A stretch of 64,000 bases of DNA from Polytrichum commune (lineage: Eukaryota > Streptophyta > Polytrichopsida > Polytrichales > Polytrichaceae), in NCBI GenBank assembly GCA_950295325.1, contig OX485803.1:70633554-70697553 (forward strand), read 5' to 3'. Made by a program: the position numbers and the translations under genes. Positions 1 through 64,000 of the stretch are shown here, piece after piece. Every line of letters begins with the position of its first letter. Within the stretch, counting starts at the first letter, position 1. The notes under the pieces are model-generated. The model was not told where the DNA came from, searched no databases, and was given only the letters and a program-made list of their open reading frames with translations.

Positions 1-207
1 CGCTCACATACCTGTCCCTTTCCCTTTTGCTTATTGTGTCCGTCTGATTTATGAGTTTGGAAACCACAGCAAGAGTTTGGGGTTAACCCTAATGGAGGGA
101 GTAGCAGAGGGTTTTGGTGACGCAGACCGTTATAGATGGGCATGGATTGTTGAATTTTTCAAATTGAATTGCCTCTTACATACTGCCACACATGTGACTG
201 GTTGCAG
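1..207 (+). other. Intron of ATG1
   Basis: These bases precede the acceptor AG at 206-207 and contain no kinase-like reading frame. They are read as the tail of an intron; the exon for the kinase N-lobe must lie to the left of the window. Confidence 0.7.
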
Positions 208-3200
208 GCACCAAATAGAATTTACCTAGTGTTGGAGTACTGTGCGGGTGGGGATTTGTTCTCCTACATTCAGCGGTATGGCAAGGTGTCGGAAGTAGTT
301 GCGCGTCACTTTATGCGGCAGCTAGGTTTGTGTTCTTGCCAATTTATTCCATCTATTGCACATGGAAATCTTGATTTGTGAAGGTATTTTTTGTTTTTTG
401 TTTTTTGTTTTTCAATTGTGTGTGTGATAGTGAGAGGTCCTCCTACCATTCAAAGTTTGAAAAGGGGTATACTGTCAGTTTGTGGTTGATTTTGTTCAAA
501 TTTTGTTGGTTGGGTAGGCGCATGTAACCTCAATTAAATCGGAGGTGGGGTGGATAATGGGAACAGGAGCCGGACTTCAGGTGCTACGCCAAAATCATTT
601 GATTCATCGTGACCTCAAGCCTCAGGTCAGCTCCACTTGTATGATACCATGTTCCATCTAGGTCGCTTGAAGGAGATTCTGCATCTGCCTTGTAGGGAAG
701 AGTACTAATTGAGGCTCTGACTGGGGTTGTAATTTATTTCTTTTGGATATTTGAGACAGCTTTATGTTCCTCCTTCTCTCAGTAAGGTACTGCATTTGTG
801 TCATCATTCTTGTTTGATGCAAATTTATCACAAGAACATCACACTCCAGACGGTGGTTGTGATGTTCATCCAATTTTCAAATGTGGTTCTCTTCCCTGTC
901 TAACCACCTTCACTTTCTTTCTGCTGCAGAATTTGCTGCTGTCTACAAATGACAGTCACGCAGTGCTGAAGATTGCTGACTTTGGGTTTGCAAGGTCGCT
1001 GCAGCCCCAGGGCATGGCGGAGACTTTATGTGGCTCGCCCTTATACATGGCACCTGAGATTCTTCAGCAAAAAAGATACGATGCAAAGGTGAGCACACTT
1101 TCTGACTCTGTTTGTGAAGCACTTGTTCATACCTCTTTTAGGTTGTCCTCCCAGTGAGATGCTTCCTGAAGTCGAGCAAGACCAACTGTGCAAGTTTATA
1201 CTTCTTGTATGTGTGTTACATTTGACAAATCTGGAAATTTCAAATAGCCCTAGCTCTTGCATAATTTCTTTAGGCCCAATTAATGCAGAAGGACCAACGT
1301 TTCCATGAATATAGGTAGGAGATTTTCCATTGAGCTTCTCGTTGAGTATGTAGTAGGATCTGTTTATATAGTGAAAAACACGTGCTGACATGATATATTC
1401 AACGCAACCTGAGTTTAATCTGGTTGTCTTCATGTAGGTTTTATTGTCCTAACTTGTACCTGGTGGGATGTGGTTTTGTTGTCCTGCAGGCTGATCTATG
1501 GAGTGTGGGTGCTATCCTTTTTCAGTTGGTGACAGGCCGACCTCCTTTCAGTGGCAACAATCACGTCCAGGTATTACACTCATCAAACCATCTCCAATAA
1601 TCCATACTCAAGACCAGTGGTTGAGAGTCTACTCAATATGCATGTTGTGATTTGTATTTTAGTTTATATATGTGACTGGTGTGATTTCCCACCCATAAAC
1701 ACATATTCACTTTGCTGTAAAGTTCCTTCTGTGGGGGTCAGTGTCTACATCTAGACCACTGTTGTTAATTGAGACTTAGATCTCCAAATGTGTCCAAGGG
1801 AGTCAAAGTGTGGATCTCAAAGAGGGTAAGGGGTTTGTTTTCTGTGTGATATTTGTGGCTTTTGAGTCTCTAAGCCTACACATGTTAAGTGTCTTGTTTT
1901 GTATTTTCCTTTCCTATCATCAATCATGTTAATGTTTGCTTGAATAAACATTCAGTCAATTATATTGTGTTCTCTTTGGATGTCAGCTCCTGCAAAATAT
2001 TATGAAGTCAAACGAGGTGCGATTTCCTGAAGATTTGATGGAACAGCTGCATCCTGACTGCATAGATATGTGTCGGAAATTGCTACGGAGAAATCCAGGT
2101 ACCATATTATATTTACTTTTGAGCATTTTTTTCATGTAGCTTGTCATTTGTTACAGGTAACTTCAGAGCAGCGCCCTCAAAGATTGTAAAGATTTAAGGT
2201 TTTCTGTTCCACGTTATGCCTACACTTTGTGGGTCATCTGGTTGTTTTAAAACTGTCAAGTATCTAGAAGGTTCTACATCCTATCTTTGACGTGTTGTCC
2301 CCGTCTAGGTCCCCTTTGATTTAGACCTCTCCATATTTTGTCATTTTCTCCAGAGGTTTTTCATTAATAACTTTATTGACAATTTTGGATCCTTGTTGAC
2401 AGTGGAGCGTCTGTCTTTTGATGAGTTCTTCAATCATCCCTTTATGGGAGCTATGAGGTATTCTCTAAATTCTCTTTATCCACTTTTCTGCTTTATCTTC
2501 CAGTGTGCATGTAGTGGTGGAGATTAATTTATCCAAATCTTGAAACACCATCCAACAATGTGCATTGATGTGCCTTGAATGCAGACCAAAGGCAGATGAT
2601 AATCAACCAGTGGGGAGCAATTCCGGAGGAACTGGTGAAACAAGTGAAACTTCTGACCAGGAATGTTTTCTTCTGGATGAACAACAAACAGATGGTACAA
2701 CAAGTAGATTGTCTACAAAGCCACCACCATTTTTGCCATCCAGCAGTCCATTACTTCCTCCCATTGGCAGAAAACAACCTTTGTCGGGTACCTCTCCTCC
2801 ACCTCGGTTGGGCTTTCCTTCACCAGATTTGATGGGAGACAGGACAAGAAACCGGGGGCAGGTTGGAGTTGAAGAAAGGCCAACATCTTTGGAAACAGAA
2901 TATAACTCTGCCCTTAATGTATCCTCCACTAAAGGTACACAAGTGGAACATTTATACTTCAATATCTCAACATCCTTCAATGGTTAATCGTTTTCCATAT
3001 TGGCCCTAGCTCTTCTTTCACGTTACATCATCAATGTATTTCTTTTTATGTTCTAAAGACTCTTCCCAAGTTGAAGGCTGTAAGGATGTAATGAGACCAT
3101 CTCTTAGGTTGTTCAAGGGTTTTTTGGAAAGTTTTTGTTTTCTCTTTCAAAAAAGAGGTTATATTTACTTGCAAAGAATGTTCTAGGATCTCCTAATAAT

Positions 3201-5847
3201 CTTACTCTAGATTTGTTCTACTTGTCATTACAAAGGTAATCTGCCAGCATACATGCACATCTCCTTTAGTGGTGTTTAGCATACTTCGGCAGTGGAATTT
3301 GTGTTTATGCACATTCTTTTTTAAACTATTTATTTTTATTGAGTTTAGGAGGCTATACTATTGCATCTCCTGTGACAGCTCGTGCTTATCAGAAGCTTTC
3401 AGATGCGAGGATGAAAGGTGTTTATTCCTTCCTTGCAAAAAGTAAAGGCTTGATGCAAATCACTGTTTAGTTCTGATGGAGGCACTTTGTCTTTTATTTA
3501 GTCCCTTAAAGCTCTTCGAGCTTCCAATATTTTTGTAGTTTATGCATAACTGTCCCCTTCCTCCCTCCTCATAAGTCCTATGCAAACCTTTAGAGGATAA
3601 TTTCTCTTACCTCTTTACATGTGTTTTATTTATTTACTGTGGCAGGTTTGACAGGTACTTTGGAGAATTCAATTGACACTATTGAGCGGGAGTATGTTCT
3701 AGTGGCGGTTCCACAGATATCAACAGAAAATCTTGCAATGTCATTCAGTGCGTCTGATGTTGGCGGCCAAAATAGGGGAAGCAGTGGATCCCCTCAAAAA
3801 ATACCAAGTAATTTGAATATTACTACAACAAACTCTGGAGGAGGGGTTGGTAGTGCAGGTAGTAATGCTTCTGTTCCTTCACACAGCTCACAAGAATCTG
3901 CAGATAAGTTTGAAGGTCCTTCACAACATCCTCCTACTCGACTTTCATCCTTGCAGAAATGTGCGCGACTTGTTACAGAGCTTGCTACTGGCAAGGTTGG
4001 TGGATTTGACCTTACCCTTACTGGATAACACAATTTTTCTGTTTTGTGTGTGTGTGTGTGTGTTTTATTTTATAATTTTATAATTTAAATATTTAAATAA
4101 GTTTTTCTTTTTCTTTTCCATTATTGGACGGTTTTGTGCAAGTCTTCTCTTGTCCTGTTTATGATGAAAAGGTTACTGGGGAGCATTTTTTTTGCCAGGC
4201 ATTTGGCATGGGTGAAATTGTTTAAGTGGCTTATTCTATCCTCTCCTAGAAGTTTGCGATTGTATTCTGCAATAAACATGGGTATCTTGCAAACTGGCAT
4301 CGTTGGTAGGAAACTTGTGTCAAGTTTCAAAGAATGATCATTTGTCCTCGTACATCAGGGGAGTGTGTATGCTGCTTAGAAAGTCCAGAGTCTTGTCTTC
4401 TGTCTGGGCAGACAGTTCTGTCTTTTTATCCACGTAACAATCTCTTGTAACAACCTCCCTTGTAATAGGTGGAAACTGAAATCAAGACAATGCATTTAGA
4501 GTTAGTATTTTGCAATAGCTGGACTATGATGGAAATTGTTGATAGCTGTCCTTAGCCATGGCCTTGTGAGTCATATTTCCCAAACACTATTTATATACTA
4601 TATTAAGTATAGAGGAAAATGTGTTACATGTGAATTATAGTTTTCTGAACCTGTACCTACAGATGGAATCAGGGCAAGTACTGGAGTCGTTCTCTATTCA
4701 GCTCGTATGCTTGGCCATTTGGAAGGAAGCACTTATTGTATGTAAAAGCTGGGCAGAAACTGTTGGTAGTTGTGAACACAGCAGCAGTAATGAGGGGAGG
4801 GGCATTAAAATGGAGGAGGGTGAAGGATTATCTGTCGTAAATACTTGCTCTTTGATGGAACGGGAGTTTGCGTTTGCTGTACAGAGAGCTGAAACTTTGT
4901 CATCGCATATCACTGTAGTTCATCGTAAGTGTACTTCACTCATCTCAGAGTTGGAATGATTTTGAGTCTTGTGGTAGTTTTCTGGCATGCCCAAAAGTTT
5001 CTATATATTCAAGAAATCTGATTAACAGTTTCTAATCCAAATACTTAAGCCTGTCTGGTTCTGGACAAATGGATTGCAGCAACGGCAGAGATGCCAGATG
5101 CCATGGAGCTCATCTTTCAAGCTGCGCTTGCCTTGGGCAGGGCTGGAGCGGTAAATCTAACCCACTCATTTACAACATTGATTCATACTCTTTGTGTGGA
5201 AATAGTACAAGTGCCTGTGATGATACATGTGTAGGTTCAAGTATAGTTCAAGGAATGTGAATTTGAAGCTAGAAGTTACAGGAACTTGAGAATTGAGGAG
5301 ACTTATTTGCCTGTCAGGGGTTCAAGTCACAAATGGTTATGTTATCTTCAAAAGATAATCTTGTTCATAGTCCGTACAAGGCATTGCATAGTTTCTATGT
5401 CAGTCATTAATTTTAAAGTATTAGTTGAAATTGTTTCAATACGTTGCACTTCATATTAACTATGTTATGTTGGTTCATGGAAACATCATTGGATTGGTCT
5501 CAATGGGTTGCTGTAAAAGAAGTATTTTCTTGGTATGCTATTTAGGTTGGCTTCCTTGACCTCGATTATAAGTTCTTGCCAGTGAAGATTTAGCTCATAA
5601 CTAAATGTGTTTATAGGTGGAGGAGCTTTATGGTAAGCTGACAAGTGCAGCCGAAGTCTATGCAAAAGCTGCTTCCCTTCTTTATTTTCTTGTGGTTGAG
5701 GCTGTGGCATTACCACTCCAGCCACCTCTACTCTTGTCTGATAATGATAGGCACCGGCTCCGAAAATATGCTGACCATGTGACCCTTCGCCAACATCAAT
5801 GCATTGTTAATGCTCAGGCTCGTCCAACACTTCTGACAGAGACATGA
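208..5847 (+). CDS. ATG1: Autophagy-related serine/threonine kinase ATG1 (5' end outside window)
   Basis: ATG1 is the kinase of the ATG1-ATG13 complex that starts autophagosome formation in the cytosol. Twelve exons join in frame: 208-325, 567-625, 930-1088, 1490-1570, 1987-2098, 2403-2457, 2585-2934, 3349-3417, 3646-3995, 4663-4924, 5080-5150, 5617-5847, giving 638 residues. The first visible exon opens at kinase subdomain V ([13 protein letters not shown]); then come IHRDLKPQN, the DFG loop ([11 protein letters not shown]), [12 protein letters not shown] and [13 protein letters not shown] Ser/Gly/Pro-rich linker follows, then a C-terminal region (about 3960-5847) resembling the MIT-type region of plant ATG1. 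The glycine loop and catalytic Lys lie upstream of base 1. The linker holds EREYVLV (3684-3704), a possible ATG8-interacting motif. Every exon boundary has AG/GT and phases agree, so the gene looks intact. It converges on the peptidase gene. Identity as ATG1 is close to certain; which ATG1 paralogue is not. Confidence 0.96.
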
Positions 5848-6974
5848 GGGGGACCCCCCAAGGCTTGTGAAAACAAAAAGGGTCATGTTGGCACATTCAC
5901 CCCATTTTAGGTATAGTGCCTAGTTGTTATCGAATTGTAGTTTCCTGCCTATTCTCATGCACTAAACCAAGACTCCTAGGAGGCATACCTTGACATAGGT
6001 TAACCTACTTAAATCACATTGGCATACTGTTTAAGCGAAGGAGGTACAAAAAGAAAACTGAACATCCTTTGGGAGGACTCCTGATGGTCATCACGGAGTG
6101 GTATATTCAGATGCTATAGGTGGGCTATCATGTTACAGATACCTATCTTGAGCTCCATCAGAAGTGGTGATGCTCTTCATGTCCGGCAAGGAAACTTTTC
6201 ATTGTGTAGAAAAAACTAAGCGTAGTGCAGGTTTATGGTAAGGTGTACATAGAATAAGAAGGTGATTGATAGATGACCTTGGTCAAAGTAAATTACTACT
6301 CTATTGTCCTTCTTGTAATCAAAGACATGTAAAATGCGCCCGGACTTACATGTACAGGTTCCAGGACTGGGTTGGAACGATATCTCCAGTTGGAAGTCTA
6401 ACGCATCATATAGCTTGGAGAGTCAAAATTGGTGCTGGTTGCGGAGCAAAATTGCCCAGTTTGTGAAAGCCTTCGACTTCATATGTATCCGTGGTGAATT
6501 CAATTCTTTCTGTACATAAATTTGATCCAAAATTTGGTTTGGCAATTTTTCACTTGTAACCTTGTATCTCGTCAATTTTCTGGACTTTTAAAGTAGCATC
6601 TTTATTTGATGCAATATTACAAGTATTCTATCTGAGTGACTTGAATTGTGAAACATTGGCTTCTTTCAGCACTGATTTAGTTAACCTTTGAGCGGAGAAT
6701 AGACTGGCTTGGCTTTTATGCAATTATCCTCTCACAAAGCTGGTACATATTTGGAAGATACTTGGTGTGCATGGCACACTTTGTTCAACCAAGAGAACAT
6801 GTTTTCACTAATGCGGATGCGACGCAGATATAAAGTGTCATTTGATTGATGGGTTGTTTTGGGAATTGTTAAATTGACCGAATAGTTTGTTAAAACGACC
6901 ATAGAGATGAGTAGCACAGTCACCTGATGTGTCAAAGGTTGATTTGTCATCACACACATGAAGAGAAGCAATGT
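5848..6974 (+). other. ATG1 3' flank and probable 3' UTR
   Basis: No coding potential is visible. The first several hundred bases are probably the 3' untranslated region, but I cannot fix a cleavage site. Short open frames at 6266-6519 show no recognisable protein. Confidence 0.4.
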
Positions 6975-7082
6975 ATTAGCTTGGTGTTATAATTAATAAC
7001 TTGCCGAACTTGGATGACAAGTCAGAGAATTAGCTTTATGTTATAATTAATAACTTGCTGAACTTGGATGACAAGTCAGAGC
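6975..7082. repeat. Two-copy 54-bp tandem repeat
   Basis: Two adjacent 54-bp units (6975-7028 and 7029-7082) share the core TTATAATTAATAACTTG and the tail AACTTGGATGACAAGTCAGA with only a few differences. This is a simple tandem duplication in the spacer between ATG1 and the peptidase gene. Confidence 0.85.
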
Positions 7083-7755
7083 CTATTCAACACTAGCCTA
7101 TTCCGTACTTTACATATTGATTGTGGTTGTTATAACCAGTGTGGTCGATTTAACAAATCCCACTTTGCAGTGTCATTTCCACTCACTATGGGCATGGTCA
7201 CAAATCATAAGTATTTCTTGTCTGTTAAAACAACTATTAGAAGCTCTTATATCAAAGTTCCTGCACAAAGTCTAGAGTGGAGTCTTTGGAACGGTTTCCT
7301 ACTATATTCCCCCCAAGAAGGAAGCTCTTAAATATTAAAAATGGGAATGCACTCTACTCACAAACTCAATAGCGGGACTACATGTATCTTGATATATGTT
7401 ATCTCTTGTTTTCTTATTTAAAACAATTTGTATAATGTGTAAATCATCTAATAATTGGAAATGGATGATACCATTATACACACCTACACAATCCTAAAAA
7501 ACTGACTCTATTATTGAACGTGTTATTGTTGAGCCTTGATGACTAGCTTGTAAATAAGGAAAAGTGTTTGCTTCATGCTAAACTTCCCAAGTGAAAGACA
7601 TAGACACAAGACAATGGTGTATGCCTATCAACTTTATTGACATGCCACCTTCTACAAGCATCATGAAAATCATTCTACTTTTCACACAATTTTGAAAACC
7701 GGAAAGTATGTTGAGTAGACCTCATTCACACTAATATTGAAGGATTTGTGTTCGG

Positions 7756-8071
7756 TGCACTAAATAGTCCTAATATTGTGGGCCACAATAATTCTCTAGA
7801 GTCCACACTAATTCTTGTGATGAGAATTAATGTGGGCCAAATTACAATTCAAGATAAATTTCAAGTAGAGGATTAGCATGGGCATTAATTTATTTTCTAA
7901 AGATATTAATGTTGGTAATTCTTTTATTTTGTGCTACTTTTTCCCGAAAACTAATATCATTGTGTTGGTTGGACCCACATTAATTCCACCTAGACTAGAA
8001 AATTAGTGTAGCTCACATTAATTATTTCCAAACTAATTTCCCACCCACATTAATAGGACTATTCAGTGTAG
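7756..8071. mobile_element. MITE-like element with imperfect terminal inverted repeats
   Basis: The left end CACTAAATAGTCCTAATATT is matched, in reverse complement, by the right end CACTGAATAGTCCTATTAAT. The interior is AT-rich, about 315 bp, and has no ORF. No clean target-site duplication was found. A sequence like the right end recurs near 59625-59660, so the family is repeated. Confidence 0.55.
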
Positions 8072-8321
8072 TTTGCAAGGCCCATTGACTTCCCATGCTC
8101 AGAACGAGCAAAGTAAACTGTATTTTAAAAGTTGCAGGTGCAATGTTGAAAATGGGATACCATTATTCATGGCTATCATTACATGAGATTATTGTAGTTG
8201 CCCTCAAATGGATGAGATATGATCCAATCCTCAAAGACAACATGCTCTACAATAAATGGGCTTCAGATTTTTCAAGGGTCGACAAAATGAAAGTGGATAC
8301 AAACTTCCATCTGGGACGACA

Positions 8322-11300
8322 TCATCTCAAGAATAAACTTGAGAGGGAGATATTACAAGCTGAAGTGGGATTTTCAAGACATTGGCAAAAACTCTCCTCA
8401 TCCATAGGAAGCATGTTTGGCAGCAGATGATCTGGTGTAATTCCTACCTGTAATCACACAAGGGTCAATAGTCATACAGATGTTATGGACTCCATAACTC
8501 TTGAAATTGGGGAGACTGGAAATTTCTGGTACTCAATCAAAAGCACTAGGTGAGTGTATTTCAAGCAATCAGCAAGGAATGTTCCACAAAAAATGGGACG
8601 CTATGTACCTTGTCAATGTCTGTATGAGCTGGAGTTTCATAACGGGCAATTGTGACTGCCATGCCTGAACCGTCGGACAATGCAAACACAGACTGTATTT
8701 TCCTGTCAATTTAGAGCCACTTGGTTTGTATTAGGAACTTAGAATAACATGATGCAATTAATTTAACTGTTTTAGAAAGTTGAGGTCACAAAATATCCTC
8801 GCTATTTTCTGATCAGCTTGTTATGAGAAACTATTGCTCACCCTTTGCCAAATGTAGGCTCCCCTAAAATAACAGCCCGTTTGTTGTCCTTCAGAGCCCC
8901 TGCTAAAATTTCACTTGCACTTGCTGTTCCCTTGTTAACCTGCCATTCCGCCACCTTTGAATAAAATATGCCTTGCCTCGCAATAATGGAACCACATATC
9001 TCCAAAGAAGCTGGAAAAATCCAATTAAAAATTAACCTCTTACTGCAGGTAGAACATTTTTCTTTTTACCGTAGAAAATGTGACAGAATAGAGAGGATAC
9101 TTTAGTATGTTGAATAGGCTCACCAAAACAGCAAGAGGCTCTTTGATGGAAATAGCTGCACTTCCATCTGTATCATAAATATCTCGAACACCCATGCTAT
9201 CTGCAATGTACACTACTACACCCTTGTCCAGCCTGGCAAAATCAAAGCACCAAGAGGAGATTCAGCCAGATGTAAATGGAGAACAAACATGGGGACATGA
9301 GAATACGTGCGCAAAAGATTATTAGAGAATATTCTCAATGAAAGCACAAATGTAACGATACATACCACATTTTCGCAATTTCTACTCCAGCAGGGAACAG
9401 GCCACCACTGTCACCGAACGATGTCCATTGTCAATCCTCAAAACAATTGTGCATTTGGCTGTGCATCTTAAGAATTACCTTGTCATCTACAGATATACGA
9501 GAATTCTTTTATACTGATGATTATGCAAAGAGAGTAGTCTCTAGTGCATCGACTCATATTTTACAGGATGCAACAAGTGGCAGCCATTACATGAATATAT
9601 GTACATTAGAAAGCAGTAAACACGTTACGGTAACTCTTCCTTAACATGTTCCATAATGGAGCACATTATTTGAAAAGTATAGACAGAACTGGCCTACAAT
9701 TGGATTACTACAAACTTTCCATAGTGTTAAATATCTCAAAGAAGTGCATTAAATCCTGTATGCTGCTGAGCTACACCATCTCTCAATTTATCATTCAAGA
9801 ATAACAGAAGAATAGATGAACTTTACCTATTATTTCTTATGTCAAGTACAAATGCTGTTGCGCCACCATCCTGCAGACTCTTTATTGCTGTCTTCACAGC
9901 ACCTAATTTTGCACAAAACAGTTGGTAACTGTTAGATTATAATTTGATTCGCTCAAAACAAAACATTTCCTGAAAAGTACCAAAACCTAGGTGCCAATTA
10001 TCCAAATCATGAACAACAGCCCTTGCAGAGGAGGGATTCTGGAAAATGGGGCAAGGATGAGGTGGGGCTGACTAAATAACAGATACACAATTTCATATTC
10101 TGTCTACAGCTAAAAAAAGTTATGTACTTTTAGTAGCTAAGGAAAAACACAATCAACAGACTTCACCAAAAACTGCTACTCTCAAAAATTTCTACAACTT
10201 ATGAATGACTAAGATGACAAAAGCATGAGGTTGCACTTGAAGAGTTTTGATTAAAGGTGGACAGCCGAATATAGCCCAACTTCAATGGAATCTCTCCATC
10301 GTTCTGTGGAACATTGCAAAGACGCCATGTAACTGGATTTAATGTAATCTTCTCCCTCCTGCAATGCAAAGAAATACAAAAGGATTCAAATATTGGCCTT
10401 TCATAGAATTTTTATTAAGAGCCAATTAAATTTGAAGTGAAACTCATGAAGAATAACTGAAATGATGAAGCTGGTTGTTCAAGCTTACAGGATTGTGATA
10501 GTCTTTGGTACAGTGCTTTCCTTGTCAAGCAATGTCAGTTGTACCTGGGACTGGAGAGGGCCCCTGTTGCGAAGTAGTAGGTCAAAGAGGATATACTTCA
10601 GAAGTAACAGCAGACAACGCATGGATGAAGCCAATAAATAAGAAATGCTTAGAATGCAAGCAATATCCGCTAGGAATTGTCTGCAGTCTCCACACTTGAC
10701 ACAATACTACTCTAGAAACATATTCATAATCACTTCTGTCACATTTCCAGAGGTTACACACACGCTTAGTCACAAAGCACATACTCATCATCCTGGGAGT
10801 CAGTAGTATCTTCATTCCAATCATTGCAGCATTTTGGGTGCTCAATTTCAATTATTAACAGCATGCTCTTTGAAACATAGATAAATGTTTAAAGACAAGA
10901 CTTGCTTGGATCACTTTGCATTTCCTTTAGTGACAACTTTAGGACACAAATTACCTTGCATGGTGAGAAGTCGTTCCCAAGTTATAAGCCAGATTAAGCA
11001 CGACTTTGCACCAAGTAGTTGCACCCTTTAAACTTATTATTGTGGTTGGACAATTTTGTTCAGATGGAATTTAAGATGGTGTATCTGACTGTACTCAAGG
11101 CCACTTTACATAATGCCAATGCCCATGACCATGAAATTGTGAAGGCCCCTGAAACTCATCCCAAGGACGTACCAAGGACAAAAGAAACTGAATTTTGCGT
11201 GATCACAGGCCTTCAAGGGTAGTGTAAAGACATATGCGACCAGGCTCTCAACCAAATGCTATTTCATTGCCATCCTATTCATGTGGGCCCTTCTACACAA

Positions 11301-14300
11301 TAAGTTATAATATATCAAGGATTGTGAGATTTTGAGGTGTCACGGTCTCCTGGTTTTGTGTTAGACTCACCTCTTTAAGGTGTGCTTGATGCAAAATCTA
11401 GTAGACCATGAAACACTATCCATTGCATGCCATGTAGGACTCTGTAGGTTTGTTCATCCATTCAAACTTCCTTGGTCCTCACGCCCTCGAGCTCTTGGAA
11501 GTGGGATGGTCAAGGCTTTCCACCAATAAGAGATTTTATATTTCAACGGTGACAGGCCCTCAAGCTCTAGTGTAAATTTCCCCTCGTACTTCTTCACATT
11601 GAACAGATAAACAGCAAAACCAGATTCAAATAAGGTTGAGATGCTCACTGTAGGCGCTGTGCAGCATCATACAACCCCATGCCATGTGTAGGGACACCAT
11701 CAATAGCCATGATTAAGTCTCCGGGAAGCACTCCTGCCCGTGCAGCAGGACCACCTGAAACTGGTGCTACAACCACCAAATCTTGATTTGAAAATTTCTC
11801 ATTGCTTGTGTTGAAGGCAACCTCCAAACCCACACCAATTACAGCGCCATTTGTCCCAACCTGCATATCGTCACTTCCGTCTCCGTGACTGAGCTTTTAT
11901 CTCTCAAACAAGAAGGGGCTATCCGTTTCCAAAAATGTAACTTTCAAAATTGAGTATGAGAAAGGGAGGAACGCATCTATTAGAACAAACTGACATCGAG
12001 CATCTGTATTGAGTTCTTGCCCAGAACTAAAGACTCACTTCATGAAGAATCAAGGTCAAACAAGAATAGAGATACCGAGAATCAACTTGCCTGCAAGCTC
12101 TTAAACTTCTCAGGCTCCAGAAATCGGGTGAATGGGTCATCCAAGGTAGTCAGCATCTTTCGAATGGCTGCATCTGAGCAACCACGGTGCGCACAAAGCC
12201 AGTCCTGATTAAAGCCCAGTCAGCTTTCATGCTGTAGGTTTGAAATGGGACTCTGAACGCTAGTAGCATAGCTGCGCCTACCACGCATTAGAAAAATTCT
12301 CGCCATTTACTTCCTAATGCAGTAGCTTTAGCATGTATATACATCACATGAATGCCATAGTTAAAACAGGTAATTAGAAATTGGAAGACCCAGCAATTCA
12401 TAATAACCTATGACCCAAGCTGCTCTTCTTTTACAGTTCAGTATGGTGGTTAGAGGTTCAAAAAATTAGCACTAACAGCTCTGCAAGAATGCCCATTTTG
12501 GTCAAAAGGAGAGCATAGGAGCATACAAGTTTGTTCCCGTGTCCTCATTGGCTCTTTGCGTAGTGCATCTTCGCGATACCTAAACCAGCTTTGGCCATTG
12601 AATGATTTGTCCACATAAGCACGGTCAACTGTCCGCCATGCCTCAAGAAAGAGAAGATTTTCTTCTGTCAAAGCATCTGAAAACACGTACACTGTGAACA
12701 GAGTGGAAAAGCTCCTCGTATTTGGAGCTTATCTATTATATAAAAACATTTCAGCTATAATCAAAACTCTACTTCCCAAGAAAGATGATATGCCCAAAAG
12801 GGACATGATGATTATACACAGTTCCGAATCTGGTTAAGCTGGAATGTAAACATTGTAAGAAATGGTAAAAAAAAGAATCGTAAGTGCACCCTGTACACAC
12901 ATGTGGGTTGGAGAGCTGAGCTTGCAAGTGCTCCAGTAAGTAGCAAAGAGCTGAAGATAAATAGCACTCCACGCCTCTTCATCGTGGGCCAGTGCACCTC
13001 GCCTACCTGCATAATCCATAACTAAATTAAACACAAAAAGTCCTCAGGAGATCAACTGCAAAATCACATAAAAACTCTTGTCGCTCCCGGATTGGGTACT
13101 CATTCCCCATAATGCTGCGATGCACAGAGCACATATTTTCTAGGATGGATTTGATGGCAATTTCACCAGTCTACTAAAATGTCATGCTTCTCAAGGTGCA
13201 TTTATACACAACCACTGGGAAGGTGGTTGATGATTGAAGTTTACTTTCTTTGGCTTTATGTTTGAGGGATAAGGTGCATTGGTGACAACCACAACCACTC
13301 TACCTTGTCCAACTACAATATAAGGTGTAGTTGGGAATAGATGCGATGATGGTTGTGATTTACTTTCTTTGGTTCTATTCTGTTTGTAGTTAATATGTTG
13401 CACTGGGAGAGTACAACTTCAAGACGTATAAAAGGAGGATTTGTAGGAGGCAATTAGCTTTCCACTAGAATTCATCAATTGTTTATCTCCACTCAACGGA
13501 TTGCACCAATAGGAGGGACGATCATCAAGGTTAAATCCACTCTTCAACTACAAGAGTGATTATGTGTACATGCACTTTCAATGCCACAATGTTGACATTT
13601 AATTATAAACCATTATCAACAAAGGATTTGCAAAGAGTTGTTACAGGCGATGCACTTACCAGTTGCTCCATTTTTGGAAGACAGGTATCCAACTCAGAGC
13701 ACCATGGTTGGCTACCCCACCTCAAGGCAGTCACTGTTTGCCTCCAAGCCCATCCACAAACATGCACAATGCCTCGTAACGAATCTTCCTCTGCACCCAT
13801 CTTCACCAATATCGTTCGACTTTTGACTGCCCCATTGACCCCTCTTGTGGGACCTTTCCTCAACGCCAGCATCTGCTACCAACAAAACAACAGGCAGAAG
13901 AATTGAGCTAATTTGATCTACCCTAACCCCACTCCCCTCCAGCTGACAAGAATGCCAAATCTCTCAGTGTACTCACCCATGTCTACTCATCCCACCTTTC
14001 CCTAGTAGTTTGACAGTATTGAAATTCCAGATAAGCCACCACTCCAAGGCCACGTTCATGTCTTTGAAATTGAAGGTTCTGTTTCTGGAAGACGTGGTTC
14101 CATTTGCAATTATAATTTTACAGGAAGGCTTGCCCCTACTGACAGCAAGGAAGACTTCTAAAGCCTTCCATTTGACCGCAACCGGAAAAGTTGCAAATTT
14201 GTATTAACAAGCGCCCATAAACCCTTACAAACCTCATCGGCAGGACTAAATCCTCCAAATTGAATTCCACAAAAGAAATCTCGCTACACATGTGGCTTGT

Positions 14301-14852
14301 GCGGAATTTTTTACTTGGCATAATACGAGGTCTGAAATGTTAAAATGTTGGAATTATCCAACAAATAAAGATAACCCACCACTCCAAGGCCGCCTTCACG
14401 GCATTCAAACCTTCCTTTAGACAGCAACCGGAAGAGAATTTGCACTTTTGTAACAAGCAAACATAAACCCGTAACAACCCTTACATCCTCCAGAATTGAG
14501 TCCCGCAAAGCAATTCTTGCTACATACGTGGCTTGTGCAGGATTGTTAGATTGGCACAAAAAGAAGTCTGGAACGTTGGAAATCTGTGATTACCTAACAA
14601 ATTCTCAGAAGATCTTGTTCAGTCATTTGGGTAACAGAAAAACCCATGTGCTCATCTCAGCCCACCAAACAGAAGATACCTTTCCAGCAGCGCCCCACAC
14701 TACTAAATTGCATAATTTAAATTTTCTTAAGATAATAAAAATACCTGTAGGCCCCGGAATGCTTGCCGGCGAGTGGAGACTGCGACAAGAGGGGGGTGCA
14801 ATTGCAAAGACCCGGTGGCGCCATAGTTACAGGCTAAGATGCCTTCCGCCAT
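8322..14852 (-). CDS. Carboxyl-terminal processing peptidase, chloroplast thylakoid lumen (CtpA type, S41 family)
   Basis: This family of Ser/Lys proteases includes the enzyme that trims the C-terminal extension of photosystem II D1 in the thylakoid lumen. Fourteen exons join in frame to 537 residues (- strand order): 14852-14745, 13872-13660, 13006-12901, 12676-12527, 12173-12091, 11860-11649, 10563-10489, 10358-10237, 9902-9827, 9407-9366, 9232-9124, 8939-8842, 8702-8609, 8447-8322. The start ATG at 14852 opens [10 protein letters not shown]. Residues 1 to about 115 resemble a stroma-targeting transit peptide. Residues 117-140 ([20 protein letters not shown]) form a twin-Arg hydrophobic lumen-transfer domain, followed by [24 protein letters not shown] domain lies near residues 225-315. 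The catalytic dyad is Ser439 in TASASEI and Lys464 in TFGKG, spaced 25 residues as in the family. The C-terminus ([13 protein letters not shown]) is family-typical. The intron after exon 5 is GC-AG. Which of the plant paralogues it is, and whether it is the main D1 protease, cannot be said. Confidence 0.95.
11861..12090 (-). other. GC-AG intron of the processing peptidase
   Basis: On the - strand, exon 5 ends in AGCTTGCAG and is followed by GCAAGT rather than GT. This is the classical noncanonical donor context AG/GCAAGT. The acceptor is ATATGCAG at 11861-11868. Only this choice keeps the frame between KFKSLQ and VGTNGAV. Confidence 0.8.
14031..14625. repeat. Diverged tandem duplication inside intron 1 of the peptidase gene
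   Basis: Unit A (about 14031-14370) and unit B (about 14371-14625) share ordered blocks: CCACCACTCCAAGGCC at the start, GCAACCGGAA in the middle, and GTGGCTTGTGC near the end. Unit B is about 85 bases shorter. The duplication is old, since the blocks are separated by many substitutions and indels. Confidence 0.65.
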
Positions 14853-15520
14853 TGTTCCTGCCTAAATGCTCTTTCTTAAACGTCCTTCTTCTTGCAAGCC
14901 TCCCTCCTGCAAGATGGAATGCACTCCCGTGATTATGAGACCAAGAAAACTGATGACGATAACTCGTATGATTTGAGTGCAAGAGCCTCCTAATTGTTGG
15001 CTCACAGCTACACGACATCAACCACCCTTTCGGTATGCTTCAAGTGGAGGCTTTCATTCCAACACGACCGAAATTTAAATTGACAAGACCAACTTGAAGA
15101 TGGATGATGATGATGCACCCCAAAAAGGTGAAATATTGTTCAACCTTTTATTAGAAAAGTAAGGGAGCCAAAGATGTGGTTGCTATCATTCTGGTGCATG
15201 AGAGTCACGGTAGAGTTGGGTGGAAGCTCTAAGTTACATGGTTTGAGCTCAGCAACAATATGGCAAGCTCTGTAGTAGCACCTGACTTTGCTCAAGCTTT
15301 GGAGTAAGTATAAGTTAAGAATTGAAAGAACTTGGACGAAGTTTCACACCATTGTCTGTTCCTTATCCCAGAGATGCAGCAAAGGCTGACATTTCGATGT
15401 GAATTGGACTTCTCAATCCAAGTGGATGTAAGGTAGATTTTGACCACCTTTTGCATACTCTGTTGTGACCAGGCAGGCTAGCATCTCCTCAACTGTTTAG
15501 TTGAGTTGAGTTGAGTTGAG
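14853..15520. other. Upstream region of the peptidase gene
   Basis: This should contain the promoter and 5' UTR of the - strand peptidase gene. I see no clear TATA box or conserved element. A short GTTGA/GTTGAGTT microsatellite lies at about 15502-15522. Confidence 0.35.
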
Positions 15521-16456
15521 TTGATGTGGATTTCTGTGAAGATAGCAGAAGATGCTCATTCCATGGTATGGTTCAACCTTGGAAGGCACCTTATGCCCCC
15601 TTCTCACCTGACTTTTAGTAGAACCATACTTAGCCTAAAAGTTTGTTTAAAAAACATGGCCTCCACACCATTGACGCTGTCTATTCCAGAGCCTAGTTGG
15701 CAAAGGACAATAGATGGTTCACATATTTTAACTTCAGTAGTCAGCGGAGAAGACTATTACTGTAGGAAATTATTCCACTCAACAAGACTATTACAAAAAA
15801 TTGTTGGACCATATTGTATGTTATGGGATTATGAATTCGGTTGGACAAGAAGTCTACACGATTGGGTTGTATTCTAGTTGACGAAAATCAGACGAGCATG
15901 TATAGAGGGAAAATTTCCGCCATACAAACTTGTCGGAGATGTTGCGTATCTGGTGAGGCCGTGAATGTATTGTTTATTTAAATGAGGTAAAATTGTATTG
16001 TCTAAGAAAGAGACAAACTGAAATTTCATCTAGTTTTCAACTAGAATGTATGTAGAAAGGGCATTTGGTATACTAAAGGGTAGATGGAGGTTGATAATGA
16101 AGCGATGAGAGGTACCATTGAGAAGTATGACATATATTGTAGATACGTGTATAGTGTTGTACAATTTATGTATTGTAAATAATGAAATAATCAAAGATAA
16201 CTGGATTTTAGAAGTATAAAACAAACTAGTTATAAAAGTTACTGAGGGAGAATTACGAGAAGAAAGTGAATTGCGGGGAGAAAAAACAGGGCTTGCTGAA
16301 GTGAAAAGAAATATTTTGGCTAGGGATAATGCTCCAAATCCAGACAAGGTAAATGATGTAGAAACAAATTCATTCATATTAAAGAAAAATGAGAAGACAA
16401 ATCACCTTCTAAGACAAACCATAGTTATATACAATTTACGAGCAGAAAGTTTGTAA
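15521..16456 (+). pseudogene. PIF/Harbinger (HARBI1-type) transposase, dead
   Basis: The first 119 codons are open (15521-15877); the frame then continues through stops at 15875 and near 15960, and shifts by about 16020. Recognisable pieces in order are YYCRKLFHSTRLLQKIVGPY, LHDWVVF, ACIEGKFPPYKLVGDVAY, STRMYVERAFGILKGRWRL, and a C-terminal part with LYNLCIVNNE and LAEVKRNILARDNAPNPDK. The candidate DDE residues are the Asp of DGSHI, the Asp of GDVAY and the Glu of VERAFG. This is the plant nuclease-like transposase of PIF/Harbinger elements. At least two internal stops and a frameshift make it inactive. The ends of the parent element were not found. Confidence 0.8.
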
Positions 16457-16542
16457 CAGTACAAAACACAAAATAAATTGAGATATAAGATACAAATATC
16501 AATAGTGATAAATGATATAATAGAGAAAATACTAAACTTTAT

Positions 16543-16900
16543 TCAAGAGAGCAACAAAATTTCTATCCATGTTTCTAAAGAATTTAGTAGATTCTTGGAA
16601 TGACACAAAAATAGCTCTAGCATTGTCGACATCCTTTTCCAATAAACTTTCAAGTTTTTCTTAAGTTTTGTTTTGTTTTGTGATCCACCTATTGTTGATG
16701 TAGTAACTGATGTTGTTTGACATGATATATGTGTAGTTAGAATAACATCTTCTAGAAATGATTCCATTGTATTTGCTCAAAATTGATCATGTACACTTAC
16801 TCTACTCCCATGTCATTCGTCCATTTTCTTGAAATCATTTACATTCTTACAATCTATTTGATCTAGAAACTTCATTTGCCATTTTATCAGATTCGTATTA
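16543..16900 (-). pseudogene. Possible second (Myb-like) ORF of the PIF/Harbinger element
   Basis: A - strand frame of 74 codons ends at 16543 and is convergent with the dead transposase. It carries a KTKLKKNLKVYWKR stretch and a C-terminal helix-rich segment. PIF/Harbinger elements usually carry a second, Myb/SANT-like ORF next to the transposase, and position and orientation fit, but the sequence match is weak. Upstream frames to about 16900 contain stops. Confidence 0.3.
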
Positions 16901-17019
16901 TTTCAGAATGCTTTTGTATTTTTTTTACAAGACAACCATGACCGATTAAAACCTTTGATCACAATTATCAAGTGACTCTGCAATTTAATCCGAATATTTA
17001 CACCTGCATATGAAAACAA

Positions 17020-17220
17020 CAGACTGTAAAAACATACATAGAACAATGGAACATCAATTCTGTAAAAAAACAATGAAACAACAACTCTATAAAAACATAC
17101 ATAAAACAATGGAGTAACAACTCTATAAAAATATACATGAAACAATGAAACAATAACTATGTAAAAACATACATGGAACAATAAAACAACAACACTGTGA
17201 AAATAATGGAACAATAACAC
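17020..17220. repeat. Minisatellite with a unit of about 36 bp
   Basis: About five imperfect units carry the consensus AAAACATACATGAAACAATG followed by AAACAACAACTCTGT. The 105-codon open frame on the - strand across this stretch is only a translation of the repeat (recurrent VCFYRVVV-like blocks). Confidence 0.75.
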
Positions 17221-17599
17221 ATAATATACATTCTCTATAGCATATTGAACGAAGTAGGGGTAAGAAATTAGTTGTTAACCGGTCGGGCCAATGAAATTTC
17301 GGATAGGATAGGTCGTGGGTTCAAAGCCTCTCACGCGTGAGCTTGCATATGATCGGAAGACGAAACACGAAGCCACTGCGTAGCATCTCCCATTGTTTTG
17401 GAAGAACGGGGCATAGGGGCTATACGACTAAGGCTAAAGACCTCTACGGCCACATTATACGGCTCATATATGCCCTCATACTCCTGCATTCAACATCATT
17501 CAACTTAGTTTTTATTGAACAATAACTTAAAACAAATTACTTTGCTTCTTTGCGATTTTGGAATTTTTTTTGTCCAGCTCGCCTTGAATGGCAATGAGG
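17221..17599. other. Noncoding stretch between minisatellite and TIR element
   Basis: No gene or repeat was recognised. A tRNA B-box-like GGTTCAAAGCC lies near 17319, but no cloverleaf can be formed around it. Confidence 0.3.
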
Positions 17600-18546
17600 T
17601 ACCGTAGTTTAATAGCAGGTTCGGCACAAAATAATTCCAAAAATATATGCCTAAAATTTTGGAATATTATTGGCATTTTTTGCCGAATATAAAATTAATT
17701 ATTTTTCAAAATTGCCTAAAAGTAAGAAATTTTTACTTCTCACTAGAGTTTTACTTACAATGGAAGCATATGTGAATTTTGAAGGAGAGAAGGTGCTCCT
17801 TTTGTAATCAAGCTCACGTACATTAGTCCACAAAGAATATGGGTTAAGAAGTAGCAAGACTCTAGGCGAGGCTTTTCAAATGTGTTGTACACAAATTTTT
17901 GGAGTCCAATTGAGCATAGAAGATGAAGTTTTATAGAATTTTGTCCAACTAACAAAAGTTGAGAAATCGATCCTTCTTCCACCTCCAACAAGTTTTGTGT
18001 CAAAATAAGTCTTTATTCAAAAGATATGGACAAAACATTGCAGCCGTGTAAAGATCAAAAAATTAAAATGCGTTCATAACAGTTTTTTGGAGCTCATTTG
18101 TGCATAGAAGATCAACTTTTTTGGAATTTTGTTGGTCTAAGAAAAGTTTATAAATCAAGTAATATTTCACCTCCAACAAATTTTATGTCATTTGAAGACT
18201 CTATGCAAAAGTTATGCGTGTTATAAAAATGACGTCTAACTAGGTGCTTCACCTCAAAGTTTACATATCCCATATGCATTGTTGAACACAACTCCACTCT
18301 ACTTGCATAAAGCACAGAGCATTCTCAACTCTTCACTCACATCTTACTTGTCATTCAATGCAAGAGAGATGTACAAGATATAAGTTGAAATAGAAAATTA
18401 AAAATGAATGTAAGCCGAATTTTTAAAAATTGAAAGAGAAAACTGCCGAAAATATGAATATACTATTTTTAGGAGCCGAACCTACTTTTTGAACTTTAAT
18501 TAAATATTAGGCAGCAAGTTGCCTAACCTGCTAGTAAACTACGGTA
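17600..18546. mobile_element. Non-autonomous DNA transposon with 25-bp TIRs and TA flanks
   Basis: The left terminus (17602-17626) begins CCGTAGTTTAATAGCAGG and the right terminus (18520-18544) reads CCGTAGTTTACTAGCAGG in reverse complement; the 25-bp TIRs differ at two positions. TA dinucleotides flank both ends (17600-17601 and 18545-18546), as expected for Tc1/mariner-like insertion, although a longer duplication is not seen. The interior has no ORF but holds two tandem copies of a roughly 185-bp unit (about 17890-18060 and 18080-18245) sharing GGAG[T/C]...ATAGAAGATGAA and CACCTCCAACAA. Subterminal GCCGAA motifs recur at both ends. The superfamily is uncertain. Confidence 0.75.
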
Positions 18547-19643
18547 ATACACTTTAAGGCCCTCCATTTTAACTTCGCCATCTCTTCTTATTCATCTTTT
18601 TTGGATTCACCGACCCCAATAATTACATTCTTTATGCTTTTTTGTTTTCTTCGGTCATTATCTTGTTAATCGCCCTTTCTTTTTCTTAGAAACATATTTT
18701 GATGTTGATATTGGCATTGCTATTGTTATTGTTGTTGTTGTTGTTGTTATTCCTAATGCTTCAGGTTGTTCGTTCATTTGTCTACCTTCCAAAAAATTGA
18801 ACATTGGCGGATGTCGAAACATACTAGAAGGTGAGGGGAGAAGATTAGGAGCATGCGACATTTTGGAAATGGGCGATTTTTTATTCCTAACAAATGGAAT
18901 TGTCATGTCTTCTATCCGTTGTGAACTTTGTAACCATTCTCCTTGTGATTTTAACCGTGACTCTTCATCTACATTATATCCCTCCATTGTTGCCAACAAA
19001 AAAGTCAGGCTACTACAAAATATCACAACATGTTCTCAAAACAAATGAGAGTTTGCTGAATACAACAACCTAATATACAAATGTTAGTTCAGTTCACGTT
19101 TTGTTGTTTTATTTTACACTGTAATTTGTATTTTTATCTTTTTCATGTTATTTATTGTTATATTAATTTACTATTCTTTAACATTCTCCTCATTTAATTT
19201 AGTATAACTTTATAATGATTACTTTAATTTAACATTTTATTGTTTTACTCTCTGTTTTTTTACTGTTTTTTTTTTTAAAAACTTTTTGGGATTTAGACAT
19301 TATACTGTTTTCTTAGTTCCAACGTTTTTTCTGTAATGAAGGGAAGAGCAGTTGCCATAACACGCACAACCCTCGAAAAATTTTCTTTAAAATTTTATTA
19401 AAATAACTTTTCTCTGCCATGGGCGCGCGCCTTTTCTTACCAAACCACTTCTTTTGTCTCTCTCACCGCAAAACCTGTTGGGTCATGTCAGTGCATTTAT
19501 TACACCTTGAAATTATATTTTGGGGACCTCGACCTTCATTGTTCCTCTACCATTTTTTCCCTAGTGTAAACCGAAGTGGTCCCGGGACGAGTTCAGCAAC
19601 CAATCAACACTCTTACATCGCCTTGGGACAACTTTGTGGTCCA
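18547..19643. other. Noncoding AT-rich stretch
   Basis: It contains a (TTG)n microsatellite near 18720-18746 and poly-T runs around 19250-19280. A 122-codon open frame on the - strand (18658-19026) is partly a translation of the microsatellite and matches nothing I recognise. Confidence 0.3.
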
Positions 19644-19751
19644 TACAATCAAGACTCTATAAGTGTTACCCCTATAAGCGTTATAATTTCATATATGTTA
19701 AGAAAATTTTACTCCCCTACAAAAACACAATTGGTAAGACTAGTGAATGTT

Positions 19752-20445
19752 ATGTGTTAAGTGTTATAACATGCCCCATATGCAACTCCCTAGACCTTGA
19801 TACATGGCTACACATACTTCTAAAGTGCAAACAACACCACATACATGACCTCTGAACCAAAAGACATAATAAGGCAATATGGGAACTACGAAAACTTATA
19901 ATGGCATCAAAAAAGTCAAGATGTTATGTTCTCATGAATGCATGCACATATAATAATAACCCACCAGAAAACACAGTCCCCCCATGGCTACTGCCTTGCA
20001 CGTGCGGCCAACAAAGATGTCACTGCAATGCCAGATTCAAACCTAACCTCTTATGTGTGAAAGGACTACCATACCAATCCCTGCCACCGACATAACCAAA
20101 TGAGAACCTAGCAATACAATTCATGGAATTCACATACTGTAACGATAGAATACTAGATGATACTATAACAAAAAAATAGAAAAATATAAACCATTAATAA
20201 ACAATATAACCAATAGAGGTTGGAACATAGATCCACTAATAGTCATCACGGCTTGTGCTAGGGCAGCCACACATACCCCCTCTATGAAAAATATTGAAAC
20301 GATATTTAAAATCTCCAAGATAAACATCAAGCACGCATTTGAGGAAATTAATGTTATTGCCATACAATATGCTATGTCCATAATCCTACACAAAAGGAGA
20401 ATAGAAAACAACGAGCCACTACCAACAGATACACAACTACCATAA
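19752..20445 (+). pseudogene. Non-LTR retroelement fragment: CCHC knuckle and restriction-like endonuclease-type region
   Basis: One frame runs from 19752 to about 20178 with three stops and then shifts by one to an 87-codon open stretch ending near 20443. It shows a zinc knuckle CPICN...HILLKC with spacing C-X2-C-X9-H-X4-C, then KRHNKAIWELRK, a Cys-rich CTCGQQRCHC, RFKPNLLCVKG and IQFMEFTYC. A CCHC knuckle followed by RHN, (K/R)PD and a downstream acidic residue is the arrangement of LINE-type elements with a restriction-like endonuclease; here PN replaces PD. The reading is from motif order only. No reverse transcriptase part is present. Confidence 0.5.
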
Positions 20446-20767
20446 TAACCCCAAATACCTGCCAACAAATTAATAATTAGGATGAAAATAAAAGATTAAA
20501 TGCCAATGACAGCTAAGGAACCACTCCATCCCAAGCTAGGGTTGTGGGCCATAATCTCATGTCAAGCAAAACCACATAGCACATGACAAGTCACTAACAC
20601 TAGAACACAACGTCCATACAAGGCATCCACCTTGATTACCCCGATAACTATAGTGCCCACCCCGAGAGGGGTCAGTAGTCCTGCACCATTGTTATTATGC
20701 CCAGAGGGTATAATACCAAGGGTGGGTCGAACGGGCACTTCAATCACGCTAACCTATGGTCAACGTT

Positions 20768-20804
<37 letters not shown>
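20768..20804. repeat. (TC)n microsatellite
   Basis: A perfect run of about 18 TC repeats sits immediately upstream of the pogo transposase remnant. Confidence 0.95.
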
Positions 20805-20808
<4 letters not shown>

Positions 20809-20924
20809 CATGCTCTACTCCCTTCTTTGTTAATTGCACCTTTATAAGTGTTGATTTTGAGAAATTCAAGGTAATAATATATGAGAGCATACATTTTAAA
20901 CACGTAATCACATTTGTCCCATAT

Positions 20925-21290
20925 TATTTGCAAACAATTCAAAATTGTTGGTGGCACACGGGTGTTCTTTCGATCTTTATTGAGAGGAAGATAGAGGAAG
21001 CTAGGCGCTTGGTGGAGGTTGATGACGTTGCTACTCTACTTCATCAACTAACATTGTTGTCACCTAATAGTGAGGTGGGTGATGTGATGAATGCTCATGA
21101 ATACCTCAATTTTAAGATGGAGTTTGATTTAAACAACCCCTATGAACCTACCGATGAGGAGTTTTTAGATATGTATTCCTCATAGCATCAAGAAATTGAT
21201 ATTGATGAGGTTATGGTTGATGCGGTAGAAGAAGTTGTAGGATTTAGTGTTGCTGAGCATTCTCTAGAGACTTTGAAGAAAAAAATACTT
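20925..21290 (+). pseudogene. pogo/CENP-B-like transposase, C-terminal remnant
   Basis: The frame reads QTIQNCWWHTGVL, then LVEVDDVATLLHQLTLL and an acidic tail with NPYEPTDEEFLDMYSS before a stop at 21183; related codons continue to about 21290. The T-I-x-N-C-W-x-H-T-G-(I/V)-L signature followed by an acidic tail is typical of the C-terminus of pogo/jerky DDE transposases. The catalytic DDE core is missing. Its position just inside the right TIR supports the assignment of the surrounding element. Confidence 0.6.
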
Positions 21291-21673
21291 TGAACAAAGA
21301 CCAAATGATGCCCTATCACACACCATGAGCATTCAAGGACTCTAGAAGGAAGTTTCATCTCATCATTTGGAAGCTTTTCGTCATATTACTATAGACTCTT
21401 TCTTTCGGTTAGTTTAGTTGGAAGAATCTCGTCAAGTTACTACTATATAGATTATTTCTTTCAATTAGTTTAGTTGAATTATGTATTATCATTTGTACTT
21501 TCATTTTTATTTTTATAAAACGTTATGTTCTTCATTTTCGGAATTTTGAAGTGTTATTTCTATAAATGTTATTAATCATCGGTATGAATTCTATAAGTGT
21601 CACTTGTTATAATTCTATATATGTTATTTTTTTGCTACTCCTGACTTGTAACATTTATAGAGTCTTGACTGTA

Positions 21674-22182
21674 GTGTAAACCGCCCCTGTGTCAGGGTTT
21701 GGACATGATGGCACAATATATAGTGGGAGAAATGGATGAATGAGAATGAGCAAGGATGAAGGAAGGACTCGGAACCTAAAACCCTAAACCCAAGTTCTTC
21801 AATGGTCTTCTCGATGCCACAGGCCTGGAATTCCTGAATTTTGTAAAGACCCCTGCATCACCGTATTTCCAGTGGCGGTCACATTTTTGAGCGATCAGTG
21901 CACTGCCGATGCACATTTCGAGTGCCGAAGTGCACTGGTCAATGTGCCGAAGATGAATGCCCAGTCTAATTTTTCTCCAACTGGATTTGTGAGACCACTG
22001 AAGAAGCTGGGGTTGTTTTGATTTCAAGCATTCCAGGATTAGAGAGAGGCCCAACGACGCTGGTAAAGAAGGACCTGGAAGCTTTTACGTTCCTTATTGT
22101 TACTACATTCACACAGGGAGCAGCATTTGGATCCTGGTGTGAAGTGGGGAGATAGGGTCCAGGGTTTGTGGCGACTTCAGCT
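21674..22182 (+). other. Upstream region of the bL35m gene
   Basis: This probably holds the promoter and 5' UTR of the ribosomal protein gene. No TATA box is obvious and no protein of its own is encoded. Confidence 0.35.
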
Positions 22183-24032
22183 ATGGCAAGCAGGCACTTA
22201 TTGCCGCGCCTGCTGCGACCCGTAGCGCGATCAGTTACCTCAAGGATCATTACTCCCGGCTATGTTGCACATCCTCAGGCTCCCCAAACACATCATGTTT
22301 TGAGACCTTCTCTTTTATCTGGTTATAGCTTTGCATCCACGTCCATGCCATCAGGGTTTAGGGGCCTGTCCTCATGTAGCCTATTTCCGAATTCGGCAAG
22401 CTTATTGATTCCTCGTCATCATTGTGAGGTTCACATGGTGAGGAGGGTGGGAGATGGTGTATCAGCTTTGCCTGGCATTCTCCATGTACGTGCAGTCGGA
22501 ACCTTGACCCTAAATCCTGATTGCGAATCGTTTGATGTCAATTTTGATGACTATGTTGCAAACTGTCGTGTTATGTTATTGCCAGGTTTATTTTTGATAG
22601 AGACAAGAGGCATTTTCCGCAATCCTTTTGTGGTTGGATGTTTGTAGTTTGTGACATGATGTCTGCTTGGTCCTTAGCAGTTGGAATAATGGCTTTCTAA
22701 AAATTTAAAACATCACTTAAATAACTAGATGATCTGCTGATGTCATACAGCTGCCTGCAATTGCTAAAGAATCCAGCGAGCTTGGTTTTGGGAAGAAAAT
22801 TGCATGCCGCTGTTGTGGAGGGTAAAGACGCTCTCTTATTTTGCTGAAGGTTCTTCCTTGTCCAGGTGCAACAGAGACGCTCCATGGCAACTAAACTGAA
22901 GAAGACCAAGATAAAGGCGTACTCGTAAGTCCCTAATCTGTCCACACTCCCTCACAGTGTTAACAGCGACAAGATGACACATACACATTTATGCATCTTT
23001 TTGCGCTGAGAATTGTTCATGTGGTATTGTATGGAATGTTACAGTTTTGCACTGAAGTAATTTGCATAGGTTGCTCGTTGATGAGTAAGTATCCAGGTTT
23101 TTTCTGTGTGATTCTGGACTGGGTGTAGATCATATAAGATGAGGTTTAGAGGAATGGCAAGTGGGTTGTACAAACGGTGGAGATCTGGCAAACAACACAA
23201 TGCTCATTCAAAGGTATGCTTCAATCTTATGCCACAACTTTAACCAATATGATCAAATGAGTAAAGCGTGGACCAACTTGAAGAATCTCATAAATGTATC
23301 GTATGTTGAAAGCATTGGGTTAATTTTCAATGAAAAAGATCTTTAAAAACTCATCTTGCCACCTTCACTGAGAATATTTTTACTTTTGAAACAGAGATCT
23401 GCCACATTTGTCAGACATCATTAACTGTGAGTGATAGTAAATAGCGTCCTCTACTTTCCTGCATGGGTCACACTGTCAATGAAAAGGCTCAAAGTTAGGG
23501 TGGCAGTTGGATGTTTGACTAGGCTGTGGATGATACTTTGTCCTCCATTTTTTGCATAGAAGAGGTGGCCCACAGCATTTAGTTGAGTATCAAAGTAGCA
23601 TATGTTCCAAATAAACATTTTGCTCACTTTGGTTTTGGAGTTTAGTGCAGCAAACAGTAGGTAGGGGGTGGTTCTAAGTACAGTTTGTGTCCAGTCAATG
23701 GCTGAACTTTCTAGTGAATGGCTGCAGTTATCTGTCCTGCTATATTTACATCTATCATCCTTCAGATTTTGCTAATAAGAGTTTCTTATAAATGAAGATA
23801 TATTCTTTAGTGTTTTTCAGAAAGAGAGATGTGCCGTGCTGTCCTTAACAGGTGTTATGACTAGAACTGTGCTTATTTGCTTATGTTTCTTGATTGAATT
23901 TTCTTTTGCAATCAAGTTCCTAATGCCTTTGTTGTGTTTCAGACAAACAAGCAAAAACGACAACTCCGAAGACCTTCAGTTGCTCCTCCAGCACTTGCCA
24001 AAGTCATGAAGAAGCTCAACTTTCTTGGCTGA
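22183..24032 (+). CDS. Mitochondrial large-subunit ribosomal protein bL35m
   Basis: Component of the 50S-type large ribosomal subunit, probably mitochondrial. Four exons join in frame to 178 residues: 22183-22485, 22866-22924, 23129-23213, 23943-24032. The ATG at 22183 opens MASRHLLPRLLRPVARSVTS, an Arg-rich, acid-poor presequence. An in-frame GTG at 22168 is not needed. The mature part carries the bL35 pattern: KLKKTKIKAYSSYKMRFRG, RWRSGKQHNAHSKTNKQKR, QLRRP, and the end ALAKVMKKLNFLG. The bacterial-type domain is about 65 residues and the rest is the N-terminal extension. Splice phases agree throughout. A chloroplast location is the alternative, but the presequence looks mitochondrial. Confidence 0.9.
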
Positions 24033-24227
24033 GTCACACTTGTATTGCTGTTCTTTGCCCCTCATGTCGTATTTGGCCAGAGGACAACCATTTTAAACCA
24101 CTGTACGCACTCCAGTTGTACCCAAATCTTCAAATAGTTCTTGGAGATTTGAAATGGCTGTGCAACTTCTGTTTCATCTCCTCTTCAGTGTGACAGGGGG
24201 ACTTTTATTTACTCATGTTGCAATTCA

Positions 24228-24233
24228 AATAAA
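24228..24233 (+). terminator. Candidate polyadenylation signal of bL35m
   Basis: An AATAAA hexamer lies about 196 bases after the stop codon in a plausible 3' UTR. Plant signals are degenerate, so this is only a candidate. Confidence 0.4.
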
Positions 24234-25623
24234 ATGACATTGCGACCTCTGATTGGTTGATTTAATCTGTAACCTCTGTTTCACTTGCTTCCACTTAGAG
24301 TGGGCTTAGAAATCATATTATTTTGATCTTTGCAACTTACAACTTATAAGATATAGTAGGCCATTGTATTGTTCAAGGGGTTACTTTGCTGGTAGTGTCC
24401 TTTAAACTCCAATGTAGTAGATTTGAAAGCGCTTCAGTGTTGACTATTGGTCTAAGAAATTGGTGCAGATTAAGCAGGCTCTGCACCCACATCCCAAATT
24501 CAGCAATTGCAAAGGATTTACATCTATAGATTGTGTATTTTGCTACCTATGAAAAAGTGAGTGCAGAGCTTAAAGTGGTTATCTCACGGCTGTTTACCTT
24601 ATACTATATTCGAATACATAGACATGGGTTTTTTTTGTAGTACATTTTGCATATGCATACCTTACTAATGGGAAATGGGTGTGTATGCTATCAACCATGA
24701 GCAGATTGTGATGTGTCAGGCTGATGAGTCATCTGTTTCTCCTACACCCAGTGGGAGTTTCAGCAAGATATGTTTTTAATGCTCACAATTTGAAGTCCAG
24801 AAATCTCTCCTCCACCTTTGCATTGTTCTGAGGTCATCTTGCAATGAAGCTGTAAGATTGTTCTGGCTTCAAATTAAGCATTTCAATGTATTCTCCATCA
24901 TTCCCATCTGTATGTAATGGTGCACAACAATGTTCCCATGGGAGCATTACACATTGTGGGAGGAGTCTGCAGCCTGCTGAAAGTGATAGAAGTATGGAGG
25001 AATTCCTTTACACGAACTGTCATCCCAACTTACTTTTAGTTAATCCACTTGTAGATCATCCACTTTTCGTTTGGTATATTTTGCATTCTAACAAATCTGT
25101 AATGAATTGTTACCCACAATTTATTACAAGGAATGACAAATAGTGCTAGCTTTTACATTTAGTGTTGGTGACACTACACATGCAGTTTATAATTGGTATT
25201 GAGCAAAACCAATAGAATTGGTGACACTAAATATAATATTTAATATAGTGCCAATATGGCTCCATTTCTTCACATCTTTTGAGAAGTCTGCACTTCAAAA
25301 CTCTCATCAACATTTTTGACCTTGTGTGCATGTTCTTCCATACTTTTGCTTGGTGCTTCGAGGAGGTTTAGTCCATTGTGCATTGTGCATCCCCCCTCCC
25401 CCCAAAAAGAAGATTTGTATTTTACTTTTTTGATCCTTTTATTTTTTACCTTCACTGTTAAATACTTTTATGATACTTTTCTTTTTGGCAGATTTTTGTT
25501 CTTTCAAACTTACACTTGTTATATTGCTTAAAGCCAGTGGAGCATATTTTCATGTCAAACACATGTGGTGCCTTCACCTCCAAGACTTGCTCACAAATTT
25601 AGAACATCTAAAAATGACTTGAT
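24234..25623. other. Intergenic stretch with one dispersed repeat
   Basis: No gene was recognised. It includes the dispersed repeat copy at 25129-25250, which has an inverted partner at the right end of the window. Confidence 0.4.
25129..25250 (+). repeat. Dispersed repeat, copy 1
   Basis: About 120 bp matching the reverse complement of 63584-63701. Shared blocks include TTTAGTGTTGGTGACACT and AATAGAATTGGTGACACTAA. Both copies end in CACTA-like bases, so this may be a short MITE. Confidence 0.7.
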
Positions 25624-26571
25624 GTGTCTGAAAAGTTTAATGGTGATTGTGCCAAATTTATCGATTTTATATGTTGTGTTAAGTTGTTCATATGTATGCA
25701 ACCTTTGCGATATCCAAATGCAACCTCAAAAGTTGAGCTAGTGAGTACGCTACTTATTAGTATAGCTTCAAATTGGGATTTATCACTTGTGAAAGATAAA
25801 TTGCCATTATTAAACGATTTTGAGGAATTCGTAACAAATCTTTTCATTGCATTTGGAGAGCCCGATAGAAACATGACTGCAAACTCTAAGAATACAAGTC
25901 TATGTCAAGGACCAAGATCCACTGTTGACTATGCTTTTGAATTTAAAAAATCATTACATACCGATAACTTTTTGATGGAGATGGCATTGATAAGACAATT
26001 TCAATGGGGACTACGAGATGAAATCGAGTATTTGCTACTAACTATGCCTGAACCTAGTAGTTTGGCAGATGCCATGAACCAAGCTATGAAGTGTGAAAAC
26101 AAACTACGCACACAAAAACAAGACATTTATAGTAACAAACTAATTCTAACATTGGCTTTCATATCATCTTTTATTCTACCTATCAAGATATGTGGGACAA
26201 AGAGTATTGAAGGGGTTGCACTTTTGGATTCGGGTGCAAATACTTGTTTTATGGATCCAAGTTTTGTGCAACAACACAATATAGCATTGAAGCCAAGGAT
26301 ACATACCATGCGTGTCACTGTTGGAGGCAGTCGTGCAACTATCTTAGAGACCCATGAAACAAAGCCTTTAGAGCTTAACATTGAGGATTGTTCTTGGAAG
26401 GTGGTTTTTAATGTCAGGCATAATCCCAAGTATCCTATAATCCTTGGTCAAAATTGGCTAGAATTTAGCGATCCGTATATAGATTGGCGGAATAGAAAGT
26501 TGAAATTCCCAAAATTTCCCAACAACAAGGCATTTGATGATGGCCATATTGTGGACACATCTACTTCATAG
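25624..26571 (+). CDS. Retrotransposon-derived gag-aspartic protease ORF without zinc knuckle or polymerase
   Basis: An uninterrupted frame of 316 codons runs to the stop at 26571. The frame opens at a GTG; the first ATG is at 25696, giving about 292 residues. The N-terminal two thirds resemble the Retrotrans_gag domain of Ty3/gypsy-type elements (SNWDLSLV, LNDFEEFVTNLFIAFGE, then QFQWGLRDEIEYLLLTMPEP). The C-terminal third is a retropepsin-like protease with the active site LLDSGANTCFMD (Asp at 26227-26229) and a PIILGQNWL motif. The usual CCHC knuckle between the two is absent, and no reverse transcriptase, RNase H or integrase follows. No flanking LTRs were seen. It is either a truncated element or a gag-protease copy that has kept its frame. 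Confidence 0.7.
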   Translation: MSEKFNGDCAKFIDFICCVKLFICMQPLRYPNATSKVELVSTLLISIASNWDLSLVKDKLPLLNDFEEFVTNLFIAFGEPDRNMTANSKNTSLCQGPRSTVDYAFEFKKSLHTDNFLMEMALIRQFQWGLRDEIEYLLLTMPEPSSLADAMNQAMKCENKLRTQKQDIYSNKLILTLAFISSFILPIKICGTKSIEGVALLDSGANTCFMDPSFVQQHNIALKPRIHTMRVTVGGSRATILETHETKPLELNIEDCSWKVVFNVRHNPKYPIILGQNWLEFSDPYIDWRNRKLKFPKFPNNKAFDDGHIVDTSTS

Positions 26572-27195
26572 ACATTTGACCATTCAAAACTAAAATCGTT
26601 TCCCCTCTAGCAAGATAACCAAGCTAAGAATTGAACAATGCCTTAGATCCATCAATGATGGACTCACAAATATCTCAATCTGTAGAGAGTTGGTAGGGTT
26701 ACGGTACCATATTCGTTTTTTTATTTAACATTGAACTTTGTGGAATTTAGTACAAAAAACCAATGGAACTTGCATTTATTATGTAGACTACTAAGGTCTT
26801 GACTCAAATTCTATTTCTGTGCATATTACAAGCACAAATTGTCATTGAGTTACAAAGAATTGCATTTTAGATTTCCTTTGGTAAGCAAAAGCTACCTTGA
26901 AAGAAACGCAAAATCTCCTTATGTAGCTTCATTTTACCATATGTTCTCGTTGAATAGTTCTTTGGAACATACCTTGCACAACTTCCAAAGATTATATACC
27001 AAAGTGGCGTCCCAAGGCAATCATTTAAATTAGGTGCAATCGATCAGGGGTTAAGAGATGATATTGATAATAGTAAATACTGAGTTTTTGACATAGCCTC
27101 ATGTCACAAAATAGAATAATTTTTAATCTAGACTTTCATCATATTAGACTCAAAATTGAATTGCAAATGTTGGTGTGATCAACTTTGTTCAGACA
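26572..27195. other. Noncoding stretch
   Basis: No continuation of the gag-protease frame into polymerase is seen, and there are no other recognisable features. Confidence 0.35.
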
Positions 27196-27576
27196 TAAGA
27201 TATGTGGGTGTTATGCTATTCCTTCTCTTAATCAGACACCCAAATTTTGATTGGTGTGTGATTTGGTGAGGATTAAAAGTACAAATATCATAAAGACACG
27301 TGTTTACAAGAGATTGAACTACGTCTTCATATTTTACTGACTATTCCACATTCAATAGTGAACACGATTGGGAGGATCTATGCATTCGGTTAAGGTATTG
27401 ACAAATATACACTTTCAATAATCATAATTAAATCAAGGGAGGTCCGATTTTCAATCCGATTTTTGATAATGCTTCATCATTGTTTTGCTCATGCAACACA
27501 AGTTTTCATTGTGTAAATGTGATCGGTAGAAGTCGAAGAACACGAAAAACGAATTGAGTAACACCCACATACCTTA
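27196..27576. mobile_element. MITE, family with TATGTGGGTGTTA ends, copy 1
   Basis: The left end TAAGATATGTGGGTGTTA and the right end, reverse-complemented TAAGGTATGTGGGTGTTA, form TIRs of about 18 bp. The interior matches the reverse complement of 28817-29165 in ordered blocks (GTGTGTGATTTGGTGAGGAT, ACACGTGTTTAC, GGAGGTCCGATTTTCAAT). There is no ORF. Confidence 0.75.
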
Positions 27577-28000
27577 GTACTAGTGAACCTTCATAGCATT
27601 GTTCAGCTGTTATCAGTCGTTCCTTTCCAACAACATCAATACACGTCTTCACCTGACTATTATCAGGTGGAATATCCAAGCCAATGCTTTGCTGAGAGAA
27701 TAAACATACCATAATTCTGAATAGAATCTGCCTCATTCCCGAACCCACCTAGCATACAAACTCAGTTGGATAATGTTACGTTGTTGATGTGATTAACAAT
27801 TATTATTAATCACAACACACAAGTCCTACTTAGTGGAGGGATGCCCCAGGATAAAGTCTGGTGTGACAAAAAATTTGCATTATAAAGTGCGGTTCATCTC
27901 CATCTTCACATGACTCATTGGTGTCGTTAATGGTTTATTCCTCTAAAGTCCACTCACCTGACGTTCAATAATCACCACCTTCTCTCACTTTTAGAGTCTA

Positions 28001-28520
28001 AGGGCCTGTTTAGACTTGGGGCCAAGGCCATTGGGAACGAAGGCCAATATGTCCCATGTGGCATGCAAATGGGCCCCCAAGGCCATTAATACGAAAGTAA
28101 CCTAACTCCATTCATTGCTTTCATGTGTAAACCTATTTAGGTGGGGTTGGGGCCATTTGGAGGCTGCAATTATGAGAGGGCTCCAACGTACTCATGAACT
28201 ATTCTATGGATAATAATTAAAGTATAATAAATTTAGAATTTCTCCCCTCCTATTCAATCCTCAAAGAATAAACTACTACAAGCAAATAAAAGCTCTGACA
28301 ATGGCCTCAACTAGAGGGAAAGAGTCCACAAGGTTGGGAGCTCTCTTTTCCAAGGCTTGAGGCCATTGTCATGATGAATAAAATAATTTATTTGTTAATT
28401 GGCCCCAACTCATGGTGTAAACTTAAAGAGGCGAGTCCCAACATCTCTACCAATGAGAGGAGTGGATTTCTTGCACCCCAGCCCATTTTTGAGCCCTGAC
28501 TCCAAGTCTAAACCCACCCT
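28001..28520. mobile_element. hAT-like MITE with AGGG termini
   Basis: The left end AGGGCCTGTTTAGACTTGG and the right end, reverse-complemented AGGGTGGGTTTAGACTTGG, form 19-bp TIRs with three mismatches. The element is about 520 bp without an ORF. No 8-bp duplication is readable, so the superfamily is a guess from the termini. Confidence 0.55.
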
Positions 28521-28816
28521 AATTCAGGCCAGTGCTCTAAAAATTCCAGGTTCACAGGCTTTGCAATACCCACAATTTTGCAGCTAATGCAATCTCCCAA
28601 GTGCTGAATGAATCTCGTTCACATTGCCTTGAATTCCACTGGACCTGCAAGTGCCACACATAACATGCATGAGTCTATCCTGACCCAATGTTGGATCTCT
28701 TAGATGACTATTTATCAGCTCAACCTCCAACCTTGCCAAATTTTTAGTGTTGAAGCAAAAAAAAAAAAAAAAAGTATGATATTTGTCAACTCCTTGAACC
28801 TAATCATGTGTACTGA

Positions 28817-29165
28817 TTAGGTATGTGGGTGTTATTATGTTTGATTTTCATGTTCTCGAATCTCCAACTTCTACCAATTATATTTACACGACGAAGCTTA
28901 TATTGTATTAGCGAATCTCCGATGAAGTTTTAGCAAAAATTGATTGAAAATCGGACCTCCCCTGATATAGTTATGGTCATCCGAAAACGTGTTGACTATC
29001 AAGTGTGGAGTAGTTAACAAGTAAATTTGAAGCCTTAGTCCAATCTTTGGTAAACACGTGTCATTATGATTTTTGGTCTTTGATCCTCACCAAATCACAC
29101 ACCAAGTTCATATAAGGAAGGGTCTGTTTAGGAAAAAGTAACGGAATAACATCTGCGTACCTTAA
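28817..29165. mobile_element. MITE, family with TATGTGGGTGTTA ends, copy 2 (inverted)
   Basis: This inverted partner of 27196-27576 has ends TTAGGTATGTGGGTGTTA and, reverse-complemented, TTAAGGTACGCAGATGTTA. The right TIR is more diverged. Together the pair forms a large inverted repeat around a third MITE. Confidence 0.7.
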
Positions 29166-30521
29166 GATTGCTTGTATGACGAGTGTTGTTGAAGCCTTAG
29201 TGGCAGTCCAAAGTCAACTGGATCTACTCGACTAGGCCCCCATGATGCCTTCCACATAATATTCTATTGTTAACCTCAGTGATCACATCATCAGTGCATG
29301 TTTCTTCTTAATTTCCTCTAGTAAGGTAGAAATACCAGATCCCGTTAACCACCCTCTAGCTGTGCACTAGACCGCCGTCATAATGGTGAAGTGTTGTTTC
29401 TAAAACTGATCATGGCTCGGCGGCAACTTCAAAGCGTGTACACTTAGTGTAGCCAATGGGAGTCAAGTGTTAATGTACTCATGAGGTAACCGATTTAGGC
29501 GATGTTCTGTATGGAAATGCGGATTACCGTGCTCGGCGTAAGGAAGGGAGAATCTAGTGAACGAGTAGGGGTTTGGACAACTTTCCACTTTGCAAAATTG
29601 TAGCATTTTTTTGTATAGGGCAGAAAAATATGAAACAACTTGCATTCTTCATGAATCCTTCTCGTCTATCTTGGGAAATTATCTCATGATTGTCAGACCA
29701 GATCTTCAATGCGAATCACCTTATTTTCACGGGTTATGGTATTTCTACCTTAGTACATTCCTCTATGAACTCGATGGATAGAATTGTGACGATACGTTGT
29801 ATCTAGAATGCTTTCAAAATCTGCAACTTTATTCTAGTTGAGAGATGATGTACTTTGAGCTGTGTTTTGAACAAAATTGGATCGTATGTCCTTCACTGTA
29901 ACAGGACTGCAACGTTAAGTGTGTTGATACTCATATGAATTATCTGGGTGTATCATCTTCTACCTGGTGCTAAGTTATGGAGATTCAGAAACCATTCGTT
30001 CGCAAAATGCTCACGAATCGAAGTAATTAAGCAGTTGATTTTTATCTGCAAGGCAATCCAATCGTGTGGGGATGACGTGGTGGCAAGCTTGCGGATCTGG
30101 ACTGAAACAATAATAAAGCTATCTATGAATGGACAGAATTGTTAAAATGATTCATATCTAGAATCTTTCTAGTATTTGCAGTAGTATTCCACCACATGCA
30201 TTGAAACATGATGTGCATAATCTGATGTGTTTTGAAGGAGATTTCAATGATACTTTACTGTCATTGTTAACCAAGGCTCGATTGCTCTGGGGTATTGTGG
30301 GAGGAGGACAGGTGAATCCAGTGATGGCGGTTCGGTAATTGTTTCTCAGAGATCAATGCATGTTTAGTGAAATATAACCATGTCTAACAAGGAAGGAGAA
30401 TGTAGACCACTACAATGTTATTTCGAAGTCTATGTGTTCTACTCAAATTGTCCTGGGTCCAAAATATGATTAATTGTCAAGTTTTGTTTAGTTACACACG
30501 AACAATTAATGGGATTGTGAA
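29166..30521. other. Noncoding stretch with weak internal duplication
   Basis: There is no recognisable gene. The segments starting near 29774 and 30127 share blocks such as TATCTAGAAT and GTGTTTTGAA, suggesting an old tandem duplication of about 350 bp, but the match is weak. Confidence 0.3.
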
Positions 30522-30523
30522 CA

Positions 30524-31159
30524 CAGTAATCTCCCATTTAAGTACGCATCCCGGTTAAGTGCACAATTTTTTTGACAAAAATCAGGGCTCATACTTTATT
30601 TATTTGAACATGTCATGTAGAGTCATTTGCCGTGAATGCATGAATTTTTTACGCTTTACATTCATTCTCAGTTTGTTAACGTTTCGCTAAAACGTCTCAA
30701 ACGATCGTCACAATTTATCATACATATGTCTAGCTTCTGTTTGATCATTGGAGCAAAGCAATTGGTCGTCGATGTCAAGGACAATATAGCTTCAAAGCCT
30801 TTGAAATCGGTAGCACTTTCAAATTCAGATTCAACAAATGTCTCGATAGGCTAGATTTCGTCATCGATAGGTGGTTCTTCAATTTGCGTTGTTTCCATAA
30901 CTTTCCGGATGGCACCTTCACTAACTTCATACTCCTGCCCTAGCACCCGCTTGCTTGGCACATTCGGCTTGCTCAACTTTGCAATGATTTCACATCGTTG
31001 GGCTTAGGTCAAGCGGGTTGCCTTGAGTTTCATCCGTTTCCTATTGCAATTCATCGAATCAAAGGGTCTAGAAAGCGATATGAGTAAAGTACGCACCTAC
31101 CAACTAAGTGTGCACCAACGGCTCTGGTTCAAAGTGCGTACTTAAGCGGGAGATTACTG
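30524..31159 (-). mobile_element. pogo-type deletion derivative carrying a transposase HTH remnant
   Basis: The left end CAGTAATCTCCCATTTAAGT and the right end, reverse-complemented CAGTAATCTCCCGCTTAAGT, form clear TIRs. TA follows the right end (31160-31161); the left flank is CA, one change from TA. On the - strand from about 31035 the frame reads MKLKATRLT, one stop, then AQRCEIIAKLSKPNVPSKRV and LGQEYEVSEGAIRKV. This is the Psq/CENP-B-type helix-turn-helix that begins pogo/jerky transposases. The rest of the transposase is lost or degraded. Confidence 0.75.
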
Positions 31160-31161
31160 TA

Positions 31162-33080
31162 CATATTTTAGTTGGATTTTTATAAAGAATAAATTTCAAA
31201 GTACTATAAGATGTTCATGAACTTGGGGTGTGCACTCTACATTGCTATACTTACCCACGTCGGTGTATAAAACGGATATCAATGAAACAACTTCCATCCA
31301 TTGTATGCATAGGGGGCATACTGTTAAAGGTTAGATTTGTATGAATATTTCAAATTATTATGTGATGTTTCTAATTTGGGAAACCACAAAGGCGTTATCA
31401 CCCAAAACATGCATTCTAGCCATGAGTGATGCATATATTTTGGACTAACGTACATATATTTGAGGCTATATGTAATCTCTACATTTGAATATATATACTT
31501 GGTTTTCTTTCAATGTTCTTTTTGTGTATATGGGTAGTAATTTGAAGGTGACACACGAACATTAGTTTTGATCCTAATGAAAAGTGCTTGCCCAAATACT
31601 CTTAACTCACAAAACCTAGAATATGTACATTGTTCCACAACACTCACCATCTCAGGTCCCACTAACTCGTGTTTTCATTAGATATGAGCATGACAAATAT
31701 AGACCGTAGCAAGCGACTGTCAAGACATGGTGAGTGCTACACTCAATACCATACAGATATTACCTTGCTAGGGATGGTAGCAGGGCTCCTCGTGTACCTA
31801 TCTCGTCACTCCCGCAATTCTGTAGGTAACTTGGGAACACCTTGCTACACACCATAGTAGAGCTCCACACGTACAATCTCTAGTACATGTTGCAGCGAGT
31901 AAAGAAACAGGACCTTCGATCACATATCAACCATGTCACCAAGACCAATGTGTGAACCAAGACAATTCATCAACCGAGCACTCAAATAAGGTGCAAGTTT
32001 TGTTATAGAACTTCAAGCAAGTATGAGCTCATAAGTGACGTTTCTATGAGGATTCACACAATCCTGTAAGTCAATTTGGAAATGCAGGTAGACGAAACTA
32101 AGCGACCTTTATAGAAGGTAGTCATACTTAAGACTCCTGCAGCCACACTCTTCAACTTACTCATATCCAAAAATGAAGACGGTGCTTACTTCAATTTGTA
32201 CAAGATCTTGTGTTAAAGCTCCGGGCTCTCTCCGGGCTTGAGCATAAATGCACATATGTAATCAAGTCAACCACCTGCTGCTGAGGTGAGTCACTTGCTG
32301 GCCAAACGTCGGTGACGTGGATGAGGCCACCCCTTCACTCTACAAAATGTGGTAAAGGAGAAAAGTGTTGTGCTTGTCAGTAACCTTGATACCCGTGCAT
32401 TTTCCCAGGGCCAACACAAACTCCTTGTGAAGCATACGTTGTTTTCAAGTGCCTAGTACTTTTTCGTTGTGGAGAAAGGTGCTTAGTACTTCTTCCTTGT
32501 GCTGTAAAACCCAAGTTCACAGAGGATGTGTTGGAATTTGAAGAGTCTAAGGTAGCTCAAACTGAAAGGTCTCAAGTGACCTTAAGCAATCTAGATGAGT
32601 AGATGAACAACCAAGTGATTGGTGTTCTAGTATTGGTGATTCAGAACGATGAATTCATTGAGAGTCGTTGGGCCAAATCCCACCTGTTGTAGCTTTGGTC
32701 GACTGTGAGGAATGAGCACATCCTCAACTCTCTCTGTCCTTAGTTTCTTGAGGTAGGTCACTTGCTATCTACCATGCAAACCCTACGGAGGGTTTGAAAA
32801 GGCCACCCGGTCGCTAAGATGTGCAGGCTGGCTTGTTTTAAGGTTTTTGCACAGAATCTTAAGGGGTTGATCCTCGCTGTTTGAGGTTTTTATAGTAAAC
32901 AATGGGCAAGTAGATGCTGAGCAGTAGGGAGGTAATGAGATTAGAATGTTGCAGCAGGCGGATAGGGATGGAGTCTCCTCTGGAGCAGTTTTCTCAAACC
33001 CACGACCGCATGCATAACACATTCAAGCTTTACCACCTGAGATATGTGTGCTGCTCGTTGACAACAACTTGGTACTTTTT
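31162..33080. other. CNGC 3' flank and intergenic stretch
   Basis: The last few hundred bases are probably the 3' UTR of the - strand channel gene. No other gene or repeat was recognised. Confidence 0.35.
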
Positions 33081-36000
33081 CTAGGAAGACTTCGGCTTAG
33101 GGCAGGTGAACATAGCTGTGTACATGCGCAGACGGTCCTGTTGCTCTGCATCAAGATCACAATCTCCTCCCTTTGAAACAGAAACACGGGCAAGGTTCAA
33201 CGGCCCTGAAAATTTGCTGCTCCGGCGTGCTTTGAATCTCCGCCATGCCAGTTGAATAGCCACTGCGGCCCACATGCGCCATGTCGACGAATAATATCGT
33301 GTAGTCCTTGTCAGTTGTTTGTTGACCACTTTGTTCCTGAAGTAAATAAATTCTTTATCAGTTCTGAACATCAAAAAAGGGCCACGTCATCAAGCACAAG
33401 CTCCTCTCTGCCATATGGACTGTAAGCTCAAACCAGGATGACGAGATACATTTATAAAATTTGAGGATATTTTGTACGTTTAGTCTCAACAATATGTCCT
33501 GCAAATATCATAGTATGACACCAAGAAGAGCCTCAACAGACTTTGAGGCCAAATGAAACCAATTCTCAAGTTGTTCTACCCTCTAGAGTTCAGAATATAA
33601 TGGCGGGAAATCATAGTCACCGCCACAGGTTTGTATCACCTACTGAGATGAGTCATGCATTTAACCAAAATGTGCAGTGGTCTCACTCCCGATTCAAACA
33701 TGTTTGGGTCGCTTAACTCGGTAGTTACCATTTTTCAGTCTAATATTGATTCCTGTGCAAACTTGTGTTGGAACTACGGTTATCAAACACAACTTAAGAA
33801 CGCTTTGTGGAATGAAAGCGATGAAATGACAAGAACCAAGGTAAGAATGAAGATTTTAGATTGATTACCTGAAGTGATCAGTGATGTACTTAAGATCGTG
33901 TGCCTTCAAAGCAAAAGCTTCAGTCATTTCCAAAGTGGTCAAAGTTGCAGTGGACAAGGGTAGTCTTCCTTCCGATTTTTCAAGACACCAAGAAATGAGC
34001 TCATCACCGTAAAAATCTCCCGGACCCAGGGTGCATCTACTCATTTGGTTGTTATGGAGCGGATACTTGAAGAGGACGCTTCCCCTCACCATGAACAACA
34101 TATGTCGTATGGGGTTTCCTTCAAGTATAATCTGTCAATGTCAACATAAAAAAGCAGTAACAAATAATATGTTAACATAAACTTTAAAATTGTTGATGGT
34201 TCGTAAAATTAGTGTACCACTGAGAGAATTTGTTTTGAACTCCAACGATTTGCTTAGTAGGTGTACATATTAGTATCAAGCATCCTCTTTCTTAATGACT
34301 TTCTTACATTCCTTATAAAACTCAAGTTCTTCTTTAAATTGATACATACGGATGAATTGGCTTGAATAATCTAAGTCGATTGGCAGGTGCTATGCCCTTT
34401 AATCAAGCACCTCCCCTATCGAATGATAGGGTTTGTGAAGTTCTGGGAAGTGGATGATGGCGCACATTCCAGAACTTCATCATCAAGACAATGGCAAACA
34501 AAGGCGGGCATATGAACATGTAACATGTTCAGATCAAAAGGGTTGGCGTTTTTGGTGTTTCACACTTTTCCAGTAAGGTTAATTTCACTGGAGAAGAGCT
34601 TACTGGTTCTCCTTTGCTGAAGAGTACAGGTTTCAGCCGATCGCAGATGTTGTTGAGAATCAATTCGTCAAGTTGCTCGAACAAAGGCACTTTTTTAAGA
34701 AGGTCTATGCAAAGGTGACGCTTAATGTCACGGCGGAGGCCTTCAGGTAGGTCCCCAACTAGTGCCTCTTCATCAATACCACGTGTGGCAGCCCAACGAT
34801 GGCGTTCCTGTTGTCGTACACGAAGCCGGAGCTTTGTTGGTAATTGCCTTCGTCGCATCCACCACTCAAGGTCACGATTGCGTATTTGCATCTCTGCCTT
34901 CTTGGCAGTAATGGACTGCAAGAACACCTGTAATAAAATAAATGGAATCGAGCATTCGAATGAGTTAAACGCTATATTATGTGGCAAGTTCTAAATTCTT
35001 GAAATTGGCCAAAATTTCTCCAAGGAAACAACAAGCCTCGTGTACATTGTTCTCAAAAGTATGTATGGCCTCTACAGAAAGACACACAATCAACACTTTA
35101 CCCGCTTAACATATTGTTTGGTAAGGCAGTTAGAAAAATCACTCCTCCCACAACTGACTTAAAAGAAACATATTTCACAACCTTATTACACAGACAAGTA
35201 AGATTACAAATACGATGATAAAGGTAAGGATGATCAACCTGAATATTTCCAATTAGAAGTGTGAAGAGGAGTAAACCGCAAGTGATAACAACGATGGCAT
35301 ATAAAACTTCATACACATTGTTGCTTGGAACCAATGCGTTCCCAAAAGAACTGGAGAAACAATTGCAAACATCAAATCAGAACCAAAAAGTTGTAGTTTA
35401 TGCACACCATTGGGAAGACCAGCATCCATCACACCTCTACTATTAGATTTATGCCAAACCAAAGTTGATAGGTGCCTATACAATATTGAGATCTTGTCAT
35501 TCTGGCGAAATTTTTGGAGTAAAATTGCGCCCCTAGCTCTTGAAGCCCTCAGACCACATATAGAACTTCTTCAATGTCTCTGTAATCACAACATTAAATG
35601 TGCTTGAATATGCCAAAGGATAAAGCAACATGGAAATTTTGAAATCCAACGTTCTTAAAGTTCTAGAAATAAAATTCACCTGAATGTCATGACGCCCCAG
35701 AAAAGAGGGTACACAATCTTGTTGACACATTGTCCATCAGTCACTAATGGCACGGCCCACGAATAGATGCCAAATGAGAAATTACTTGCAGAGGCGTTCA
35801 AACACGACTGCACAGTTGAATTTTGTGCCCAAGCCAATCGAAGTGCTACATCGGGCTGATGATGGTACGCTATGGGCAAAGGGCAACCGAAATTTGTTGA
35901 CGGGCAATTCTCCATAGCCTTGCATTGTACGCTGAGACATGACTCCACTCGCTGCACTGTGAGGAGGTACCAGAAAGACCCAGCCACCTGCAAATGTCAA

Positions 36001-38308
36001 AGTAAAAATTAGTCATAAGAAGATGAGGAAATTTCCTACATCACATTCTCAATATGCAAACTAATCACGGTTTGGACACCAAATATTCCCTTGTGGACAG
36101 CTGTAGCATGTGAAGCATCACAACCACCACGGATTGATCTAAACAATTTATAAATACCATCAGATCATCATACTTGGTGGCCAGCATCAGAAGTATAATC
36201 ACTAATATTGCAAAATTTGACAACCAGGGTCAACACGAAATAATGCCTGAAGAAATGTCCTACATAATTGAGAAGCATGTGGATCTTATTGCAAAAAATT
36301 AATAATTAGATACATCTGATGCCCATGATGTTTTTAAATGAGGTGAATCTACAATTGCACTTGAATTGTTGAGACTCACATGTGCAGCGATGAAATAAGT
36401 GATCAAGTTGAGAAAAAATCCTGATGATGCAGTTCCAAAAACATAGCCTGTCACACGTTGTAGACGTCGCACCATCAAAGCTGAATGTACCACTTTGGGT
36501 AGATATTGTATGAGGAAGGTGAAAAATATGAATGTCATTACTCTTGTAGGATCTCCTCCATGTGCGATCAACATTGGCGTTACCACCCATAACATGATCT
36601 GAGCCAACAATAGTCAACAGAATTGTCAGTTATCTTGTTTTGATATCTCAACATAAATTTATAGACTCATATTTGTATCATGACAATTAAATATAATATC
36701 ACGCTATACAGTACCTATACATGGCATTCACACACATGATTGGAATTCAAGCTGTGTTATAACTTGCATACAATTTCACATGATAGTCTAGACAAATGGT
36801 GTAACAGAAGAACCTAGTATTAATACTAGGCCAGCAATAGATTTTTACGTCTCATCATATCTGTGCAAGCAGATTTCTCAAGTATATTGACATGTTAATT
36901 GTACCTGAGGTACTGGCAGGATTATATAGACGTCAAATATGAACCCTGAGAGAGGACCCAGGTAATGCTGTGCGATCTTGCGTGCATCCCAGATGAGCTC
37001 ACCTCGGCCAAGCACGAGGGACTCTTTGGAAACATAAGCAGTTTTCAGCTGCAACCAGATCTATGAAAAAGGAATCCCGTTTTCAGTCAGAAATTATATT
37101 ACTGGGTCCCAAAGGGTTGACCCAGAATTAAAAAATATGTGCCAAAAAAAGCGTGCAATGACCCACAAGGAAGACATGAGAGAAATGGGACATGTTCTCA
37201 AGTCAAATACATTAATATGAAGAACACTAAAGAACGTGCAGTATGTGATACTTAAGATCATATGTCCAACAGAAATGAAAAAACTTGTTGGCAGACTAGG
37301 TCACTGGCCATACCTGAACCAAATATGCAAAATCTACCAAACCTCTCAAGGTCGTGAGTACAATCAGGTTTCCCTTTTGCACGTAAAGACATGATAGTTT
37401 TGTATTGATTGAGAACACAGAGAGGAAAAGAGGGTCCACGGCAACCCCAAGAGCACAGGAGAGAAGGAACAAACGGTTCCAATGTCGCATTCCAGTACTC
37501 TGAGGATCCAACACCTTGCCGAAAATCCATCTGTCCTGAGCTGCTGCACAGCTCCGAGCACTGAACAGAGGAGGAAGAAAAATTACTTTCCAAGGTCAAA
37601 TTAAAGAATCCGGCCTTTTCCCCAAAAAAGCAAGGAATCATATTTCACCTGGTGTCGGGTTCGCAAGAAAATTTATGCAGGTGCGAAGTTTCATCCTAGA
37701 CAAAAGAAATTGAATAGAGCACCACATTTGGGTAGATCCTTCACGCTTGCAATGTCTAGCAATCTCATAGTCAGGCGCCAAGACATTTTGTAGCAGCAAC
37801 ACATCAATTTCTCAAAGAAACAATTTTGCGTAAGACAATCTCATTGATCACCAGCTTGAGGAAAGCCCTTTCTAAGGATGAAGAGAAAAATAAATATCAA
37901 GTAACAACACTCAGATCATATGATAGAAGGTGTAAAACTACTGACAGGCCCGCTCCACCTCACATTACGTACAGGAGACTTCCATATTACAACGAGTAGC
38001 TTCCAATCAGGAAAAATAGCAAGTGTTTTTACTACACCGAAAATGATGTAATGAGATTCTAGTGGACTGTGCTCAACCTCTATGTAAGGAATTCTTTAGA
38101 GCTAAAAACTTAGCATCACAGATGTGAAAATCGACCTGGTGCTCCATTTTCGGGATAAGAAGCCAGAACCGAGGCCTTGACCACGGGATACTTTCCTGTC
38201 CAATAAATCAGGCGAGTCCTCTCCAGTACACATGCAGAGCTCAGGATCTTCTATGCTTTCACCATATGATTTGCCTGAAAATTTTGATGAATCTCGATTT
38301 TTCTTCAT
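33081..38308 (-). CDS. Cyclic-nucleotide-gated ion channel, CNGC19/20-like
   Basis: A plant CNGC subunit, probably a calcium-permeable cation channel. Nine exons join in frame to 685 residues (- strand order): 38308-38136, 37560-37314, 37060-36905, 36598-36380, 35987-35680, 35350-35239, 34927-34604, 34131-33869, 33336-33081. The order is as in the family: S1 region (NRLFLLSCALGVAVDPLFL), S2-S5 with FLIQYLPKVVHSALMVRRLQ, pore KIVYPLFWGVMTFSSFGN (filter near residues 368-372), S6 (VVITCGLLLFTLLIGNIQ), C-linker (EWWMRRRQLPTKLRLRVRQQ), cyclic-nucleotide-binding domain with LGPGDFYGDELISWCLE, and an IQ motif WAAVAIQLAWRRFKARR near residues 623-639 for calmodulin. The Cys-rich loop before the pore and the pore variant point to the CNGC19/20 clade. 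The N-terminus, about 80 residues before S1, is short for that clade, so upstream coding exons cannot be excluded. Confidence 0.93.
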
Positions 38309-39454
38309 GTTGAATACACTGTTCCAAATTCCAAATCCATCAACATGGAAAATTTTCCATCAACTCATTGTTATCAAATTCTAGTAGTATTCTAAGTGAA
38401 TAAGTGTCTTTTGTGAACCTCGTAACGAAATCTACTTTTGGGCGATACACTTGTTTATACGATGAGTATCCTCCACATGATTTCAATAGCTGCCTCGTAA
38501 TCCTACATAAAATCTCACATGGAAAAATGTGAGCTAGCCTAGTGGACAGAGAATGTATGTGCCCTCGTGAGAAAGTATACACACCTATTTCCGTAAACCC
38601 TTTCTGGCCGTGGAAAGACCTTCGGCATGGTGTGGTCAGCACCTGTTCCAATTCATTTTTAAAAAGATTCGTTGACAAGAGTCTTCAGCGTGGAGTTTAT
38701 CCTGCCTCTGTTGAACCATTAAGCCACTCTTCCCTTCAGATAGGTAAAGTATATTTGTAAGCATTCTGCAACTGTGTATACTGGTACATTCTTTACTTCA
38801 TCCCTACTCCTTTCTCCGGCAGGGCACCGGAATCGATCGTCTCGTAGACAGCAGATGAAGCACAGCAACCACCTATCTGTGCCTATGATTCCCCAGCTCT
38901 CTTTTTTGCAAACCGCCTTCCTACAGTCATATGCACTACAAGGATTGAATAATGCTCAAACTCAGCTGGAGTCCAGCCTACAAGCTCTTTTCTGTCACAT
39001 TTCGTGATTGTTATAAAAGGTTCCATAACTCTTCATTAGGTCTGGACGCAGTGATTACAAAGAATAAGATAGACTTCTATTTCAAATTTAGAAAATTGAC
39101 TTTACACATAGGATCTGTTACACAAAATACATATAGTAAACCAAACAACTTGTCAACACACTTAAGGTATCTCCCTACAATACATATAACGCCAATTTAA
39201 ATGGATTCAATTCAAGGCCCTAATTCACTTCCAAAACAAGATACTGCATTGAAAATTTGCGCAGTCTCTTTCTTGAGTAATATATGTCCTAGACAAACAG
39301 TCTACAAAGATCCAGCAGGATTGCCGTAAGCACCTCGCATTTAGTTGGTTACGGAGAAAATCCAATCATTCAAATCTCTTAAATCGGGAGGTTGAGTTTC
39401 GTGATTTGAACAATATTTCAGCTCTTTCCATTGATAGTTTTAACGAAAGCTTAC

Positions 39455-39485
39455 CTTAACCTCTAGAATTTCGGCGGTAATCAGC
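39455..39485 (-). other. Candidate untranslated 5' exon of the CNGC gene
   Basis: On the - strand a 31-base segment is bounded by a good acceptor (TTTTCTTTTGCAG) and donor (GTTAAG/GTAAGC). It has stop codons in two of its three frames, including the frame that would join the CNGC start, so it would be 5' UTR and would leave the ATG at 38308 as the first start. Confidence 0.35.
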
Positions 39486-40076
39486 CTGCAAAAGAAAACA
39501 AAGATACCAACGATGTTAATTGCCTTGTCAATGACTATCCAAAATTCAGTTGGCATTTGGTACGCCTCCTTTCAACTGCCGAGGTCTCGCCTTCAATTCG
39601 GTTCTCACGTTCTACATGTCTTCTTCCTATCCTATGCTATTTAAGTGGAAGTATTTCCCTGATGTTCCGGTTACGAAAGCTTGTGTACAACGCAGGGAGA
39701 ATTATTCGCAAGGAACTCATGTGGCTCCTCGTGCGTAAAACTTGTTCAGAACACTTTCTTATTTCGGTGACACAAATCACCTACCGGAGCCATAAGTTAG
39801 AGAGGCATACTCACACAAAGTACACGAAAGCAGACTGCCGCTCATCTATTGATATCCCTCCTCACTTTTTACACATCAATTCGAAGTATTCGCACCCTCT
39901 TACTGTTAAGTATTCTTGTGCACGGAATAAATTATGGCTTGTAAGTACTAAGGTAAACGTGTCTTAAATGGTTAGTTTTTGTTGTTTGCCATGATTCTCA
40001 ACTTGGTTGGACTTCATAGTTACAATTTTTTTTGATCCACGAATGTCATAGGGATTTTAGCGAAAAATCATGGAAT

Positions 40077-40547
40077 TTAATGATCTCCCATGCTGTTGTT
40101 ATGATTTTTCACAGTTAAAAGTGTCGAAGCCAGAAAACGACCACTTAGCTTCTTCCCAATTATGTTGACTTTTAAACCTAGAATGGTTAGAAAAATTTCA
40201 GCATGTCGTTCAATCTCTTTCAAATACATGTCTTTTTGGTATCCGTTCTTAGATTCACACATAACCGGTTGCTCGACCAAGTGGAGAACACTTCCAGACT
40301 CCCCTGTGCTTTTTAATCCGCGCAAACAACATTCCATGTACAACCTCCGGTTTCTGTCCATGAGCAGAACAGTTATGACTGCAGTAGTTGGATAGCAACT
40401 CGTCTCATCATCTAGTACTCTCCTCTCGCCGATCATGTAATCTGAAACTACACACCACTCAAATAGAGGTGACCGATTAAGATAAGTAACCAGATTAGGC
40501 ACGTTTACCTTAAGAGCCACATCAACTTCCACGCCCCTCACAAACAC
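40077..40547 (-). CDS. Unidentified 156-codon ORF, member of a local repeat family
   Basis: I do not recognise this protein. The frame is uninterrupted and of normal amino-acid composition, with VEVDVALKVNVPNLVTYLNR, YPTTAVITVLLMDRNRRLYM and KDMYLKEIERHAEIFLTILG. It can be extended upstream of its ATG to ACHCCGAVFVRG before a stop. A shortened, decayed copy lies at about 44540-44690, so the sequence has been copied, as a transposon gene or gene fragment would be. It lies upstream of the CNGC coding region on the same strand, possibly inside a 5' UTR intron. Confidence 0.4.
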   Translation of the reverse strand: MFVRGVEVDVALKVNVPNLVTYLNRSPLFEWCVVSDYMIGERRVLDDETSCYPTTAVITVLLMDRNRRLYMECCLRGLKSTGESGSVLHLVEQPVMCESKNGYQKDMYLKEIERHAEIFLTILGLKVNIIGKKLSGRFLASTLLTVKNHNNSMGDH

Positions 40548-41296
40548 GGCACCGCAACAATGGCATGCCTTCTCCTCATTCCAAAGTCCCCTTCACTGCC
40601 TTCAACATCACTCCTCTCCACACAGTAAGCATGCCCTCTGAAGGCAGAACCGAAATTGAGGTCCCCGATTCAACACCACCAGTCCATATCCACACGCAAG
40701 CTTTTCTTAGCAAGAAATGTGCCGCAATTCCACAGAAGAAATACGATGCGCCTTTATGTGCAATTCTACCTGCCTCTAGCGCAAGGCGCTGCGAAATATT
40801 TTAACTTCTCCTTGTCGAACTTCACTTCGCAACCGCATCCAGATATGAAGAAGAAACTACGAGAAACTTGTTGACATAAGAATGTTGTAGCTGCAAATAG
40901 ACAATATCCTGCACAGAAGAAATAGAAAAGAAACACCTCAGATCGTAACTGACCTTTAGAGAACTCTAACTTCACCCTGACATCAAATTCCTATGTCCCA
41001 TGCACAAGATCAAGAAACTATTGAATGCACACTACATAGAAAAATGAAAAGAAACATCTCCCGCAGAAGAAAAAGACTCAAAAAAGAAGTAAAACAGTCT
41101 CTTGAAAGCGTTTTATAAATGTAAAAACCAAACTCCTCCTGTAGACTGCAGAGCAAAGTCTAACCCCATGTCCAAGAAACTAGTCAATCAAATTGTGGCT
41201 GCAGTTCACCATATATTCTGCCACACAAGAAGAAGAAGAAGCTCAGTCTTAGCGTTTTCTAAACAAAAATTGAACTCCACCGTGACAGAGGAATAC

Positions 41297-41660
41297 CTGG
41301 CACAGGGAAGATGGCCGCAGGTTATTGAAATTTTTGAATTAAGCCAGAAATCGACGTGCTCACTGTCCACTTCAAGCGGAATTCATAGCCCGTACAAGCC
41401 GGAACCAGGAACTACAAATTAAGCAACAGTCATGTAGTTGATGCAAATGTTAAGCGAGTACTACTCCGAAGAATATGCGACGGACAAAGCGAAGGAGAAG
41501 CAGACAGAATAGAAGAAAGAAAGATGGAGGAGGGAGGAGGAGGGGGAGGACGATGTGATTCTTCACAACGCTCTTGAAAGAAATCCAGACAACGAAGCTA
41601 CATGCCTTCTTCCGCCACTTCTTCTCCTCCTTCTTCTTCCTTTTCATTCGTTGCTTAGGC
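41297..41660 (-). promoter_or_regulatory. CT-rich leader, possible CNGC transcription start region
   Basis: Read on the - strand, about 41650-41450 is strongly pyrimidine-rich (repeated CTCCTCC and CTTCTTC), as in plant 5' leaders and Y-patches. A plausible donor CCTGTGCCAG/GTATTC lies at 41297. It could be the first untranslated CNGC exon. The link to the gene is inference from strand and distance only. Confidence 0.25.
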
Positions 41661-41907
41661 GCCTTCCCTGGTGCTTCCTGCCGAACCTTCCCTGTTCACA
41701 CTACACACTTCCTGAAACCCCCCCCCCACCCCCACCCCCCAATCAGCAAGGTACGTGGTCCTTAAACGGACACTTTTAGACCTCTCTTATGACGTAGGCT
41801 TCTTGTGAGCAGTTACATTACATAATTAGCAAGAGGGTCCCAATGGAAACAATAAACAAAGCAAACACCTAAAAATGACACGTGGTCTGTAGCATAGGAA
41901 ACCAACT

Positions 41908-41945
41908 TTCTTCTTCTTCTTCTTCTTCTTCTTCTTCTTCTTCTT
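41908..41945. repeat. (TTC)n microsatellite
   Basis: A perfect run of about 12 TTC units is followed by TTTGTTTGTTTG. A C-rich run lies nearby at 41720-41740. Confidence 0.95.
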
Positions 41946-42409
41946 TTGTTTGTTTGTTTTTTTGTTGGCTCTGTCTATAGGACAGAGACTATCCATCAAC
42001 TTCTTCGTTTCAAGAGCAAATTTTCTAACCACTTTGTGTTCACACTTGGACGTTACTTGTTCTTGTTATTTTTGGTCCACTTTATGTAATGTGGATGTTA
42101 ACTATAGTTTATATATATATAAGTGCTCCCTAAAATGCATTGAAAGAAATCTAGTTAACTATAGTTATTTCGGCAGTTCTTGATTATTTATTTTAAAAAT
42201 TTCGGGTGATAAGTGAGTAGCTTCAATCCTTGACCCGTATTTGAAAAGAAGGTGCACCAAATCCAAGAAAGGTTTGGTATAGTGAATAGCCATGGATTGG
42301 CATGAGCAAAGTAATCAACTACAATTGTAGTCTTTCATAGCAAAGGACAGAGCCTCACGGTTCTACTGTTTTCTTGTTTTAAAGAATAAGCTAAAAAGCC
42401 ACAGCTCTC

Positions 42410-43231
42410 AGGGGCACTTCACACTATGGCAGAAGGTCGATTTCCACCAATCACATTGTAAGAAACCAAGAGTTCGGCCTCTTGATTCTTCACACTAAGG
42501 CCAAAGGCCAAAGGTTGTTGCAAATTAAAATGATTACTTTTTGAAGAAGGCGACGGACTCTCAAAGGAAGTTTGAGTCAAACAGGAATGGAAACCCAAAC
42601 TACGGTCAAGAGGACGTCGGTTTTTTTTCATTAAAAACTCAGTCATTGACAAGATCTTGGTTGTTGGATTGGAGGGGTTGGTTTGGGCAAGGAATGAAGT
42701 GGGATGCTCCTTTGGGTTTGGACTTTGGGCTTGGCCTTTGGAGACTTAGGGCCGCTTCACACTATGGCCGTCGAAGTCGAGAGGGCGTGGGATTGAGTGG
42801 CCAAACTTTGTTGAGAGTCCAAAGAAACGGGCTGAAAATAATAGCCAGTAAAATATAGTAAATGGAGCCCTCGGTTGGGCATAGTGTGAAGCCTCCAAAG
42901 GCCAAGTGCAGAGTCCAGATCCAAAGGAGCATCCCACTTTATTCCTTGCCCAAAACAATTCCTTCAATCTAACAGCCAAGATCTTGTCAATGATTGATTA
43001 ATTTATGGGAAAAAAACCAACGGTCTCTCGACCATAGTTTGGGTTTCCATTCCCATCTGACCCAAACTTCCTTCGAGAGTCTGTCACCTTCATCAAAAAG
43101 TAATCATTTTTAATTGCGACGGCCTTTGGCCTTAGTGTGAAGGGTGGAAAGGCCGAACTCTTGGTTTCTTGCAATATGATTGGTGGAAATCAACGGCCTC
43201 TCAACCTACAACCATAGTATGAAGTGGCCCT
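42410..43231. mobile_element. Foldback element: roughly 820-bp palindrome of MITE sequence
   Basis: The left end AGGGGCACTTCACACTATGG and the right end, reverse-complemented AGGGCCACTTCATACTATGG, begin arms of about 320-340 bases that stay complementary throughout. Shared blocks include CCAAGAGTTCGGCCT, AATGATTACTTTTTGA, AATGGAAACCCAAACTA, ATTGACAAGATCTTGG and GTGGGATGCTCCTTTGG. The loop (about 42748-42900) holds another copy of the same terminal sequence (AGGGCCGCTTCACACTATGG). There is no ORF. Termini look hAT-like. Confidence 0.8.
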
Positions 43232-43486
43232 TAACACTATGGCCGTCCAAGTTGAGAAGCCATGGGAGTTCATGGCCAAAGGTTTGGACTTTGGGCTTGG
43301 CCTTTGAAGGCTTCACAGTACTATGCCCGACTGAAGGCTCCAATTACTATATTTTATTGGCTATTGATTTTCAGCCCATTTGTTTGGACTCTCAACAAAG
43401 TTTGGCCACTCAATCCCACGGCCTCTTGACTTCGACGGCCATAGTGTGAAGCGGCCCTAAGTCTCCAAAGGCCAAGCCCAAAGTCC
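43232..43486. mobile_element. Adjacent inverted copy of the same MITE family
   Basis: The right end, reverse-complemented TTAGGGCCGCTTCACACTAT, continues with GGCCGTCGAAGTC; the left end lacks the first bases (AACACTATGGCCGTCC). The right part (43300-43486) is a near-identical inverted copy of 42719-42925, extending beyond the element into GGACTTTGGGCTTGGCCTTT. This shows an inverted duplication of a MITE plus its flank. Confidence 0.75.
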
Positions 43487-45993
43487 AACATAATATAGCA
43501 CCACGAGCAACACTCACAAGTTACTCCACTAGCAAAGTAACCCTAAACTACAGCCACTAAGTACTTTGCCTCCGGCTGTCAGCCTGGGAAGTTTTTTTGG
43601 GGGCATAGTTGGTCAAGATCCTAGTGATTCTAAATCCAACCAGTTACATTTTGATATAATAGTCCGGTTTTGTTTCATTCATTTGAGGTATATTCTTCTA
43701 TAGATTCCTCTACCTAAAACGATCGGTCATTCTCCTGAAGTCTCCAACTTCAACCGGTTATTCCGTCAAACTCATGCCCCGATCCACCTAACGCACGTTC
43801 TCTCTAATTCTAGTCGTGAAATTGTTGGGGATTGTGCTGAGAAACATATAGATGTTGGCCCACCACTTTGCACACTATTACAGTCGGAGATGCTGAAGGA
43901 TGGTGCTAGAAGTGGCCGGTGTGATCAACCCCTAAACCGGTTCATGTGTAACTAACCGTTGGTTCTTCCCGAGCAATGCTAACCAAGGCCCATGATAGCG
44001 CTTTGCAATGCCGCCTTCAACTACAAAACTTAGCTAGGCTAGCCAATTGTAGTAGACATGCTAGCTGTAGAGGCTTCTTCACCACATCACAATTCGCCCA
44101 TGGCTTGTAGTTGTAACCCAAGCACAAAATGGGCCATAACCCCCCCCCCCCCCCAACGGCCAATGGCCTCATCCGTTTACCACTAAATGACATGGTGGCA
44201 TTTTCGGCTAATCAATATGGCAACACACTACTTATGGAGTAGAAAACTAGCATGGCTCGTCATCCACTTACTCGAGTTGGTTATTAGCCATAAGCAATCA
44301 ATTCATGGAGATCATTCAGAGATTATGAATGATATTCATGGATGGAACTTTATGACAAGTTTTGAAATTTATGTTGTTCTTGAATAAGTGGTTGGTTATG
44401 AAAGATGGAATTATTGCAAGATGAATAACAAATCTAAGTCATGAATATAGTCATTTTTGTCATATTTTTCAAAGCTCATGTGTATATCTTATTTATTTTG
44501 AAAATGGTTGTAGTGAATTAGAATGGTTGTCAACAAATTTCAAGCACATAGTCCAATCCTTTTAAGACACATGTCTTTTTTGGTGTATGTTCTTTAATCC
44601 ACATCTAATTACATATCACTCAAAATGTAAGTGTCCATTTAAGATGGGTAACCAAATTAGTCCCACTTACCTTAAGGTATATGGATCTTGTGTGGTCATT
44701 CTTACTTAGGGCACGTGATCCTAGAATTGGCACTTTGAGTGTTGAATGTATCTATATTATTAGATTGTTAAAGGTCTAAATATTTATTGTCATGAATTGA
44801 GACGGGATTCCAACACACCAAAAAATGGATTTTGTATGCAAAAGTTTTTAAGGTTCAAAAATTTATTGGTAGATGAAAAAAATTAGAATGTGAGCTTGAT
44901 CTCAAGAGGGCATAATTTCTCAAATCAATGTGTACTTATAATGCAATATATTTTAGCGTTGGTTTTGGGTCGTGTGCTAGTTTTAGCACACTACTCTCTA
45001 CCTCGTATTGGAGTAGTATGACTTGACTGAACATTAATATCAAATTACCTACATGACTAGTATGAGAATTGGCAAGCCTTGTAGTTAAGAACGGACGTGA
45101 AAAGACAATGTTGCTCAAACTACATCAATCATTCTAAGTTCAAGTAATTCACATAATTGAAGAGTTCTATGTGATTGTTTGAAGAGAAAGAGAATTTTCT
45201 TTTTGATCTCTTATGAATTTTGTACTTTGATTTTGATTTCAAAACTTGGAATGATAAACTTTGTGAGTTGCACTTGCTAATCAAAGGAGAAAATTTCCAG
45301 TATGATCCAACCACCAAGATTGTGTGTGAAGTTGGAAGTGGCCACCTACCTAAACTCATGATCGTCTGTGAGTTTCACAAATGAATTTTAAAGAGATTAG
45401 TTTGACTTTGTAATAGGGATTTTACTACATCTGGCCTACCACTGCATCCTTGGTGGGCCACCACTTTTACAATTATCCATTTTGGGTCCACACAAGAATC
45501 AATCTACTCCTAGTCTAGTGCACCAATAGTGGTCATCCACTATTTCTTAGGTTTTCTACCTTAAAATGTGGACGTCTACAACAATATTGCGAGAAAGGCA
45601 CACAAATATACAAGAAGGAACATTTATTCTTTCCACACCCACATAACATTATTAAGCAAAGTGCGTTCGTTCGTGTGGCCCCCAAGCATATAACTATGGA
45701 TACCACAACTAGTGCAAATTTAGTCTAAATGTGCATTATTTGCAGCATCCCATGGTTATATTCTTGGGGTCCACATGAGCTTAGAAATGTTATGCATAAG
45801 GCATAAATATATTCTAGTCAAATTACCACAAATGTAGAATCAAGTTCTAGAACATGCCAAAATAAGGTACCTAACCAGTTCAAATGTGAAGGCCCACACT
45901 TGGTCCAAGCTGACTTTTAGGTTGAAATAATAATTTTAAGGCATGAGAATATTCAATGAAGTTGGTTGCATCAGCCCAAAGCACGGGGAGATC
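43487..45993. other. Noncoding stretch with one decayed ORF copy
   Basis: Apart from the fragment at 44540-44690 and a run of 14 Cs near 44140-44154, nothing was recognised. Confidence 0.35.
44540..44690 (-). pseudogene. Decayed partial copy of the 156-codon ORF family
   Basis: The reverse complement reads KKDMCLKRIGLC, and further 5' GTNLV-like codons, corresponding to KDMYLKEIERHA and VPNLV of the 40077-40547 ORF. The part between them is deleted and stops are present. DNA blocks such as ACATGTCTTTTT and GGTAACCA[A/G]ATTAG are shared. Confidence 0.5.
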
Positions 45994-46911
45994 GGGAATT
46001 ATTGTATACAAGCGTACCTCTCATTCATCCATTCATCCAACATAAAAGCCCTGAAATAGTATGTATCCTAAAGGGTTTAAAAAAAAAATTGGTTTGACAT
46101 CGGAGTCAACTTTACAGGTCCTAAATTAATCTTCTCGAGATCATTTGAGATGAATCATCAACAAAGCTATAGGGAGCAAGGTCAAGGTTTTTATGTTGGA
46201 TAGATGAGAGGTATTGTTCTCCCTCTTTAGTATGACACGTTTGGGGAACACACAAAAAGTTGTATTATCGAGGTGTCGTCTTCTTCTCTTTAATATGACA
46301 AATGGTGTAAAGTTGTCGTATTATTGAGGGAATACGAAAACATAAGTACTATGAGGTTAAAACTATGTATATAGCGAGTTTAAGCAATATAGATGGTATG
46401 AAATAATAACTTATAACTCCAAACAAATACAAATATTCTCAAGAACTCTTGAAACAAGAGTCCAAAGATCTTTGGTGTTGACTACCCAAGTTAGCAACCG
46501 TCATCTAATCTAAATTCCCTACTAACTTTTGAGAACTAATTGATTTCATTCACACCAATATATAAAAAGTTCTATGATAAGAAACTAGACCATGTCCATT
46601 CTACACTCAGAACCCTAATTCTTATTAAGTTCCCAATGATGAGTGAAGTTCCCAAGTAGTTTCCAAGTGAAAATGGATGTATTTTAGATGTACATAACAT
46701 AGATGAAAGGAATTTTAGCATTAACTACTGCTTTAATATGACAATATGGAGATTCTAAATTTCGCATTATCAAGTGTGGTAGTCGTATAAAAGAGGGAGT
46801 TTTGAACTAAAAAGTTTGGTCTCGCAAAAATGTGTCATAATATCAAGGGTTTTGTACAAACAAGTGTCGTATTAACGCCGGTAGACTATACGCTCGTATG
46901 CTATAATTCCC
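45994..46911. mobile_element. Short MITE (GGGAATTAT ends), copy 1, interrupted
   Basis: The left end GGGAATTATTGTATACAAGC and the right end, reverse-complemented GGGAATTATAGCATACGAGC, both continue into GTACCTCTCAT and a CATCCAACAT-type block. Without the 675-bp insert the element would be about 240 bp, similar to copy 2 at 59201-59381. The insert sits between two TAs where copy 2 reads GAGAGGTACACTC. Confidence 0.75.
46214..46888. mobile_element. pogo-like MITE, copy 1, nested at a TA
   Basis: About 675 bp without an ORF. One end reads TTGTTCTCCCTCTTTAGTAT and the other, reverse-complemented, TAGTCTACCGGCGTTAATAC; both continue into GACAC. TA flanks both sides (46212-46213, 46889-46890). 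An inverted copy lies at 60746-61421 with long shared blocks, for example CCAAAGATCTTTGG and AGAACTTTTTATATATTGGT. Confidence 0.8.
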
Positions 46912-46919
46912 CCTCTCTC

Positions 46920-47497
46920 AGGGGTTGTTTACACCATGGACCATGAAGTCGTCCCTAGGCCCTGTAAAATTTGTGATTGGCTATTGGACTCGCCCCAAGA
47001 CCACTTTGGTTTACACCAAGAAAAAAAATGTCAGAGTGACCGTGGAGTTCGAGGTCCCCAAAAGATATATTTCAAGGCCTACATTATCCACTAACATGGT
47101 CCAACGGACTTTGCGGTGGGAGAGGCAAAAGTGGTGTTATGGGAGAAAAAGGCAAGGGCCCATGGCAGAGAAACGCTATTATAATAAACTTTTTATATTA
47201 AACTTTTTTTGGGGGAAGAGAAGATGAAGACAAGAGAAGAAAAAAAGTGGTCAAACCTGATTTTTTTTCAAAACTGCCTTTTTTGGACTTATATTAAAAA
47301 AAATCAACACACTCACTTTTTGGTGCATGATCATTCCTCTTGGTCCACATTCGGTTTATACCTAGTGAGGGGCCCAAAGGCTTTGTGAATCAATTTTTTA
47401 AGAAATCAAACCATGAAAGTTGGACCATCAAGTTGGACCATGGAAAAAGGCAATCTTCCATAATCCAACTTCATGGTGCATGGTGTAAACCGGCCCT
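46920..47497. mobile_element. hAT-like MITE with AGGG termini
   Basis: The left end AGGGGTTGTTTACACCATGG and the right end, reverse-complemented AGGGCCGGTTTACACCATGC, both continue with ACCATGAAGT. The TIRs are about 29 bp with a few mismatches. The element is about 578 bp; the 100-codon open frame inside (46925-47227) begins within the TIR and resembles no protein. No clean 8-bp duplication was found. Confidence 0.65.
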
Positions 47498-47637
47498 CAA
47501 CAATAGGTCATGAGTGTCATGATTAAGGTTCTTACCTGTAAAATGCACAAGGGTTGGCGTATTCCACTACATAATGCATAAGCAACGATCCTTTGGATGT
47601 TTTTTTAATGCCCCACTGTTCACATAACATTACTCAT

Positions 47638-47935
47638 CATTACACTAAATAGGATATTTAATGTTTGATAGTTAATGTCGTTACCGCCCTACCTTGCTCA
47701 ACATTACTTTTCCATTTTATGACAATTAGTGTTAGAAGATATGCTAGAATTCTCCTTTTATCATTGTTATTTTTTTTTCATATCCCTACTAACGCTAAAT
47801 TCAAACACGTAGCTTCCACATATTACCATAGTTGATTCCTAGTGTTCGAATTTACTTCCATAAGGTTATTGATATTTAGTGTATGTAATCGTATTTAATG
47901 TATTAAACACTAAATATCCCATTTACTATGGTGTG
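47638..47935. mobile_element. Foldback MITE-like segment
   Basis: The left TACACTAAATAGGATATTTA and the right, reverse-complemented CCATAGTAAATGGGATATTT, can pair imperfectly over about 40 bases. The interior is AT-rich without an ORF. Ends are uncertain. Confidence 0.4.
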
Positions 47936-49015
47936 TTGTATCCCTAGTACTAAGAATTTTGCAAGCATGATTCTCCATTTATGTTGGGGCACCCTTGCAA
48001 AATAAATAGTGTTGGTCTTCATCATTGTTCACTTTGCAAGGGTGGACATACATGTGGGTTGTTGATCATTTGATTCATCAAAATTAACATCCAACTTAGT
48101 ATTTTAGAAGTCAGCTAGCCAACTTGGTGGCTAGGATTGCCGCACTACGAACAAGGTTCACTAACCAGATAATATAACAAGAGCAATTTGTGGCGAGGTA
48201 TTAGGGCTCCCTTGAGGGAAGCTAAGACATGAGCATTGAGCAATGAGTAGTAACACAATAAGGAATACATCATATTATGTGAGCGTTGAACTCAAATATA
48301 ATAAGGTTCACATGGCTATAGGGTTTTACTCTACATTTTACATTAAGTTAACAAAACTTATTCATGTGTATATACTTGTAGACATGAAAATCATTAATCA
48401 AGGGGACCTATTACACTCTAAACTCTGTAGTATCACACCTGTGGCAACCAAAGTTCACGTGATATTACGGAGTTTTGTAGTGTTAACACGGATGTGTGAT
48501 ACTATAGAATTAGTGTAGCATGTGATATTATGGAATAACACAAAGGGATGTGAGGACAATTTGGATTTGTTCTCCCGTCACCTACGCTTGTGTGGTCCAC
48601 TCCACTCTTGGCCTTCCCGGGCAATGTGGCGGACGCATGCACCAACATTCAACAAGTGGCATAAGAAGAACAAGAACAAGAAGAATAAGAATATAAGGTG
48701 ACACTCCACATGTTGACACATGGCACAATGCGAGGGTATGGGTTGACTTCTTTGGTGGTTTGCGTTAATGACAAATTTCATGATATAAGGGAGAGAAATG
48801 TGACAATAAGGAGTGATATTTGAACTACAAACATCCGTTCCTAGGGTTTCAGGATATTAGAGAGTGTGACATTATGGAGTTTGATTGTTGGAGAACACTA
48901 AGTCGTTTGCCAATTTTTAATATGATAATCCAAAACATTATGGTATCCTAGGGAGTGCATTGTTCAAGTACTGTAAATATACACATGCGTGCACAAAAGG
49001 GGTATTATTTAGAAC
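47936..49015. other. Noncoding stretch
   Basis: No gene or element with readable ends was recognised. Confidence 0.3.
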
Positions 49016-49018
49016 AAG

Positions 49019-49351
49019 CACTAGTAGAAAACATGGTAAAAAAGAACCGTAGTCGTTTTCCCATTGCGGTTCTTTTGACCACCCTGATCTGTAGTCACTA
49101 AACGACTGCAGATTTGTTTTTTTGATTTAACAACTGAAATTTTAAGAATTTGGGGGCTTTTAATATACCGCTGGAAAGGTCTTCAAAATACCTTTCCAAC
49201 GGTGTATTATATGCCCCCAGAATTTCAAAGTTTCAGTCGTAAAACCAAAAAAACAATTCTGCAGTCATTTAGTGACTGCAGATCAGGGTGGTCAAAAGAA
49301 CCGCAATGGAAAATCGACTACGGTTCTTTTTTACCATGTTTTCTACTAGTG
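49019..49351. mobile_element. CACTA-type MITE with perfect AAG duplication
   Basis: The element starts CACTAGTAGAAAACATGGTA and its right end is the exact reverse complement of those bases. The 333-bp body folds into two arms of about 150 bases with few mismatches (shared blocks AGAACCG, GACTGCAGAT, GACCACCCTGATC, AAAGGT). AAG lies at both 49016-49018 and 49352-49354. CACTA ends with a 3-bp duplication define the CACTA/En-Spm superfamily. There is no ORF, so it is non-autonomous. Confidence 0.92.
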
Positions 49352-49354
49352 AAG

Positions 49355-52300
49355 CATGTACAAAATGTATGTACAAGAGACATATTGCTATTAAGAAAGA
49401 AGTAGATATACATGAGGCTGGAGATAAGGCTATAGAAAAATATATGTAAAGTACAAGTTTATGCGTTTACGCGTTCAAGTCAGACCTGGACCAAGAATCA
49501 TGCGTATTTTCATCCACTAAGTAACGACCTTATTTGGAGTTATGATCTCACAGATCATATTATGCTAGAATTAAATACGGTTATTGCTTTGGCCAATTTG
49601 ACGTATGATGCTGAAACAGACACGTACGAACTTCATCCAAGTGATGAAAAAGTCTTTAACGACTTTATAACTAAAAATCCATGATTTGATATTATACATA
49701 TAATAGGGCCATATTTTTGCATTTCCAAACATTTGTACAAATGTTATATACAATTTCTGTATTTGTTTTTGGACCCTTGTGTACGTATGGAAATGTGTTT
49801 TGAAGCAATGAGATTTGTAAGTATATTGCTTGATTTTAGCAAAAATAAAATGTATACAGGGGTGTTTTAATAAGGGGCATGTACGCACGTGATTCTTGGT
49901 TTTAATGAATAGTGCACTCCCTGAGTATGGTATGCAACAATTAAACCACTTGATCGGAACTCCATTCTCATCATCATCAGTTGGTAGAAGGGTTCACTAA
50001 TCTCAACTTCTATAAATTCATAAACAATACTATAGTCTTTGTCTTAACTATTATCACAAACCTAATAACATGATCCTTCATGCTCTTCACCTTTCACATG
50101 CTTCAACAATAGTCAAGTGGCCTCTCTCTTAGACTAACCCTTGACATTCTCTCTTCCTAAGGCTTCAAATGCCTTTCACAAGGCTTAGGTTTTTCTCAAG
50201 TGGCTCCTCTCTTAGGTAACCCTCAGCACCTCTTCATTTCTATCACATGGTAACTCCCTATCCGTCTCTTTTTACAACGGTCTTTGATTTTTGCATCAAT
50301 TGAACTAACTCTCCGCACACTCTTTGTCCTAGTCACTCAAACCTCTATGTCTATGAGCACTAGCAGGCTATAGTTCGACACACATTGTGTAATATCACCT
50401 TCCTCAGCCAATAGTTTAATGAAAGCTCTTAAGCTCAAAAGTGCATTCAGCACCTACTAATAGTTTTATTTACTCTCAATTCGATTCAATTTCAATACCT
50501 TCTTTCTCAAACACAATGGGCATCATTCATTCTTGCTCTCCATGCAGATTTTTCCTCACATTACTTTGTGTCAATTTCAATTTGCTCTTACTCATCTCAG
50601 ACAAGTATTTTCACAATCTTACATTGTTATGACTTCAATCGACCTTTGTTAATCAACTTAGTCCAAGTCTATCAATTCCAACTATTTCACAATTTTCACT
50701 ACTAAATTTGGTCATAGTTTCAACTTAATCAATTGTTTCTATACTTTCAAACTCACTCCAATGTTATAGCAACAAAAGGACAATAGTTCTTAGCTTCACA
50801 TAACTCAATTCATTTCCTATTAATTCCATACCTCTCATACTCATATCAAACTTGTTCACACTTCCTATTCACGTGAAGACATCTCAATTAGAACTTTGGA
50901 CACTATGAATTGCATTCAGCACAAAAGACAATTGTTTACGATCTCACATATATGAAAATAGTTTAGACAGTTGTTGGCACTAATGTGTAACTCATATTCA
51001 AAATAACAATAAACTTAACCTCAAAGTTGCAATCCCGCAATTATTATGGTAATTGCTAATTTTGTTTACAAAAAATAATTGAATTATTGACCTTGCACAA
51101 TCCATGTGTTGAGGGAGACAAGACTATGAGTTTAACAATGCGGGCAAAAAGTTCAAAGAAATTTCTCCCCTTCATGTCCCTCCTCATGGCCAAGGGGGAT
51201 GATGATAGTTCCAACCAACTGGGCGCTCCTAACCCCATTATTATAGTTCTATCTGCCTAACTATGTTCATAGTTCACTACTTTCATCCATTGAAGTACAA
51301 TTTCCATCTAAATTTCACTAAAATTTCTATAGTGAAACTATTAGCCTAGTATTTTGGCTCAAATATACAGTTGTTTTTCTTTATAATTGTTCCATATATA
51401 GGGTGTTTATTTCATAGTCACCCACACACATCATTTAGGTTTCCAATGAAGAGTCCACCCCCTGGGAGGATACTACAGTGTGTGTTTCCACATGGTTATA
51501 CTCCATTACCACTCATAAGTTACCACTCACCACTCATATGATAGCATTCCCGGGGCTCCCCTTATAGAAAAAGGGAACATCTCAAGTAGTTTGTGGAACG
51601 TTAGGATGTATCACAACACTTTGATTTAGTGTTGCACACACCCTGGAAGGGCACCTCTATAGAAAATTGGCATACACATGTGAGAACCAAGTATTTTTTT
51701 TAGGGGCTATTTATCTTAGTATTTGAATTTTTTTGGACCCTATATTATCAAAACTCCTACTTATCATCATTTTCCTCCACCCCTGATGTAATTATGAATT
51801 CCACAATCATGCAATAAATTGCACCTTATTTTATTTATAAGAAGTAGGAATCCAAAATTTCCTCATGGTATTGGTGTGGAGTTCCTTCTTTGTTGATGTT
51901 TGTCACATAAGGAAACATAGCAAAATTACAAAACATGTGAACGATATGAATATGGTGCAATTATGCAGTTGAGGGAGTTGTGCAAAATGATAATGGAAAG
52001 AGAAAACTAGCTCAACGTGCTTCTAACTATATAATAACATTTTAATCCCTTTTTCAACTTTCATCCACAATGAGCCAAAGTTCATCCACATTGGACCAAA
52101 GGCCATCCATAGTGAACCAAATCTCATCCACATTCGTTTAGATTTCATTCATGTTTCCGACCAGCCCCTGCTATTTTTTTAGCATCACTTAACATACCCT
52201 CCAAATGTACTCATCCTCACAAAAATGTATCATTCTAATTTTTGTCAGAATATTTTACAGAAAATAAAATTAAACTAGCACATTTTATAGTATCGTATGT

Positions 52301-52481
52301 TATATATAAATTACTTATGACATTTAATACAATCTAATGTAGATCTAAAGAAAATATAAAATTTACGTCTTATTTATAAATTCCATCATGCCTTTTTTTC
52401 CACATGTTATTTCTACGTAAATCGCCAATGAAGTCTAAGCCAAACACTATTTATCATCGATCCTAAATGCCTAGTGTAGGA
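49355..52481. other. Noncoding AT-rich stretch
   Basis: Over 3 kb without a recognisable gene; the longest open frames are about 105 codons (49571-49888, - strand) and look random. The part from 50060 to 50900 is pyrimidine-rich on the + strand. Confidence 0.35.
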
Positions 52482-52569
52482 ACTTAGTGCCATAGGGTAC
52501 TTGTTGCTACATGACAAGTGATGGAGGCCACTCTCACCAATATGGCAGTGTTCCAATTATAGTGCCACA
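52482..52569. repeat. Dispersed repeat shared with 60412-60490
   Basis: About 85 bases in the same orientation share ordered blocks GCTACATG, GGCCACTCT, ATATGGCA and AATTA[T/G]AGTG[C/A]CACA. The source family is unknown. Confidence 0.45.
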
Positions 52570-53459
52570 TTTGAATAAGACATATAGTGTAACTATGGTC
52601 CATGATGAACCACTATAGGTTTCACTCACAATATTTATCATTCTAGTGTAGAGTGGGAAATATACAGAGTTATGATCGTGTGGTGTTGATGTAATGCTCC
52701 TCTGATGTAGGGTACCTTTGTTCACACATCAAACTTCCTAAATCTTTAGCCCTTTATTGCCAAAGGGTCTTGGGGGGTCATTCCCTTGTATTTAATGGGG
52801 GCACATGAAAACACAAGGCGTTTTTAGGGGGGTATTATATTCGAGAAGGTAAATATTGTGGACCCTACTATAATGTAATTTCCTAACATTCATTATTTTT
52901 TAGGACCCTATAAGTAGATTAACTTGGTATTTATTCTTCTTTTACATGTGCATATAGTAGTTATAAAAGTAGTTTTTGTTGCTATCATGTAAAATTTAAT
53001 GCTTACACATACAAGATCATTAATCACAGATCAACACATCAACACAACAAGCACAAGATTTAGCTTCCTAGTATGCAAATTTTCATTCAAAACATACACA
53101 CATGGAAATGGTGATAAAATGTTTGGGTTTAAAAACACATGCAAATGCTTCCAAAATTTGTGTTTAAAAACACAATTGCATACATACATGTAGCATTAGA
53201 TTACAACCGGCCGACCCAAATCACAAAGTTTGTTTAGGGTTTACAAATTCAAATATGAAACATTTTTTGTCATTGTTCAAGTTCGTGTGGTTGACACTAC
53301 CCAATACACAACATCCAACTTTTTGTGCTCAAGATAGAAAGTCCAAATCATAATTCTAACCCCAATGCTTAAACTACAAAATCTACCAAACACATTGCGA
53401 CAACCTCTGCCTAAAATCCTACCCCAAAACAATTCAACGAGCAACTGGAGGTATGTAAT

Positions 53460-54336
53460 TTTGCATTTCCTCAAACAAAAAATTTATGTAGTTCACCTCT
53501 ACATCATAGTAAGCATCACATAGGGCATCCCAAAGAACCTTTAACTCAATGACACTCAACTGAGCTAATGGCTTAGACAACAACCGCGAATTTGAATCAC
53601 TTTGGTAAGCGGTGGTTTTTCTTGAAACAACCCATGCACATATTGGTTGCTCACGTATTCATTTGCTATCACTCACAATGCCCCTCAATTATTTGCCAAT
53701 TCCCCAACAAGACATGACTTCCTTTGATTCAAGATTCCCAACTATAGCATTTTTTAATATTTTAAAATTATTTTAAAAATTATTTTCTCATTGGTACTAG
53801 TTCCGTTCGCTGCACTTAGTATCTAAGTGCCCTTAGCCCATTGGTGCTTGGTGGTCAGATGCAATCAAGACAATATACTTCCCTTTAGAGGCTTGTGATT
53901 AGGGATGATCATTAAAATATACTCCCTTTATTTGGCATCAATTTCAAATATGTATGTTAGACATGAGGTGAATTTTTAAAAATTATTTGGCAAAGAGGTT
54001 GTGCATTGTGTTCTTGGAATGATCTCCAATGATGGACCCAAACTCATTACAACACTCCGCAAAGTTCACCTTTACTACACCCACAAAATTATGGTATGAA
54101 GACTTTAAGTGCGATTTGTGATCCTCTAGGATTATTAGTTTAAGATCTTTCCTAAGTTTTTCTTTGGCTAGCAAGTGTTTAGCTATAACCTCAACACTCA
54201 CCAATGTGAACTTCAAGTCAGATGCCACATGGTCAATGCTCTCATCACTAACTCTAGAAACAAGCATGTGGAGGCAATTGTTGGTTAGAATCAACAAGAG
54301 GGAAGATCTTGGATTTTTTCCTCTTTTGCTATGCAC
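53460..54336 (-). pseudogene. Unidentified degraded protein-coding fragment
   Basis: On the - strand, 54336-53983 is open for 117 codons (contains SDESIDHVASDLKFTLVSVE and AKEKLRKDLKLIILEDHKSH). Downstream codons near 53570-53440 read LSVIELKVLWDALCDAYYDV and INFLFEEMQNYIPPVAR before stops. The composition is protein-like rather than random, but I recognise no family. It may be a decayed transposon or host gene. Confidence 0.3.
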
Positions 54337-56733
54337 TGTAGAGTTTGTTGGGAGTCAAAAACAAAATCTAAGTCACATGCATGCGCTTTCTAGATTCAGG
54401 GTTCGGATTAGCGAGTGGCATAACATATACATTCAAAAAAAATTCGTTGAACCCCTCAAGCTTGTAATTAATCCTACGTATACTCTCAATATCATATAAC
54501 TAAAAGGGCCAATATACAATAATGAATACCTTCGAGAAGTGGTATGATTTTTTCATATGTGACGCCCTCAACACACTTGCAAGATCTAATAAGTTCTAGA
54601 CTAGTAGAGGCATCGGCAAGTAAGAACAACTTAAACTTCAAAGACATTGCAAACCTAGTTTGTGACCAACAACCTCACTAGAACCAAGTACCTCAAGTTG
54701 TAGTTGGTATCGCTCACACAAATGCCTCATGCTGACATCGCCCCCTCCTATGCTTCAACGATGCTCCCAAAAAAATGTGGGAAATTACAACAAATATTCA
54801 AAGCCCTAGACACTACCCATATACTAAGCAAGCAAAAAACTGAAGGTAGGAAAGATGAAGCTTGGGATGGGCTCACCTGAGGAGCATAATTATGCATGTG
54901 CTCTTAGTGTCCAACTTTCAACAATCAACCATCAACATGGGCCAAGTTTGCAAGATGGTGGGAGTGTGCATATAAATGGAAACTTCAAAGAGCTCCTACA
55001 AACCCTAAGGAACTCACAAAGCCAAACAAAATGTACAAACATGTCAAGAGCTCCTCATGCATCTAACCTAATAGATTACATCCAACTACCAAGAGACATC
55101 CATGAGATGTCATCTAATTGTGCTCATCCATAGTGTGGGGCCCTAATATATATTGTTTTCATTCCCCACCCTCCAAACCCTAGGCTATGTTAGTTTTAAA
55201 ACTTCTCTAACATGATCAATTTGTAATCACCCTAATTTATTTATACCATGGGGTTCAATATATAACTTGAGCTTTGTTACAATTACATGTTTTATAATTT
55301 GTAGGTTGCAACTTTGAAATGGACCCTATATTTGTTCTCACATTGTTTTCTTAAATACAGGAGTGACCCCCCCCCACCCACCCCACGACGCAGTAAAGGC
55401 TACATTCCAATGAACTTGAAACTTTCATAACACCCTTGATTTCAAAGGTAATTCAACCCACTATCACCAACATATGAAAAACCATTTGTAAGTGGAAACC
55501 AATTCCCTTATGAAGATCTTCAAAGTAAAAACCATTTTCTTAAAAAGATTATGAAGATCCAACGGTCTCAAAGATGAAGTTCTCAAGTTGGGGTAACTGG
55601 TAATTCTTTTTTTATGATTTGAACTATAGAATGGATTAGAATCATCAATTTTTTTTAAAAAAAAATTAATTTAAAAAAAAACATGTATAAGTATTTGGAA
55701 TACACTTATGTGATGTTTTGAATATCTAAATTTGAAGTTCTTATACCTATTCTAGAGGTGGTCAAATTCCATTGGTTGGATGATGAGTGTCCCTCACAAT
55801 GACCTTGAATGCCAAGCAACCCAAATAAGTCGTAGAACTTGTCAATGGGTGCAATGACCATTCACAAATCACCAAAGCCAACCTTCAAGGCCCACCTCCA
55901 ACCACATCAAATGATGATATCTCCTCCAAAACGATCCAAACAATCTATCTTGTAGAGTTTCTCACACGCTTTCTATGAACACTATGATTGAATTATAACT
56001 TAGCCAATTTGGCCACAATGACCATTCAAAGTTAATGTCCCCTTCATGTTGATTTAATTTCTCCCTCAATTCTTGGACATGGGAAGAGAGTTTATGTTGT
56101 TTGATTTTGCATACTTAATAGCTTTCAATTGATAATTTACCAACAACTAGAAGTGAAAGAATGAAAACATAGTGAATGGTTGAAGATTCAAAGTTTAGCA
56201 AGCATTACATGCTATTTTCATGCTTGATGGTATACATTGTGGGCCATAATATAAAGTTGCAAAGGAAAAGTCAACACTATACATATGCACACACATTATT
56301 TACCATAACAAATGTAGCGGAAAGGAACTACATGTGACACATAAAGTTTTAGCACATTTCCAATTACAAAGAATTCTTAATCCAAATTTTACTTACATAT
56401 AGGTACATATGTCCTTTATTGGCCCACAAAATGTTAAAGCAAAAGGAAATCAATTGCATTCCCATTCACAAAAGTCTCACTTGGACAAAAGGTCCTTCTG
56501 AGCTTTTAAGGTTACATGAACTACATTGTTTTGCGAAGAATTAAATTTCATTATATACAACTCTAGAAATATCATGTCCACTAATTTTCAATGTAAGTAA
56601 TCTCTTGAGATGAATAACTTTCTACATTTTGGATAAGTGTAAGGAGTGAAACATGAGGAGTGAAACAAGGAGCCTTATGGCAATTTGAGGTTGATCCATC
56701 ACATGTGAGAGACCTTTTTAATATTAGAGTGTC
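54337..56733. other. Noncoding stretch
   Basis: No gene recognised. A C-rich run lies at 55366-55385. Open frames here are short and unremarkable. Confidence 0.35.
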
Positions 56734-57129
56734 ATTAGAGTTATCCGCTAACCTCCCTAAACATCTGTTGAGTTGGGGGAGTTAGGGGAATCATCCGTCG
56801 GTATCCAAAAAGCTAACCCGTCAGCAACATCTAAAAAAAACATGGACCCAGACTCCTTTCAAGGTGTGGGAGACCTTCAAAACGCGTTTGACCATGGGTT
56901 CATCAAATAGAGCGGGCCCGTCAGGGTTTTTAGACCGGGTCCAGTTGCAGCCTGGCTTCCACATGCGGTTGGGGTCGGAGTTGTGCTCCTCGCCACCTAG
57001 CCCATTTGCTGTGGGTTGTGTGCGGAGGAGGGACGGCGAAGTAATGTGTCTGAATCGCCGAAGTACTCTGTCCGACCCTAATTACAGAGAGCAACCATGT
57101 GAAGAACTAAGAATCAACCAGAACAAGAA

Positions 57130-57400
57130 CAAGATTCGAAGCTCTTGTTAGGTATTTCGGAGCTCTTGTAGTGGTGATTTTCTTTCTTGTGGTGTCTTGC
57201 TGGTCATCAAGAACAAGAAGTTCTTGCAAGTATTACGGAGCTCATGTTTGGTGTTTTTGTGTTCTCTTGCTCTTGTTGTGGTGATCTATTTTCTTGTGGT
57301 GTCTTATTGGTCAATAAAAATGAAGAAGATTGTCCCTATTTCGGAGCCATTGTTAGGTATTTCAGAGCTCATGTTTTGGTAATTTGGAACATATTTTGGA
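57130..57400 (+). repeat. Tandem repeat of about 115 bp inside the 2.25-kb element
   Basis: Two full units and one partial unit share CGGAGCTC[T/A]TG, TTTTCTTGTGGTGTCTT and TGGTCA[T/A]. Open frames over it (57187-57408) only reflect the repeat. Confidence 0.6.
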
Positions 57401-58036
57401 GGATCTAATTGCACTTGGTACTTCTGGTTTACATTGGTGTCTTGTACTTCTTGTGAGTTCAATTTGAAGGTCTTTTTTTGGCGTCACTCTTTGTATGATA
57501 AGTCTTGTGACGTCAAAACTTCTGCAACTCTTATTTGTGCCGAGCATTATCATCTTTTGGACATGATTCTCCATCCACTCAACGATAAGAAAATTACTCA
57601 TAATTTAGAAGAACTTATAGAATACATGTCAAATTAATGCAAACAAACCAGAAGATGTCAACATGTAATCGGTTGGACTTGGAAACACTAGGTTCTCGGC
57701 CGATTTTGCCCAAAAATCTTCCCATACTCTAGTATTTTCGGACTGCATGTTTGCTTCCGACCGTGAGGATGTATTTCTCCGTTCTTAGGATTGCGAGCTC
57801 AACCTGTACTGTTGCAGTCACTGTAAAAGGAGTTGGAATTGTACACAGCAGTAGAAAATGAACACAAGTAGGGTCTGGTTTAGGGAAGGGCCTCATTGAT
57901 ACAATCCCAGCTCCTTCATTCTTCATTTCAATTCTTTCTTCAAGTCTTTGCTTGCTTCCAAATTCTATGTGTAGTCTTTGATTATGGTTGAGATTTATGC
58001 AAGGTGTTCATTTTGTTTTATTTTTTGTAGGCATCA

Positions 58037-58627
58037 ATGGCTCCAATAGTGGTGCGTTTGGAAGAAGATGGAGATGAGGCCGAGGATGCTAATGGATTGT
58101 TATTGCCACCTCGCCCATCGAAGGCTTCTAGGCGGGAGAAGGGATCAAGACCTATTGTAGATTCTTTCCACTTATCATGTCTAGTAGCATCCTACAACAT
58201 TCATTTTGTTAAGTATTGTAATGGTCGCAAGCAAGTAACCCAACTTGTATCTAGTTTTGTGTGGAAGAAAGTATTTAAAGAGTATAAGGATCACCATACC
58301 GACTCTCCTTTTGTTGAAGAGACCTTGAAGGATCGTTTAAGAGAGGCCTTAAAGAAAATTAAAACATGCACTAGCAATGAAGACAATTCCAACAAGGCCA
58401 CTCTCCAATGCGATGAGTCGTTGGAGCAATTAAAGTGCATCGATGGTCATGCGGCCCGAAATGTATTAAAGAGACAGCAATCCATCATCGACCGTTGCTT
58501 GCCGAGTGCTTCAAGTGGGTGTTTAAAGTGCTTGATACCGGTGTCACCCAGTGCCCAAGATTCTTCTAAGGGGGCAAGAGGCTCATTTTCCAACGTTATT
58601 TTTCCATTAGGAACGCCCAAAAGCTAG
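58037..58627 (+). CDS. Unidentified 196-residue ORF with a Myb/SANT-like stretch, transposon-borne
   Basis: The ATG at 58037 follows a good acceptor (ATTTTTTGTAG/GCATCA), so an upstream exon is possible. The N-terminus is acidic (LEEDGDEAEDANG) and then basic (SRREKGSRP). The middle reads VWKKVFKEYKDHHTDSPFVE followed by LKDRLREALKKIK, which has the W...Y...F...L+.R...L spacing of Myb/SANT-like DNA-binding proteins encoded beside plant transposases. The C-terminus is Ser-rich. The function as an accessory DNA-binding protein is inferred from this spacing and the location between TIRs. Confidence 0.4.
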   Translation: MAPIVVRLEEDGDEAEDANGLLLPPRPSKASRREKGSRPIVDSFHLSCLVASYNIHFVKYCNGRKQVTQLVSSFVWKKVFKEYKDHHTDSPFVEETLKDRLREALKKIKTCTSNEDNSNKATLQCDESLEQLKCIDGHAARNVLKRQQSIIDRCLPSASSGCLKCLIPVSPSAQDSSKGARGSFSNVIFPLGTPKS

Positions 58628-59200
58628 CGTGAACACTAGAAAAACATGTGGGAACGTTATTTTCCTATTGGAAATGCTGATGTTTCATTGGGAACACATG
58701 TAAGTCATATGAAATGCCCATATTTAGGCCTTGTCACCCCCACGTGATGACATCGGCCGATGATGTTACCCACAAATCATGGCCACCTAGCACAGGTCTA
58801 AATATGAGAACCGGGCAGCCCACCGTGGCCCATGTCCTTGCCTCACCTTGGATTTTGAAGGGTCAACCGCCTATTTGTTTGGTCAACCATGAGTAGGCAT
58901 AATTAACAGTTACTTGTCAAATTAGGGCCGGATGGATAACTCCCGGTTGAACTCCATTTCTAACACATGATGAGTTAGCGGATAACTCTATTATGTGTAT
59001 GAAATTTTATGTTTTAAATTTCCAAACTTACTTTCAGTGCAGTTTAATTGTCACCTTTGTTGAAAACATGTTGACAATAAATTTCAATTTACATATAGGT
59101 TTCAATAGAGGGTGAGTATCACCCAAATATCATAAAGAAAAATGACCTCCTAAAATGCAACTCATCTATTTGAATAGTTTACTTCAATTTCCAGGAGAGA

Positions 59201-59381
59201 GGGAGTTACTGTATACAAGTGTTCCTCTCACCCATTCCACATAAAAACTTGACCCCCTATAGGTTTGTTATCGTATCATCTCAAACAAACTCGAATATAC
59301 TAATCCAACATGTAGCTTTCATATAATACCAAGGCTCTCATGTTGGATGAATGAGAGGTACACTCATATATGATGATTCCC
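59201..59381. mobile_element. Short MITE (GGGAATTAT-type ends), copy 2, uninterrupted
   Basis: The left end GGGAGTTACTGTATACAAGT and the right end, reverse-complemented GGGAATCATCATATATGAGT, match copy 1 at 45994-46911. The bases GAGAGGTACACTC at 59354-59366 represent the unoccupied site of the insertion seen in copy 1. Confidence 0.7.
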
Positions 59382-60743
59382 TCTCTCTCTCTCTCCCAAT
59401 TTCCTAGGATCAGAAGGGCAAAAAATGGGTTGAGATCCCAATAAGTGTGTATTACTATTCAAAGTCACGGGGTACAACAATATCTTGCTAAGGGTTTCAA
59501 TTTTTATTAACAAAAGTTCAATAAGTTCTTCAGACATTATAAAATACAATTGACATTGCTCAGTAAAATGTTGCATTCTTAACAATAAACAGTTGTAGCA
59601 ATATGTAACTCCGAATAGTAACACACATTAATTGGGATAATTCAGTGTAGTATTAACCAAATGAGGAGCTTTGAATGCAAATCCAAGAGCACTTAGTTGA
59701 GGGCTTGGGGCTAGACTTTTGAGTTTAGGAAGAATCAAAATGGATGGGGCTCGTGAGAATAGTCGTGTCAAAGGCCACGAATGTTTTTCTTGCTCAATCA
59801 TGATAGGATTCATTGCGTTAGAAGGAGGTACAATGCATGGGGTATGGGACTCCTCGATAGAGAAGCTTCTAGACCTTGACCATATTCCACTCATAATGCA
59901 TGTCGAGTCGCATACGACGCTAGAAAGTGATAATCAATGTGCATGAAAGAGTCTAAGATAGTTTACCTTTTTGTCCGATTCCTACACAAGACTAACCTAA
60001 AGAGCCAAGTCGGTTTTTTGGTTTTTCTTTTTTTCAAAAGTGTGCGGTGCTTTTGGTGTGTGCTTTGCAAATGTGGCGCCTTTTGTGTGTTGGGGTGGAC
60101 CCTTGTATTATGAGTATACTAGCCACCATTGAAAGTTAACATCGTGGGCTTTGTGAAAATGCACATTATCCTAGTCTCATAACATCAATCCCCGTAAAAT
60201 TCAAATTATACCTTAAATTTGTCGTTTGGAGATGTTGGAATCTAGACTATTTAGAAATTGCACTTTTTAACTTGATTTGACATTGGCATAAATCTTATGC
60301 ACCCCTAACTCATCCCCAAACTCCATTAAATATTTGGTTTAGTGTGGTCCACACTATTAATCATTAGCCCACATTTATTGTCTTGCAATTGTTGCATGGT
60401 TTTTAGAGAGGGTGTCACATGCCACTTGGTGCTACATGGCAACTCACGAAGGCCACTCTAGTCGATATGGCATATCAATTAGAGTGACACACTAAATTAT
60501 ATGTTTAATGTTCTATTGTTACAGTGGTTCAAGGGGGTTCAAGATTGAAGACATCACAAGCCCATGCTAAATTCCCATTAAATCATCTCTTCAAAGTAGA
60601 TCCACTTTCAACCATGAGTTTTGCCATGTACCACCCAAATATAGGTGTTCAATCAAGAAGAGTGACCCACATAGCATATAACTTGTATGGCCTTTTGTAT
60701 AATATTTTATTTAATGTTTCATCAATCATAATTAAACTCTTAC
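59382..60743. other. Noncoding stretch
   Basis: It contains a solo end of the 7756-8071 MITE family near 59625-59660 and the dispersed repeat at 60412-60490. No gene recognised. Confidence 0.35.
60412..60490. repeat. Dispersed repeat shared with 52482-52569
   Basis: Direct-orientation partner of the repeat near 52.5 kb, with the same ordered blocks (GCTACATG, GGCCACTCT, ATATGGCA). Confidence 0.45.
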
Positions 60744-60745
60744 TA

Positions 60746-61421
60746 CAATCTAACCTCGTTAATATGACACTCATTTATACGACACCCTCGATGTCACGAC
60801 ACATTTTTGCGAGACCAAACTTTTTAGTTCAAAACTCCCTCTTTTATATGACTACGGCACTTGATAATGCGACATTTAGAATCTCCCTTTTGTCATGTTA
60901 AAGAGGTAGTTAATGCTAAAATTCCTTTCATCTATGTTATGTACATGTAAAATACATCCATTTTCACTTGGGAACTACTTGGGAACTTCACTTATCATTG
61001 GAAAGTTAATGAGAATTAGGGTTACTGATGTAGAATGGACATGGTCTAGTTTCTTATCATAGAACTTTTTATATATTGGTGTTAATGAAATTAATTAGTT
61101 CTCAAAAGTTAGTAGGGAATTTAGATAAGATGACGGTTACTAACTTGGGTAGGCAACACCAAAGATCTTTGGACTCCTGTTTCAAGAGTTCTTGAGAATA
61201 TTTGTATTTGTTTGGAGTTATAAGTTATTATTTCATACCATCTATATTGCTTAAACTCGTTTTATAAAATTTTAAGATCATATTTATTACTTATGTTTTC
61301 GTATTCCCTCGATAGTACAACAACTTTACGCCATTTGTCATATTAATGAGAAGACGACACCTCGATAAATACGACTATTTTGTGTGTTTCCCAACCATGT
61401 CATACTAAAGAGGGAGAACAA
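60746..61421. mobile_element. pogo-like MITE, copy 2 (inverted relative to copy 1)
   Basis: It begins CAATCTAACCTCGTTAATAT after TA (60744-60745) and ends, reverse-complemented, TTGTTCTCCCTCTTTAGTAT before TA (61422-61423). About 676 bp align to the reverse complement of 46214-46888. There is no ORF. Confidence 0.8.
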
Positions 61422-61423
61422 TA

Positions 61424-61881
61424 TTCAATTTTTTTATAAATTCATATAAGCATTTTTATTTCTAAGCAAAACCAGTCTCTGATTTTTCAATTTTTGTATT
61501 ACATGTTTAAAAAAATATTGAAAGCAACCCCTAAATGTTTTTACAATGCCGAGGACCCCTACGTACAATATGGGAGTTTTGGCCATGGGTCCTAGAGAAC
61601 CTATTATTTGACTTCAATGTGGTAAATCAAACAAGTGAAGAGAAAGAGAGTCGAACTCCATTCTTGATGGAAATTGGACAACAATCAAGTATACAATGGC
61701 CCTCGGATGGTAGCATGCTTTTTATAAGGAAAAAAATCATATTTTACTACTATGAGCCCTTTTTCCACTCAATAATCTTATTCTCCCAAGGAATTTGTCC
61801 GTATTGCAAAGAACTCAAGTTGATGATGAATCCAACAGTGTCTTATTTGACATAGTTGACTTGCATGTTTCCCGTAGGCAA
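61424..61881. other. Noncoding stretch
   Basis: A 106-codon open frame on the + strand (61535-61855) resembles nothing known to me; no other signal. Confidence 0.3.
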
Positions 61882-61889
61882 TGGATAGT

Positions 61890-63360
61890 CACGGGGAGGT
61901 CACTCAGTAGGATTTTTGTGTATCACATGCGGCGGAGGGGTATTTGTTTAAGGGCTATTTACCTCCAAGGCACGAATTAAAAGCTCCCTATAATTACATA
62001 ATATTCTAAAATGGCCTATTTTTTTGTACCCTACCATTACTTATAATGCCCATGTCATTGAAATTTTTTGTAGTCTATATTCCTTTTAATTAAAAAAATT
62101 GAATTTAAGAATGTATGCAATGCAAAAGTGATGGAAAAAGCAATGCAACAAAAAAATATAAAAATTACGTACCATTGCAAAAACCAAGTACAAAAACTTA
62201 AAGTGAAAATATAAAAAGAAGACTTAGGATGGAACACAACAAGATTGTGTGTGTGTTCACAAACACAACACCCGCTCCATAAAAATCTTTTATTCAAAAT
62301 CACTTTACATGCTAGTGAAGACCAAAACCATATAGTGTGAAACACTTTAAGCTTGGTCATGAATCTTATATAGTTCGTTCTGTCACAAACTTGGACAGTT
62401 GCTCTGAATCATTCCTATCAAGAGTGTACACCTCATTTGTAGAATTGTAGCTCATGGTTACCGTAGATATAATGCAATCTACATCAATCCATTTGCTATC
62501 CGTGTGATCATACTTAAATTTGTTACGGCCTGGATATTTTCTATAATATTGCAACATTACTTCGATGTGGGGATTATTAGGATTTCTCCTCCCTGATTCC
62601 TCCGTTCGAGCAAGGAGGTCAACCGCTTGCCTAAGTACTCCAAATTGTTTCCCATTGTGCCGCCGCATAGCCTGCACCCTACCCACCCACCATGAACTGG
62701 AATCTACTCCGTTCAATATGTTAGTAGCATTTCCAGCTTTAACATCAGTCATTGAACGTCCCCTTTTTCGTTTGGCACCGGATTTTACAGTTGACAATAG
62801 CATTGTTATGCTCCGTTGGACAAAATGCACCCCACAATCAGATCCTGTAGATAACAAACTTGATCCACATAAAGATCTTGCTTGGAGACAATTATCATGG
62901 TTGTTCAAATGAATACTATGTTTAATTCTTGCTAATCTATCTTTGGATAGAAAAACATTACCATTGAGTTGCGAGACAAACGTTGACTTGTAAATGGAAT
63001 GCCCATCAACTTCTACGGTTGGCAAAAAATTTCCGGTTCTCTGTACCGAGGCTTCCAATTTCATTCATTTTTGGGTGAATGATGAGTAATTTTTCATCCA
63101 TCCCTCGTGAGGCATGCGTACGAAATTGATTCTACTAAACATACATCCTAAGATCCTTATTTTCAGCCCCTATATTACTTTTACTAAAAGGGAATGGCCC
63201 ATATTTTATACCTATCTATTTTACTTGTAATGGGCTTATGTACTTTTAATGGACCCTTCATTATTTGGAATTCTTTTATAATTTTTATGTCAAATGATTT
63301 TAATCCTCCCTATATTATGCCGCACGTCGTTTTTAAAATGCACTAAGTGACCTCCCCGTG
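61890..63360 (-). mobile_element. DNA transposon with CACGGGGAGGTCACT ends and intact 8-bp duplication
   Basis: The left end begins CACGGGGAGGTCACTCAGT and the right end, reverse-complemented, CACGGGGAGGTCACTTAGT. The octamer TGGATAGT lies directly outside both ends (61882-61889 and 63361-63368). The 1471-bp body carries one uninterrupted 232-codon ORF on the - strand. An 8-bp duplication is typical of hAT (also P) elements, but the termini are not the usual CAGGG and no transposase was recognised. It is probably non-autonomous. Confidence 0.88.
62366..63064 (-). CDS. Unidentified intact 232-residue ORF carried by the 8-bp-duplication element
   Basis: The ORF starts at ATG 63064 and ends at 62366 without introns. 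The N-terminal half includes FLSKDRLARIKHSIHLNNHD; a basic nuclear-signal-like KSGAKRKRGR follows. The C-terminal half has WWVGRVQAMRRHNGKQFGVL, YYRKYPGRNKFKYDHTDSKW and IDVDCIISTVTMSYN. The WWVGRVQ...KFKY...W(I/V)D.D pattern suggests a small beta-rich domain, possibly related to BAH/Tudor-type chromatin modules, but this is only an impression. Intact coding sequence between fresh TIRs suggests recent activity or selection. It is not a known transposase fold as far as I can see. Confidence 0.55.
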   Translation of the reverse strand: MKLEASVQRTGNFLPTVEVDGHSIYKSTFVSQLNGNVFLSKDRLARIKHSIHLNNHDNCLQARSLCGSSLLSTGSDCGVHFVQRSITMLLSTVKSGAKRKRGRSMTDVKAGNATNILNGVDSSSWWVGRVQAMRRHNGKQFGVLRQAVDLLARTEESGRRNPNNPHIEVMLQYYRKYPGRNKFKYDHTDSKWIDVDCIISTVTMSYNSTNEVYTLDRNDSEQLSKFVTERTI

Positions 63361-63583
63361 TGGATAGTATGATAATAACAAAGAAATTCACATATGTAAT
63401 GCTTTAATTATAACATTTTTGTGCTTGACTATGAACTTATTATAAAGTGTCAAAGCCTTGTATTGATGATGATCCTTACTTACTATACATGCGCCCCATG
63501 ACAATGGACAACATGTTGATGGTGAGGCCATTGCCCCACTGTTCCCCACTGTATAATGAACCGGGATGGTGTAAGTCAAACTA

Positions 63584-63701
63584 CACTAAATAATGTATTT
63601 AGTGTCACCAATTCTATTTGTCTTTCTCAATACTAATTGTAAATCACATATGCAGTGTCACCAACACTAAATGTAAACCTTACACTATTTTTCATTCCTC
63701 G
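63584..63701 (-). repeat. Dispersed repeat, copy 2
   Basis: Inverted partner of 25129-25250 (AGTGTCACCAATTCTATTTG and CAGTGTCACCAACACTAAAT blocks). Confidence 0.7.
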
Positions 63702-64000
63702 TAAATAGATTCGGGCATTATAGATTTACAATGTTGTAGGTACTATTATTCTACAAAGTGATTTTTCATCCGAATGTCAATCACATATGACAATATTTCA
63801 CTTAAAAAAGGTTAGGATGTTGAATATAACAAACTTGGTTTCAATCATATTCGGCATGGATTCCATCAAAGTTTCAATCATCCATGACATCCTTCATAAC
63901 ATTATTCAAATCCAGAACAACGTTCTGTGGGACTGACAACATCCCACAAAATATTTTTCACGTACATACCGAATGTGGAGAATATTTTGTGGAATATTGT
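63702..64000. other. Noncoding right edge
   Basis: Nothing recognised in the last 300 bases. Confidence 0.3.

Follow-up and report, generated by a model that had tools for sequence, protein, structure and literature searches.

A terminal inverted repeat element of Polytrichum commune with a 232-codon open reading frame, and a second element that appears to share its end signals

Among the Mutator-like elements (MULEs) with extra open reading frames (ORFs), PMC6446971 lists those carrying mudrB, vanB and vanC. The element described here (element 1) comes from a 64,000-nucleotide stretch of Polytrichum commune contig OX485803.1, hereafter the window. It is like maize MuDR with its mudrB, and Arabidopsis Hiun (VANDAL21) with its vanB and vanC, as these are presented in PMC6446971 and PMC5735166, in that a non-transposase protein is found within a plant DNA transposon. 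It is unlike the MULEs with accessory ORFs in having terminal inverted repeats (TIRs) of only about 19 bp and no transposase in this copy, and whereas VANC is recorded with DUF1985 and DUF287 (PMC5735166), the 232-residue ORF product is without any Pfam match.

A short TIR, an 8-bp target site duplication (TSD), a length of about 1-1.5 kb and the lack of a transposase are features shared with the Ds-like elements of Ac/Ds and with Pack-hAT elements, to judge from the accounts in PMC3260210 and PMC8903248. However, the end bases of element 1 differ from the C/TAGGGATGAAA given for Ac/Ds in PMC3260210, the insert is no recognised host gene, and an apparent relative sits in an element of a second type.

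Element 1 is 1471 bp in length (61890-63360) and lies between perfect copies of TGGATAGT, located at 61882-61889 and 63361-63368 (both plus strand). Its ends, CACGGGGAGGTCACT, pair as inverted repeats at 15/15 positions and, across the longer arm (left TIR at 61890-61908, plus; right TIR at 63342-63360, minus), at 18/19, the first 15 bp being perfect. Further in, a subterminal motif is found at either end: ACATGCG on the left (61925-61931, plus), with its first base at position 36 from the end, and ACGTGCG on the right (63321-63327, minus), with its first base at position 34. On the plus strand of the window TGGATAGT is present only as the two flanking copies, while its reverse complement occurs three further times. 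The whole window was scanned for perfect 8-bp repeats, spaced 100-6000 bp apart, that enclose ends matching at 12 or more of 15 positions. Four matches were returned, of which element 1 alone reaches 15/15; the same scan of 100 order-2 Markov windows gave 19 matches in total, 16 of them at 12/15, three at 13/15 and none higher. The perfect 8-bp duplication reported in the preliminary description of this locus is therefore upheld. That description also called the element young, which we are unable to confirm because a perfect TSD dates nothing and the window holds no second copy of element 1 for comparison. No empty site was found in the window: the joined flanks of element 1 match three partial repeats, self aside, and none of these spans the junction. 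Literature searches with sequence strings and with descriptions, covering mostly papers outside subscription, gave no title on element 1 among the matches listed; the family may already be named in repeat libraries such as Repbase. To the left of the element, the window contains two copies of a repeat in inverted orientation (46212-46885 and 60749-61423; 91% identical over 681 columns), one of which ends approximately 0.47 kb from it.

The 232-codon ORF is located at 62366-63064 on the minus strand and specifies a basic protein (pI 9.7, 26 kDa) possessing a KRKRGR stretch. It contains both WWVGRVQ and KFKYDHTDSKW, as had been stated. ORFs of this length beginning with ATG were found in 0/2000 order-1 Markov elements (maximum 171 residues) and 0/2000 order-2 Markov elements (maximum 225), the observed length thus exceeding all 4000. 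An in-frame TGA (63065-63067, minus) directly precedes the ATG, and past it another 34 codons are free of stops, as far as 63169, with further in-frame ATGs. Because of this arrangement the earlier claim that the ORF is intact must be considered unproven, and the frame is perhaps already damaged at its start. Downstream of the ORF there is an AATAAA (62289-62294, minus), a possible polyadenylation signal, and TATA-like words are found at 63280 and 63210; all of these are consensus matches only.

A Pfam search with the whole ORF gave no match, and hence no transposase domain, which bears out its description as a non-transposase frame; when the halves were searched separately, the single listing was TdIF1_2nd, with an E value of 0.16, for the C-terminal half. 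NCBIfam gave no match, and the best match by sequence in the PDB, whether with a single sequence or with a two-row profile, had a nonsignificant E value of 0.071. No relatives of the ORF were found in viral contigs, plasmids, or bacterial and archaeal genome contigs, collections which by their description are non-plant, and the TIR pattern of element 1 is absent from the viral contigs. AlphaFold models of the whole ORF and of its C-terminal half, made without an alignment, had pLDDT values of 31 and 47, respectively, and neither is usable. Foldseek with the C-terminal-half model produced 286 matches up to an E value of 10, none at or below 0.001, and the best of these (E 0.1, rmsd 11.3) was discarded as meaningless. 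The chromatin-type domain that had been proposed for this protein is without support: no profile match to a BAH, Tudor or chromo domain was obtained, and the alignment-free structure models are too poor to judge by.

The window contains a second element. Element 2 (48947-49925, plus; 979 bp), with ends CCTAGGGAGTGCATT and CTCAGGGAGTGCACT, was recovered in the same scan between perfect 8-bp copies of TATGGTAT (48939-48946 and 49926-49933, plus). Its ends match at 12/15; a perfect 8-bp TSD around ends matching at least this well occurs by chance in approximately one Markov window in five. What all four ends of the two elements have in common is CNNNGGGAGNNCAYT together with ACRTGCG at base 34-37 (base 36, 34, 37 and 36, respectively). 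Across the four aligned ends C1, GGGAG at 5-9, CA at 12-13, T15 and ACRTGCG are invariant. A pattern consisting of the core and ACRTGCG, with one core substitution allowed, has four sites in the window, which are exactly these four ends. In 200 Markov windows it averaged 0.015 sites per window, a figure that is optimistic because the pattern was drawn after seeing those ends. Scored with a matrix built only from element 1, element 2 has its right end in first place after the self matches and its left end outside the nine best sites; a matrix built from element 2 puts both ends of element 1 in third and fourth place after self, with two unrelated sites ahead of them. When pairs of random 60-mers were compared, one of 20000 reached the observed score. 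Judged from these ends, the two elements, both flanked by an 8-bp TSD, appear to have TIR sequences that differ but follow one grammar.

Nested in element 2, at 49019-49351 (49016-49354 by its widest bounds), is a MITE of the CACTA type, which consists almost entirely of inverted repeat (165-bp arms, 89% complementary) and is flanked by AAG. Two other intervals with 8-bp repeats were rejected as candidates, since both are situated within larger inverted repeats and are without the end pattern. One of them (42651-42985) falls in a complex of overlapping inverted repeats at 42436-43488, the arms of which are up to 97% complementary. The other (27296-29061) lies in 27251-29105, an interval with inverted arms measuring 324 and 287 bp (67% identity) in which ACACGTGT occurs at 27296 and 29054; this may be an old element with long TIRs.

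Element 2 contains an open frame of 82 codons plus stop (49436-49684, plus), 47 residues of which align without gaps to the C-terminus of the 232-residue protein. Only 11/47 are identical, and the score of 70 compares with a mean of 28.2 (sd 4.8) and a maximum of 54 in 2000 shuffles of the frame. Among the 1232 six-frame peptides of at least 30 residues in the window it ranks first after the ORF itself, the next score being 56, and phmmer assigns it an E value of 0.0022 over 2195 peptides of at least 20 residues. At the DNA level the alignment of the two elements is not above that of shuffles. First, second and third codon positions agree at 22/47, 27/47 and 24/47, respectively. Together with the lack of a DNA alignment better than shuffles, these figures give no sign of purifying selection, the copy in element 2 being a remnant that is of little use on this point.

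Five other peptides of the window that score against the ORF were set aside: none has the end pattern around it, and they align with the ORF over short or gapped stretches. The closest candidate for a third relative is a frame at 21779-22084 (minus), which is weakly similar to ORF residues 41-76 (score 56, a value reached by 0/1000 shuffles). The remaining four are at 48505-48648 (score 45, 0/1000 shuffles), 4124-4354 (48, 3/1000), 43209-43343 (43, 1/1000) and 18661-19035 (42, 12/1000).

On balance, we are slightly inclined to regard element 1 as a non-autonomous TIR transposon of class II, the cut-and-paste kind, the ORF of which is of the accessory type and belongs to the transposon lineage. 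The preliminary description had left the choice between a new family and a captured host gene. The TIR/TSD element is real, and capture is disfavoured: the window contains another element, similar in its ends and flanked by a separate 8-bp TSD, in which there is a diverged remnant resembling this protein; for the same reason membership of the transposon lineage seems, from sequence comparison, the more likely origin of the ORF. Several observations argue in the opposite direction. Among them are the matrix rankings, the optimistic chance figure for the end pattern, the frequency by chance of a TSD and ends such as those of element 2, and the lack of a transposase match among the window frames of at least 100 residues. 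In addition, the protein identity is just 11/47, with no alignment at the DNA level and no sign of purifying selection; two elements that had acquired related host genes would look alike; and the frame at 21779-22084 lies outside any such element.

On this reading, a transposase supplied from another locus of the genome would bind the ends of element 1, recognizing CNNNGGGAGNNCAYT and the ACRTGCG about 20 bases further in. Acting in trans, this putative enzyme would excise the element and reinsert it through a cut staggered by 8 bp, in keeping with the TSD observed. The ORF would be, or derive from, an accessory gene that stands beside the transposase gene in a full-length relative, and would have been retained in the shortened copy, perhaps with a damaged start. 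Since the predicted product is small and basic, with its KRKRGR stretch, we surmise that its most probable role is that of a nuclear helper binding DNA or chromatin, which might serve in end binding, integration or anti-silencing, much as mudrB or vanB and vanC may do for MULEs. ACRTGCG is the sequence to which the putative product may bind.

No autonomous partner is evident in the window: 0/52 open frames of at least 100 residues, approximately eight of which were taken from the first start codon instead of as the full frame, have a Pfam match to a transposase, neither hAT nor MULE. Two other loci were recognized. Frames at 786-4956 show a protein kinase domain (E 8.1e-14) upstream of an ATG1 MIT domain (E 9.9e-22) and are likely an ATG1 gene, and 25624-26571 is a retrotransposon remnant with a Ty3-type gag (below the Pfam cut-off) and a retroviral aspartyl protease (above it). 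The MIT and kinase domains mark the host as a eukaryote, and a channel fragment and the CACTA-type MITE point to a plant.

The superfamily to which element 1 belongs may be considered separately. It could be a hAT element with unusual ends, that is, an internally deleted Ds-like derivative moved by a hAT transposase; this is compatible with the reading preferred above, and we hold it possible, if doubtful. The TIRs of hAT elements start with YARNG, usually CAGGG or TAGGG. A C at the third base breaks this start, and none of the four ends begins with CAGGG or TAGGG, both ends of element 1 starting with CACGG, as the earlier remark that they are unlike CAGGG implied, and those of element 2 with CCTAG and CTCAG. 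The TSD consensus of Ac is nTnnnnAn. That of Buster is nnnTAnnn (PMC3517528), and TGGATAGT and TATGGTAT match neither, although two TSDs constitute weak evidence. The ORF, having no Pfam match, also lacks a hAT transposase domain. In favour of hAT, the TSDs of elements 1 and 2 are both exactly 8 bp, and the TIR of element 1 (15-19 bp) and its length are within the ranges that PMC10741241 gives for this superfamily (8-bp TSD, TIR of 5-27 bp, length under 5 kb).

Equally tentative, and again compatible with an accessory ORF of the transposon lineage, is the view of element 1 as a short-TIR member of the Mutator-like elements, its ORF being a MULE accessory ORF. The 8-bp TSDs of both elements are contained in the ranges of 8-11 bp (PMC6446971) and 7-12 bp (PMC10741241) cited for MULEs, and extra ORFs are entered for several of them in PMC6446971. 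However, long TIRs are not seen here; about 19 bp is short beside the plant rows consulted in that compilation, which mostly have at least 30 bp, some having none (PMC6446971). Moreover, the TSDs of barley Hvu_Abermu, as given in PMC9168764, are 9 bp in 267/278 bounded copies and 8 bp in 10, and those of elements 1 and 2 are both 8 bp.

An explanation that we consider unlikely is that of a Pack-TYPE element, in which a transposon has taken up part of a host gene whose family has no Pfam model; the ORF would then play no part in transposition. Element 1 indeed has TIRs and a TSD and no transposase; the ORF has no domain match, is possibly damaged at its start and gives no sign of purifying selection, and Pack-TYPE elements are known, according to PMC8903248, in several plant TIR superfamilies including hAT. 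A one-off capture does not, however, predict that a diverged peptide resembling this protein should lie in a further element, distinct from element 1, whose ends are similar and which has an 8-bp TSD of its own.

We are still less inclined to see here a plant TIR lineage that is absent from the libraries searched and characterized by 8-bp TSDs, CNNNGGGAGNNCAYT ends, a fixed subterminal ACRTGCG, and an accessory protein of its own, of a new family, which would bind that motif and aid integration or block silencing. It is decidedly improbable that element 2 is unrelated and resembles element 1 in its ends and peptide by chance: the end pattern and the peptide were found by looking, and each single test is moderate, but TSD, inverted ends, position of the subterminal motif and peptide similarity coincide in one 979-bp interval. 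The CACTA superfamily, defined in PMC10741241 by CACTA/CACTG ends and a 3-bp TSD, was rejected for element 1, the ends of which likewise start with CAC but have no CACTA/CACTG terminus, and the TSD of which is 8 rather than 3 bp.

Helper proteins encoded by transposons are few, and some, mudrB and vanB for instance, are given as of unknown function in PMC6446971, while anti-silencing VANC offers a handle on the escape of transposons from silencing in plants (PMC5735166). What is new at this locus is element 2, which appears to share with element 1 its end signals and part of the ORF protein. Should the ORF be a captured gene, or element 1 a hAT derivative of the standard kind, the case would be ordinary; if the ORF does accompany matching end motifs in both of these diverged elements, protein and motif would form a pair open to testing.
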